42,623 bases of DNA from a virus. Under the pieces are notes generated by a model. It ran no database searches and was not told the origin of the DNA. It saw only the letters and a program-made list of their open reading frames with translations. Positions 1 to 42,623 of this stretch are shown here, one piece after another (positions within the stretch are counted from its first letter, which is position 1; each line of letters starts with the position of its first letter). The stretch is taken from positions 1 through 42,623 of the IMG/VR virus record IMGVR_UViG_3300023176_001920; one strand, 5' to 3'. The position numbers and the translations under genes are program-made.

Positions 1-114
1 TTGCATAGACTTGTCTGGCACGAAATTATTTTTTATTATTTTTATTTTTATAGTTGACACAAAGCATCATTCGTGAAATAATTAGGTATACCAAAACAAG
101 GGAGAAAACATGAA
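1..114. repeat. Left copy of 114-bp terminal direct repeat
   Basis: The first 114 bases are identical to the last 114 (42510-42623). The copy ends inside the first codons of the first gene, so the right copy carries a truncated gene start. The simplest reading is the overlap left when a circular or circularly permuted genome is assembled. A true short direct terminal repeat cannot be excluded from sequence alone. Confidence 0.95.
54..82 (+). promoter_or_regulatory. Candidate early rightward promoter
   Basis: A perfect TTGACA -35 box at 54-59 is followed after 17 bases by AATAAT at 77-82, a reasonable -10 box. It lies about 28 bases before the first plus-strand start codon and heads the run of early genes. 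A second possible -10 (TATACC, 87-92) is too far from the -35 box. It resembles a host sigma70-type promoter, which fits the absence of a phage RNA polymerase gene. Confidence 0.55.
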
Positions 115-289
115 AGGATTAAATTATACAATTGTACATCTATTTAGAATAGTAGAACCAAAGGGAGAATTTTCATTTCACGCATGGAGATTTGTTGCAG
201 TAGAATTCATCGTTGACGGTGTAAGATATTACAGATGCTATAATAAGGAAACAATGGAGCTTGTTGACAAATCCGTTACACTAGTATAA
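110..289 (+). CDS. Small early protein, unknown function
   Basis: A 59-residue reading frame starts at an ATG eight bases after GGGAG and ends in TAA. The product (MKGLNYTIVHLF...) contains a hydrophobic/aromatic stretch (FHAWRFVAVEFIVDGVRYY), probably beta-strands, and no motif I recognise. It is the first gene behind the candidate early promoter, the usual place for a small host-takeover or anti-defence protein; that role is inferred from position only. The ATG and first base pairs are duplicated at the right end of the window. Confidence 0.7.
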   Translation: MKGLNYTIVHLFRIVEPKGEFSFHAWRFVAVEFIVDGVRYYRCYNKETMELVDKSVTLV

Positions 290-321
290 TATAACACAGG
301 GCATTATTCTGGGAGGTTGAC

Positions 322-486
322 ATGTCTGACAAAACTCAAACAATTACAACTAATATTATTAAATTACCACCAATCCCAACTGAAGTTGAAGTTGAATGGG
401 ACGCTGAGCGTGACGAATGTCGCAGGAGCGTTGAACGCACTAATGCGTGGTGGTTATCAATTAAAAAACTTAATAACATAGCATAG
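322..486 (+). CDS. Small early protein, unknown function
   Basis: A 54-residue frame with a strong GGGAGG site seven bases upstream of its ATG. The N-terminal half is Thr/Ile/Pro-rich (TITTNIIKLPPIPTEVEVEW); the C-terminal half is charged with a WW pair and a basic end. The acidic stretch with alternating Val/Glu could be a short beta-strand. I recognise no family. It sits 32 bases after the first gene and 9 before the next, so it should be on the same early transcript. Confidence 0.7.
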   Translation: MSDKTQTITTNIIKLPPIPTEVEVEWDAERDECRRSVERTNAWWLSIKKLNNIA

Positions 487-495
487 GAGGTTATC

Positions 496-891
496 ATGCT
501 AAATTACAATCAATTCGTATTATTATCTGCTGAATTATCTCACTTGACACTTGAGGAAAATAATACACGCACAAATCAGCTTGAACTAATGCTGAGACAC
601 TCAGGTTTCAAACCTGTACTTATGAAAGGCGTTTACAAGGGTTCAAGTGAAATCTCATTTTTCGTACCTGTTACTCGTAACGACGATATCGAGCGTTTAG
701 AATTTATTGCGTTTGATCGGTTCAATCAAGAGTCTATTTTGGTCCAGTACAGCGATGGGCATTCACGATTGCATTATCCAAACCATATCGAGCATATAGG
801 TAAGGTGCGTGAGATAACTAAACAAGAGGCTTTCAAAAGAGATGCATATACGTTCTATCCTAAATTAGGTAAATACTATGCGACTGTTTAA
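496..891 (+). CDS. Early protein, unknown function (131 aa)
   Basis: It starts at an ATG behind AGGAGG with good spacing. The first ~45 residues are predicted helical; the middle has GVYKGSSEISFFVPV and RLEFIAFDRFNQESILVQYSDGHSRL, which look like antiparallel beta-strands, and the C-terminus is basic and aromatic. The fold may be a small alpha/beta domain. There are no catalytic signatures or membrane segments. Its place in the early cluster suggests a host-interaction role, but this is inference. Confidence 0.8.
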   Translation: MLNYNQFVLLSAELSHLTLEENNTRTNQLELMLRHSGFKPVLMKGVYKGSSEISFFVPVTRNDDIERLEFIAFDRFNQESILVQYSDGHSRLHYPNHIEHIGKVREITKQEAFKRDAYTFYPKLGKYYATV

Positions 892-966
892 TTGGGGATT
901 CGTGAGGGCTGTAATGGTCCTCTTTTACCTATGTATTTCAATGTACTATTTAACTGGAGGTTTATA

Positions 967-1179
967 ATGATAATATATGATTTTATAGAGCAGCGTTTTG
1001 ATCAATTGAACGAGGATAATTATCTTGAAGCTGAATACATGGTAGATTCTCTATTAAATAATAATACTAGAGAATTTAAAAGGATCAATTCACCTAATAA
1101 TGACATTGAAGAGATATGCTTGGGGTTATGGAGAGAGTTAGACCAAACATATGATCCAAACGAAGATATACCATTTTAG
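967..1179 (+). CDS. Small acidic early protein, unknown function
   Basis: The frame is open from 892 (TTG), but the likely start is the ATG at 967, preceded by CTGGAGG at a proper distance; this gives 70 residues. The product is acidic (many Glu/Asp/Asn) and probably helical, ending in DPNEDIPF. Acidic small early phage proteins are sometimes DNA mimics or enzyme inhibitors, but nothing here proves that. The 75 bases before the start contain no convincing gene. Confidence 0.7.
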   Translation: MIIYDFIEQRFDQLNEDNYLEAEYMVDSLLNNNTREFKRINSPNNDIEEICLGLWRELDQTYDPNEDIPF

Positions 1180-1187
1180 GAGGTAAA

Positions 1188-1334
1188 ATGAAAGTATTAG
1201 TAGATTTAACGTTCGATCAATTAGAAGAGATCATTATTAAAGATTTAACATGGCATGCTAAAACCGCAGAAGACCTGGAGGATGTTGAGGCATTGCGGAG
1301 AGTTTTGCATTATTATAAAGGAGGTAAAGAATGA
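1188..1334 (+). CDS. Small helical early protein, unknown
   Basis: A 48-residue frame (MKVLVDLTFDQLEEII...) begins seven bases after an AGGAGG site that overlaps the previous stop. It is acidic and strongly helical, rich in Leu and Glu, ending HYYKGGKE. Its stop overlaps the next start in an ATGA junction (1331-1334), which suggests translational coupling. No family recognised. Confidence 0.65.
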   Translation: MKVLVDLTFDQLEEIIIKDLTWHAKTAEDLEDVEALRRVLHYYKGGKE

Positions 1335-1498
1335 GTTTTTTAGTTGTGAAATCGCAAGGTGAATATTTTATAGAACCGGATGGATTGCAAAGTAATGATC
1401 TAGAGAGTTATGAGGTTATAAACGAATTTCAATATTATTATCAAGCGGATAGATTTATAACTAAGGTATTAAAAGAGGAAAATAGCAATGAACTTTAA
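1331..1498 (+). CDS. Small early protein, unknown
   Basis: A 55-residue frame starts in the ATGA overlap with the gene before, behind GGAGG (1319-1323), and overlaps the next gene by 11 bases. The product begins MSFLVVKSQGEYF and has a Tyr-rich middle (FQYYYQADRF). Tight overlap on both sides and good ribosome sites support it as real. Function unknown. Confidence 0.65.
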   Translation: MSFLVVKSQGEYFIEPDGLQSNDLESYEVINEFQYYYQADRFITKVLKEENSNEL

Positions 1499-1679
1499 TA
1501 ATTTAGACCCGAACGAAAAGTTTGCATTGCTACTGTTTAATAAAAACACTATTGCCAAAATGTTTGACACTTTCATTGGCATCGCTGCTTACATGTTACT
1601 GTTTTCTTTTGTTTTATTTGGCATAGGATTTGTATTATATCAAATTAAATGTGCATTAGGCATTGATTTATTTATTTAG
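1488..1679 (+). CDS. Small single-pass membrane protein
   Basis: A 63-residue product with a polar N-terminus (~25 aa) and one long hydrophobic stretch at about 28-54 (FIGIAAYMLLFSFVLFGIGF), long enough to cross the inner membrane once. The ATG lies inside the end of the preceding gene; the site GAGGA is 8-12 bases upstream. It might affect the host membrane or superinfection, but there is no direct evidence. Confidence 0.7.
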   Translation: MNFNNLDPNEKFALLLFNKNTIAKMFDTFIGIAAYMLLFSFVLFGIGFVLYQIKCALGIDLFI

Positions 1680-1687
1680 GAGGTTAT

Positions 1688-1960
1688 ATGAGAGTAATAG
1701 AGAAGAAAATGGTAGAAGCAATTCAGCAAGGTAGAAACTTTACATTAGCTAATACGCATGTTAAAATTGATGCTAATACAGCACACGTATTCTTACATGG
1801 CAATCACATTGCAAGCGTTGTAAATGGAGGCACACCTATAGTCAATTTAGACACACTTAGGGCATATCCTACCCCAACAACTAAGTCAAGATTAAGAGCA
1901 TTAGGCGTTGACGTGTACACTAAGAATTTTATTACTTATGTAAATGGTGAGGAGATTTAA
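1688..1960 (+). CDS. Conserved-looking small phage protein (90 aa)
   Basis: An AGGAGG site precedes the ATG. The sequence has beta-strand spacing in the middle (TAHVFLHGNHIASVVNGG) and a C-terminal part (TTKSRLRALGVDVYTKNF...YVNGEEI) with the 'T..TKSRLRALG' pattern I associate with small hypothetical proteins of T7-like phages. That link is from memory and unverified. Function is unknown; the basic TKSRLRALG helix could contact nucleic acid or protein. Confidence 0.75.
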   Translation: MRVIEKKMVEAIQQGRNFTLANTHVKIDANTAHVFLHGNHIASVVNGGTPIVNLDTLRAYPTPTTKSRLRALGVDVYTKNFITYVNGEEI

Positions 1961-1961
1961 A

Positions 1962-2141
1962 ATGATTAACATGAATGAATTTAATGCGGATATAGATCAC
2001 AACTGGACTGCGTCTGAAATACTTGAGGAGTTTGCGCCTCATATATTAAAAACATTGCAAGAGGAGTTCTATGATTTACGTATAACAGAAGGAGATATAC
2101 GTTTTGACTATGATGGCACTCCCTATTGGGTGGAGGATTAA
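1962..2141 (+). CDS. Small acidic protein, unknown
   Basis: The frame is open from an ATG at 1944, but that start lies inside the previous gene with no ribosome site; the ATG at 1962 follows GGAG and sits one base after the preceding stop, giving 59 residues. The product is acidic with several Trp/Tyr near the end (YDGTPYWVED). No recognisable family. Confidence 0.65.
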   Translation: MINMNEFNADIDHNWTASEILEEFAPHILKTLQEEFYDLRITEGDIRFDYDGTPYWVED

Positions 2142-2143
2142 CT

Positions 2144-2662
2144 ATGAATATATTTTTCTTAGATACTGATACTAAACAATGCGCTAAATACCATTGCGAC
2201 AAGCATGTCGTTAAGATGATACTAGAGTATTGTCAACTATTGAGTACAGCGCATCGTGTATTAGATGAAGGTGAATTAGATGAATGGATGGATGAGGCAC
2301 TCTATAAAACAACGCATAAGAATCATCCAAGCTCAGTTTGGGTAAGACAAAATGCACGTAACTATCAGTATGTATTTGATCTATTGTTTAGTTTGAGTCA
2401 AGAGTATAAAGCAAGGTATGGCAAGTCTCATGCCTCATGGCAAAAGCTTAGGTTTGCATTGTGCATGTACCCTAAGAATATACCATTAGATAATATAAAG
2501 GAGCCTTTAGACATCAATGAGGCACCTCAATGCATGCCTGACGAGTACAAAAATGAGAGTACAATACAAGCATATAGAAACTACTACAACGGAGGTAAAG
2601 CGTACATGGCAAAGTGGAAAAATACAGTAACGCCAGAATGGTTTAAGCCAGTAGAAAATTAA
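2144..2662 (+). CDS. Conserved phage HCDKHVVKMILE-family protein
   Basis: The start at 2144 is chosen over 2126 because GGAGG lies just upstream. The 172-residue product has the signatures FFLDTDTKQCAKYHCDKH, HVVKMILEYCQLLSTAHRVL, THKNHPSSVWVR and a C-terminal AYRNYY...KWKN...PEWF. This pattern is common in phages and marine viruses and is often labelled hypothetical or, loosely, as a pyrimidine-dimer glycosylase-like protein; I do not trust the enzymatic name. The conserved Cys/His/Asp cluster near residues 13-20 and the KTTHKNHP block may form an active or metal site. It is the best-conserved gene in the early block apart from the RusA gene. Confidence 0.85.
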   Translation: MNIFFLDTDTKQCAKYHCDKHVVKMILEYCQLLSTAHRVLDEGELDEWMDEALYKTTHKNHPSSVWVRQNARNYQYVFDLLFSLSQEYKARYGKSHASWQKLRFALCMYPKNIPLDNIKEPLDINEAPQCMPDEYKNESTIQAYRNYYNGGKAYMAKWKNTVTPEWFKPVEN

Positions 2663-2679
2663 GAAAGTGGTTTTCTTAA
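2659..2679 (+). other. AT-rich hairpin after the 2144-2662 gene
   Basis: A perfect 8-bp stem TTAAGAAA / TTTCTTAA with a 5-base loop begins at the stop codon of the preceding gene. There is no GC core or T-tail, so it is not a classical terminator; it may protect an mRNA end or be incidental. Confidence 0.4.
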
Positions 2680-2708
2680 ATCACGACTAAAATAAACGGA
2701 GGTAAGTA

Positions 2709-2942
2709 ATGAATAAACAAGAGCGTAAAGCTAAAATTAAGTTAGCTAAAAACCTGTATGAAAAATATAAGTTTGCTAAACAACAGGCAAGAGAATTTAA
2801 ATTTAAGATTGTAAAGATATCAGATGAGGTTTGCGATACCATGTACGGAGGGCAAGGTAGGGAGATTTACACTCTAGAACAGTTTGCTCTTGATGTTGGA
2901 GTTAATATCGACTACATTACAGAAGCGGAGCGAGGAGTATAG
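2709..2942 (+). CDS. Basic small protein, unknown (77 aa)
   Basis: The ATG follows GGAGG at seven bases. The N-terminal ~35 residues are very lysine-rich and helical (NKQERKAKIKLAKNLYEKYK), the C-terminal part acidic with FALDVGVNIDYITEAE, which could be a short helix-turn-helix-like segment. It may bind nucleic acid, but the evidence is composition only. Confidence 0.7.
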   Translation: MNKQERKAKIKLAKNLYEKYKFAKQQAREFKFKIVKISDEVCDTMYGGQGREIYTLEQFALDVGVNIDYITEAERGV

Positions 2943-2967
2943 AAACATTGTAGGTAAAATAAATGAC

Positions 2968-3039
2968 ATGTTAAATCCATTTAGTGAACGCATTATTAAA
3001 GAAGTGAATAATACAAGACGGAGGTATGATAATGTTTAA
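2968..3039 (+). CDS. Possible 23-aa peptide
   Basis: A short frame (MLNPFSERIIKEVNNTRR...) fills the gap between two genes and overlaps the next start. It has no good ribosome site for this ATG; the frame stays open upstream to an ATT at 2947 that does follow GGAG. Coding is possible but weakly supported. Confidence 0.3.
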   Translation: MLNPFSERIIKEVNNTRRRYDNV

Positions 3040-3310
3040 AGGTGTCCAGATAAAAAAATATAAACAAAACAGGAAATTCTATGCTAAGGAGTTAAGTAAA
3101 TATGTAAAGCTTGAAGAGATTGCTAACTTGTTTTTGGAGGGTAGAGGTATGATCATTAGAGAACATCCTACCAATCAAGACATAACAGTTAAGACAATCG
3201 TTGCCGCCTTAGCGAGGATCGGGCATTTTGACGATCAAATTGAAGTGCGCAACCTGAGTAATATTGGCAGTAACTTGGAAGAGCGAGGTATAAATGTCCA
3301 AGTCAAATAG
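3032..3310 (+). CDS. Small protein, unknown (92 aa)
   Basis: I choose the ATG at 3032 over 3026 because GGAGG (3020-3024) is then seven bases away rather than one. The first 20 residues are Lys/Arg-rich; the rest is mixed alpha/beta with GRGMIIREHP and a helix VKTIVAALARIGHF. The stop overlaps the next gene by 17 bases. No family recognised. Confidence 0.7.
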   Translation: MFKGVQIKKYKQNRKFYAKELSKYVKLEEIANLFLEGRGMIIREHPTNQDITVKTIVAALARIGHFDDQIEVRNLSNIGSNLEERGINVQVK

Positions 3311-3698
3311 ATGGATGTGTACATGTAATAAAGGAAAGCAAGTTTGCATTAGTCCTAAGCATCAAAAGTTATATCCTACCGAAGTAGATGAGGAGGAGAT
3401 ATGTATTTATTGTGGTTTCTATGCCTATGCAGAACCTAGCGAGAACCATGAATTATATCCTTTGAAGAAAATACGCAATGGAAAGTGGTTAAGGGAAATT
3501 AGCAGGAGCAGAAGTGAATGGTATCGTAAGTTTGGCGTGGGTGGTAAAGCCGTTTATAAAGCATGGAAAGGCGATAATGATTTAGTAGCGCATGGATTTA
3601 ATGATCAAGAAGTATTTGTAAAGGAGGATAAGGCAAATGAAAAAAACGAATGGGGAGAGTACATTGAACATAAACGATCTAGCGGAAGCGTTAAGTGA
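3294..3698 (+). CDS. Zinc-ribbon-like small protein
   Basis: A 134-residue product starting MSKSNRWMCTCNKGKQVC. Cysteines come as CTC (9, 11), C18 and C37-I-Y-C40-G, a spacing compatible with one zinc-binding knuckle pair. The C-terminal half is basic and aromatic (RSRSEWYRKFG, KAVYKAWKG), then highly charged. It could be a nucleic acid-binding accessory protein. The start overlaps the previous gene and follows GAGCGAGG. Zinc binding is inferred from cysteine spacing only. Confidence 0.7.
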   Translation: MSKSNRWMCTCNKGKQVCISPKHQKLYPTEVDEEEICIYCGFYAYAEPSENHELYPLKKIRNGKWLREISRSRSEWYRKFGVGGKAVYKAWKGDNDLVAHGFNDQEVFVKEDKANEKNEWGEYIEHKRSSGSVK

Positions 3699-3804
3699 TT
3701 TAACTATAGAGGTAAGGGTTTTAGAGGCAAAAGTTCAACGGTTATCAGAATTTCGTGATGTGGCAGGTTATGTGCCAATTTCCGAGAATGGAGGTTCACA
3801 ATGA
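3637..3804 (+). CDS. Small coiled-coil protein overlapping antisense RusA gene
   Basis: A 55-residue frame with AAGGAGG nine bases before its ATG; it starts inside the end of the preceding gene. Residues 11-42 (LNINDLAEALSDLTIEVRVL...) show heptad-like Leu/Val spacing, a probable coiled coil. Its last 101 bases (3704-3804) lie opposite the end of the minus-strand RusA gene, so both strands appear to code here. The ribosome site and coherent amphipathic helix favour it as genuine, but less surely than RusA. Confidence 0.55.
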   Translation: MKKTNGESTLNINDLAEALSDLTIEVRVLEAKVQRLSEFRDVAGYVPISENGGSQ

Positions 3805-4174
3805 ATTTGTCGTCAATGTCAAAATTTTCAATGATAACGCCTTGGATTTCCCTACCATTGTAGCGATGTTCAAATAGATTATCTTGAATTAACTTTTCAA
3901 TATTGGTGAGGTCCATTGATCTCTTTGAGACTTCACCTTTTTTAGTATAAAGGATTTCAGATGGATAGAAAAAGTCGTATGAGACAGATAGGCAATGTTT
4001 TGAAGAGTGCCACATTGACTTTAGTGATTGTATTTGTTGGAGTACCTCTGGTTTCTGCAATTGAAGTAGAAAATCCTGCCTCCACTGCCGTGCTTCTTGG
4101 GTTAATTGCCTGTTCTTATAGTACGCTTTATTTACGCTAAAGGGCTTGGCTTTTATGGAAAAGGAGACAATCAT
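3704..4174 (-). CDS. rusA: RusA-family Holliday junction resolvase
   Basis: A 156-residue product with the RusA pattern: an N-terminal beta-strand and FSVNKAYYKNR (residues 12-22), then RSMDLTNIEKLIQDNL (85-100) matching the RusA catalytic helix, and FDIDDKFIVNLHSRK (118-132) matching the DD...K block. Asp88, Lys94 and Asp121/122 match catalytic residues of E. coli RusA (Asp70, Lys76, Asp90/91); the Asp72 position is Thr90. RusA cuts four-way junctions, clearing recombination intermediates before packaging. It is the only minus-strand gene among plus-strand early genes, and its start shares the palindrome CATG (4172-4175) with the divergent plus-strand gene. No clear ribosome site precedes the ATG. 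Its last 101 bases overlap an antisense small gene. Confidence 0.85.
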   Translation of the reverse strand: MIVSFSIKAKPFSVNKAYYKNRQLTQEARQWRQDFLLQLQKPEVLQQIQSLKSMWHSSKHCLSVSYDFFYPSEILYTKKGEVSKRSMDLTNIEKLIQDNLFEHRYNGREIQGVIIENFDIDDKFIVNLHSRKLAHNLPHHEILITVELLPLKPLPL

Positions 4175-4394
4175 GCAAGAATCATACCATAAATTGACTA
4201 CAAATGAAAGGCAATTGTTATTTAAGGTATTTAGAGAATCAAGTTTTTATAATTTTGTACAGTTTTTAAATCATGTAGAGGAGTTATACGATGGAGACTA
4301 TGAAAAAGCGTTACGAGAAGACTTTCGGAAGGTGTCAAAGAGCTATGATGCAAGTGGAAAATCACTTAGAAAAAGCACTGGAGGAGCATCCTGA
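4173..4394 (+). CDS. Small early protein, unknown (73 aa)
   Basis: The frame is open from 4146, but AAGGAGA (4160-4166) favours the ATG at 4173. The product is helical and charged (TTNERQLLFKVFRESSFYNF). Its start codon overlaps the minus-strand RusA start. Its last 104 bases overlap the next plus-strand gene in another frame; the C-terminal 35 residues (EKALREDF...KSTGGAS) may be less constrained. No family recognised. Confidence 0.6.
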   Translation: MQESYHKLTTNERQLLFKVFRESSFYNFVQFLNHVEELYDGDYEKALREDFRKVSKSYDASGKSLRKSTGGAS

Positions 4395-4524
4395 GGAGTT
4401 CACTGATATCCTGTACGAGAAAGCTCATGATAGCCTAAAAATGCTGATATTGGCTAGTTTCGGAGATGATGGATATCTTGAGGTAGCTGAGGATGTACTG
4501 GATTTTTTTGAACGTATAGATTAA
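4291..4524 (+). CDS. Small acidic helical protein, unknown
   Basis: A 77-residue product starting behind GAGGAG inside the previous gene. The N-terminus is basic (METMKKRYEKTFGRC), the rest acidic and helical (LEKALEEHPEEFTDILYEKA, EVAEDVLDFFERID). The long overlap (4291-4394) means two plus-strand frames are used at once, or one of the two calls is wrong at its end; both have good ribosome sites. Last gene before the candidate origin. Confidence 0.65.
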   Translation: METMKKRYEKTFGRCQRAMMQVENHLEKALEEHPEEFTDILYEKAHDSLKMLILASFGDDGYLEVAEDVLDFFERID

Positions 4525-4667
4525 TCTCTATGCTTTGCATAGTGACTTATCTACAGACTATTCTATATATATTTATATAAATGTCAAGGGAAAAATGTAA
4601 AAAGTGAATAATTATAGGGCTTTACTTACTGGATTAATATATGAGGGGGCGGCTTTTTTACGCAAAA
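4525..4667. other. AT-rich non-coding stretch with small hairpin
   Basis: No credible gene lies here. It begins with a perfect inverted repeat CTATGC-TTT-GCATAG (4528-4542) and continues with a very AT-rich run around 4555-4610 (CTATATATATTTATATAAATG). Placed directly before the phased repeats, it would suit a DNA unwinding element, but that is inference. A GAGGGGGCGG run at 4642-4651 stands out in the AT-rich background. Confidence 0.6.
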
Positions 4668-4726
4668 GGTGTATAAAAGGTGTATATTGGTGTATAAATC
4701 GCTCCAAAGGTGTATAAAGGTGTATG
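4668..4726 (+). repeat. Five GGTGTATA direct repeats (iteron-like)
   Basis: GGTGTATA occurs at 4668-4675, 4679-4686, 4689-4696 and 4709-4716, with GGTGTATG at 4719-4726. Start-to-start distances are 11, 10, 20 and 10 bases, so all copies face the same side of the helix, as in iterons or operator arrays bound by a cooperative protein. The array lies between an AT-rich stretch and the replication genes. Each copy with its upstream A's also creates an AAAGG-type ribosome site before a GTG codon, so a role in translation of the next gene is an alternative. Confidence 0.85.
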
Positions 4727-4965
4727 AAATAGGATGGATAGGTGGATTGTGTTTAGCGTTATGCGCTCTACCGGAAGTAATTGAGTGCCTAAGGAAAGGC
4801 AGGACAGGATGTTCATGGGGACTATTGATCTTGTGGTTAATAGGAGAGGTATGTTTACTCGCTGTAGAATTACAGGACATCTACATGCCTCGTTTATTTA
4901 ATTATATTGTAAATATTATTTGCCTTATTTATTTGGTAAGGTGTAAGATAAAAGAGAGGAGGTAA
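4720..4965 (+). CDS. PQ-loop / SemiSWEET-like small membrane protein
   Basis: The product from GTG 4720 is 81 residues with three hydrophobic segments: GWIGGLCLALCALPEVIECL, a middle SWGLLILWLIGEVCLLAV, and FNYIVNIICLIYLV. The Pro-Glu after the first segment, the basic loop (RKGRTG), the Ser-Trp opening the second and the Phe-Asn-Tyr in the third match single PQ-loop repeats as in SemiSWEET transporters, which dimerise in the inner membrane and carry small solutes. The frame extends upstream to GTG 4669 through the repeats, adding VYKR...VYKS-like residues; I prefer 4720 because homologues I recall begin just before GWIG. No ATG start exists. What it would transport is unknown. Confidence 0.65.
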   Translation: MYEIGWIGGLCLALCALPEVIECLRKGRTGCSWGLLILWLIGEVCLLAVELQDIYMPRLFNYIVNIICLIYLVRCKIKERR

Positions 4966-4967
4966 AT

Positions 4968-5354
4968 ATGTTGACAGAACTTACATTAGGTGGACTAATA
5001 TTTCACACGTTATCATTAGAACCACAAATACCAGATGTTATGGTGGCACCAAACGTCTTAATGAAATTTAATAATCACAATGTTTTACTAGGAGAGAATA
5101 GTGTTAGGGAACCTATTGTTGGGTACGGTTATGATTTTAATCTTATTACACATGACACAGCAGTTATAGATTTTAAACTAGGAGGATATTTCCAGGAAGA
5201 GAAACCATTTAGGGATAAAGGGATAAAACTTCCTTTTCATGAGTTCATGCCTGTTATGGGATTTGAACTTGACTTTCCTATTAGTGAAAGCGTAGCATTA
5301 ACTACAATGATAACTCCACTAATGACTTTTAGTGGTATAACTTTTAGGTTTTAA
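4968..5354 (+). CDS. Possible outer-membrane beta protein (128 aa)
   Basis: A very strong GAGGAGG site precedes the ATG. The product starts with a mildly hydrophobic segment (LTLGGLIFHTLSLEPQIPD) and continues with alternating strand patterns (AVIDFKLGGYF, MPVMGFELDFPISESVAL), ending in an aromatic-terminated strand (FSGITFRF). A C-terminal strand ending in Phe is typical of Gram-negative outer-membrane barrels or hairpins, although 128 residues would allow only a small barrel. There is no classical signal peptide with a charged N-terminus. A surface or superinfection-exclusion role is a guess from these features. Alternatively it is a soluble beta protein. Confidence 0.6.
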   Translation: MLTELTLGGLIFHTLSLEPQIPDVMVAPNVLMKFNNHNVLLGENSVREPIVGYGYDFNLITHDTAVIDFKLGGYFQEEKPFRDKGIKLPFHEFMPVMGFELDFPISESVALTTMITPLMTFSGITFRF

Positions 5355-5355
5355 T

Positions 5356-5511
5356 ATGATTAAATTTACAAAGACAGCAAACCATTTTGATCACATGTCA
5401 GATAATTGTACTATTGAAATTAGTACAGAAGGATTAGAATTAGAGGACATTGATGAAGCATTTGTAAAATTTTTAAAAGCTATAGGCTACACTGTAGAGG
5501 ATAGAGAATGA
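5356..5511 (+). CDS. Small acidic protein upstream of primase
   Basis: A 51-residue frame (MIKFTKTANHFDH...) starts two bases after the previous stop and overlaps the primase gene in an ATGA junction. It is acidic, with a predicted helix DIDEAFVKFLKAIGY at the C-terminal end. The ribosome site is weak (TTTTAGG upstream), so translation is likely coupled to the gene before. No family recognised. Confidence 0.65.
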   Translation: MIKFTKTANHFDHMSDNCTIEISTEGLELEDIDEAFVKFLKAIGYTVEDRE

Positions 5512-7616
5512 ATTTATATAAACAATATGCAAGAGAGTTTACAGACGCAGGTTACTCTGTAATACCAGATAAATTTGCATCTAAACAACCTGCAATTAAA
5601 GGGTGGACAAATTATTGTGAAAATAAACCCACCGATCAAGAAATAGAAAACTGGGGTAACAGTTTTGACCAGACAAATGTAGCAGTATGTTTAGGAAAAG
5701 CATCTGGCATTGTCGCTGTAGACTTTGACTGTACAGATCCCCAAGTAGCTGAAATCATGGAGCTTTTAACGCCTCCAAGTAGAGTAGAAAAGGTAGGCAC
5801 TAAAGGATGGACACGATTTTATCGCTGGCATCCTGGGATTAAAACAGACAACTTAAAAATAAATGGGAATATAATATTTGAAGTTTTGTCAGATGGAAAA
5901 AAGACAACTATTCCCCCAAGCAAACATCCTTCAGGAATGTCGTATGAGTGGAAAGGTGAGTCCCTATCTACCGTACGTCCTGAAGACTTGGGTATGTTTC
6001 CAATGAATTTAATAAATAGTGTACGTGACATGATTGTTAGTAAGATACCTACTTATAGAAGTGGTCAAGTAGAGTCTTACAATAAAGTTGTTCAAGGAAG
6101 GAATGATTTAATGTCTAAGTACGCTGCGGAAGTTATTAAAAATGAGAATGAGATAGGAGTGGTGATTAACATGCTCATAGAGTATGATCAGCAACACAAT
6201 GAGCCTCCTTTGTTTACCGATCCTTCCGAATTTGGTAATGATGATGCTGCTACCAATGCACTTGCTTTTTTCTCTTCTCACCTTTCGTCTTGGAATACGA
6301 AAAGATTTAATAACAATCAATCCTATGAGCATTTACTTATTCCTAAGGTAGGTGACGAGGGAAAGTCAAAAAGCGAGGCATCAGAAAACTCAAACAACCC
6401 AGAGTTACCGAAACCGGAAGGTGTCCTCGCTGCAATCATGACTTACATACTAAAGAATAGTTACATAGAGCAACCTGCTTTTGCTTTCTCAGCAGCTCTA
6501 TCGTTAATAGCCACATTGTCAGGTAGAAAATTTGAGTTTGAGGGAGTAGCTCCAAACCTCTACCTGCTAAACGTAGCACCGTCAGGCTCAGGTAAGAACG
6601 CACCTCAAGAAAAGATCAAGGAGGTCCTAATAGATGCAAAATGCGACTATCTACTGGGGAGTGGAGATTATGTCTCAGATGCATCATTAATGGACGGATT
6701 ACCTGAGTCCCCTGTACGGCTAGACATCATTGATGAGGCAGGAGGTATGCTTAAATCAGTGAATAGGGGAGGAGCTACATACAATGGTAAAATGGCAGAT
6801 ATTTTGGCAGAATTATATACAACTTCAACATCAATATTCCTTGGCAGACAGACTGCTGAGGGAAATAAGGGTCGAGCTTTAAGACCTAACGTCAACCTCC
6901 TTTGCTCAACTACGCCTACTGGTCTTTCCGAAGGAGTTACCGTTAGTGCGATTGAGAAAGGTCTTATGGGTCGATTCCTTATTTTTATAGGCGACGGAGA
7001 TAAAAAAGCTAGAAGGGTAGAGCATCCTACACGACTAGACACTAAAACTATATTGAACCTACAGCAGTTAGCAAGTTACCAACCTGAGAAATCTGATAAA
7101 GTAATTGCAGGACACGCCCAGGACATCACATTCCTTACTAAGACTGATCAAGCCAATGTTATGCTACAGCATGCCTTTGAGGAGTTTGACAAGCTTAGAA
7201 TCGATTCTGAGGGCAATGATGTTATGTTACCAATTATATCAAGATTATATCAGCAAATGCTAAAGGTTACAATGATCCATGCTATATCTCGTCAAATATT
7301 TAAAGATGTGCCGGAAGTAGATCACAATGATGTGACATTTGGCTACCAGACTGTACAATACTTTTATCACCACATGAAAAATATTATTGAGCAGTGTGTA
7401 TTTAGTAATAAAAATGAGCAGAACGTACAGAAAGTATTAAATGTAATTAAGAAAAGCAAGGAAGGATTAAATAAAAAATCATTATCTAATAGGACTAGGT
7501 TCTTAAAAAAGAAAGAGCGTAACGATATACTAGAGGATTTACTAGAAGCTGGTCAAATAGAGTATGTTCAATTAAAAGCTGATGGGAAGGTTAGCTATGT
7601 GTACAGGAGTTTGTAA
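5508..7616 (+). CDS. Bifunctional primase-polymerase / DUF3987-type helicase
   Basis: A 702-residue two-part replication protein. The N-terminal ~170 residues match the archaeo-eukaryotic-type primase-polymerase (Prim-Pol) domain: GIVAVDFDC with Asp72/Asp74 as metal ligands, and IPPSKHPSG with His140. The central part carries an ATPase: Walker A APSGSGKN (357-364) and Walker B LDIIDEAGG (405-413), in the arrangement of DUF3987 primase-helicase proteins. The C-terminal ~90 residues are basic and may be a winged-helix domain (KKSLSNRTRFLKKKERNDIL). It would prime and unwind the phage DNA. It directly follows the repeat/AT-rich region and overlaps the exonuclease gene by one base (TAATG). Confidence 0.9.
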   Translation: MNLYKQYAREFTDAGYSVIPDKFASKQPAIKGWTNYCENKPTDQEIENWGNSFDQTNVAVCLGKASGIVAVDFDCTDPQVAEIMELLTPPSRVEKVGTKGWTRFYRWHPGIKTDNLKINGNIIFEVLSDGKKTTIPPSKHPSGMSYEWKGESLSTVRPEDLGMFPMNLINSVRDMIVSKIPTYRSGQVESYNKVVQGRNDLMSKYAAEVIKNENEIGVVINMLIEYDQQHNEPPLFTDPSEFGNDDAATNALAFFSSHLSSWNTKRFNNNQSYEHLLIPKVGDEGKSKSEASENSNNPELPKPEGVLAAIMTYILKNSYIEQPAFAFSAALSLIATLSGRKFEFEGVAPNLYLLNVAPSGSGKNAPQEKIKEVLIDAKCDYLLGSGDYVSDASLMDGLPESPVRLDIIDEAGGMLKSVNRGGATYNGKMADILAELYTTSTSIFLGRQTAEGNKGRALRPNVNLLCSTTPTGLSEGVTVSAIEKGLMGRFLIFIGDGDKKARRVEHPTRLDTKTILNLQQLASYQPEKSDKVIAGHAQDITFLTKTDQANVMLQHAFEEFDKLRIDSEGNDVMLPIISRLYQQMLKVTMIHAISRQIFKDVPEVDHNDVTFGYQTVQYFYHHMKNIIEQCVFSNKNEQNVQKVLNVIKKSKEGLNKKSLSNRTRFLKKKERNDILEDLLEAGQIEYVQLKADGKVSYVYRSL

Positions 7617-8407
7617 TGTTAAAAATAGGAATTAACAATTGTGATAATGAAACCTATCACAGTGACAGGAAGTTTAAATCAAGTTCAACCCTAAAGTTGT
7701 TTTTAAAAGATCCCAGGGAATACCACAAAAGGTATGTACTAGGAGAGGAGCGAGAGGACACTTATAAAAGTGCGTATGACTTTGGTTCTTATATGCATAG
7801 CTTATTACTTGAACCTGATAAAACAGACGATGAATTTGCAGTATTTGAAGGAGCTACTAGACGAGGTAAAGTATATGAAGAGTTTAAATCCAATAACGAA
7901 GGTAAAACAATTATTACAGCGTCTCAAGCGCAACAAGCTCTCGATCTTTATAACCTCTATCATGAGCACCTGGACACTAAAGGATTGATTGAAGATGGAG
8001 TAGCAGAACATACGTTATGTGTAGAACTAGAAGGCATGCCAATAAAGGTACGAGCTGACTATATAAAAGAAGGAATGATTATAGATGTTAAAACTAGTAG
8101 CGATCCTGTTGATAAATTCTCAGCAGCTAAGACAATCATTAGGTTTGATTATGATTTATCTGCTGCTCTCTATGTTGACGCATTTAAAAAATACACTGGA
8201 CAAGACCATGACTTCATATTTGCATTTCTTAACAAACAAACTGGAGATGTGGGTATATTAAAAGCCAGTGAAGCTTTATTAGAAAATGGTAGAAAAAAAT
8301 ATAAAACAGCGATAAAAAAACTTGCGGAAGCTGAGAAGACAGGTATATATTATAAGGAGGGGATACAAGAAGTTGATCTACCAAGCTGGGCTGAGTTTAA
8401 GGAATGA
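7616..8407 (+). CDS. RecE-like PD-(D/E)XK exonuclease (DUF3799 type)
   Basis: The 263-residue product has the features of the PD-(D/E)XK exonuclease domain found in RecE (exodeoxyribonuclease VIII): an N-terminal substrate helix region (SSSTLKLFLKDPREYHKRYV), GSYMHSLLLEP with His61, Glu131, VRADYI with Asp148 and IIDVKTS with Asp157 and Lys159. Such enzymes digest one strand of duplex DNA to expose ends for annealing. The DUF669 protein downstream may be its single-strand partner; I see no classical RecT or Beta protein. The start overlaps the primase stop (TAATG). Confidence 0.88.
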   Translation: MLKIGINNCDNETYHSDRKFKSSSTLKLFLKDPREYHKRYVLGEEREDTYKSAYDFGSYMHSLLLEPDKTDDEFAVFEGATRRGKVYEEFKSNNEGKTIITASQAQQALDLYNLYHEHLDTKGLIEDGVAEHTLCVELEGMPIKVRADYIKEGMIIDVKTSSDPVDKFSAAKTIIRFDYDLSAALYVDAFKKYTGQDHDFIFAFLNKQTGDVGILKASEALLENGRKKYKTAIKKLAEAEKTGIYYKEGIQEVDLPSWAEFKE

Positions 8408-8589
8408 AAAAAGAGGAGTTAATTTACATGATTAGAGATTACAGAGATGCTATAAAACTTGTAAACAATCATTTAGAATTAAATCCAGTTAGTGCTGATA
8501 TACCTATGTGGGTAAATGAATTGCGTAATCTAAAAAATAGATTAGCAGAATTAGAAGAGTGTTTACACTTGGGAGAGTATGATGAGTGA
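8404..8589 (+). CDS. Small helical protein, unknown (61 aa)
   Basis: The start overlaps the exonuclease stop (ATGA) and follows AAGGA. The product is helical and acidic, with a C-terminal heptad-like run (WVNELRNLKNRLAELEECL) that suggests a short coiled coil. It may be an accessory subunit of the recombination genes beside it; no family is recognised. Confidence 0.7.
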   Translation: MKKEELIYMIRDYRDAIKLVNNHLELNPVSADIPMWVNELRNLKNRLAELEECLHLGEYDE

Positions 8590-8704
8590 GATGACTTTAA
8601 GAGTTATAGAGGGATTAGTAATATATGATTTATTTCGTATAGGATTAAATTTAACACTACGTTTATTACTAGGCGTAACACAAGGAGATGAGAATGGCAA
8701 ATAA
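8582..8704 (+). CDS. Small hydrophobic peptide, unknown (40 aa)
   Basis: A 40-residue frame starts inside the end of the preceding gene behind GGGAG and ends 11 bases into the next. The middle (VIYDLFRIGLNLTLRLLLGV) is a hydrophobic or amphipathic helix that could associate with the membrane. Tight packing between two genes with the same overlap style supports it. Confidence 0.55.
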   Translation: MSEMTLRVIEGLVIYDLFRIGLNLTLRLLLGVTQGDENGK

Positions 8705-8864
8705 GAAAGAATTAGAATTAGAAAGAAATGCTTTACTGCTAGACATGGCAGGTAAAGTAGATATTATATTTCAAATACTAACTCAAGCGAGTATTCAACA
8801 AGCTGAACCTGTACAGGAGAAAAAAAGTGAACGGAAGACTAGCAAGAAAGCTAAGAAAGATTAA
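8694..8864 (+). CDS. Small Lys-rich protein, unknown (56 aa)
   Basis: A 56-residue frame behind AAGGAGA. The N-terminal two thirds are helical and acidic/neutral; the last 15 residues are almost all Lys/Arg/Ser (KKSERKTSKKAKKD), typical of a nucleic acid-contacting tail. It overlaps the following GTG-started gene by 38 bases. No family recognised. Confidence 0.6.
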   Translation: MANKKELELERNALLLDMAGKVDIIFQILTQASIQQAEPVQEKKSERKTSKKAKKD

Positions 8865-9054
8865 TGAATTTGACCCCCACGCAGAAAGGTATTATTTTTG
8901 CCTTAATAATGCTAACAATTTCGTTATCGGTAAGACAGGGCAGCCTGAAAGAATTGGAGGTACTATTATTGAAGCTACTAAAGATAAAAATCCTGTAACA
9001 GCAAGAGCTAAATATAAATTTATGAAACAAGGAATATACAATGGAACCCTTTAA
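8827..9054 (+). CDS. Small basic protein, GTG start (75 aa)
   Basis: It starts at GTG 8827, supported by CAGGAG (8814-8819), and begins MNGRLARKLRKINEF. The middle region (YYFCLNNANNFVIGKTGQPERIGGTI) looks like two beta-strands. No ATG lies near the start, so GTG is likely used. Function unknown; it sits among replication/recombination genes and overlaps the next gene by 14 bases. Confidence 0.65.
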   Translation: MNGRLARKLRKINEFDPHAERYYFCLNNANNFVIGKTGQPERIGGTIIEATKDKNPVTARAKYKFMKQGIYNGTL

Positions 9055-9244
9055 TGAAGCTACGATGTTTGATGTTATACAAGAAGTAATAAATACAGAA
9101 CACTTAGATCATTTATCTATAGAAGATCAAATGCTAGTGCTAGATATTGTAGCTGATAGTATTAGACGCTATAAGGCTATTGAACTAGATGTATTTTTAA
9201 ATGATGTACATAACGAATATAATAAAAAGTTGTCAGACTTATAA
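9041..9244 (+). CDS. Small acidic helical protein, unknown (67 aa)
   Basis: The ATG (preceded by CAAGGAA) overlaps the previous gene. The product is acidic and helical (FDVIQEVINTEHLDHLSIED...), with Leu/Val-rich amphipathic helices. No known motif. It precedes the DUF669 gene by 23 bases. Confidence 0.65.
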   Translation: MEPFNEATMFDVIQEVINTEHLDHLSIEDQMLVLDIVADSIRRYKAIELDVFLNDVHNEYNKKLSDL

Positions 9245-9267
9245 CCTGCCAAATACAAGGAGAATAC

Positions 9268-9681
9268 ATGGCAATACAAGGAATACAAACACAAGCGTCT
9301 GGAGAGAGAAAAGAATACTCTCCCTTACCGGATGACAGTTACACAGTAAGTCTTAACAGAGTAGGTGAGAAATCTACCAAGGCTGGAAATGGTACAATGG
9401 TAAATGTGTCCTTTCAAGTTACAGACGGAGAGTTTAAGAACCGCTTAATTTGGGACTCATTCTTAATTAGTCACCCTAACGCTAAGGCAGCAGGGATAGG
9501 CTTGCAGAGGCTAGACAGCATGCTCAAGTCTATCGGTGTATATGGAGGATTTGAAGCCTTAGGTAATGATAGTTCTCAACTGGAGCAGTTTATTGGTAAG
9601 GAATTTATTGTAAACACTGCGGTTGAAAGTAATCCAGGTTATAAACCTCGGAATGTTGTAAAGAAATACAGTAGGAAGTAG
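9268..9681 (+). CDS. DUF669-type single-strand DNA binding-like protein
   Basis: The 137-residue product matches the DUF669 pattern found next to phage recombination and replication genes: an early YSPLPDDSYTVSLNRVGEK, then NVSFQVTDGEFKNRLIWDSF and a tail with FIGKEFIVNTAVE and NVVKKY. The family is thought to have an OB-like beta fold and to coat or modify access to single-stranded DNA, but the biochemistry is poorly defined. It has a good AAGGAG site and lies directly before the DNA polymerase gene, consistent with a replication role. Confidence 0.8.
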   Translation: MAIQGIQTQASGERKEYSPLPDDSYTVSLNRVGEKSTKAGNGTMVNVSFQVTDGEFKNRLIWDSFLISHPNAKAAGIGLQRLDSMLKSIGVYGGFEALGNDSSQLEQFIGKEFIVNTAVESNPGYKPRNVVKKYSRK

Positions 9682-9684
9682 TAG

Positions 9685-11388
9685 ATGATATTCAATGGTG
9701 AGGAATACACAATTCAATTCTGGCAGGGAGAGAGTCTGGGAAGCATCCTTGCCATTGATACTGAAACTACAATTGCACCTTTTACAGAAACTCCTGACTT
9801 GGTGACATTCCAAGTGTTTGATGGAGAATCTCTGTACTATGTTGATCGGAGCTTAGTAGACGCCTTTTTAAAAAAGCATGTGACTCGAACACTCGTCTTT
9901 GCTAATGCTCCTTTCGATATAGATGTACTGCGTAAGTTTACGGAAGACAAATACCTTCTGAAGGAGCAGATAGAACGTGATAGGATTTTTGATATTAATA
10001 TTTTGTATAGGTTATGGAACCTTGCTGTTATTGGCGATGTACCAAGGAAGTATGGGCTCGCTAAGATTAGTAAAGAACTACTTGGGCAAGACCTCGATAA
10101 AAACGAAGAAGTCAGATGTAACTTTGCCGAGTACAAGGACACACCGTTACAAGAAATCCCACAAGCTTTTCTTGACTATGGAGCAGCAGACGTTATCGCA
10201 ACATACTATTGTTTTATCAGACTCAGATTGGAAATATCTAAATTAAATACAAATACCATGTTATCACATCATATACAATTACTCGGAGCTTTAGCTCTTA
10301 ACCGGATGTATAAAAATGGTATTGGGTTTGATGAGGAAAGAGCGCAGAAACTATTAACAGAACTTAACTCTAAACTGGAGGTATTACATGCAAAGATGTC
10401 TGCTTACGGATTTGTAAAAGGCATCAAAGGTAATCAAGCTGCATATAATTATGTAATAGAATTTAGTGGACTACCACTACCTAAAACAGATCAAGGGGAT
10501 TATTCCATGAAGGAGAGTGATCTGGAAAAGTATAGCGATAATCCCTTTATATCATCATTCTTGGATTACAAACGTACTGAAAAAACAACATTTTTTATTC
10601 GTAAACTTACAGGCAGTAGAGTACATCCAAGATATGATATACTAAAAAATACAGGTAGGACAGGATGTTCTTCACCTAACATACAACAGCTCCCTAGAGA
10701 TGGGGATATACGATCAATGTTTAAAGCTAGGGAAGGCAATACATTACTGATAACTGACTACAGCGCAATTGAGCTTGCTACCTTAGCTCAACATGTCTAC
10801 ACAAATTACGGTAGTTCAGTAATGCGTAACAAGATAAATGATGGGGCAGACTTGCATAAATACTATGCGTCTGTCCTATTTGGTGTACCAGAAGATAAGG
10901 TAGAGAAATGGCAGCGTCAGGCTGCTAAGGCTGCAAACTTCGGTTTCCCAGGAGGGCTTGGGATAGAAACCTTTATTGAGTTTGCGAAAGGATATGACCT
11001 TAATGTAAGTGAGCATGAGGCTCAGAAGATGAAGGATACATGGTTTGAAGCGTTCCCTGAGATGAAAGAATACATGAAGGGAGAGGAAGGGTCTGTAACC
11101 ACCCTTACAGGACGCATAAGAGCCAATACAACATACTGTGCTGAGAAGAATACACCTTTCCAAGGACTAGCAGCAGATGGAGCCAAAATAGCTTTATATA
11201 ACCTCATGGATGCAGGATTTGAGCTGGTAGGGTTTGTGCATGACGAAATAATTACAGAAGTACCTGAAAATACAGCAGAAGAAATGCGTAGACTCCAGGA
11301 GGAAATTATGGTAAACTCAATGTCACTCGTAGTACCTGATGTTAAAATCAGTGTAGAGTCAACAATCTCACCAAGGTATTGTAAATAA
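9685..11388 (+). CDS. polA: Family A DNA polymerase with 3'-5' exonuclease
   Basis: 567 residues, compact compared with E. coli Pol I because there is no 5' nuclease domain. Proofreading motifs are intact: AIDTET (Asp25, Glu27), NAPFDID (Asn74, Asp78) and DYGAAD (Tyr165, Asp169). Polymerase motif A is DYSAIEL (Asp358), motif B is RQAAKAANFGFPGG (Arg411, Lys415, Phe419) and motif C is HDE (519-521). Phe at the 762-equivalent fits normal dNTP/ddNTP discrimination. Motif A lacks the usual Gln and Arg of DYSQIELR, and the O-helix Tyr766 position is Gly (FGFPGG), marking a distinct phage clade. It replicates the genome with the primase-helicase. Confidence 0.95.
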   Translation: MIFNGEEYTIQFWQGESLGSILAIDTETTIAPFTETPDLVTFQVFDGESLYYVDRSLVDAFLKKHVTRTLVFANAPFDIDVLRKFTEDKYLLKEQIERDRIFDINILYRLWNLAVIGDVPRKYGLAKISKELLGQDLDKNEEVRCNFAEYKDTPLQEIPQAFLDYGAADVIATYYCFIRLRLEISKLNTNTMLSHHIQLLGALALNRMYKNGIGFDEERAQKLLTELNSKLEVLHAKMSAYGFVKGIKGNQAAYNYVIEFSGLPLPKTDQGDYSMKESDLEKYSDNPFISSFLDYKRTEKTTFFIRKLTGSRVHPRYDILKNTGRTGCSSPNIQQLPRDGDIRSMFKAREGNTLLITDYSAIELATLAQHVYTNYGSSVMRNKINDGADLHKYYASVLFGVPEDKVEKWQRQAAKAANFGFPGGLGIETFIEFAKGYDLNVSEHEAQKMKDTWFEAFPEMKEYMKGEEGSVTTLTGRIRANTTYCAEKNTPFQGLAADGAKIALYNLMDAGFELVGFVHDEIITEVPENTAEEMRRLQEEIMVNSMSLVVPDVKISVESTISPRYCK

Positions 11389-11657
11389 TGTTTGAGAATG
11401 GGGATTGGGTACGAATTACGAGGGAGGGAATAAGTCATGGTAGCTTAGGAGCCATAGTAGGTAGAGAGCTATATAAAGGTGACTACATCTATAGAGTAAT
11501 TCTACTCGAAATGCCAGACATAGAAATTACATGCCAGGGTAAAGATTTAGAACGATGGACTGATCATATCAGAAAGAAGAATTTGCCATCTATTTGCGAG
11601 TGTGGAGGCGATAAACTGGACATACCACATCACTACGATTGGTGTCCTAAGGGCTAG
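11388..11657 (+). CDS. Small Cys/His protein, unknown (89 aa)
   Basis: It overlaps the polymerase stop by one base (TAATG). The first 55 residues look like a small SH3-like beta barrel (GDWVRITREGISHGSLGAIVGREL), as in KOW-type domains, and the C-terminus (CECGG...HHYDWCPKG) carries Cys and His with spacing suited to one zinc ion. Both assignments are from pattern only. Likely a replication accessory or nucleic acid-binding protein. Confidence 0.65.
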   Translation: MFENGDWVRITREGISHGSLGAIVGRELYKGDYIYRVILLEMPDIEITCQGKDLERWTDHIRKKNLPSICECGGDKLDIPHHYDWCPKG

Positions 11658-11659
11658 TC

Positions 11660-11908
11660 ATGAGCAAGATAATGAAAATGAGAGACAGCAGAGACAAGAT
11701 TATTGATCAACTCATTGATGACAAGAACAGAATTTATACAAGACTAAAAAGAGAAGAGAGGGAGAACCAAGTATTTAGATCTCAAGTAAAATATTTGAAG
11801 CAGAGATTAGAGTATGCTGAAAAAAAGATAAAGGAATTATCTGATGAAATCATTAACAGTAGAACTAAAGAAGAAGGATCTGGAGAAGGCGACTCAGTTT
11901 GCCAGTGA
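11660..11908 (+). CDS. Coiled-coil protein, unknown (82 aa)
   Basis: Residues 8-62 are a long charged helix with heptad spacing (DKIIDQLIDDKNRIYTRL, VKYLKQRLEYAEKKIKELSD), a probable coiled-coil dimer; the end is disordered and Gly/Glu-rich. The last 65 bases overlap the start of the nuclease-like gene. No family recognised. Confidence 0.65.
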   Translation: MSKIMKMRDSRDKIIDQLIDDKNRIYTRLKREERENQVFRSQVKYLKQRLEYAEKKIKELSDEIINSRTKEEGSGEGDSVCQ

Positions 11909-12458
11909 CAGAGTACATCTTTCTATAGATCATTATAAGAAGAGAGGACAGGGTAGCCTAGACAAGATTACCCATGATATTACTATTGGAGCTTTAGGAG
12001 AGATAGGCATCTATAGGGCTCTTAAACGGCTGGGCATCAAGGCTACAGCACCGGACTTTAACGTATATGAAACTAAGAAGAAGAGTTATGATGCTGACAT
12101 TACAGATAGTTCTGGTAACAGATTTCATTGTAAATCACAATGCGTTGAGTCGGCTGCTAAGTATGGTAAGTCCTATATACTACAGTATGGTGGTAATGGT
12201 ATGGGACATGTTGATAAACTATTCAGAAATGTTACTAATCGTGATTTTCTTATCCCTTGTCTTGTCGATGTGGAAAACATGGAAGTCATAATATTTGGCT
12301 GTATTAAGATTGAAACTATAATGAAGAAAGATCTTATTAAGATGCCTAAGGTCAAATGGCTAGAATACAGTAAAAGAGCTATATATCTAGAGGACCTATT
12401 TACTTTATCTTGGTATGAAAGATGGGGTAGACTTAAAAAGCAAAGTGTGATAGAATAA
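11844..12458 (+). CDS. PD-(D/E)XK nuclease-like protein (204 aa)
   Basis: Starts at an ATG behind AAGGA inside the preceding gene. The product has ITIGALGEIGIYRALKRLG, followed by YDADITDSSGNRFHCKSQ: a Glu in a helix, an Asp on a strand and a Lys-containing strand (CKSQ) about 14 residues later, the order seen in restriction-endonuclease-like folds. It could be a phage endonuclease for host DNA or for branched DNA. A RusA gene already supplies junction cleavage, so host DNA degradation is an alternative. Assignment is by pattern and moderate. Confidence 0.65.
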   Translation: MKSLTVELKKKDLEKATQFASDRVHLSIDHYKKRGQGSLDKITHDITIGALGEIGIYRALKRLGIKATAPDFNVYETKKKSYDADITDSSGNRFHCKSQCVESAAKYGKSYILQYGGNGMGHVDKLFRNVTNRDFLIPCLVDVENMEVIIFGCIKIETIMKKDLIKMPKVKWLEYSKRAIYLEDLFTLSWYERWGRLKKQSVIE

Positions 12459-12464
12459 AGTATG

Positions 12465-12518
12465 GGTCATGGACCGAGTGTCAACCGGAGGGTAGCTTAG
12501 ACTTTAAAACCGCCCTCC
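12465..12518 (+). promoter_or_regulatory. Structured leader upstream of GNAT-like gene
   Basis: The 80 bases between the nuclease and GNAT-like genes hold GGTC-ATG-GACC (12465-12475) and a longer stem GGAGGG (12487-12492) with CCCTCC (12513-12518), loop of 20 bases. The right arm could also pair in part with the GGGAG ribosome site at 12531-12535, so alternative structures are possible. There is no T-tail, so it is not a simple terminator. Confidence 0.4.
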
Positions 12519-12538
12519 AGATCCATTAAAGGGAGTAT

Positions 12539-12901
12539 ATGTATAGAGAGTATTTAAAAGAAGCAGAAGGTAAAGAACTTTATGAATTTAAAGAAGGTTT
12601 AATTATATATCACTTAATGGGAGAAGGACAAGGTACTTATATAGATGCTATTTATATAAAACCAGAGTTTAGAACTAAAGATTCTGCTTTAGAGTATTCA
12701 GCTAAATTTTTAACAGTAATAAAAAAATATGAAGAAGATGTCTATGGAGAAGTAGATGAAGTACATCCTGAATCAGGTAAGATGTTATCTTTATATCTAA
12801 ATATGGGATTTGATATACACAAAATAGAACATAAAAAAATAATTCTTAAAATGCCTCATACTACAGTAAAAAAACTATGGGATACTGTTAATGGAAGGTA
12901 A
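12539..12901 (+). CDS. GNAT-like acetyltransferase domain protein
   Basis: A 120-residue product starting behind AAGGGAG. It has the GNAT order: YIDAIYIKPEFRTKDSALEY (beta4 and the acetyl-CoA helix region), a long helix, then KMLSLYLNMGFDIHKIEHKK, like the C-terminal LYxxxGF motif. The glycine-rich Q/RxxGxG/A loop is degenerate (RTKDSA), so cofactor binding is uncertain. Phage GNATs can modify host proteins or capsids; no target is evident. The end overlaps the next gene by 11 bases. Confidence 0.6.
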   Translation: MYREYLKEAEGKELYEFKEGLIIYHLMGEGQGTYIDAIYIKPEFRTKDSALEYSAKFLTVIKKYEEDVYGEVDEVHPESGKMLSLYLNMGFDIHKIEHKKIILKMPHTTVKKLWDTVNGR

Positions 12902-13166
12902 AAAGTTTGATACAGATAAACCACAATACGACCTTATAGATGCTCACGCCTTAGAAGACCTAGCTAAGGTTTTAACTATAGGCGCACAGAAATATGATAG
13001 ATATAACTGGAAGAATGTAGAACCTCACAGATACGAAGCAGCCTTACTTAGGCATATACAAGCCTGGCGTATGGGAGAACAGCAAGATCCAGAGACAGGT
13101 TTACATCACATGGCTCATGCCTTAGCAAACGCAATGTTCTTATATTGTCATGATAAATTAAAGTGA
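12891..13166 (+). CDS. dATP/dGTP diphosphohydrolase-like (DUF5664) protein
   Basis: The 91-residue product has the DUF5664 signatures KFDTDKPQYDLI, ALEDLAKVLTIGAQKY, YNWKN, RYEAALLRHIQAW, and GLHHMAHALANAMFL with His and Glu residues spaced as in all-alpha MazG-like NTP pyrophosphohydrolases. These enzymes hydrolyse dATP or dGTP and shape the nucleotide pool; relatives accompany PurZ in phages with 2-aminoadenine DNA, but I see no PurZ here. It is the last plus-strand gene, six bases from the convergent holin gene. Confidence 0.8.
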   Translation: MEGKKFDTDKPQYDLIDAHALEDLAKVLTIGAQKYDRYNWKNVEPHRYEAALLRHIQAWRMGEQQDPETGLHHMAHALANAMFLYCHDKLK

Positions 13167-13172
13167 CCTTTC

Positions 13173-13562
13173 TTACTTTCCTAGCTTACTTGCAGCTACA
13201 ATCTTTTCTATGGTTCGTCCTCCAACATAGGCACCTAAGAATATCTCAGCAAGTTTGTATAACTCAGGACCTGGAGAACAAAGACCAAAAGAAGCCAACA
13301 CAATAATTGTGACCAGAGCGGTCGAGCAGATGGGTCGCCATAAGGCAACAAAAGGATGAGGCGAATTAGCCTCTGCAATTAGAAGTTTGTGTCGATATTC
13401 TGCCAGCTTACTTTCGTAGTCTAGTATTCTATCTTGTGCTTTACCTTGTATCTTAGCCAGTTCATTTTTTAGCGTAAGCTTTTCTTCCTCAGAAGTATGA
13501 AGCTCATCAACTATCTTTGAAGCTGGACTAAATATGTTACTTATAAAATCAAATAATCCCAT
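13173..13562 (-). CDS. Holin-like membrane protein (GTA_holin_3TM type)
   Basis: A 129-residue product: an N-terminal amphipathic helix (MGLFDFISNIFSP), a charged helical middle (~25-65), and then FVALWRPICSTALVTIIVLASF and a second hydrophobic segment ending GAYVGGRTIEKI. The 'WRP' entering a membrane helix and the 'GGRTxEK' end match the three-helix holin family found in gene-transfer agents and phages. It would make the inner-membrane lesion that releases the lytic enzyme. It is the last gene of the late operon and its start overlaps the neighbour's stop (TAATG). Confidence 0.75.
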   Translation of the reverse strand: MGLFDFISNIFSPASKIVDELHTSEEEKLTLKNELAKIQGKAQDRILDYESKLAEYRHKLLIAEANSPHPFVALWRPICSTALVTIIVLASFGLCSPGPELYKLAEIFLGAYVGGRTIEKIVAASKLGK

Positions 13563-13783
13563 TATTTAGACCATGGAAAAGCTTTACCTGATTTTTTATC
13601 ACTAAACTTTTTTACTTTTTCAGATGTATTTGCTCCTACACCACCTTTTTCTTTAGTTTCTTTGGTAGCTTTTTTCCTTCTAAACATCTTTTTTGCAAAT
13701 TCTGTTACTGATCCCACTCTTTTCTCCTTTTTATACTTAGTTTTAAATAATGCAGATGCATTTTTCATATTAAATTCAGCCAT
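13562..13783 (-). CDS. Small very basic late protein
   Basis: 73 residues, strongly Lys-rich (KTKYKKEKRVG, MFRRKKATKETKEKGG), with no hydrophobic segment. It overlaps the holin-like start by one base and belongs to a cluster of small basic late proteins. It may bind DNA inside the particle or nucleic acid during assembly, which is inferred from charge only. Confidence 0.65.
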   Translation of the reverse strand: MAEFNMKNASALFKTKYKKEKRVGSVTEFAKKMFRRKKATKETKEKGGVGANTSEKVKKFSDKKSGKAFPWSK

Positions 13784-13785
13784 TT

Positions 13786-13965
13786 TTATTTACTCTTTGA
13801 TAGTTTCTTTTTAGCAGCTTTTTTTGCTATTTCTTTATCTTGTTGTTCATATCTATCTTTTTTTCTTTGTTCATAAGCCACATCTCCCATCTTTTTTCCT
13901 TTTTTATGGGTAAAAGATTGAGCTGCCATTCCCATGAATACTAAAGGCATAACTTTTTTAAGCAT
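13786..13965 (-). CDS. Small basic late protein with hydrophobic N-terminus
   Basis: The frame is open to 13995, but the ATG at 13965 follows GTGGAG at the right distance and gives 59 residues. The N-terminus (MLKKVMPLVFMGMAAQ) resembles a short signal anchor; the rest is charged and ends IAKKAAKKKLSKSK, a motif echoed in two other small late genes. It overlaps the coiled-coil membrane gene upstream by eight bases. Possibly membrane-linked or virion-associated. Confidence 0.6.
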   Translation of the reverse strand: MLKKVMPLVFMGMAAQSFTHKKGKKMGDVAYEQRKKDRYEQQDKEIAKKAAKKKLSKSK

Positions 13966-14191
13966 ACTTAATACTCCACATAACAATTGATGCAATGCAT
14001 CCTAGCAACAGTAAAATGAAACGGCTATTTTCCTTCAACCAATTCCACACAATTAACGGTTTCAATAATTCAGTATTTTTATCTACTTTTTCTTCAAGCA
14101 AGTCAGTTCTCTTAATATGATATTTAAGATCCTGTTCCATGCGGATTTGTGATTCTCTTATTACTTGAATGTCTTGCTTTAACTCTTTCAT
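13958..14191 (-). CDS. Coiled-coil single-TM protein (XhlA-like)
   Basis: 77 residues: a charged helix with heptads at 1-45 (MKELKQDIQVIRESQIRM, RTDLLEEKVDKN) and one hydrophobic segment at ~58-75 (FILLLLGCIASIVMW). This layout matches the small XhlA/holin-associated proteins of many phages. With the neighbouring holin-like gene it probably forms the lysis module. Family assignment is by architecture, not strong motifs. Confidence 0.65.
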   Translation of the reverse strand: MKELKQDIQVIRESQIRMEQDLKYHIKRTDLLEEKVDKNTELLKPLIVWNWLKENSRFILLLLGCIASIVMWSIKYA

Positions 14192-14192
14192 A

Positions 14193-14504
14193 TTAACAGT
14201 TCCATTTACGCAGCGACTTATTGATTCTACTATTAGGATCTCTTGCTGTCTTTGCTGAGGTTAATCTCTTCTTCATTCCACTCATTCTAGCACAAAATGA
14301 TTTACGTCTATTAGCAGCTTTACTACCTGGCTTTAACTTACTCGGCTTAGTAGTTACTGCCATCTTTAGCTTACTACCTGGATTCGCTCTACGATAAGAA
14401 GCTACACCCTTAGCGTTAAGTCCACCACTCTCGCTCTTACCTTCTTTACGTTGCCATGCTGCTGACAATTTTTTCTTTGCTACTTTTTTTGCCACATCTT
14501 TCAT
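14193..14504 (-). CDS. DUF6321-type basic protein
   Basis: 103 residues with the block AWQRKEGKSESGGLNAKG, VTTKPSKLKPGSKAANRRK, SFCARMSGMKKR and the terminal SLRKWNC, a pattern I recall from DUF6321 proteins of marine phages. It is very basic with two Cys, and the N-terminus repeats the (V/I)AKKxAKKKLS motif of other small late proteins. The function of the family is unknown; the charge suggests DNA binding, perhaps in the virion. It overlaps the 959-aa gene by one base (TAATG). Confidence 0.75.
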   Translation of the reverse strand: MKDVAKKVAKKKLSAAWQRKEGKSESGGLNAKGVASYRRANPGSKLKMAVTTKPSKLKPGSKAANRRKSFCARMSGMKKRLTSAKTARDPNSRINKSLRKWNC

Positions 14505-17383
14505 TAGTAATCCTTAATAAATTTATTTTGTTTCTTTTTAAATTGAAAGAAGTTAGCTGGATCACTTTGCTTTTCTTCATACAATTCTTTAGGAATCATT
14601 CTAAATGACTCAGAAGATTGATTATTAAAAGCAGTAGATAATTCTTTTCTTCTTCTAGTATTTCTAATTTTTCCAATGTCAGCATTTACTTTTGCAATAT
14701 CTTCTTCACTAAAAGCTCTACCTCCAAACCCTATACCTGGCTGTACATATTGAGCTGGTACGGCTCTAATTACCTGATCCATTAAAGCACTAACTGAACC
14801 TAGATCTCTATTGTCTATAGCTGTACTTAAATTACTAGCCATTTCAGGATCAATATCTTCTACTAAATGAAGTATTTTGTCAGCTCTTCTGATTACTTCA
14901 TTAGGATCTCTAGCTAACGGCTGATCAATAAATGTAAGTTCTGCCATAGCTCTTGTCATGTTATCAAATTGATCGTTAGCACTCAAACTACTGGAAGTAA
15001 CTAATCTATTAGCAATAGCAGCAGTAGCCTCAGGATTTTTTTCCATTATTCTTATAGCTTCGTTAGCTGACTTAGTTATAGCTCCATTAAATCTTTTACT
15101 CATAGCTACGCCTCTAAGTCCTGCAATAGCTATACCTGTTTTAGCGTATGGAAGTCCTACAGTAGTTCCTAAAATACCAGCAGCAGAAGTATATCTAACA
15201 ATAGAGTCAGTAAATACTCTGGACAATAAACTTTTACCGTCATCTATGTTCATTTGATTTTTAATAAATGAAGAAGCCTCCGCTAAGTCTCCATACTTTT
15301 GCTTTAAGCCCACATATTGTTGTCCTACATCAACTCCTAACTTACTACTCTCTTTTGCTAATGTTTCATCAATTATGTCACCCATGATAGATCCTATTTG
15401 ATCTTTACCTTGAGCAATTCTATATTGAATAGCTGCCTGAGCATCAGCCTCTTTAGGCATCCTAACGGATCTATACATACGTTGTAATTGACTTTTTTGT
15501 TTAGATAATTCTGATAGATTCCATTGCTGAGGTTCAAATACTTCTTTTAATATATTAGCTCCTGTCTTAGGATCTACAGATTGCTCAACGGATTTTAAAC
15601 TTTGAGTAAGATTTATTAAGTAGTCATCAAGAGCTGCTGCTACAGCCTTATCTTCAGGTAAAGATTTAACAGCTTGCATAGGTTTAATAATTTGTTCTCT
15701 AATTCTTGTTCTTAATTCATAGCCATTTATAGAAGGCTGCCCTAACATTTCGTCTACTTGATTTAGTAGAGCAGACATCTCTCCCCCTACAACATCAGCA
15801 TTTTTATTTACAGAATTGTAAAAATCTTCTCTGTTCATAGTAGGTTTAATAAGTGGAGTTCCATCTAAGTCAGTGTAGTTTACCATTCTTTCTGCAAAAG
15901 CGTCTACTTGTTTACCTACTTGAGCTAACTTTGCTTTTGCTGTCAAAGAACCTGCTTTACTAGGCTGTCTATAGCCTCCAGTTAAAAAGTTTACTAAAGC
16001 AGAAGATCTTACTTTACCTAATGTATCCGTTACAGCTTCTACCCCAGCTCTATATGCTGGCATCATTGCTTCCCCAATACCTCCTATAGCTCCGCCTATT
16101 GCCATATCTTTAGCAGCACCTTCTATGGTTTGTGCTTCAGTCCTACCTGCTTCATGAGCAATCCCACTAAGAGTTCCGTATAGTACGCTACCTCCTCTTG
16201 TAAGTACACCTGCTCCAAAGGCAAGAGGTCCTACAGTAGCATAGTTTAATGCAGTACCAGCTAAGTCACCTGCCATATAAGATATTGGGTTATCAGTTCT
16301 GTACTGATCTACTAATTCTTTTTCAGAATTTTTATGTTTTCTATATTGTTCAGCTAAACGTGTTATTGGCATTTGATCGCCATCTAACTGAGCCTTAGTA
16401 AAGCTGGCTAAGGTATCATTAACAACTTGCTTACCTAAGTCAGTAGTGAGTACATCGTTTACTGTAGCAGCTCCAGCAGAAATTTCATCTTCAAGTCCGT
16501 AGCTAAATCCTTGTCCCATACCCTTCATAAAAGACTGTCCCATGCTAAACTCAGGTCTAGAAGGTTGTTCAGGTTGAGGAGCTTCAGTAGGTTGACTACC
16601 TTCTGGTCCTGATACTAATGTAAATGTTTTCTCAGGCTCTTGTCCTTCTGGACCTCTAACCAGTGTAAATTGTTTATCTGGATTTTCAATCTTTTCTGCC
16701 ATTTCATTCCCCATAGCTGGTGCCAAAGGGTTTAAGTCTCCCAATGGGTTAGCTGATTCTTTTAATTCTTCTTTTGCTTTTTGTCTTTCTAGTACAGATT
16801 GTTCTGCTTCTGAATATATATCTTTTCCTATATATTCTCCTACTTCATCTGCTCCTGTCCATGTAGGCTGTCCATATTTGTACTCACCTTTACTATCTGG
16901 TAACGATGCCCATATTGTAGCCAAAGCATCTTGAGCAGCTTTTGGTTTACCAGATTCTAATTTTTTAAAAAACTTTGCTTGCTTTAATCTTTCTTCTACT
17001 AATCTGTCTTGTAACTCAGGACTAAATTTTTCATCCATAGATAGTTTTAATTTTTGAACTAGCCCAGGCATAAATTTACCTGTTTTCTTATTTTTTGCTC
17101 CGAACAAGGTTGACTTAGTAAATTGATAGGCTCCAGCAGCAGTAGAATTTAATTTATTGTCTTTATTAGCTAATATACCTTCTTGATGTTTTTTTAATTC
17201 TGCAAGAGTCATTTCACTTACAGGTTTATCAGAAGCAGGGTCATATATACCATGTCCAAGAGTAACATCATAACTAGATTTATATCCTTTTTTCTTAGCC
17301 TTAGGATGCTCTAAAGTAGTCCCCTCAGCTTTAATAATGTCAGCTCTTAATTTTTCTAAAAACTTCTTTCTTCTATCACTCAT
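14504..17383 (-). CDS. Virion protein with N-terminal lambda R-type transglycosylase
   Basis: A 959-residue protein. Residues ~1-185 match the lambda R endolysin/GH104 lytic transglycosylase: KAEGT with catalytic Glu20, YDVTLGHG (38-45), STAAGAYQF (80-88), FSPELQD (120-126), WASLP (158-162) and YGQ (170-172). Two copies of FTLVxGPEGxxP lie at ~239-265, followed by a Pro-rich linker, Gly/Ala-rich hydrophobic stretches (~285-450) and long helices to the end. The layout resembles the ejected inner-core protein gp16 of T7, which carries a transglycosylase at its N-terminus, but with a different enzyme family. It would cut peptidoglycan during DNA entry. I see no other obvious endolysin, so it could also act at lysis. 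Confidence 0.82.
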   Translation of the reverse strand: MSDRRKKFLEKLRADIIKAEGTTLEHPKAKKKGYKSSYDVTLGHGIYDPASDKPVSEMTLAELKKHQEGILANKDNKLNSTAAGAYQFTKSTLFGAKNKKTGKFMPGLVQKLKLSMDEKFSPELQDRLVEERLKQAKFFKKLESGKPKAAQDALATIWASLPDSKGEYKYGQPTWTGADEVGEYIGKDIYSEAEQSVLERQKAKEELKESANPLGDLNPLAPAMGNEMAEKIENPDKQFTLVRGPEGQEPEKTFTLVSGPEGSQPTEAPQPEQPSRPEFSMGQSFMKGMGQGFSYGLEDEISAGAATVNDVLTTDLGKQVVNDTLASFTKAQLDGDQMPITRLAEQYRKHKNSEKELVDQYRTDNPISYMAGDLAGTALNYATVGPLAFGAGVLTRGGSVLYGTLSGIAHEAGRTEAQTIEGAAKDMAIGGAIGGIGEAMMPAYRAGVEAVTDTLGKVRSSALVNFLTGGYRQPSKAGSLTAKAKLAQVGKQVDAFAERMVNYTDLDGTPLIKPTMNREDFYNSVNKNADVVGGEMSALLNQVDEMLGQPSINGYELRTRIREQIIKPMQAVKSLPEDKAVAAALDDYLINLTQSLKSVEQSVDPKTGANILKEVFEPQQWNLSELSKQKSQLQRMYRSVRMPKEADAQAAIQYRIAQGKDQIGSIMGDIIDETLAKESSKLGVDVGQQYVGLKQKYGDLAEASSFIKNQMNIDDGKSLLSRVFTDSIVRYTSAAGILGTTVGLPYAKTGIAIAGLRGVAMSKRFNGAITKSANEAIRIMEKNPEATAAIANRLVTSSSLSANDQFDNMTRAMAELTFIDQPLARDPNEVIRRADKILHLVEDIDPEMASNLSTAIDNRDLGSVSALMDQVIRAVPAQYVQPGIGFGGRAFSEEDIAKVNADIGKIRNTRRRKELSTAFNNQSSESFRMIPKELYEEKQSDPANFFQFKKKQNKFIKDY

Positions 17384-17385
17384 AT

Positions 17386-18399
17386 TTATTTTTCCCTATA
17401 AGATCCATCTGGCATTACTACATATTGTTTACCTGACTGATCCTGTATAATAGATCCTGGAGCAAATTGTTGTGATCTTTGTCTTTCTGCTCCTTGTTTT
17501 TTCTGAAGTAATTTTTGCTGTTCGCCTAAAGCTTTCTGGTATCCTTGTAGCCATTCATCAATAACTTTTTTAGAGGAGCGTAAAGTAGGTACAGCTTTTT
17601 GAGCAAATCTTAATTCAAAGTCAGACTTTTGACCTGTAAGTTTTTGTAGTTTTTCTAATGCTTTGGAGTCAAATATTGTTTGAAGTTTAAACCTAGTACC
17701 TTCTCTTCCCACAGCATCAGCATCATCAGACATTTTATCAAGAGTTCTAAATTGCTCAGATCCAGCAAAGTACCCTACTGATTTAGGAAACAGTTTTAAA
17801 TCTTTCATAGCATCAGTAGTTTGTTGAATTGTTTGATTTATATCCTCCATAGAGGTTTGTTGTTTCTCTATCTTTTCTCTAGATTTTTCTTCTTTCTCTT
17901 CTTCATATTTTTTCTGCTCAAAAGCTAGTCTTCTATCTGCTGTAGATTGCGGAGTTACCCCTTTTTTTCTTTGATCCATTAAAAATTTTCTATCTTCAGC
18001 ATGTTCTTTAGCAGCTAACTGACGAGCTTGATACCCTTCAAACCCACTCATTATTTTATCAGTCATAGCCATTGCAGAGTTACCTCCGAACAATTGCGCT
18101 ACAAGCCGAGGTCCAAAGTATGACATTGCATCTTTAAATTGTGTGTCTAAAGAATCTCTAGTTCTGTTAAGAAACTCCTGTTTATCAGAGCCTTGCTGTT
18201 GAGCTTGCATCTCTTGAGCTTTAGCTTGTTTAGCTTGATTAATAGAAGCTACACCTTGCTGCATGGATTGTTGAGAAGTGTTTGCAGCAGAAGTATTCTT
18301 ATTAATCTCTTTCTTTAACTTATTCTCGTCATCAATAGGCTGGTCTTGAATCTCAGTATCAGCTAAATTTGTAGCTTTTTTTAGTTTCTCATTTGCCAT
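17386..18399 (-). CDS. Internal virion protein, Gln-rich helical
   Basis: 337 residues, almost entirely helical, Gln/Lys/Glu-rich with long coiled-coil regions (KQAKAQEMQAQQQG, RLAFEQKKYEEEKEEKSREK) and a central AMSYFGPRLVAQLFGGNSAMAM segment. It lies between the transglycosylase protein and the Hint protein and overlaps the latter by 11 bases. Position and composition suggest an inner-core/ejection protein like those of T7-type podoviruses; no specific family is recognised. Confidence 0.6.
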   Translation of the reverse strand: MANEKLKKATNLADTEIQDQPIDDENKLKKEINKNTSAANTSQQSMQQGVASINQAKQAKAQEMQAQQQGSDKQEFLNRTRDSLDTQFKDAMSYFGPRLVAQLFGGNSAMAMTDKIMSGFEGYQARQLAAKEHAEDRKFLMDQRKKGVTPQSTADRRLAFEQKKYEEEKEEKSREKIEKQQTSMEDINQTIQQTTDAMKDLKLFPKSVGYFAGSEQFRTLDKMSDDADAVGREGTRFKLQTIFDSKALEKLQKLTGQKSDFELRFAQKAVPTLRSSKKVIDEWLQGYQKALGEQQKLLQKKQGAERQRSQQFAPGSIIQDQSGKQYVVMPDGSYREK

Positions 18400-19573
18400 A
18401 ATTAATTCCTTTCATTCTATATGTCATGTCTTCTCTTACTTCTCTATAGTTCTCTTCCATGCCAAAGTCACCTGATACAAAACTAGTTACATAACATCTA
18501 TTCTCTGTATATATTGGGTATACTACATCATGATTAGCACCAGTATAAAGTGAAGCATGAACAGATTCGTCAGCTCTTTGATATGTTTCTGATTTAGGAT
18601 CAAATATTAAGTGAGATTGAGTGAATACTTCTCCATTTAAAGTGTACATAAGTTCTTTAGTAAGGACAGTTCCAGTACCTTCTACCTTACCTCCTAGCAT
18701 TACTTCGTCACCTATTTTTATATCTTCTATATTTTTGTAAGAGTGGTCAGCCATAAGAACTTTAGTACCTGCTATGTGACACCCTCCACCTCTTTTTGCA
18801 GCCGCATCTGCTTGCATTTGAGCAGCTCTTTCAGAACTAGCCATTTGCTCATATCCCATAATAGATTGAAACATGATGTCTCTTTCTTTAGCAGCCTGTC
18901 CAATGTCAAAAGTTTTAACTTCTCCTAATGAAGATGAGTAAGATTCTAGTCCCTGTCTTTTGGCAGATTCTTGAGCCATGAAAATATCTGACTCTATATT
19001 AGCTCTAGCAGCCAAGCCTTGCGCAGCCAAACTTCGCTGTTGAGCCGCAACCCCAGCACCCTTAGCACCGCCTAATGCACCGCCTAACTGGAACCCTGCC
19101 ATTTGTTGAGCTTGTCCCATCTGTTGAGCCATTCGAGCCCTCATTTGCTCACGCTCTGCTGAACTAATACCTTCGTCTGCTATCTTCTTCTTTCTTCGTA
19201 ATACTTCCTGAACATCTCTGTCAGCTCCCATTCGCTCTAGTCCGTCTGGACCTAGAATTTCAAGACCTGTCTGAATACCTTTTTCTTTTGCAGATAATTC
19301 AGGATTTTGTAAACTTTTTATTTGAGCATCTATACCTGCTTGCTTAGAATCAAACTCTTGCTGCTTCATTTGATCTTGCCTCTGTCTTTCTCTACGTTGA
19401 GATGTAGAAGCTCCGTATAGAAAAGCAGAATTAGATGCTTGATCTGGTTTAGATGCATCAAAATTAGCCTGATTCTGTATTTTCTGTTGTTCTAATTTTT
19501 TTATTTCAGAATTTCTACCAGCCTGAGCTTGCTGCTGCTGTCGTTGATAACTCTTTACATAATTACTTGCCAT
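18389..19573 (-). CDS. Internal virion protein with C-terminal Hint domain
   Basis: 394 residues. Residues 1-264 are helical, Gln/Ala/Arg-rich, with a Gly/Ala segment (GGALGGAKGAGVAAQQ), as in podovirus inner-core proteins. Residues 265-394 form a Hedgehog/intein (Hint) domain: after GGG comes Cys265, then IAGTKVLMAD, KNIEDIKIGDEV, a TQSH motif (TxxH, residues ~319-322) and a distal TENRC...YREV region. Cys1 plus TxxH are the residues needed for the N-to-S acyl shift, so the protein could cut itself at Gly264/Cys265. The C-terminal splicing Asn and a C-extein are not evident, so splicing is unlikely. Starts at ATG 19573, two bases after the 107-aa gene. Confidence 0.85.
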   Translation of the reverse strand: MASNYVKSYQRQQQQAQAGRNSEIKKLEQQKIQNQANFDASKPDQASNSAFLYGASTSQRRERQRQDQMKQQEFDSKQAGIDAQIKSLQNPELSAKEKGIQTGLEILGPDGLERMGADRDVQEVLRRKKKIADEGISSAEREQMRARMAQQMGQAQQMAGFQLGGALGGAKGAGVAAQQRSLAAQGLAARANIESDIFMAQESAKRQGLESYSSSLGEVKTFDIGQAAKERDIMFQSIMGYEQMASSERAAQMQADAAAKRGGGCHIAGTKVLMADHSYKNIEDIKIGDEVMLGGKVEGTGTVLTKELMYTLNGEVFTQSHLIFDPKSETYQRADESVHASLYTGANHDVVYPIYTENRCYVTSFVSGDFGMEENYREVREDMTYRMKGINYGK

Positions 19574-19575
19574 AT

Positions 19576-19899
19576 TTACCTCATAAATACAACGGTAGCT
19601 TTAACCGTTTCATTTCCATTATTCTTCAAATATATATTATCTATATTCCATTGAATAGTTTCTTTACCGTCTTGTAAAGTGGTTTTAGTTAATAGTCCGT
19701 TGCCTTCTTGCGACACAATTATATACCTAGTAGGCGTAGAAGTCAACTTATTTCTTATAGTTACAGTCTTTCCAGCCGCTACTGAGAACGTAGTTTCAAA
19801 GGTTTCCATGTTATCTGCGAAGGTAAGCCTTCCCAAACCATGCGTAAGTTTGCTCACTAACTCCTCAATATCTTTAATAGTTTCTAGACTAAATTTCAT
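19576..19899 (-). CDS. Small beta-rich virion protein (107 aa)
   Basis: Beta-strand pattern throughout, with FSVAAGKTVTIRNKL, RYIIVSQEGNGLL, IYLKNNGNETVKATVVFMR. I associate this pattern (FxVAxG..VxIRNxL...YLKNNG) with small conserved structural proteins of podovirus-like phages, probably a tail or adaptor subunit. The N-terminal ~25 residues are helical (LETIKDIEELVSKLTHGLG). It overlaps the 1243-aa gene by one base (TAATG). Exact role unknown. Confidence 0.65.
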   Translation of the reverse strand: MKFSLETIKDIEELVSKLTHGLGRLTFADNMETFETTFSVAAGKTVTIRNKLTSTPTRYIIVSQEGNGLLTKTTLQDGKETIQWNIDNIYLKNNGNETVKATVVFMR

Positions 19900-22800
19900 T
19901 ACTCTTTGATCTCCGGTCTATATGGAGCTGCTATTTCAAGCTCATAGTTAGTTATTAGCACGTTTTCATTGTTCTCATTATTAGCAAATCTTATTTTAAA
20001 AGACCTAGCTTTACCTGTAGGCAATTTACTCTTTAAATATTGAGCAGGAATAGATCCCCAGGAATCACTCCCCCAGGCAAAATTACCCCAGCCTCCACCA
20101 GTAATAGCTCCAAAGTCAAAAGTTATCTTTCCTTCATTATAGTTTTGATAATTCTTTTGAATACCTGCTTCAAGTAAGAATCCTGGAGACTCAAATACAC
20201 CGTCAGTGTCAAAGCTATGTACTTTAATACGCAAAAACTTTTTAGGTGTTGTAGGATCTCCTAAAGATTCCCAATTAGTTTCATACACAAAGTTTATAGG
20301 GTTCCCATTATCACTATAATCGTCAGTATCTCCTTGATTATTAACGGTAGCTAACGTGTTTGTAGTGTTTGTCAATTGAGCAAAGTTTAAAACCCCATCA
20401 ACTTCTGTAATACCATTAGTAAATTCTATAGTATCCCAGCGTAACCATGCTCCCCTATAGTAATCAAAAGCTAAAATTAAACTATCTTTAGATATATAGG
20501 CATCCATAGTATCATTTATAATACTATACTCTTGATCTCCTTGAACTATGTAGTCAGGTATACATATAAGAAGTAGGTTTCTATCCGTCCAATTGTAAGT
20601 AATAGCTTTTTCTTTTATAAACTTATCTTGTAAAAATAGTGGTTTAATAATTTCAGATATTTCAGACAATCCTTGATTACTAATACTAAATACTCCTGTA
20701 TGAGATACGAAGGCAAGACCTCCTTTAAATTCTTCGATGGAAGCTTGACTAGTACACCCTACGCCCCCTTCTTTAGTAATTAAGTTTACAGAAGGTAGCT
20801 CTAACTGGTTTATATTACCAGTAACACTAAATATACTATCTTTATGAAATACAAAAAGAGCATCTCTAAGAGCCGCTACGGCAGTAATTTTTGAACCAAA
20901 TGGAGATTCTACTACAATACCGTTATCATCATCTGGAAAGTATTCAGAACCTATCTCACCTGTAGTAAAGTTTTTAGGTAATGAGTATTGAACATTATTA
21001 ACATTATCATTTTGACCAGCTATAACTAAACAGTTTTTAAATATGGTCAAATATTTTCCCTTAGGTGGGGGGTCTTTCCTTTTTATAGGTTCTACAAACG
21101 CTAAGAAAGGGTTTATTACTGGGTCATATTGTGTAGCTGCTTCTGCATCATTTGGCTCATCGTGGTATGTGTCTGTAAATGTGGTAGGTAAAAAAGTACC
21201 TGGATTATTTGGATCCTCTGTTCCTCCAGCCACATATTCTAAGTCTGCTATTTTATAGTATTGTCCTACAACTTCACCTGCTATAGGAGAATATCCTTTT
21301 GATCTATATACTAAAATACGCAGCCTATTTTCTCCACTTAATTTTTCTATTGGATAATTAGTATCTGTTAAAGTAGTACCTAAAGTAACTCCATTAGCTT
21401 CTTGCCAGGCTGTATCAAATACACCGTTTGTTTTAAAGGTACTTAAATCTGATATAGTTAATGGAAAAGTTAGATTTACACTTCTACCAGAACCTACAAC
21501 TAGTTTAACTGGATCTGAAGGTTGACTACTTATAATGTTTCCTTTATAGTCAGTGTACTCATAAGCAAATCTATATTCGTAAGTTCTATCTCTTACAGCA
21601 GAAGAGACATCAACAATCTCTAGATCTCCATATATTAAAGCTTTATCTGATGGAACAGCTCCAGTATTATCTGTAAACATTGCTTTAGTTATTCTAATAT
21701 GGTTTGTATAATTGCCGTTAGCATCTTCTCCTAAATAACTAGTACCTTTTTCTACTGTATAATAATTTTTAATTCCTCCATTACCATCAGTAATTACTTC
21801 TATCTGCAATCCTGTTCCAGATACTACAGTAGCTCCCTGAGCTGTGGTAAGTAAGTAAGTATTGTAAGCCTTTAAACTTCCAAAACTAGAAGGGTAACTA
21901 GAACCTACTGGCGCCTCTTTTCTATAAAATCCATCTGCATCAAATTGAAATAAATATTTGTAATCAGCAGTTAAATTTTCTGATACAATAGATTCCCCTG
22001 TAGAAGGATCTAGAACAGGGCTATACGTAGTATCATTAAAAGTAAAAAATTCTACTTGACCAGGTTGAATCTTGTGCAAATAATTTGTATTAGGGCTAGT
22101 AATAGTATTAAAACTAAATGTAGCTATATCTTTACTACAATTAGGTAGACCTGCTCTATATACAGATTCTCCATCATACTTTAATAGAGGATCTATACCA
22201 TTAGATATGTATAGTAAATTATTGAGAGAAGCAAAATTTACGTTTTCTGTCAATATATCTTCATAGTCATCTGATGTCCAGCCTAAAGTACCTACTGATT
22301 GTTCAATAGATCCTGTTGTAACTGTAGTAGGAAATGTTGATGATGCATTATTAGATATTTCTGTTATGTTAGTATTTAAAGACATTACAGATTCAGATAA
22401 AAATTGAGTAGTTACTTCGTTACTTTTATTTCTTATTTCAATATCTATATTACTTAATGTAGGGCTACTAATAAAAGGTTCTGTTATCTGGTCTGCTGGA
22501 TAGGTATTATTCCAATGATCTATAGCATCTTTAAGGCTAAAATATTTTTCTAAATCCGCACTAGTAGAAACACTATATCTAGGAATATTGTTATAAGCTA
22601 GAGTACCTACCCAATAAAGATTATCTTTTGTTCTACATGATTGAGGAAATTGCTGATAAAATGCCTCACGAGCAAGTGAACCAGAGCCTAAGGCGTAGCT
22701 ATTAGGTAGGTCACTCATTACCGAACTATCTATTAAATTATCATCAAAAAAATATAGTTTAAATACAATATGAGTATGAACAGCAGGGTCAAATGTACTA

Positions 22801-23630
22801 CTAATATTAGATGCAGATGTAAGTCTATATGGATCTGTACTAGTAGATGTATTTTGCCAAGTACCATAATATATGCTTGCTGTCATATTTGCTAACATAT
22901 TATGTCCAAAAATTCTAAGTAAAGAATTGTTAAAATTAGATACACTAGGATTAAAAGGGTTTACATCATTATTTAATAAAGGATTGCTTATATAGTTTTG
23001 CAAAAGACTATGATCAAGATACTCTATAGGAACAGGTATTTTTAATGCATTGGTAATTCCCTGGTATCTATGTGTAAAATAATGATAATAATCATGATAA
23101 ATATATATATTATCAATACCTAGAGCTTCCCAATCTACTATAGGTGTACCACTGCCTGAAGGCAGAGTAGTGTTCCATTTAAAATCTGATGTAAAATCAG
23201 AAATAGTATCAGAAGATGTAAAAGTTTTATTATAGTATTCTGTGCCTACAGAACTATCTACAGATGTAACTGTAATGTCAGAATCAGTTTTTTGAAAAGT
23301 AAGTGATATAGGAGGAGTTGTCACATTATTATTTCTATAGGCTACCATATCAAAAGAAACTTCTTTTTTAACATCTGTATTTTCTACATAAATTAATTCG
23401 TCTGTAACAGCTCCATTAGAAGATATATTCTTAAAAGTAGTCATACCTTTAATAAAATTTGCATTTCTTTTATTCGTAAATCCTTTTCTCTTATTTATAG
23501 CTCCAGAAATCCTATACTCTGCATTACGCATATCTGTAGAGTATTCCTGACTTCGCATAACGTCTGAAGAACGTAAATCAAGTCCTTTAAAATTCTCACT
23601 TGTTTTTAGTAACTTGTGATCTACACCCAT
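19899..23630 (-). CDS. Large tail nozzle-like protein
   Basis: 1243 residues from ATG 23630, which follows GGAG and overlaps the adaptor stop in TAATG; a TTG at 23642 is a less likely start. It has the N-terminal 'INKRKGF' motif seen in short-tail nozzle/stabilisation proteins (T7 gp12, P22 gp10 type), many Tyr/Asn/Thr-rich beta strands, and a late region (YLTIFKNCLVIAGQNDN, FVFHKDSIFSVTGN, GGLAFVSHTGVFSIS) that looks like beta-propeller blades. It directly follows the adaptor gene as in T7. It is longer than T7 gp12 (~794 aa), suggesting an inserted or added receptor-binding region. Confidence 0.65.
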   Translation of the reverse strand: MGVDHKLLKTSENFKGLDLRSSDVMRSQEYSTDMRNAEYRISGAINKRKGFTNKRNANFIKGMTTFKNISSNGAVTDELIYVENTDVKKEVSFDMVAYRNNNVTTPPISLTFQKTDSDITVTSVDSSVGTEYYNKTFTSSDTISDFTSDFKWNTTLPSGSGTPIVDWEALGIDNIYIYHDYYHYFTHRYQGITNALKIPVPIEYLDHSLLQNYISNPLLNNDVNPFNPSVSNFNNSLLRIFGHNMLANMTASIYYGTWQNTSTSTDPYRLTSASNISSTFDPAVHTHIVFKLYFFDDNLIDSSVMSDLPNSYALGSGSLAREAFYQQFPQSCRTKDNLYWVGTLAYNNIPRYSVSTSADLEKYFSLKDAIDHWNNTYPADQITEPFISSPTLSNIDIEIRNKSNEVTTQFLSESVMSLNTNITEISNNASSTFPTTVTTGSIEQSVGTLGWTSDDYEDILTENVNFASLNNLLYISNGIDPLLKYDGESVYRAGLPNCSKDIATFSFNTITSPNTNYLHKIQPGQVEFFTFNDTTYSPVLDPSTGESIVSENLTADYKYLFQFDADGFYRKEAPVGSSYPSSFGSLKAYNTYLLTTAQGATVVSGTGLQIEVITDGNGGIKNYYTVEKGTSYLGEDANGNYTNHIRITKAMFTDNTGAVPSDKALIYGDLEIVDVSSAVRDRTYEYRFAYEYTDYKGNIISSQPSDPVKLVVGSGRSVNLTFPLTISDLSTFKTNGVFDTAWQEANGVTLGTTLTDTNYPIEKLSGENRLRILVYRSKGYSPIAGEVVGQYYKIADLEYVAGGTEDPNNPGTFLPTTFTDTYHDEPNDAEAATQYDPVINPFLAFVEPIKRKDPPPKGKYLTIFKNCLVIAGQNDNVNNVQYSLPKNFTTGEIGSEYFPDDDNGIVVESPFGSKITAVAALRDALFVFHKDSIFSVTGNINQLELPSVNLITKEGGVGCTSQASIEEFKGGLAFVSHTGVFSISNQGLSEISEIIKPLFLQDKFIKEKAITYNWTDRNLLLICIPDYIVQGDQEYSIINDTMDAYISKDSLILAFDYYRGAWLRWDTIEFTNGITEVDGVLNFAQLTNTTNTLATVNNQGDTDDYSDNGNPINFVYETNWESLGDPTTPKKFLRIKVHSFDTDGVFESPGFLLEAGIQKNYQNYNEGKITFDFGAITGGGWGNFAWGSDSWGSIPAQYLKSKLPTGKARSFKIRFANNENNENVLITNYELEIAAPYRPEIKE

Positions 23631-24580
23631 TACATGCTCCAATCATCCCAGGTATTTAACTGGGGGATAAAAGTTACATCATCAGTTATTAAAGCATAAC
23701 TATTTACTATTTCTTCTTGCATTATTTGTAATTCTTGCATAGCTTCTGTACTATCTACACTGGAATCCCTTTTTAAAATTTTCCACGCACAGTAAGCAAT
23801 TAAAAAGCGTTCTACTGATATGTCAAGCTCTGAGTGAGATGTACTATCAGCAGCGTCTACTATGTAAGATCCAGCAGGTATTACTACCTCTGTGTCTGAC
23901 GCATTGCACCTTATTATAGAATTTGTAGAAAAATTAACTTCTAAATTATCTATAATTGAGTTACCATTTTTATCTATAATACATATTGTCTCAGCATTTT
24001 CTATTGCGTCAAAATCTGTGTAAAACCCCTCGTTATCTAGTGTTATGTCAAAAGTAGATGTTGTAGAAGTAGATTGATCTAATTTAACAGTATTAGTAGT
24101 GTCTGTATATAATTGTTTAACTTGAGCTTTTCTAGTAGTAAGTTCTCTTAGTCTTCTAACATAATTTATTCTAATTTTACCCCCAGCTTGCGGCTCGGGA
24201 GCTAGTAATATGTGACCAGATCTTCTAATGTAGCGAGCAGGATAACCATTAATTCCGCTTGCCCTGGACTTTAAAGTATCTTGTTCAAGAACATAAAAAT
24301 CTTCCTCATTACCTGATTGCGAGTATTCTACATTGTGTACTTTATTACCTAAAAAACAATCACTAGGCAAGTCATACTTTTCTTGATCTGCTACAGCATC
24401 TATAATAACCTCTTTTATAAATACGTTAGGATGATTATTTACAATAGCTGCTTGTAAGTGGTATTGAGCATCATTTATATATTGAATAAATTCTGAGTCT
24501 TGAATACCTGTATACTCAGATACTTCATCATTCTCAGTTTGTTTTCTTATCATTTGAATTAATTTAGTTATACTTCTCAT
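23630..24580 (-). CDS. Head-tail adaptor (T7 gp11 / tail tubular A-like)
   Basis: 316 residues. The N-terminal helices (EFIQYINDAQYHLQAAIV), the strand VADQEKYDLPSDCF, the RYIRRSGHILLAPEP loop and the C-terminal helix ELDISVERFLIAYCAWKIL match the adaptor proteins that sit under the portal in podoviruses. A Thr/Ser-rich beta insertion occupies about 155-235. It would form the dodecameric ring between portal and nozzle. The gene order adaptor then nozzle supports the call. Confidence 0.75.
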   Translation of the reverse strand: MRSITKLIQMIRKQTENDEVSEYTGIQDSEFIQYINDAQYHLQAAIVNNHPNVFIKEVIIDAVADQEKYDLPSDCFLGNKVHNVEYSQSGNEEDFYVLEQDTLKSRASGINGYPARYIRRSGHILLAPEPQAGGKIRINYVRRLRELTTRKAQVKQLYTDTTNTVKLDQSTSTTSTFDITLDNEGFYTDFDAIENAETICIIDKNGNSIIDNLEVNFSTNSIIRCNASDTEVVIPAGSYIVDAADSTSHSELDISVERFLIAYCAWKILKRDSSVDSTEAMQELQIMQEEIVNSYALITDDVTFIPQLNTWDDWSM

Positions 24581-24588
24581 TTCAATCC

Positions 24589-25425
24589 TTATAACTTAAC
24601 TTTTCTATCCATACCAGATAGGAGTGTTTTAGACATAGATTCTGCCAATCTGCCTTGAATACGTGCCTTATTACTTTCTCCCACAGATTTCGCTTCTAAG
24701 GCTTGAGCCTGAGCTTCTCTTTTTCTAGCCTTTCTCTCTTCTGAAGATGACATGATACCCATGACAGCCCCTACCCCCATTGCTACTGGGTTAAAACCTG
24801 AGGAAAGACCTGCATTTAAAGCTCCACTTATAGCTCCTCCAGCTTCTCCTCCACCAACTAAATCACTAGCTATGCCTCCAGCATCAATTCCTGCTGCTTG
24901 AAGTCCCATGTTTACAACCGATCCTGCGCCCATACCTCCAGCACCTTTCTCAACCACTCCTTCTACACCTTTCTTTACTAATTCTTCTCCACCTTTCTCT
25001 AGAGCTTTTTGAGCAGCCATTTTTTGTAGAGCGTGTTCAGCCATTTTGTCGCCAAAGAAAGATTGTACGTGTAAGGCTCCTGTATTTAGGGCTCCTCCAA
25101 TACCTCCTTCTTTAGACGGAGCAATCATTTTATCTAGAGATGCTTCAAACTCTCCTTGCGCACTCCTCATAGCTTCTTGAGCAGCAGCTTTTCTAGCCAT
25201 CTGCTCTTTTGCTCCCATATCCTTTGCATATTGCTTCATTTCAGCTTGCTCACTGGCAGCCAATTTTTCGTCATGAATTACATTTTGTAAATACTGTTGA
25301 TCTTTTCTAGGCATTTTACTTATTACTTCTTGAGATTGCATAGGTGAATTTACAATATTGTTAAAATTTTGTAAAAATCCTCCTGTCTGCTTATTTTGAT
25401 TCATAGGTGTAAAATATCTACTCAT
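24589..25425 (-). CDS. Ala/Gly-rich internal virion protein
   Basis: 278 residues, helical N-terminal half, then a long Gly/Ala-rich stretch (AGGMGAGSVVNMGLQAAG, GGGEAGGAISGALNAG) and a basic C-terminus. This composition is typical of podovirus inner-core proteins that insert in or cross membranes at ejection. No enzymatic motif. The start overlaps the stop of the small basic gene upstream (ATGA, 25422-25425). Confidence 0.6.
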   Translation of the reverse strand: MSRYFTPMNQNKQTGGFLQNFNNIVNSPMQSQEVISKMPRKDQQYLQNVIHDEKLAASEQAEMKQYAKDMGAKEQMARKAAAQEAMRSAQGEFEASLDKMIAPSKEGGIGGALNTGALHVQSFFGDKMAEHALQKMAAQKALEKGGEELVKKGVEGVVEKGAGGMGAGSVVNMGLQAAGIDAGGIASDLVGGGEAGGAISGALNAGLSSGFNPVAMGVGAVMGIMSSSEERKARKREAQAQALEAKSVGESNKARIQGRLAESMSKTLLSGMDRKVKL

Positions 25426-25559
25426 CCTCTAACTCCTAAACTGGACATTTTTTTAGTCATTTTTAACTTTTTCTTAGCAATCTCTTTTTGCATCTCTTTA
25501 TCTTTGTCACTGATTGCATCAGAAGCTTGCTTAATTTTTTTCTTTATGTAATCACTCAT
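25422..25559 (-). CDS. Small basic late protein (45 aa)
   Basis: A 45-residue frame (MSDYIKKKIKQAS...) fills the gap between the tail fibre and the Ala/Gly-rich virion gene. It follows TTAGGGAT at a usable distance. Its product is Lys-rich and ends KEIAKKKLKMTKKM..., echoing the motif of the small basic genes near 13.8-14.5 kb. Its TGA overlaps the next ATG. Confidence 0.6.
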   Translation of the reverse strand: MSDYIKKKIKQASDAISDKDKEMQKEIAKKKLKMTKKMSSLGVRG

Positions 25560-25568
25560 ATTTTATCC

Positions 25569-28103
25569 CTAATTTATTTTTTTTATACTAACAATAGTGA
25601 GTGCATTATTTATTGAATAAGAAGAATCTGAAGCTGCGTCAGAATAAAATTCTAAATAATCACCAACATTCAGCTCAACTATTATTGCACCATTTACAAC
25701 CCTTGAGGAACTGTCAACATAAGAAGAATAAATATTGTCTGCATTTACAGATGCTCCATTAGTCCTCACTTCAAATACAACATCGGTATTAATATTACTA
25801 AAGAATACTTTTGGCATGACTAAATACTCACCTTTAACTTTTGCTGTAAACCTGTAGTTAGTCGCAGTATCAAAAGAACTCGTGTTATCAACATGAGTGC
25901 CAGCTAAGGTTATTTTTGTCGGATCAGCGGTGTTTATAGGTTGCGAAGTAACATTAGGATAAGCCTTAACAACTATTTTTGTATTTATTCCACTTGCACT
26001 CACCTCTATAGGAAAATTATAAATACCACTTAAATAAGTAGTTCCTGCTATATCTATCTGAGTTGACCCTAACACTGATCCTTTAAAGGCTGTTATCACG
26101 CTACCAAAACCTGATGGTATATCAATCTTGCCTCTAACAGTATCGCACTCAATTGAACATCCTTTTGGCTGTAACTTCTGGGTACTACCACCGCCCTCAA
26201 ATATTTCAGCCATAACTTTATTATTTAAGAACTCATAACCTTGATTAACATTTTCAGTAGCTTTAAAAATGTTTTTAACATGAAGAGTATTTCCATCAAT
26301 ATTAATAGTATTGCCGGAGGTATTGCCTGAGTTGTTTAGGGTAAAGTTATAGCATTTGGCAGTATTATCCTCAAAGATTGAATCAGTGGAACCGTCGGTA
26401 CTTGTATTTTCTAATATGATGTTACCTTCGCAATGTATAATACAGCTTTCAACATTGCCTTGAAATGTGACATTTTTACCATATACACTTTGAAATACTA
26501 CTTTGTTTTTTAGATTTGCAGTGAAGGTAACATGTTCATTAGCAGTGATGTAAATTATTCTACTAGTCCCAGAGTAACTAGCTGCTTCACTTGAACTTGA
26601 TATTACATCTGTAGTCTCACCACTATTATCAGGACCCCACTCACTACCGTCCCATTTTAAAATTTGACCTGTTGTAGGCGCAGTTAGAGAAATAGGAGGA
26701 TTAAGTCTACTTACAGTATTATTAGATAATATCCAGGGGGTACTAGAATCTCCAAGAATCCCCGAACCACCTCCATCATTAACTCTTCCGCCTTCTAAAA
26801 ATTTAAAATAATTACTATCTTCTAATTCAGAATACCAAGTTCCCAAAGAGCTTATACTTTCTGCATAAAACCATTGATTATTACTAGGTTGATTAAATAT
26901 AAGTTTATTATGAGATATTGTGCCTAAAGCAACATGTATTCCACTAGTATTAATATTTGTAATAATTAAATTATTGTAAGAAAAAATACCATTAGATTTA
27001 GTATCACTGCTAGTCACTGGGTCATTAATAACACCATCTTGGTCACCAGATAACTGCCCAATCTGACCATGATTATGACTAAACTCTGAAGCAGATCCAC
27101 TTTCAGGATCCCAATCACTTAGATCTAAATTTCCTGTTATATTTACATAGTTATTAGTAAAAATACCATTGCTACTAATTTTTAATGAAGCATTACTATT
27201 ATCAGAGATAACTCTACATCTTTTTACTGTAGCTTCTATAGTTAAACTTCCAGTAGTTAAAACAAATGTAGTGTCTGATATATCATTACTTATAGTTGTA
27301 TTAGTGCTTACAGTAACTACTCTAGTAGTAGGTGTCCATTCAGTACCAGACCATTCTAAAGTATCATTTGTTGAAGGCGTAGTTGAGGAAACATTATTTA
27401 ACGTAGAAAGAACAACGTCTGAACCTATCTTTGCAGCAGTTACATTTGCATCAGCTATTTTTTCTGTAGTTACAGCTTCTCCATTTAGTTTAGCTGTAGT
27501 TACATTATAATCTGCAATCTTAGCTACAGTTACACTAGAATCAGCTATTTTAGCTGTAGTCACGTTTGCATCTGCAATCTTAGATGTAGTAATATTTGCA
27601 TCTGCAATTTTAGCCGTAGTTACATTAGCATCTTTAATATGGTTAGTGCTTACAGCTCTTAAACTATCATCAGAAGCATCATCTCTTAGTTCATCTTCGG
27701 TAATAGCATTAGTAGCAATGTCAGCAGCAATTACTGTATCGGGAGCAATATGATCAGTAGTAATTGAATTATCAGCAATCTTGTCTCCAGTAACAGCGTC
27801 ATCAGCAATCTTAACTGTAGTTACAGCACTATTTTGAATAGTATCTGTACTTACTGTAACATCTGTTTCTACGTAAGCTACTTCGTTGTTATTAACGTCT
27901 TTAAAAACAGCTCCATCATTAACCATAGTGTAGGTTACTAGCGCAGAATTTTTAATTCTGGCTCCTTGCCCTGATGTGTGATCATGATCTGCTATTACAT
28001 CAGCAAAATATTCTTTAAATTCTTGTGACCAGTTGGTTTCTCCCCTAGCTGGTATTTTTATTATGAGGGAAGTTGCGTTCCCTATATTTATAGTATTAGC
28101 CAT
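25569..28103 (-). CDS. Tail fibre with decapeptide repeats and C1q-like tip
   Basis: 844 residues. Residues 1-50 (IPARGETNWSQEFKEYF, HDHTSGQGARI) match the particle-attachment domain common at fibre N-termini. Residues ~91-230 are 10-residue repeats of NVTTAKIAD type, probably a trimeric stalk. Two 'xxxLxWxGxxWxP' linkers (LEWSGTEWTP, ILKWDGSEWGP) flank a beta-helix-like, Asn/Ser-rich part. The last ~120 residues (YRFTAKVKGEYLVMPKVFF, VNGAIIVELNVGDYLEFY) resemble a C1q/TNF-like trimeric tip, the likely receptor binder. It starts in a TAATG overlap with the 112-aa gene. Confidence 0.85.
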   Translation of the reverse strand: MANTINIGNATSLIIKIPARGETNWSQEFKEYFADVIADHDHTSGQGARIKNSALVTYTMVNDGAVFKDVNNNEVAYVETDVTVSTDTIQNSAVTTVKIADDAVTGDKIADNSITTDHIAPDTVIAADIATNAITEDELRDDASDDSLRAVSTNHIKDANVTTAKIADANITTSKIADANVTTAKIADSSVTVAKIADYNVTTAKLNGEAVTTEKIADANVTAAKIGSDVVLSTLNNVSSTTPSTNDTLEWSGTEWTPTTRVVTVSTNTTISNDISDTTFVLTTGSLTIEATVKRCRVISDNSNASLKISSNGIFTNNYVNITGNLDLSDWDPESGSASEFSHNHGQIGQLSGDQDGVINDPVTSSDTKSNGIFSYNNLIITNINTSGIHVALGTISHNKLIFNQPSNNQWFYAESISSLGTWYSELEDSNYFKFLEGGRVNDGGGSGILGDSSTPWILSNNTVSRLNPPISLTAPTTGQILKWDGSEWGPDNSGETTDVISSSSEAASYSGTSRIIYITANEHVTFTANLKNKVVFQSVYGKNVTFQGNVESCIIHCEGNIILENTSTDGSTDSIFEDNTAKCYNFTLNNSGNTSGNTINIDGNTLHVKNIFKATENVNQGYEFLNNKVMAEIFEGGGSTQKLQPKGCSIECDTVRGKIDIPSGFGSVITAFKGSVLGSTQIDIAGTTYLSGIYNFPIEVSASGINTKIVVKAYPNVTSQPINTADPTKITLAGTHVDNTSSFDTATNYRFTAKVKGEYLVMPKVFFSNINTDVVFEVRTNGASVNADNIYSSYVDSSSRVVNGAIIVELNVGDYLEFYSDAASDSSYSINNALTIVSIKKIN
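27414..27833 (-). repeat. 30-bp repeats encoding fibre decapeptides
   Basis: About 14 imperfect 30-base units encode the (N/S)(V/I)TTxKIAD(A/S) decapeptide of the fibre stalk, residues ~91-230. The units nearest the middle (residues 160-220) are the most alike, which suggests recent copying or slippage. Unit number could vary between relatives. Confidence 0.8.
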
Positions 28104-28441
28104 TATCTAGCTCTCCTAGAGTGTGAAAAGTAAACTCTTACATAAATTGTTTCTGTACCTGTGTAATCAGCTTTTACCCTTTGTAATACAAATGGATGCG
28201 ATGTGTCAGAAGCATTTAGTTCTAAATGATCTTTCTCATTAGTTCCTGCATTAGTTTTAATAGTAGCTAGTGTATGTTCTGCTGATCCTTCTCCATGAGA
28301 AGTTTTAATACCAATAGATACTTGAGGTGCTTGTGTATTTGAATCAAAACATTCAAAAACTATATTTTCAGCATTTTGAGGTAGCATGTGCCATTCCCCA
28401 TCTGTAAGGTCGATAAAATTGTAAGATACTCCGATACTCAT
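28103..28441 (-). CDS. Small virion beta protein (112 aa), possible paralogue
   Basis: Beta-rich product with a short N-terminal strand region (YNFIDLTDGEWHML) and an end FVLQRVKADYTGTETIYVRV...RRAR. The C-terminal part parallels the end of the 1664-aa protein two genes upstream (ILQYLRVKITGTG...SIYFTKRRKK), including the basic tail. It is probably a fibre-associated or particle-decorating protein. Relationship is by eye and short. Confidence 0.6.
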   Translation of the reverse strand: MSIGVSYNFIDLTDGEWHMLPQNAENIVFECFDSNTQAPQVSIGIKTSHGEGSAEHTLATIKTNAGTNEKDHLELNASDTSHPFVLQRVKADYTGTETIYVRVYFSHSRRAR

Positions 28442-28449
28442 ATATACTC

Positions 28450-28887
28450 CTAATTAAGTGTAAAGTTTAAGCTTATTGTACAGTCTCCATTAGAAGACGC
28501 TACGTCATATATTTTAAATCTAACGTACTGTAATACGCCTACATCTATAGGCTGTACATAACAGTTTTGTATAGTAGGATCACATTCTACCTTACATACT
28601 CCGCCATCTGCTAATACACAATCGCACCAGTTTACCCCATCTGGACTCATTTGTAAAGACAATTTTACAGCACATCCTAAAACAATTGCTGTAAAAATAA
28701 GTTCGTCTGCTTTTGGAGATAGTACCTGAGGTTTACTATACCTAACATACTTACCTCCATTTGGATCATTAGGATCAAAGTCAGCTAAATTAACTGCTGG
28801 CATTTCATTTCCTGCTGCGTCAGTAAGTCCCTCGGCTGATCCTGTCAATAAATTTTTAGCTAATATTAAAGCATGTGCTGATGCCAT
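28450..28887 (-). CDS. Virion beta protein with SPDGxNWC motif (145 aa)
   Basis: Residues 70-145 look like a beta-sandwich: VKLSLQMSPDGVNWCDC (74-90), several Cys (72, 88, 90, 98, 102, 109, 136), VLQYVRFKIYD (118-128) and CTISLNFTLN. The motifs SPDGxNWC and LQY(V/L)R(F/V)KI recur at opposite ends of the neighbouring 1664-aa protein. It begins one base over the latter's stop (TAATG). Probably a structural attachment or adapter subunit; no named family recognised. Confidence 0.65.
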   Translation of the reverse strand: MASAHALILAKNLLTGSAEGLTDAAGNEMPAVNLADFDPNDPNGGKYVRYSKPQVLSPKADELIFTAIVLGCAVKLSLQMSPDGVNWCDCVLADGGVCKVECDPTIQNCYVQPIDVGVLQYVRFKIYDVASSNGDCTISLNFTLN

Positions 28888-31800
28888 TATTTTTTTCTCC
28901 TCTTAGTAAAGTAAATAGAAGTTTCTGCCTTGCCTTTTCCTAAATCTACTGAGCCTGTACCAGTAATTTTAACTCTTAAATACTGAAGAATAGGTTGAGC
29001 TAGATCTTTAACATTACAAGCAGTATCTACAATATTGCTCATAACTACACTAACAAACTCTGTGATAGCTGACCCTTGTGTAGTAGTAGCTTCTTGATTT
29101 GCTAAATAAGTAGAATCTGGAGCAGTGTCTAGAAAATGAAGATCTTGAGTATCAATAGATACTGCTCTAATGTGATGATTAGGTACTCCATCTGCCCTAT
29201 CTTTAACATCATTAATATTTTCTCCACAGTCAGTGTCGGTGTCTCCCCACCTCCACCATGCTTCTAGTCCTCCTCCTGGATTTGTAGATGCATCATATCT
29301 GTCTGGATTTATGTATTGACTAGTCCCAGGATTAGCTCCAATAGCTGATGGGTCGTTTAGTGGGTATGGAATCCCTGTAGCATAAGTAGCTCCGATCCCT
29401 CTAGTACCACTTAAACCATTAGTGTTACCATATATTGTTGCAGGATATTCTGACTCAAAATTTGTTGGATCAGATCCTCCACTACTTGTCCAAAAATCCT
29501 GGCTGTGAAAAGAGGTTTCATCAATAAGTCCTTGGAAAGTCCATGGTGTGTCTGTACTTATAGGAGGTTGTAGAATAAATCCGTAAGGATTATCTTGTGT
29601 AACTCCGACAGAGGTATCTTCGTAAATATTTGTAGCTCCACCTTGAGTATGTGCTAAATATTTTTCTTCTGTACTTCCAACATATTTTAAATGTCTATTG
29701 TAAATAGGAAATCCTATATTAACATTGTTATGTGCTAAGAAAGAGTTTAATCCTCCTATATAATCTACCCCTATACTACTGTTCTGATCATTTAGCTCAA
29801 TTCCATCCATACTTAGGTTCCAGTTAAAAGCGGCTCCTATGCCTGTAGCTGTATAAGGTCCAAATTTAACATTAGAGCCTTCTGTAGTGTTTCTATAGGA
29901 AAGAACTATGTTATGCCAATTTCCATCTAAAAAGTTTACATCATAATTATCTTTTGTCTGATGACATTTCCACAAAGCAAAGTATTCTGCTTGAGACTCA
30001 AATCCGTTAAACGATAGGCAAAAGGCTGCGTCTCCACTGGCGTCTGTTACCCAAGACTCTGATACAAAATCAAAATTCTTAGTTAAAGATAAGGTCATAC
30101 CATTACCATTTATTGTGTCTTGTATTAAGGTAGCTCCGGTAGCAGGTACTACAGTAGTGCTAAGAGGGGCAGCAGTAGCACTCTTATAGATACTATCACT
30201 ACTAGTTAAAGTAGCTGAATAAGTAGCTGTAACACCTGTATCCTTATCTAGTACAAAGGTACTATCTATTTGACATTGAAGACTAGATTCACTATCATTA
30301 GCCCCATCTCCAAATCTTATCCATCTATATAAGTCAGCACTTGCTGAGTGTATAGCATAGTTATTATCATCATAAAGTTCTTGAACTTCTGCATCACTTA
30401 GTCCTTTATCCCAAGCTGTATATTCATCTATTCCATAATCAGTAGGACTAAATGGTGCGTATGTTGTATAAGCTTCATTATAAAAAGCTCCTCCGTATGT
30501 CCTAGCACAGAGAAACCCACTATTAGTAATAGCGCTGTTACTACCGAACAAATAGGCTACTCCAGTACCAATGCCATCATAAGCCTTTGGATTATTAGGG
30601 TCATCAAGATTTTCTACTTTCTGTCCATTTATGTAAAATTTTGAATTACTAAAAGTTGGGTCAGTAACAAAAGTAATCATTGTCCAGGTATCTCTATATT
30701 GAGAAGCTAAGTTTATACCTATAAATTGAGTATTATAACTAGAATTTGTTAAAAAACAAAGATTAGGAAGCCCACTAGTTCCATTAGTAGCCCAAAAAAA
30801 GTATCCCCCACTTGTACTAACATAATCACCTAATAAGGCACTAGATCCTGAAGCGTTGCTTGGATAGTAGACCCAAAAATTGTAAGTTTGGTAAGAATTT
30901 GCCGAACCATGATTATAAAAATTAAGATTAGGACTTAGTAATCCTCCATTATTTTGTTCTTCATACACTCCATAATCCAAAATACATGGTCCCTTTATAT
31001 TTTTAGTATTTGCTAAATCTTGTCCCGAATCATCTTGATACTGCAAATGATTAAATCCTACTAAATCATTTTGAGGATTTGTAGCATCATTCAATTGCCA
31101 CCAAGCTTCAATATTAGCAGGGGTTACGCTAGGTAAATTCTTTATATTACGAACATGTCCGTTACTATAAAGCTGCTTTGCTGCGTATTGATCTAAAACT
31201 TCTGAATGTATTGACCAGTTAGATAAAGAGGCATTTAACTTGGAAATATCTGTAGGAGCTGGATTTATAGCATTAGCATTATTTTCTCCATCACTTAGTA
31301 ATGTAAATCCGTTAGTTCCTTTTAAATGAGCGTCTGTAATTGAAACACTTGATTGAGCTATCTGCTCTCCATCTACATATATAGTAAATTGATTTGTACC
31401 TGAATCATTTTTAGTTAATAAAACATGATGCCAGTTGGTTCCATCATTTACATCAACATTAGCCGTAATTGTCTGTATAGTAGATCCGTCATTTAGAGTA
31501 AGTACCATTGTATTAGAGGTAACCTGCATAATCATGCCAGTGATTGCTGCTCCCTCTGTATTACTAAATAAAGTACCTGTAGCGTCAGCAGTAGTTTTAA
31601 ACCAGCCTGATATTGAAAGATTTGAAGATGTTGTAAATAAATTATTAAGAGAAGGAGAAGCACTAACATATATAGACTCAGTGTTTGCTAAAGATGATTG
31701 TTGAACTAACCAAGAAGCTGCTGCTGCTGCTGTATCTAAAGAAACTGTTGCTCCTGTAACACTATTTAGTGCTAAATCATTAGAATCTTCAAAACGTAGA

Positions 31801-33881
31801 TGAGAGTGAGGAGATCCTGTAGGATTTGTTTGAGGCTTACCAGAATTATATATAGTTAATGCATTTGCACTCTGATCTGATTTCCAAAAACAGGCATTGT
31901 CCATTTTACCTATACTTAAAAAAGAGCCTATAGAAGCGTGTGTAAAATGATTATAAGCAGCATTAGATATATTACCATACCCGATTGTTGCCTTATCAAA
32001 TATAGCCGATGTAGTAGTTAAAGTTCCTGCAAGGCTATATCCGGTTATTTCTGATCCATCTATAAAAAATCTAAGTCCTATATTACTAGATATATCTTGT
32101 GACGTAGTATTTTTACATACTAATAAATGATGCCAATTACCATCTAGAATAGATGCTCCCGGATCTGTAGATAAAGTAGCCCACTTAAACTGAAAGGCAG
32201 ATCCTCCAGCAAACCATCCTACTCTAAAATCTGTTCCTGCAAAATAAGCAGCTAGTCCTCCAAAAAAATTGCTTGATACTCCATAAGAAGTCATAAGAGC
32301 TTGTTGTGATACAGATCCTGTAGAAGGAACAGGATTTCCAGTTCCTACGTTAGTGTTACATTTAAACCATACGCCAACGCTCCACAAATTTGTAGTTAGA
32401 TCAAAGGTAGAGTCATCTTGAATAATGCCTCCCCTTGGTGCTCCTGTTCCAACTGAAGATGTTTCTACTGCGTTACCATTTTCTATAGCTCCCATACCAT
32501 TACACAAATTTTGCGTTGTTTTTTGAGGACCTGCGCTATATAAAGCATGTGAAGTAGATAGTGTCGGAATAGCGTCACTAGATGTAAATGATGAATTAGA
32601 TGCTCCTGGAAATTGATTAGTTCTACCTGAAGCTGTTATATTGTTAGAGATGGCTGCTTTGGTATCTGTACCATTGTCTCCAAATCTATACCAAGCTTGA
32701 ATATCTGGTAAAGTGGATGCATCTACAGCATTTATTCCTGTGGCGGTTGTACTGTATAAAGTAGAAAGATTTGCATCAGATACATAATCACCTATAATAA
32801 TAAATTCATCCATACGTGCTATATTACTACCAGAAGCTGCGGCAGATCCATCTGCGGCTGTAGTATAAGCAGTACCAACATTGTATGTAAAACTGTATTG
32901 AGTATTGCTTAGTCCATCTAGAACCATGGCTGTACCATCATCTCTAAATACATTTGCGGTTGCTGTTGCAGTACCATCTCCATTTAGTTTGTGTCTTTTA
33001 ATTATTAAATATGAAGAAGTCCCGTCAATAGGTGTGTAAGGAGCATTGGAGTATGCGGAGTTAAAGAGTGTACTTGTACCTCCCTCATTACTATAAGAAT
33101 AATAGTTCAGTCCTAAAAATAAGTTCGCTGCTGAAGGATTATCATAAAAACCAATACCTTTAAGAGATTGGTCTACATGATAATATTCAGGACCGAGAGC
33201 ATAACTTGAATCATACCAATACGCAATTGTGTAATCATCAAAAGGAGTTATTCCTTCGAGTACAAACGTAGAAAAATTCCACTTTTCTGCGAAAGGGTTT
33301 TGTGTGTTTACTACTGTACCTGCTCCTAATACATCGGTTAATTCAACAGCTTTTATATTTTCAAAATCGTCTATCCCTCCGTTTCTAAATAGAACAGGCG
33401 TATATGTAGAAGATGGCTGTACATCTGAATTGTACCAACCACTATAATTAAATGATTTATTTACGGCTATCATGTGATGAACAAAATCTGATCCATCTTT
33501 TCTAGCTCTTTCTTGTAGCGGATAATTACCTGAGTAATCTAATCCGTCTGATAGATTGTATTCTAGTCTACCTCTAGCAAATTTATTTCTTGTATCTCCT
33601 GATAAATCAACAGCTTTTTCATTTCCTACAATAGCTTCTGTAGTTTCACCTGATGTAGTTGTAGTAGTTTTTACTTGCGCAGGACACCAGTTTTGTCCAT
33701 CTGGACTCATCTCTAATTCTATATCTACCTGCCCACTTAAATTAGCACTACTATCTACTGTTGTAACAAGTATATGCTCTTTTGTCGAAGGGTCTAGTGA
33801 AATGGCATCAGAAGTAACTGTATCTCCAGCTTGCTTACTAGTTTCCGATGTTTTAAAAGTCTTTTTATTACTTGATGACAT
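28887..33881 (-). CDS. Giant tail-spike-like protein with LamG/ConA-like domains
   Basis: 1664 residues. At least three concanavalin/LamG-like modules can be seen: LTTNLWSVGVWFKC...GNWHHLLVCKN...RFFIDG, NLSISGWFKTTADATG...NWHHVLLTKND...YVDGEQI, and TYNFWVYYPS...WTMITFVTD...KFYINGQKV, plus a further GNWHNIVLSYRN copy. Linkers with 'ADLYRWIRFGD', 'IQAWYRFGD' and 'EAWWRWGD' recur between modules. Such domains bind sugars or proteins, so host surface recognition is likely. The N-terminus (IELEMSPDGQNWC, 54-66) and C-terminus (ILQYLRVKI...YFTKRRKK) together resemble the 145-aa neighbour, as if the modules were inserted into a small beta domain. It starts after the double terminator that follows the capsid. 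Confidence 0.8.
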   Translation of the reverse strand: MSSSNKKTFKTSETSKQAGDTVTSDAISLDPSTKEHILVTTVDSSANLSGQVDIELEMSPDGQNWCPAQVKTTTTTSGETTEAIVGNEKAVDLSGDTRNKFARGRLEYNLSDGLDYSGNYPLQERARKDGSDFVHHMIAVNKSFNYSGWYNSDVQPSSTYTPVLFRNGGIDDFENIKAVELTDVLGAGTVVNTQNPFAEKWNFSTFVLEGITPFDDYTIAYWYDSSYALGPEYYHVDQSLKGIGFYDNPSAANLFLGLNYYSYSNEGGTSTLFNSAYSNAPYTPIDGTSSYLIIKRHKLNGDGTATATANVFRDDGTAMVLDGLSNTQYSFTYNVGTAYTTAADGSAAASGSNIARMDEFIIIGDYVSDANLSTLYSTTATGINAVDASTLPDIQAWYRFGDNGTDTKAAISNNITASGRTNQFPGASNSSFTSSDAIPTLSTSHALYSAGPQKTTQNLCNGMGAIENGNAVETSSVGTGAPRGGIIQDDSTFDLTTNLWSVGVWFKCNTNVGTGNPVPSTGSVSQQALMTSYGVSSNFFGGLAAYFAGTDFRVGWFAGGSAFQFKWATLSTDPGASILDGNWHHLLVCKNTTSQDISSNIGLRFFIDGSEITGYSLAGTLTTTSAIFDKATIGYGNISNAAYNHFTHASIGSFLSIGKMDNACFWKSDQSANALTIYNSGKPQTNPTGSPHSHLRFEDSNDLALNSVTGATVSLDTAAAAASWLVQQSSLANTESIYVSASPSLNNLFTTSSNLSISGWFKTTADATGTLFSNTEGAAITGMIMQVTSNTMVLTLNDGSTIQTITANVDVNDGTNWHHVLLTKNDSGTNQFTIYVDGEQIAQSSVSITDAHLKGTNGFTLLSDGENNANAINPAPTDISKLNASLSNWSIHSEVLDQYAAKQLYSNGHVRNIKNLPSVTPANIEAWWQLNDATNPQNDLVGFNHLQYQDDSGQDLANTKNIKGPCILDYGVYEEQNNGGLLSPNLNFYNHGSANSYQTYNFWVYYPSNASGSSALLGDYVSTSGGYFFWATNGTSGLPNLCFLTNSSYNTQFIGINLASQYRDTWTMITFVTDPTFSNSKFYINGQKVENLDDPNNPKAYDGIGTGVAYLFGSNSAITNSGFLCARTYGGAFYNEAYTTYAPFSPTDYGIDEYTAWDKGLSDAEVQELYDDNNYAIHSASADLYRWIRFGDGANDSESSLQCQIDSTFVLDKDTGVTATYSATLTSSDSIYKSATAAPLSTTVVPATGATLIQDTINGNGMTLSLTKNFDFVSESWVTDASGDAAFCLSFNGFESQAEYFALWKCHQTKDNYDVNFLDGNWHNIVLSYRNTTEGSNVKFGPYTATGIGAAFNWNLSMDGIELNDQNSSIGVDYIGGLNSFLAHNNVNIGFPIYNRHLKYVGSTEEKYLAHTQGGATNIYEDTSVGVTQDNPYGFILQPPISTDTPWTFQGLIDETSFHSQDFWTSSGGSDPTNFESEYPATIYGNTNGLSGTRGIGATYATGIPYPLNDPSAIGANPGTSQYINPDRYDASTNPGGGLEAWWRWGDTDTDCGENINDVKDRADGVPNHHIRAVSIDTQDLHFLDTAPDSTYLANQEATTTQGSAITEFVSVVMSNIVDTACNVKDLAQPILQYLRVKITGTGSVDLGKGKAETSIYFTKRRKK

Positions 33882-33891
33882 TTATTCTCCT

Positions 33892-33912
33892 AAAAAAGCC
33901 CCCGAAGGGGCT
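33892..33912 (-). terminator. Rho-independent terminator with UUCG loop
   Basis: On the minus strand AGCCCC-TTCG-GGGGCT is followed by T6. The very stable UUCG tetraloop and GC stem make a strong terminator directly after the 88-aa gene and before the giant spike gene. Confidence 0.9.
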
Positions 33913-33919
33913 AATCTAC

Positions 33920-34186
33920 TTAGTATTTTTCTTTTGTGTCAGATCCAATGATTAAAATATCACCTTCTGTTCCAGCCGATATAGTTACTGTATCTACTGC
34001 TGTAGCGGAAGCTGTTACACCATTTACCATTACTATTGGCATTTGTGCAAAAGGTACTTTAATTTTAATATCATTTCCAACTTTTTCTACTTGTCTTTTA
34101 TCAAGAACATCTAATAATGCACCTGCTTCAAGCTTTAGTGCGATTACTCTCATTTTTCTCTGACCTGATTTAATACTTCTTAACAT
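33920..34186 (-). CDS. Small virion protein after capsid gene (88 aa)
   Basis: A good AGGAGA site precedes the ATG. The product has a basic N-terminus (MLRSIKSGQRKMRVIALKLEAG) and beta-strands (IKIKVPFAQMPIVMVNGVT, VDTVTISAGTEGDILIIG). It lies alone between two terminators, after the major capsid gene, a place often used by head-decoration or capsid-stabilising proteins. That role is inferred from position only. Confidence 0.6.
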   Translation of the reverse strand: MLRSIKSGQRKMRVIALKLEAGALLDVLDKRQVEKVGNDIKIKVPFAQMPIVMVNGVTASATAVDTVTISAGTEGDILIIGSDTKEKY

Positions 34187-34221
34187 GTTGTCTCCTTTTG
34201 GTTATCTCAAAGTAACTCCCT

Positions 34222-34256
34222 AAAAAACCCCCAGACCATTTTAACCAGCCTGGGGG
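34222..34256 (-). terminator. Rho-independent terminator after major capsid gene
   Basis: On the minus strand CCCCCAG and CTGGGGG form a 7-bp stem around a 15-base loop, followed by T6. It lies 32 bases after the capsid stop, as the T7 T-phi terminator follows gene 10. Downstream tail genes must be reached by read-through or another promoter. Confidence 0.88.
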
Positions 34257-34287
34257 AGAGGGTTAGGGAGGAACACCCTCTTTTAGA

Positions 34288-35595
34288 TTATACGGATAGA
34301 CCGTGAATTACGCCATGAAAACATGGATTAATGTAACACTCTAGGTATCCACCATATCTAGCTTCGTAAGAATCTTCTCCTGCTTTACGTAGGAAAACAG
34401 TTCCATCATCGTCAAACCAACCGAAGTCAGGTCTGTGGTAGATGTGAATGTGAGAATCATTTAGAAGGTAGATTCTGTCGTCTTCAACGAAACGCTCTGG
34501 GAAGATCCCAATAGGTCCGTCAACAGACATGAACTCAACACCACTAAAAGAGATGTCAGCACCAGACTTGGATTTTAGACCAGCTCTAGTATTTACTGTA
34601 TATCTTTTTTGATCTTCTAGTAGGTTAAGAATTTTTTCGTACTGCTTAAATGAAGTAACGATTAAGTTAGGAGTCTTACCACAAGCCTTCTTAACTTTTA
34701 ACATCATTTCATTTAACATGTCAGTAGAGATAGCAGCTTCTTCAGCATCTTTAACCTGAGCGTTCCATCTACGTCCTCTGTCTACTTCGTGAAGCTTAGT
34801 CTCTCCTGCTTCGTTAGAAAGAACTTTCAATCCAATTGGATCGTTGTTCTCAGAGTTTTGCATAAATAGGTCAGCAGATTGAAGGTTTCCTGAACCGTCT
34901 TCAAAGTTACCTAAAGATACTTTTGCACTATCTAGAGTGATAGTTTTTTCATCTGGATCTACTGCAATAATTTCAACACCGTCAATCTTAGTACCAGCTC
35001 CAACAGAAGCAGAAGCACTTACAGTAACATCTATAAGATCTCTTTCTTCAAAGTTAGCTTCTTTCATGTCAGCAATAGGTACTTGGATACCTTCTGATGT
35101 ACTAGTTAATTTAGCAGCTTGAGCATCAGCAGCGTCTACTGCTAGAGTAGAACCTAATTTACCAGAACCGTCATTGAAAAGAATACGAGACATGTTTCTC
35201 ATATAAGATTCAACACCTTTCTTAACTACTTCTTTTGTAGCACGTACGAAAGCACCTTCATCAGATAAAGCAGCTTTAATTGTTTCTCTGTCGATTTCTA
35301 CAACAGCGTAAACTTTTTTAGCTTTGATGATAGCTTCACTATACTTAGCTACGTTTGCTGAAGGCAATTTACCTGAACCAACACCACCAGCAAAAGACTG
35401 AGGGATTGTCAGTTGAAGTTGTTTACCTGTAAAGTTGTATGATTTTTTTACTCGTCCTAAAAGTACGTTAGCTGAGTTATATACATTTTCAGAAAGCTTC
35501 TCGTACTTAATTTTAAACAATTTGGACGCATCTGTAAGACTTAAACCTTGATCACTTAAACTCTGACCATGTCCTACGCCTAAAAATTGTGACAT
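34288..35595 (-). CDS. Major capsid protein (HK97 fold)
   Basis: 435 residues. The order of an N-terminal arm, a region with KKVYAVVEIDRETIKAALSD, a beta-rich insertion (~190-260), the helix-rich domain with STDMLNEMMLKVKKACGKTPNLIVTS, and a C-terminal DRIYLLNDSHIHIYH...EARYGGYLECYINP matches phage major capsid proteins of the HK97 fold. No ClpP-type prohead protease cleavage site is evident. It lies directly after the scaffold gene with an AAAGGAGA ribosome site and is followed by a terminator, as expected for the most expressed gene. Confidence 0.88.
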   Translation of the reverse strand: MSQFLGVGHGQSLSDQGLSLTDASKLFKIKYEKLSENVYNSANVLLGRVKKSYNFTGKQLQLTIPQSFAGGVGSGKLPSANVAKYSEAIIKAKKVYAVVEIDRETIKAALSDEGAFVRATKEVVKKGVESYMRNMSRILFNDGSGKLGSTLAVDAADAQAAKLTSTSEGIQVPIADMKEANFEERDLIDVTVSASASVGAGTKIDGVEIIAVDPDEKTITLDSAKVSLGNFEDGSGNLQSADLFMQNSENNDPIGLKVLSNEAGETKLHEVDRGRRWNAQVKDAEEAAISTDMLNEMMLKVKKACGKTPNLIVTSFKQYEKILNLLEDQKRYTVNTRAGLKSKSGADISFSGVEFMSVDGPIGIFPERFVEDDRIYLLNDSHIHIYHRPDFGWFDDDGTVFLRKAGEDSYEARYGGYLECYINPCFHGVIHGLSV

Positions 35596-35617
35596 AATGT
35601 GTCTCCTTTAATTAAGT

Positions 35618-36757
35618 TTATAAATCTTCCCAATCTAAATAATCTTCTTTAGATGTGGGCTCCTTTTTTTCCTGTTTCTTAGGTGTAACCTTTTTAGAAA
35701 CAGATTTTGATGCGGTCTTTACAATGTCACCATAAACGTCTTGTACAATTTCAACTAAATCCTCGTTATCAAAAGAAGGGTTCTCCATCACAATCTTTTG
35801 AAGGGTTTCAAGAATGTTGCCTTGTTCTACAAGCATTGGATCTACTTGAGTTAAAACTGACTCTGCTGTGGAGAAGGCTTTACTATGTACATAATAATCA
35901 GCCACGATAGCAGGAGTAATTTTACCTTCAAATTCTCCATCAATTAGTTCTTGATACGCATTGTTAAAATCCTCATCTGAGATATTGTGAGCTTCCTGAA
36001 CATTGGCGATTTCCATTTCCAGTTCCTTTTGGGCTTGCTGTTCCTGGGATCGTTTCTGATCAGACTCTTGTTGACGCAGTAGATATTCGTTTTGAGCACG
36101 TAAATCTTCTGCTTGTAACTGCTCTGGGCTCATTTCATTTAATCTAAATACTTCTGGAGCTAATTGGTTTAGAAGTTCCCTCCGAAACTCGTGAGGCTTC
36201 ATACCGGAAAACTCGGCAAAATATTCTAATGCACCCATCGCATCGTTATTTTTTATTTTTTCTGCAAAATTATTAATATATCCATTTATTGTTTCTATAT
36301 CTTTGTCATATACATTTTTATACTCTTCAAATTCTTTTCTTTGACTAGAAAACTCTTGAAATTTTTTATCATAAGATACTTTACCACTATAATTATTAAG
36401 CAATTCTTGTAAGTCTACGTCTACTTCTTCTCCATCAACTTTGTGTTTAAACATCGTATTGGCATATAATTCGACATCTTCTTCCCCCTGTCTAGCAAGG
36501 ATTTTTTTAATTTCCTCTTCAATCGCTTCTTCTGAAGCTTCGATCTCTTCTGAATTACTTTCTGCTTTAGGTTCTGATTTGTCCTCTTTTGTCGCACTCT
36601 CTTTCTTACTTTCACTTAGTAGTTCTGCTCCTTCTCTTCCGTCAGTCAATTGATCAAGCTCATCAAAAGATAGTACAGCAGCGTTTTCATTTGCCTCTGG
36701 TGCTAAATCTACTTCTTGATTAATTTCTTGCACAGCGTTCTCGTTAATTTCACTCAT
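35618..36757 (-). CDS. Capsid scaffolding protein
   Basis: 379 residues, very acidic in the N-terminal third, long helical middle and a basic C-terminal tail (KSVSKKVTPKKQEKKEP). The segment EVDVDLQELLNNYSGKVSYDKKF is like the scaffolding proteins of T7-like phages and cyanophages. The charged, elongated helical design and the position between portal and capsid genes support this role: it guides procapsid assembly and is then released. It overlaps the portal gene by eight bases. Confidence 0.8.
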   Translation of the reverse strand: MSEINENAVQEINQEVDLAPEANENAAVLSFDELDQLTDGREGAELLSESKKESATKEDKSEPKAESNSEEIEASEEAIEEEIKKILARQGEEDVELYANTMFKHKVDGEEVDVDLQELLNNYSGKVSYDKKFQEFSSQRKEFEEYKNVYDKDIETINGYINNFAEKIKNNDAMGALEYFAEFSGMKPHEFRRELLNQLAPEVFRLNEMSPEQLQAEDLRAQNEYLLRQQESDQKRSQEQQAQKELEMEIANVQEAHNISDEDFNNAYQELIDGEFEGKITPAIVADYYVHSKAFSTAESVLTQVDPMLVEQGNILETLQKIVMENPSFDNEDLVEIVQDVYGDIVKTASKSVSKKVTPKKQEKKEPTSKEDYLDWEDL

Positions 36758-38864
36758 TGTTTTCTCCCTGTTCTAGTATTTCTGATTTATCTTCTCCTGG
36801 TATGTTTCCTGTAACAGGCATACCTTGATTAGTTTGTCCTTGTACTATAAGACGTTGCTGCTCTATAGATCTAGGTACAAATCCGTTAGGGAATATTGGA
36901 AAATTAGGTAACTCAGCTAATTTAGCCTCAAACCCAGGATTTGCTCTAGCTTTTTCCACCATTAAAAATTCATGAATTGATATATGCTCTAACATCTCTT
37001 CTCTTAGGTTAGGTGGACATTCTTCTTTAAATGTTCGTTCTTGTATTGCTTTAGTATGTACTTTCCAGTGTAAAATGTGATCTTCAAAATCCTCTGGATC
37101 TCCAACAGGTCTACCTGCCATCATATCTTCATTTTCAGATTCAGCAGCTCTTACAGCCACAGTCAATAAGTTATTCATTTTTTCTGTATCACCTAAATCT
37201 AGTAAATCAATCCATCTCTCATTAGATAGCAGGTCAGGTTTCATCTGCATAATTTCAACAATACGTTGTATTTTACCTGCTTTAGATTCTGGTAATCCTG
37301 TACCTAACTCTAATCTAATATCATAATTTTTGTTTAGATTAGCTGAATCAAAATGTCTTATACTGTATTTATTATTTTTTCCTACAATACGTAGCATACG
37401 TCCATCATCTGCATCATAGTAATCACCACAAACAGCTAATGTCATTTTTGCAATGTCTTTAATCATGTCATTGTGTTTAATTACTGTGGTACTGTTACGC
37501 TCTTGCTCTTGCTCATTAAGAAATTGCAAAGCTACGGCTGCTGTAATACCTTTAGGAGGCGTTCCCCTAGATACTCCTTGAATACCATAAATTTGACCCA
37601 TTTCTTCACGTAACATATTTCTAAAGTTATATGCTTCAGGAGGATTAGGTGCTGTTTGCATCATTTGAGGTGCTATTGGACCTTGATATTGAACAATAGT
37701 ATTATCATTACCTAATGATTCAATCTTACATGCACCTCTAGGCATAACCCATTTAGCGTGTCCCATAAGATAAATATTTTTAGCCAATAATGTAGACAAA
37801 TTATCATGCATGTTCTGAATAGGTCTGACCATTTCATATTGAGATACACCATTAAGAACTTCTGGTACATCCATATCTGTATATCTTACAAAAGGTAGTT
37901 GTCCATGTGAAAAGGGTAGCTCGCTCATTTCTAGGATAACATCTCTAGTAAATTTTACGTAATAACCTTTTTTACAGTATTTTGTAGCTTTATGATAAAA
38001 TTCGTATATTACAGTATCTTCTTCTAGTAAATGATCTGTTAAAGTATCTGCATCAAAAGCTTTTACATTTGTAGTTTGTTTTAATTTGTTTGCTTTATCA
38101 GGATACTCTTTTTTTAATGTCTCTGTAGATTCTACACTTACTCTAAAACAATATTCTACTTTATCTAAAGATTTTTGTCTTTGTAATAATACTCTCCAAG
38201 GAACTTCTATTTCGTAGTCTATATCTCCTATATAAACTGGATCTGTAGGGTCCATTACAATAGGGCTACCATTAGCATCTGTTACAGGTTGTCCTTGCTC
38301 ATCTACCATTGTTAATGGCATACCCATATCTCTTGCTTTTACGTACATAGGATGAAGATCTCCTTTATCCTTATTCCACGTTATAAAGCAATAAGATTCC
38401 CCGAAGATGAAAGCATTTCTAAGCATTTTTTGTCTTAATTCATCTACATTATTCAAATACCATAAATGATCAATAAGATACTTAGTAGCTTTAGCTGCGC
38501 TTCTATCTTCGTACTCATCATTAGTAGGTAAAACATTTACAGCAGGTTTTAGTCGTGATAATTGTGAAATACGAGTTTCAGTCATATCATGTAAGTGATT
38601 AACTACAAACTTGTTTACTCTCTGAAGAAATTGTCGCTCTGATCTTCGGATATCACTTCTAAGAACCGAGGCTGAAATACCTCTATATGTTTCTAAATTT
38701 TTTCTTATACTAGAGTTTCTAGCTACTGCTTGTTTTTCTAGTGTTTCTACAACTTTATTACACCAAGTAAGAACTTCTTTTTCATCTTCTTTTTTTATAG
38801 CATGAAACGGTTTTACGTTGATTTTATCAGGACTGTCTGCTGTTAAATCGTCAAAAAAACTCAT
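36750..38864 (-). CDS. Portal protein
   Basis: 704 residues, a usual size for P22-like podovirus portals. It starts with charged helices (CNKVVETLEKQAVARNSSIR) and has ETRISQLSRLKPAVNVLPTND, LRNAFIFGESYCFITW, VPWRVLLQRQKSLDKVEYC and the helical core (IYGIQGVSRGTPPKGITAAVALQF) characteristic of portals. Twelve copies would form the ring through which DNA enters and leaves. Positioned between the large terminase and scaffold genes. Confidence 0.85.
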   Translation of the reverse strand: MSFFDDLTADSPDKINVKPFHAIKKEDEKEVLTWCNKVVETLEKQAVARNSSIRKNLETYRGISASVLRSDIRRSERQFLQRVNKFVVNHLHDMTETRISQLSRLKPAVNVLPTNDEYEDRSAAKATKYLIDHLWYLNNVDELRQKMLRNAFIFGESYCFITWNKDKGDLHPMYVKARDMGMPLTMVDEQGQPVTDANGSPIVMDPTDPVYIGDIDYEIEVPWRVLLQRQKSLDKVEYCFRVSVESTETLKKEYPDKANKLKQTTNVKAFDADTLTDHLLEEDTVIYEFYHKATKYCKKGYYVKFTRDVILEMSELPFSHGQLPFVRYTDMDVPEVLNGVSQYEMVRPIQNMHDNLSTLLAKNIYLMGHAKWVMPRGACKIESLGNDNTIVQYQGPIAPQMMQTAPNPPEAYNFRNMLREEMGQIYGIQGVSRGTPPKGITAAVALQFLNEQEQERNSTTVIKHNDMIKDIAKMTLAVCGDYYDADDGRMLRIVGKNNKYSIRHFDSANLNKNYDIRLELGTGLPESKAGKIQRIVEIMQMKPDLLSNERWIDLLDLGDTEKMNNLLTVAVRAAESENEDMMAGRPVGDPEDFEDHILHWKVHTKAIQERTFKEECPPNLREEMLEHISIHEFLMVEKARANPGFEAKLAELPNFPIFPNGFVPRSIEQQRLIVQGQTNQGMPVTGNIPGEDKSEILEQGENNE

Positions 38865-38872
38865 TTATGCTC

Positions 38873-39118
38873 CTATACCATACGGTAGATTTCTTCATTT
38901 TCATCTTGTTGCTCTTGATTTATTTCATCGAATACGTTGTCAGGGTCGGCAAACTTTGATGGATTCAAAGCTTCCTCGGCTGGCATAAATTGTACGGTGT
39001 GTGTTTGTTTTTCTAAACTTTTCACCAAAATCAGAGCATACAGCGTAAAAGGTAACAGAATTGCTGTCAAAATGCAAGAAATAATTGATAAAATTATTGA
39101 AATTTGTGTAATATCCAT
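38873..39118 (-). CDS. Small single-pass membrane protein
   Basis: 81 residues with one N-terminal hydrophobic segment (ISIILSIISCILTAILLPFTLYALILV, ~6-33) and an acidic C-terminal half ending EQQDENEEIYRMV. The topology suggests an inner-membrane anchor with an acidic tail. It sits between terminase and portal genes, an unusual place for a membrane protein, so it might be a lysis or spanin-like component; there is no lipobox, and no motif identifies it. Confidence 0.65.
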   Translation of the reverse strand: MDITQISIILSIISCILTAILLPFTLYALILVKSLEKQTHTVQFMPAEEALNPSKFADPDNVFDEINQEQQDENEEIYRMV

Positions 39119-39121
39119 AGT

Positions 39122-40606
39122 TTACTCCTCCCAGGGCATTATGTTTCGTGTCCAATCAGTTTCTTTACCTAAATCATTAATATCTTGAGATATTCTTCTC
39201 ATTCCTCTGTCATTAGGGTCTTTTTCTCTCTTTTTCTCTATAACTTCATTCATATCGTAATTTGCAGCAGCGTTTAAGTAACGCCAACAATCAATTAAGT
39301 GGTCATTTTTCTTAGGTATATCACCTTTATCTGTTCTTACGTACTGCTGTATTTCCCATTTTAGTTTTTGCATACGATCTGTAATAGTTAAAGTTTCATA
39401 TACCATCTGGTCTTTACATAGTGATAATCCATTCTCTTTCTTATGTAGATGTTTTGCTGTTGGCATAAAGTAATCTCCAAATTGACCCATTAGCTCTGTA
39501 GCAAACCAGGCAGCAGCTTCGTCATATACCTTGTACCAATCATCTACCTCTATGTAAGGATTTAACTCTTCCATTTTCTTTTTTATTCTGGGGTATATTT
39601 GTCTAACCGACGTATTCTCTTGCGCAGTTTCGTAAATCTCATCAAGAAGATACACCTGTTTAGTATAAGGATTGATAGCAGCAAAAAGAACGGCAAAACA
39701 AGTAGTGGAGCCAGGGTCAGTAATGCAGTACCAATCAAGCTTTTTAAGATCCTTTGATATATCATTCATTACTCCTTTGAAAGGTTCCATTTTTTTGGCA
39801 TCAAACATGGGGAAAATAGCATTTCTTCCTCCCAAGCTGATTTCTCCAAAATACTCTCGTTTGACAACATCATCTTCACCACGAGCCCTGAGCTTTTCAA
39901 TTTCTTTGTCGATCTCCTCTTTAGGCATGTGGGGGTTATCATAAGATGAGGCGATAATGTGTGCACAGTCTTTTCTTTTAAGACATTCATCAGCAAACTC
40001 CATGTATTGCTCTTGATTTCGGTCGCCTGGCTTAGGCGGTGTTCCAATTATTACAAGAGGTGCTTTACGAACAATACGGTTTGGGTTCATTTCAGTATGG
40101 AACATAGGATGAAATACTTTAAACTCGTCATATACCACAAAGTCGGGTGTAAGACCGTTAGCAGCAGCCCAGTTTTCTGAGCCTACAATTTTTATACTAC
40201 TATTATTTTTAAATGTAATACGTGAGTCAGTATTTGCTATATGTCTAATATATTTTTTTAGTGGTTCTTCTCCACCAGGTACAAAGCGACCTTTTTCATC
40301 TTTTTCTCTACCAAATTGAGATAGACGACCGTTATGCCAAACAATTTCTCTACCATGAGCTAATTCTGGAGTAATGTAGTAGCAAGTTGACCCTGGATTG
40401 AGTAAAGCGTGTCTCCATAACATATACGCAGCAAAGTCAGTCTTGCCCCATTTACGTCCACACTGAATAAAGACTGTAGAGACGTCTCCTTTTATAAGAG
40501 GCATCCCTACTTTTACTTGTCCACTATGCGGAGCCCAGAATTTATGCAAATCATCCATAATTTGTAAATAAAGGGCATCGCTAGGTTTTAGATCTATTAA
40601 ACTCAT
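39122..40606 (-). CDS. terL: Terminase large subunit
   Basis: 494 residues. The ATPase has Walker A CGRKWGKT (49-56) and Walker B FVVYDE (156-161) with the coupling motif near VIIGTPP (185-191). The nuclease domain has CITDPGST (Asp297), KVYDEAAAW (Asp362) and DHLIDCWRY (Asp435/439), the acidic residues expected for the RNase H-like fold. It cuts and pumps DNA into the procapsid through the portal. The start overlaps the ClpP-like stop in an ATGA junction. Confidence 0.95.
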   Translation of the reverse strand: MSLIDLKPSDALYLQIMDDLHKFWAPHSGQVKVGMPLIKGDVSTVFIQCGRKWGKTDFAAYMLWRHALLNPGSTCYYITPELAHGREIVWHNGRLSQFGREKDEKGRFVPGGEEPLKKYIRHIANTDSRITFKNNSSIKIVGSENWAAANGLTPDFVVYDEFKVFHPMFHTEMNPNRIVRKAPLVIIGTPPKPGDRNQEQYMEFADECLKRKDCAHIIASSYDNPHMPKEEIDKEIEKLRARGEDDVVKREYFGEISLGGRNAIFPMFDAKKMEPFKGVMNDISKDLKKLDWYCITDPGSTTCFAVLFAAINPYTKQVYLLDEIYETAQENTSVRQIYPRIKKKMEELNPYIEVDDWYKVYDEAAAWFATELMGQFGDYFMPTAKHLHKKENGLSLCKDQMVYETLTITDRMQKLKWEIQQYVRTDKGDIPKKNDHLIDCWRYLNAAANYDMNEVIEKKREKDPNDRGMRRISQDINDLGKETDWTRNIMPWEE

Positions 40607-41307
40607 CTTCTTCTTGGTACTCTTTCGTATCTAGTCATACCTATAAGAGGGCATTTAGATTCATATACTTTGTAATTACCAAAAAATGTCTTTACTTCTC
40701 TACTAGTTTCTTCATTTACTAGTTCCTCACTACAACTAACCTGACTAATTTGATCTACAAAATTTTTCTTTACACAATTATATCCATGACACCAGTATTC
40801 ATCTTTTGCTAGAGATTGATACTTTTCTAAACTAAGTCCCATACGTTTAGCATTTACTATTTCCATAGATTGTACAATTCCTGTCCATAATTCTAAATCT
40901 CTTTCAACATCTCCCTTATTAAAAGTGCCTTTAAATCCTCCGGCTGCTCTGTGAGCCATAGACATCATGTTCGATAAACCATGTCTCTTGCCAGGACATG
41001 CTTGTAGAAAGTGATGTGCCATAGAATGAGCTGTTTTAGCTATGCACTCCACATTCCGAGGTATCGTAGCAAATAACTGAACAAAATTGAGCCCATCGTA
41101 GACAGAACCACCAGGACTATCAAGAACAATATATAACGTGTCCCCTGGCTTAGATTTGAAACTAAGTTTGAGCAGCTCTGTTGAAGCTTTAGCAACGCTT
41201 TGCCCATTTACAACTCCTTTGAATACAATATGGTTATTCTTCGTTAATGTTATCTGGCTCATCGCTATCATTGGAACCAGAAGTAGTAGTGCTAATAATT
41301 TTTTCAT
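40603..41307 (-). CDS. ClpP-like serine protease with signal peptide
   Basis: The ATG at 41307 is chosen because AGGGAG precedes it by seven bases and it gives a classical signal peptide (MKKLLALLLLVPMIAMSQ, likely cut after AMS); 41331 is an alternative start. The 234-residue product has the ClpP-fold motifs TLYIVLDSPGGSVYDGL, HSMAHHFL with Ser95, and MSMAHRAAGGFKG with His119, then a YWCHGYNC...FVDQI region. The catalytic Ser-His pair is intact. An exported ClpP-like enzyme acts in the periplasm, not on the cytoplasmic procapsid. It overlaps the small terminase gene by 74 bases. Confidence 0.8.
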   Translation of the reverse strand: MKKLLALLLLVPMIAMSQITLTKNNHIVFKGVVNGQSVAKASTELLKLSFKSKPGDTLYIVLDSPGGSVYDGLNFVQLFATIPRNVECIAKTAHSMAHHFLQACPGKRHGLSNMMSMAHRAAGGFKGTFNKGDVERDLELWTGIVQSMEIVNAKRMGLSLEKYQSLAKDEYWCHGYNCVKKNFVDQISQVSCSEELVNEETSREVKTFFGNYKVYESKCPLIGMTRYERVPRRR

Positions 41308-41767
41308 CGTCGATCTCCCTAAAACTCGCATCCTCGATGTAGAATGGGTCTTTTTTTAATTTTGCCTTCAACTCGATTACCGTAGAAGGCTTGTGTTCAC
41401 TAATTATATCGGTAGGCTCCCCATCATCTAGTCTGATTATACGATCAATCTCAGATATGATGTTAGTTAGCAATCGAGCTTCGTGTATTGTAGGAGGCTT
41501 GTCCCTTTTCTTTAGGTCTTCTATAGCCCTATCTACGCAATCAAGCGAATTTGAAGTAAGATTTACTAAAATCGCTCTCTTGTTATCAGCTAGATCTCGT
41601 AAAATTTCCTTACGTACCAGATTTCGCTCTTCTTCCCACTTATTTTTATGATATACCAGTGTTCGGTACTTAATATTTAGGACCTTAGCTATCTCTTTCA
41701 GGGGTTTAAAGTCCATGAACATAGCCTTAGCGGCTTTTAGGTCATATTTTGACTGAATTTCGCTCAT
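41234..41767 (-). CDS. terS: Terminase small subunit-like protein
   Basis: 177 residues. The N-terminal ~50 residues (AKAMFMDFKPLKEIAKVL, KYRTLVYHKNKWEEER) look like a helix-turn-helix DNA-binding domain, followed by a long helical middle (RAILVNLTSNSLDCVDRA) and an acidic tail (SGSNDSDEPDNINEE). That order and the position upstream of terL fit a small terminase, which recognises the packaging site. It overlaps the HEILH protein by four bases (ATGA). Family assignment is by architecture and context. Confidence 0.75.
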   Translation of the reverse strand: MSEIQSKYDLKAAKAMFMDFKPLKEIAKVLNIKYRTLVYHKNKWEEERNLVRKEILRDLADNKRAILVNLTSNSLDCVDRAIEDLKKRDKPPTIHEARLLTNIISEIDRIIRLDDGEPTDIISEHKPSTVIELKAKLKKDPFYIEDASFREIDDEKIISTTTSGSNDSDEPDNINEE

Positions 41768-42102
41768 TTCTTACTACCCTTGCTTAGGAATTGCCATAGT
41801 TCAGGATTATCATTTATTATTTGCATCAGAACTGGCGATATTAGTCTAATAAGGTTCTCCTCTTTGTCATATTCTTTCTTGTCAGGGTCAAAGTTAAATA
41901 CTGCTTCTGCCTTATCTTCCATTACTACGTGGAGTATCTCATGCAGTAGTGTCTCCCTGGTTATCTCATCATTTTTGCACTTGTATATAGTAACTACCTT
42001 GGTATGAGAATCTGTCTTACCGTACAATTCCTCAGCCTCTTCCTGACTCCAGTATATTTGCCAGTTATAACAGCCAGCCTTAAATTTGGTAGGTTTCCTC
42101 AT
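41764..42102 (-). CDS. Zinc metallopeptidase-like protein (HEILH)
   Basis: The start at 42102 is preferred over 42132 because GGTGAG lies just upstream; it gives 112 residues. The helix TLLHEILHVVMED carries an HExxH zinc-peptidase motif, with further acidic residues (Glu/Asp) downstream that could be the third ligand, and an N-terminal part with YNWQIYWSQEEAEELYG strands. It resembles the small SprT/ImmA-like predicted metallopeptidases of phages. Activity is uncertain. It is the first gene of the late leftward operon. Confidence 0.7.
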   Translation of the reverse strand: MRKPTKFKAGCYNWQIYWSQEEAEELYGKTDSHTKVVTIYKCKNDEITRETLLHEILHVVMEDKAEAVFNFDPDKKEYDKEENLIRLISPVLMQIINDNPELWQFLSKGSKK

Positions 42103-42108
42103 TTTCTC

Positions 42109-42137
42109 ACCATAGCACAGTACATTGCACATGTCAA
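42109..42137 (-). promoter_or_regulatory. Candidate late leftward promoter
   Basis: The minus strand carries TTGACA (42137-42132), 17 bases, then TATGGT (42114-42109). The -35 box is perfect, the -10 box matches four of six. It overlaps the alternative upstream start of the HEILH gene and lies 7 bases from ATG 42102, so a transcript from here would be nearly leaderless; this makes the call doubtful. Confidence 0.35.
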
Positions 42138-42152
42138 TACCTGGACAGCCCC

Positions 42153-42186
42153 TTTTTACACACTTCGCTTCGCTCGTATGTAAAAA
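42153..42186. other. Hairpin with AT-rich stem
   Basis: TTTTTACA (42153-42160) pairs with TGTAAAAA (42179-42186); two further pairs follow after one mismatch, around a TTCGCTTCGCTC loop. T and A tracts at the two sides make it resemble a weak terminator on either strand, at the edge of the control region. Confidence 0.5.
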
Positions 42187-42242
42187 AGTCTACGCTTACG
42201 CTTGTCTGTGGGGGAGTGGTAATCTGGTAAGGCAGATCTACC

Positions 42243-42291
42243 CCTATTCCAGGTTAAATAACCCCTAATCGAGGTTGTAGCCTAAGTTAGG
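42243..42291. promoter_or_regulatory. Three CCTAxxxxAGG dyads (operator-like)
   Basis: Elements CCTATTCCAGG (42243-42253), CCTAATCGAGG (42264-42274) and the perfect palindrome CCTAAGTTAGG (42281-42291) share the CCT...AGG half-sites. The first two lie in a longer 16-base direct repeat (42240-42255, 42261-42276; 14 of 16 identical) spaced 21 bases, two helical turns. They could bind a dimeric regulator or the small terminase. Confidence 0.6.
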
Positions 42292-42454
42292 TGTAATTTC
42301 GCATAGTTAGGAGACTAGGGGTGGGGGAAAAATAGTTATGAGGGCATAGGACTTTATTTTGTACTTGATATAGTTTGGTGGGGGGGGTGTGATTCGAGGG
42401 GGGCATGTTTGCGCTGCGCTGCGGCTTGCTTAGGCGAGAGGTGAATCGGGCGCA

Positions 42455-42527
42455 AGACATGTCTGGATTGTTTGCGTGGGAGAGAAGGCAGCTTTTATTG
42501 GCACAAGACTTGCATAGACTTGTCTGG
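42455..42527. promoter_or_regulatory. AGACxTGTCTGG repeats before early promoter
   Basis: AGACATGTCTGG (42455-42466, core AGACATGTCT a perfect palindrome) and AGACTTGTCTGG (42516-42527, same as 7-18) lie upstream of the early TTGACA box, with an extra partial AGACTTG at 42506-42512. They may be operators for early expression. Confidence 0.5.
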
Positions 42528-42623
42528 CACGAAATTATTTTTTATTATTTTTATTTTTATAGTTGACACAAAGCATCATTCGTGAAATAATTAGGTATAC
42601 CAAAACAAGGGAGAAAACATGAA
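42510..42623. repeat. Right copy of 114-bp terminal direct repeat
   Basis: Identical to 1-114. It includes the AGACTTGTCTGG site, the T-rich run, the candidate early promoter and the first bases of the 59-residue gene, which is cut off by the end of the window. Confidence 0.95.

Follow-up and report, generated by a model that had tools for sequence, protein, structure and literature searches.

A giant protein of an uncultured phage with the sequence signature of a small beta-sandwich domain split by an insert of about 1,500 residues

Introduction

The complete virus record examined here (IMG/VR record IMGVR_UViG_3300023176_001920, 42,623 bases, hereafter the window) contains a gene for a protein of 1664 amino acids adjacent to a gene for a protein of only 145 amino acids, and the two products share a pair of motifs. 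In the larger protein, hereafter the giant, IELEMSPDGQNWC occupies residues 54-66 and ILQYLRVKI occupies residues 1631-1639, close to the opposite ends of the chain, while in the smaller protein, P0002, the corresponding motifs LSLQMSPDGVNWC and VLQYVRFKI lie at residues 76-88 and 118-126. An initial annotation, which had pointed out these motif pairs, proposed that a particle-binding domain had been duplicated and that one copy had been opened between two strands by LamG-like receptor-binding modules; both pairs could be located in the two open reading frames. The locus therefore raises the question of whether the two ends of the giant are parts of one small domain, and of what such a nested arrangement might do on the virion.

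Gene order and features of the locus

The genes of interest are organized on the minus strand in the order terminase, portal, a 379-aa gene in scaffold position, major capsid protein, 88-aa gene and giant, followed by the 145-aa gene, the 112-aa gene, an 844-aa tail fibre, further genes and an endolysin-type protein (Table 1). The giant has no match in PHROG, whereas its 844-aa neighbour strongly matches tail-fibre families; the N-terminal part of this tail fibre carries long T-A-K-I-type repeats. In comparisons with cultured phages, the 145-aa protein and the compact proteins of relatives gave zero matches, the giant gave weak matches confined to its LamG regions, and the capsid protein gave very distant matches only.

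Table 1. Positions of the genes, domain halves and modules discussed in the text (window coordinates unless a relative is named)
Feature	Coordinates	Strand	Evidence or remark
Major capsid protein	34288..35595	minus	phrog_14242, E 5.6e-23; syntenic landmark
88-aa protein, first gene of the hypervariable cassette	33920..34186	minus	between capsid gene and giant
1664-aa giant, small beta-sandwich domain apparently split by a ~1500-aa insert	28887..33881	minus	profile searches, HHalign
N-terminal half of the split domain, residues 1-~85, beta1-beta5, motif 54-66	33627..33881	minus	C2 profile, HHalign
Insert, residues ~86-1605, in the beta5-beta6 loop; modular, hypervariable	29067..33626	minus	profiles, models, variation
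LamG/ConA-like module, residues 496-681	31839..32396	minus	iterative HMM, E 1e-24
LamG/ConA-like module, residues 751-908 (Pfam Laminin_G_2 at 761-845)	31158..31631	minus	Pfam E 1.7e-7; HMM E 2e-38
LamG/ConA-like module, residues 998-1170	30372..30890	minus	HMM E 3e-22
LamG/ConA-like module, residues 1279-1462	29496..30047	minus	HMM E 2e-16
C-terminal half of the split domain, residues ~1606-1664, beta6-beta9, ILQYLRVKI 1631-1639	28890..29066	minus	C2 profile, HHalign
145-aa P0002, intact domain copy (paralogue C2)	28450..28887	minus	HHalign, AlphaFold pLDDT 84
112-aa P0003, third, more diverged intact copy (paralogue C3)	28103..28441	minus	HHalign, tree
844-aa tail fibre, conventional candidate receptor-binding protein	25569..28103	minus	phrog_28766 tail fiber, E 7.5e-29
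Split-gene loci in relatives	L015:11319-15886; L016 same sequence; L034:11285-13461		separate 60/61-aa gene, ribosome-binding-like site

Matches of the two termini to compact domains

The relationship between the giant and the compact proteins was assessed with three profile families from which all giants were excluded, namely C1 (n=14; the compact proteins that relatives encode at the gene position of the giant), C2 (n=15; the 145-aa protein and its relatives) and C3 (n=14; relatives of the 112-aa protein). An hmmsearch of these profiles over 565 open reading frames from the window and 17 relatives matched almost exclusively the four domain groups. The C2 profile recognized the window giant with an E-value of 1.5e-12 in exactly two stretches, its positions 9-76 matching residues 9-69 (domain E 2.1e-9) and its positions 91-128 matching residues 1619-1659. 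Across the giants, this profile matched the N-terminus with approximately its first 77 positions and, in most of them, also the C-terminus with approximately its last 45, and it never matched the middle.

Profile-to-profile alignment with HHalign, whose E-values here refer to single comparisons, gave for the N-terminal half, the C-terminal half and the joined termini 6.9e-12, 3.1e-9 and 1.5e-17 with C1; 8.5e-18, 9.6e-11 and 3.2e-25 (score 153) with C2; and 1e-9, 9e-6 and 3.6e-13 with C3. The joined termini scored 76-153 against the compact families, and 60 column-shuffled controls reached at most 17.6, a likeness that, at the level of sequence profiles, is far beyond chance. The two stretches are in order, do not overlap and are complementary, together spanning the compact domain; judged by these alignments, the termini of the giant are complementary halves of a domain that the 145-aa gene holds whole.

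Several proposals of the initial annotation can be placed against these results. The anchor-type domain is not confined to the N-terminus, since the C2 profile matches both termini, which agrees with the proposal that both chain ends, instead of one, contribute to it. The expected correspondence of the two ends with the small protein was borne out in sequence, with an extent that had been understated: it covers residues 1-~85 and ~1606-1664 of the giant and residues 1-10 and 45-145 of the small protein, not just 70-145 of the latter. Likewise, duplication of the domain is supported, with three copies in the locus and not two, the product of the 112-aa gene, whose family gave the 3.6e-13 match to the joined termini, being the third.

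The C2 family contains many conserved cysteines (NWCxC, CxFxC, DC, TC). A tendency of cysteines to co-occur in the two halves of the split domain was considered as evidence and dropped as too weak, because it involved one borderline case and could reflect sequence relatedness.

Content of the insert

The modules of the insert were delimited with a LamG HMM grown iteratively from the Pfam-supported module of the window itself, where the Pfam match scores 32.2 bits against a curated cut-off of 22.9. PF02210 is matched by 9 of 12 members of the giant family and PF13385 by 5 of the 12. LamG-like modules are confined to the insert, and protein length correlates with module number (r 0.92, 12 proteins). 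Profile matches to the compact domain are at the termini only, and LamG modules solely in the insert; the placement of these modules between two strands of one domain copy, as originally suggested, is supported.

Structure models and fold matches

The AlphaFold model of P0002 (pLDDT 84) is a beta-sandwich with main strands at residues 4-10, 49-51, 60-70, 74-81, ~88-91, 99-102, 108-114, 121-127 and 135-144. The halves of the giant are interrupted between the strand downstream of the SPDGxNW motif and its successor, corresponding to the loop of about seven residues LADGGVC (92-98) of P0002; in the giant, the insert takes the place of this loop, designated the beta5-beta6 loop.

The architecture of the giant was modelled on an unchanged 1074-aa relative (L041). 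This AlphaFold model is weak overall (mean pLDDT 51, pTM 0.39). Confidence is good for residues 4-65, for residues 1020-1074 and for portions of two LamG stretches, but most of the chain between the two ends is poorly predicted. The terminal strands are modelled in matching order, and the confidence of both short terminal pieces, separated by a mostly unpredicted chain, suggests that they pack together. Support for the proposed joint folding of the ends is thus indirect, consisting of this model and of the homology of both halves to an intact domain. A structure search with the L041 model returned LamG or other ConA-like folds only and gave no superposition of the split domain on the compact one.

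The fold matches of P0002, moderate for a beta-sandwich, include XepA (Z 9.8), YomS (Z 9.5), and chain l1 of the Milano entry 8fwg and chain 0 of the 7-7-1 entry 9hz8 (both Z 8.4, 107 residues, rmsd 3.1), as well as many non-phage folds. The compact orthologues also weakly match phrog_9522, 'major tail protein' (E 1.5e-5).

Relatives with and without the insert

A scan with the capsid protein yielded 80 IMG/VR loci; a scan of genome contigs with the N-terminal half of the giant did not find relatives. One group of relatives carries, after the capsid gene and a conserved gene of ~110 aa, a protein of 110-121 aa with the whole domain (e.g. L054, L060, L067, L069). Other relatives carry giants of 868, 891, 1010, 1074, 1120, 1133, 1243, 1422, 1433 and 1712 aa, and in one case of at least 2063 aa, with inserts ranging from about 730 to over 1,900 aa. 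Unsplit genes contain from two (L009, L033 and others) to six (L090) LamG-like modules, and a split gene contains one. The search for relatives of differing insert size, recommended at the outset, thus recovered both insert-free forms and a graded series, and giants and uninserted orthologues share a common gene position after the capsid gene. The most economical reading is that the ancestor lacked an insert, which arose and grew later.

A tree of 56 domains resolves the split copies, C1, C2 and C3 as four clades, each with 92-96% bootstrap, so that a single insertion event is not contradicted; the split halves are conserved in 13 divergent proteins belonging to one clade.

The region downstream of the capsid gene varies in other respects. 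In L004, L025, L029 and L036, the order of paralogues is shuffled and a C3-like or C2-like gene precedes the giant, L025 carrying two C3-like copies. Proteins of 579-594 aa at the position of the giant in L059, L064 and L081, some 500 bases past the capsid gene, at first resembled a compact domain with a C-terminal tip and were excluded at an HHalign probability of 1.9%; their presence indicates that this slot seems open to different, unrelated proteins. L048 and L049 were also excluded as relatives (HHalign probability 0.6%).

The cassette is hypervariable. Between L003 and the window, the capsid protein, portal and terminase are 92%, 94% and 87% identical, compared with 44% for the 88-aa protein, and the L003 giant aligns at 46% over residues 1-196 with no further match within the 713 residues compared. 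In L008, a module of the giant (749-950) is 63% identical and is flanked by regions of 41-43%. The 88-aa gene keeps its position and the start MLRSxKSxQR in most relatives and varies as fast as the giant. Such rapid turnover is typical of host-interaction proteins.

Naturally split genes

Three contigs (L015, L016, L034) have a gene of 60 or 61 aa devoted to the C-terminal half of the domain. In L015 and L016, the giant, 1458 aa long in L015, ends with NTQDH and a stop codon, and a 60-aa open reading frame with the remainder of the domain begins eight bases on, in another frame and behind AGGA. In L034, the C-terminal half is a 61-aa open reading frame behind GAGG, separated from the N-terminal half by an unrelated 97-aa open reading frame. 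Sequencing error is unlikely, because two contigs, L015 and L016, agree in sequence at this place and the third, L034, comes from another phage. The retention of both halves in split genes suggests that one domain may still be formed from two chains. It is possible, although rather doubtful, that in these phages a large N-terminal module protein and a separately translated 60/61-residue peptide with the last strands dock the giant adhesin by strand complementation.

Proposed mechanism and rival explanations

The following scheme is proposed as a whole with a probability of roughly 0.7. A beta-sandwich of ~110 residues resembling phage capsid decoration proteins was duplicated in the phage lineage, and one copy acquired a string of lectin-like LamG modules in the loop that joins its strands 5 and 6. 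At the level of sequence, the chain begins in the small domain, exits via this loop, forms an arm of ~1500 residues with at least four LamG-like modules and returns to the domain, which the two ends presumably complete by folding together. The small domain would dock the giant on the virion, most probably on the capsid or its vertices, beside the two compact paralogues, and the looped-out arm would bind host-surface sugars. Because both ends would be buried in the anchor, modules of the loop could be gained, lost or swapped while the docking surface stayed unchanged, in line with the differences among relatives in how many modules they carry and of what content.

The particle-binding role assigned to the domain is suggested by gene order and by fold resemblance to decoration proteins of capsids. 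Anchoring to the capsid or its vertices is the leading guess, given the moderate matches of the P0002 model to chains of the 7-7-1 and Milano entries and to the XepA and YomS discs, together with the position of the genes next to the capsid gene. Its main rival keeps the same nested domain and would dock it on the tail or neck, making the giant a collar or tail appendage. The weak 'major tail protein' match of the compact orthologues points this way, as do the location of the cassette, flanked by the capsid and tail-fibre genes, and the collar protein gp13 of Milano, whose wall domain likewise harbours an inserted domain, a decorating one (PMC10491603). However, the best phage folds are those of prophage XepA and YomS and of chains from Milano neck/portal-vertex and 7-7-1 capsid entries, and in relatives the genes closely follow the capsid gene; tail or neck docking is thus considered unlikely.

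A receptor-binding role of the arm would be consistent with its LamG content and its hypervariability. The layout could also be real in a protein whose arm binds no host receptor and serves, for example, to shield or space particles or to attach them to non-host surfaces. LamG-like folds occur widely and do not always bind sugars, and a separate tail fibre exists; the latter makes the giant probably an additional adhesin. Against a role unrelated to host receptors, the fast turnover of modules relative to the conserved capsid gene fits host-interaction proteins, and we regard such a role as having only a minor share of the probability. Far less probable is that the termini are incomplete copies left over from recombination, each end serving as a separate linker or partial domain. 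The separate C-terminal gene in three contigs could be taken in this sense, and it counts against the scheme proposed above in that the domain of these relatives would need assembly from two chains or else be lost. However, the halves are complementary, do not overlap, cover the compact domain and are kept in the 13 divergent proteins of the single clade; in addition, AlphaFold is confident at both ends of L041, and both halves are retained even where the gene is split.

The split-gene versions make the co-folding of the halves directly testable. The presence of inserted and uninserted states among relatives documents a way for phages to build up a very large, exchangeable adhesin in the loop of a small structural protein while the domain is retained, providing a concrete model for the addition and swapping of host-binding modules on virions of uncultured phages.

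Comparison with known systems

No description of the nested layout of the giant was found in the literature searched, whose coverage was partial, and several systems share parts of it. In the Milano collar protein gp13, a decorating domain (residues 70-166) is inserted into a wall domain (1-69 and 167-230) (PMC10491603). As proposed for the giant, a decorating beta domain lies inside a virion-forming beta domain and both chain ends belong to the anchor; the two are likened by layout alone, and the gp13 insert is single and of ~97 residues, whereas that of the giant has ~1500 residues with several LamG modules, varies among relatives and is absent from uninserted orthologues.

Jellyroll proteins of a size similar to P0002 decorate the capsids of the Agrobacterium phages 7-7-1 and Milano, namely the 135-aa decoration protein gp002 and the minor capsid protein mCP gp10, respectively (PMC12796354, PMC10491603). 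These are compact beta jellyrolls without an insert and are only 9-10% identical to P0002; the identity of the matching chains is deduced from their length and these papers, and a capsid position of P0002 is suggested by gene order. Milano capsid proteins also feature disulfides, and the C2 family is rich in conserved cysteines. XepA and YomS of Bacillus subtilis prophages, studied as lytic-cassette proteins, form pentameric beta-sandwich discs for which possible capsid binding was suggested by the authors (PMC6834076); they are the best fold matches of P0002, yet share 11-12% identity with it and have no inserted modules.

The head adhesins T4 Hoc, T5 pb10 and N4 gp17 consist of linear, Ig-like domains, with the capsid-binding domain of Hoc at one end (PMC7602432). 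They resemble the mode proposed for the giant in being virion-bound and in presenting beta modules that bind cell-surface sugars, and differ from it in lacking nesting and in being Ig-like rather than LamG-like. Phage proteins with LamG/ConA-like domains (PF02210, PF13385) share the fold class of the insert modules, which in the giant interrupt a small structural domain at one of its loops. Nested beta domains are thus already known in phages at small scale, as in Milano gp13; the present case differs in having an insert that is large and modular, uninserted orthologues, compact paralogues and relatives with split genes.
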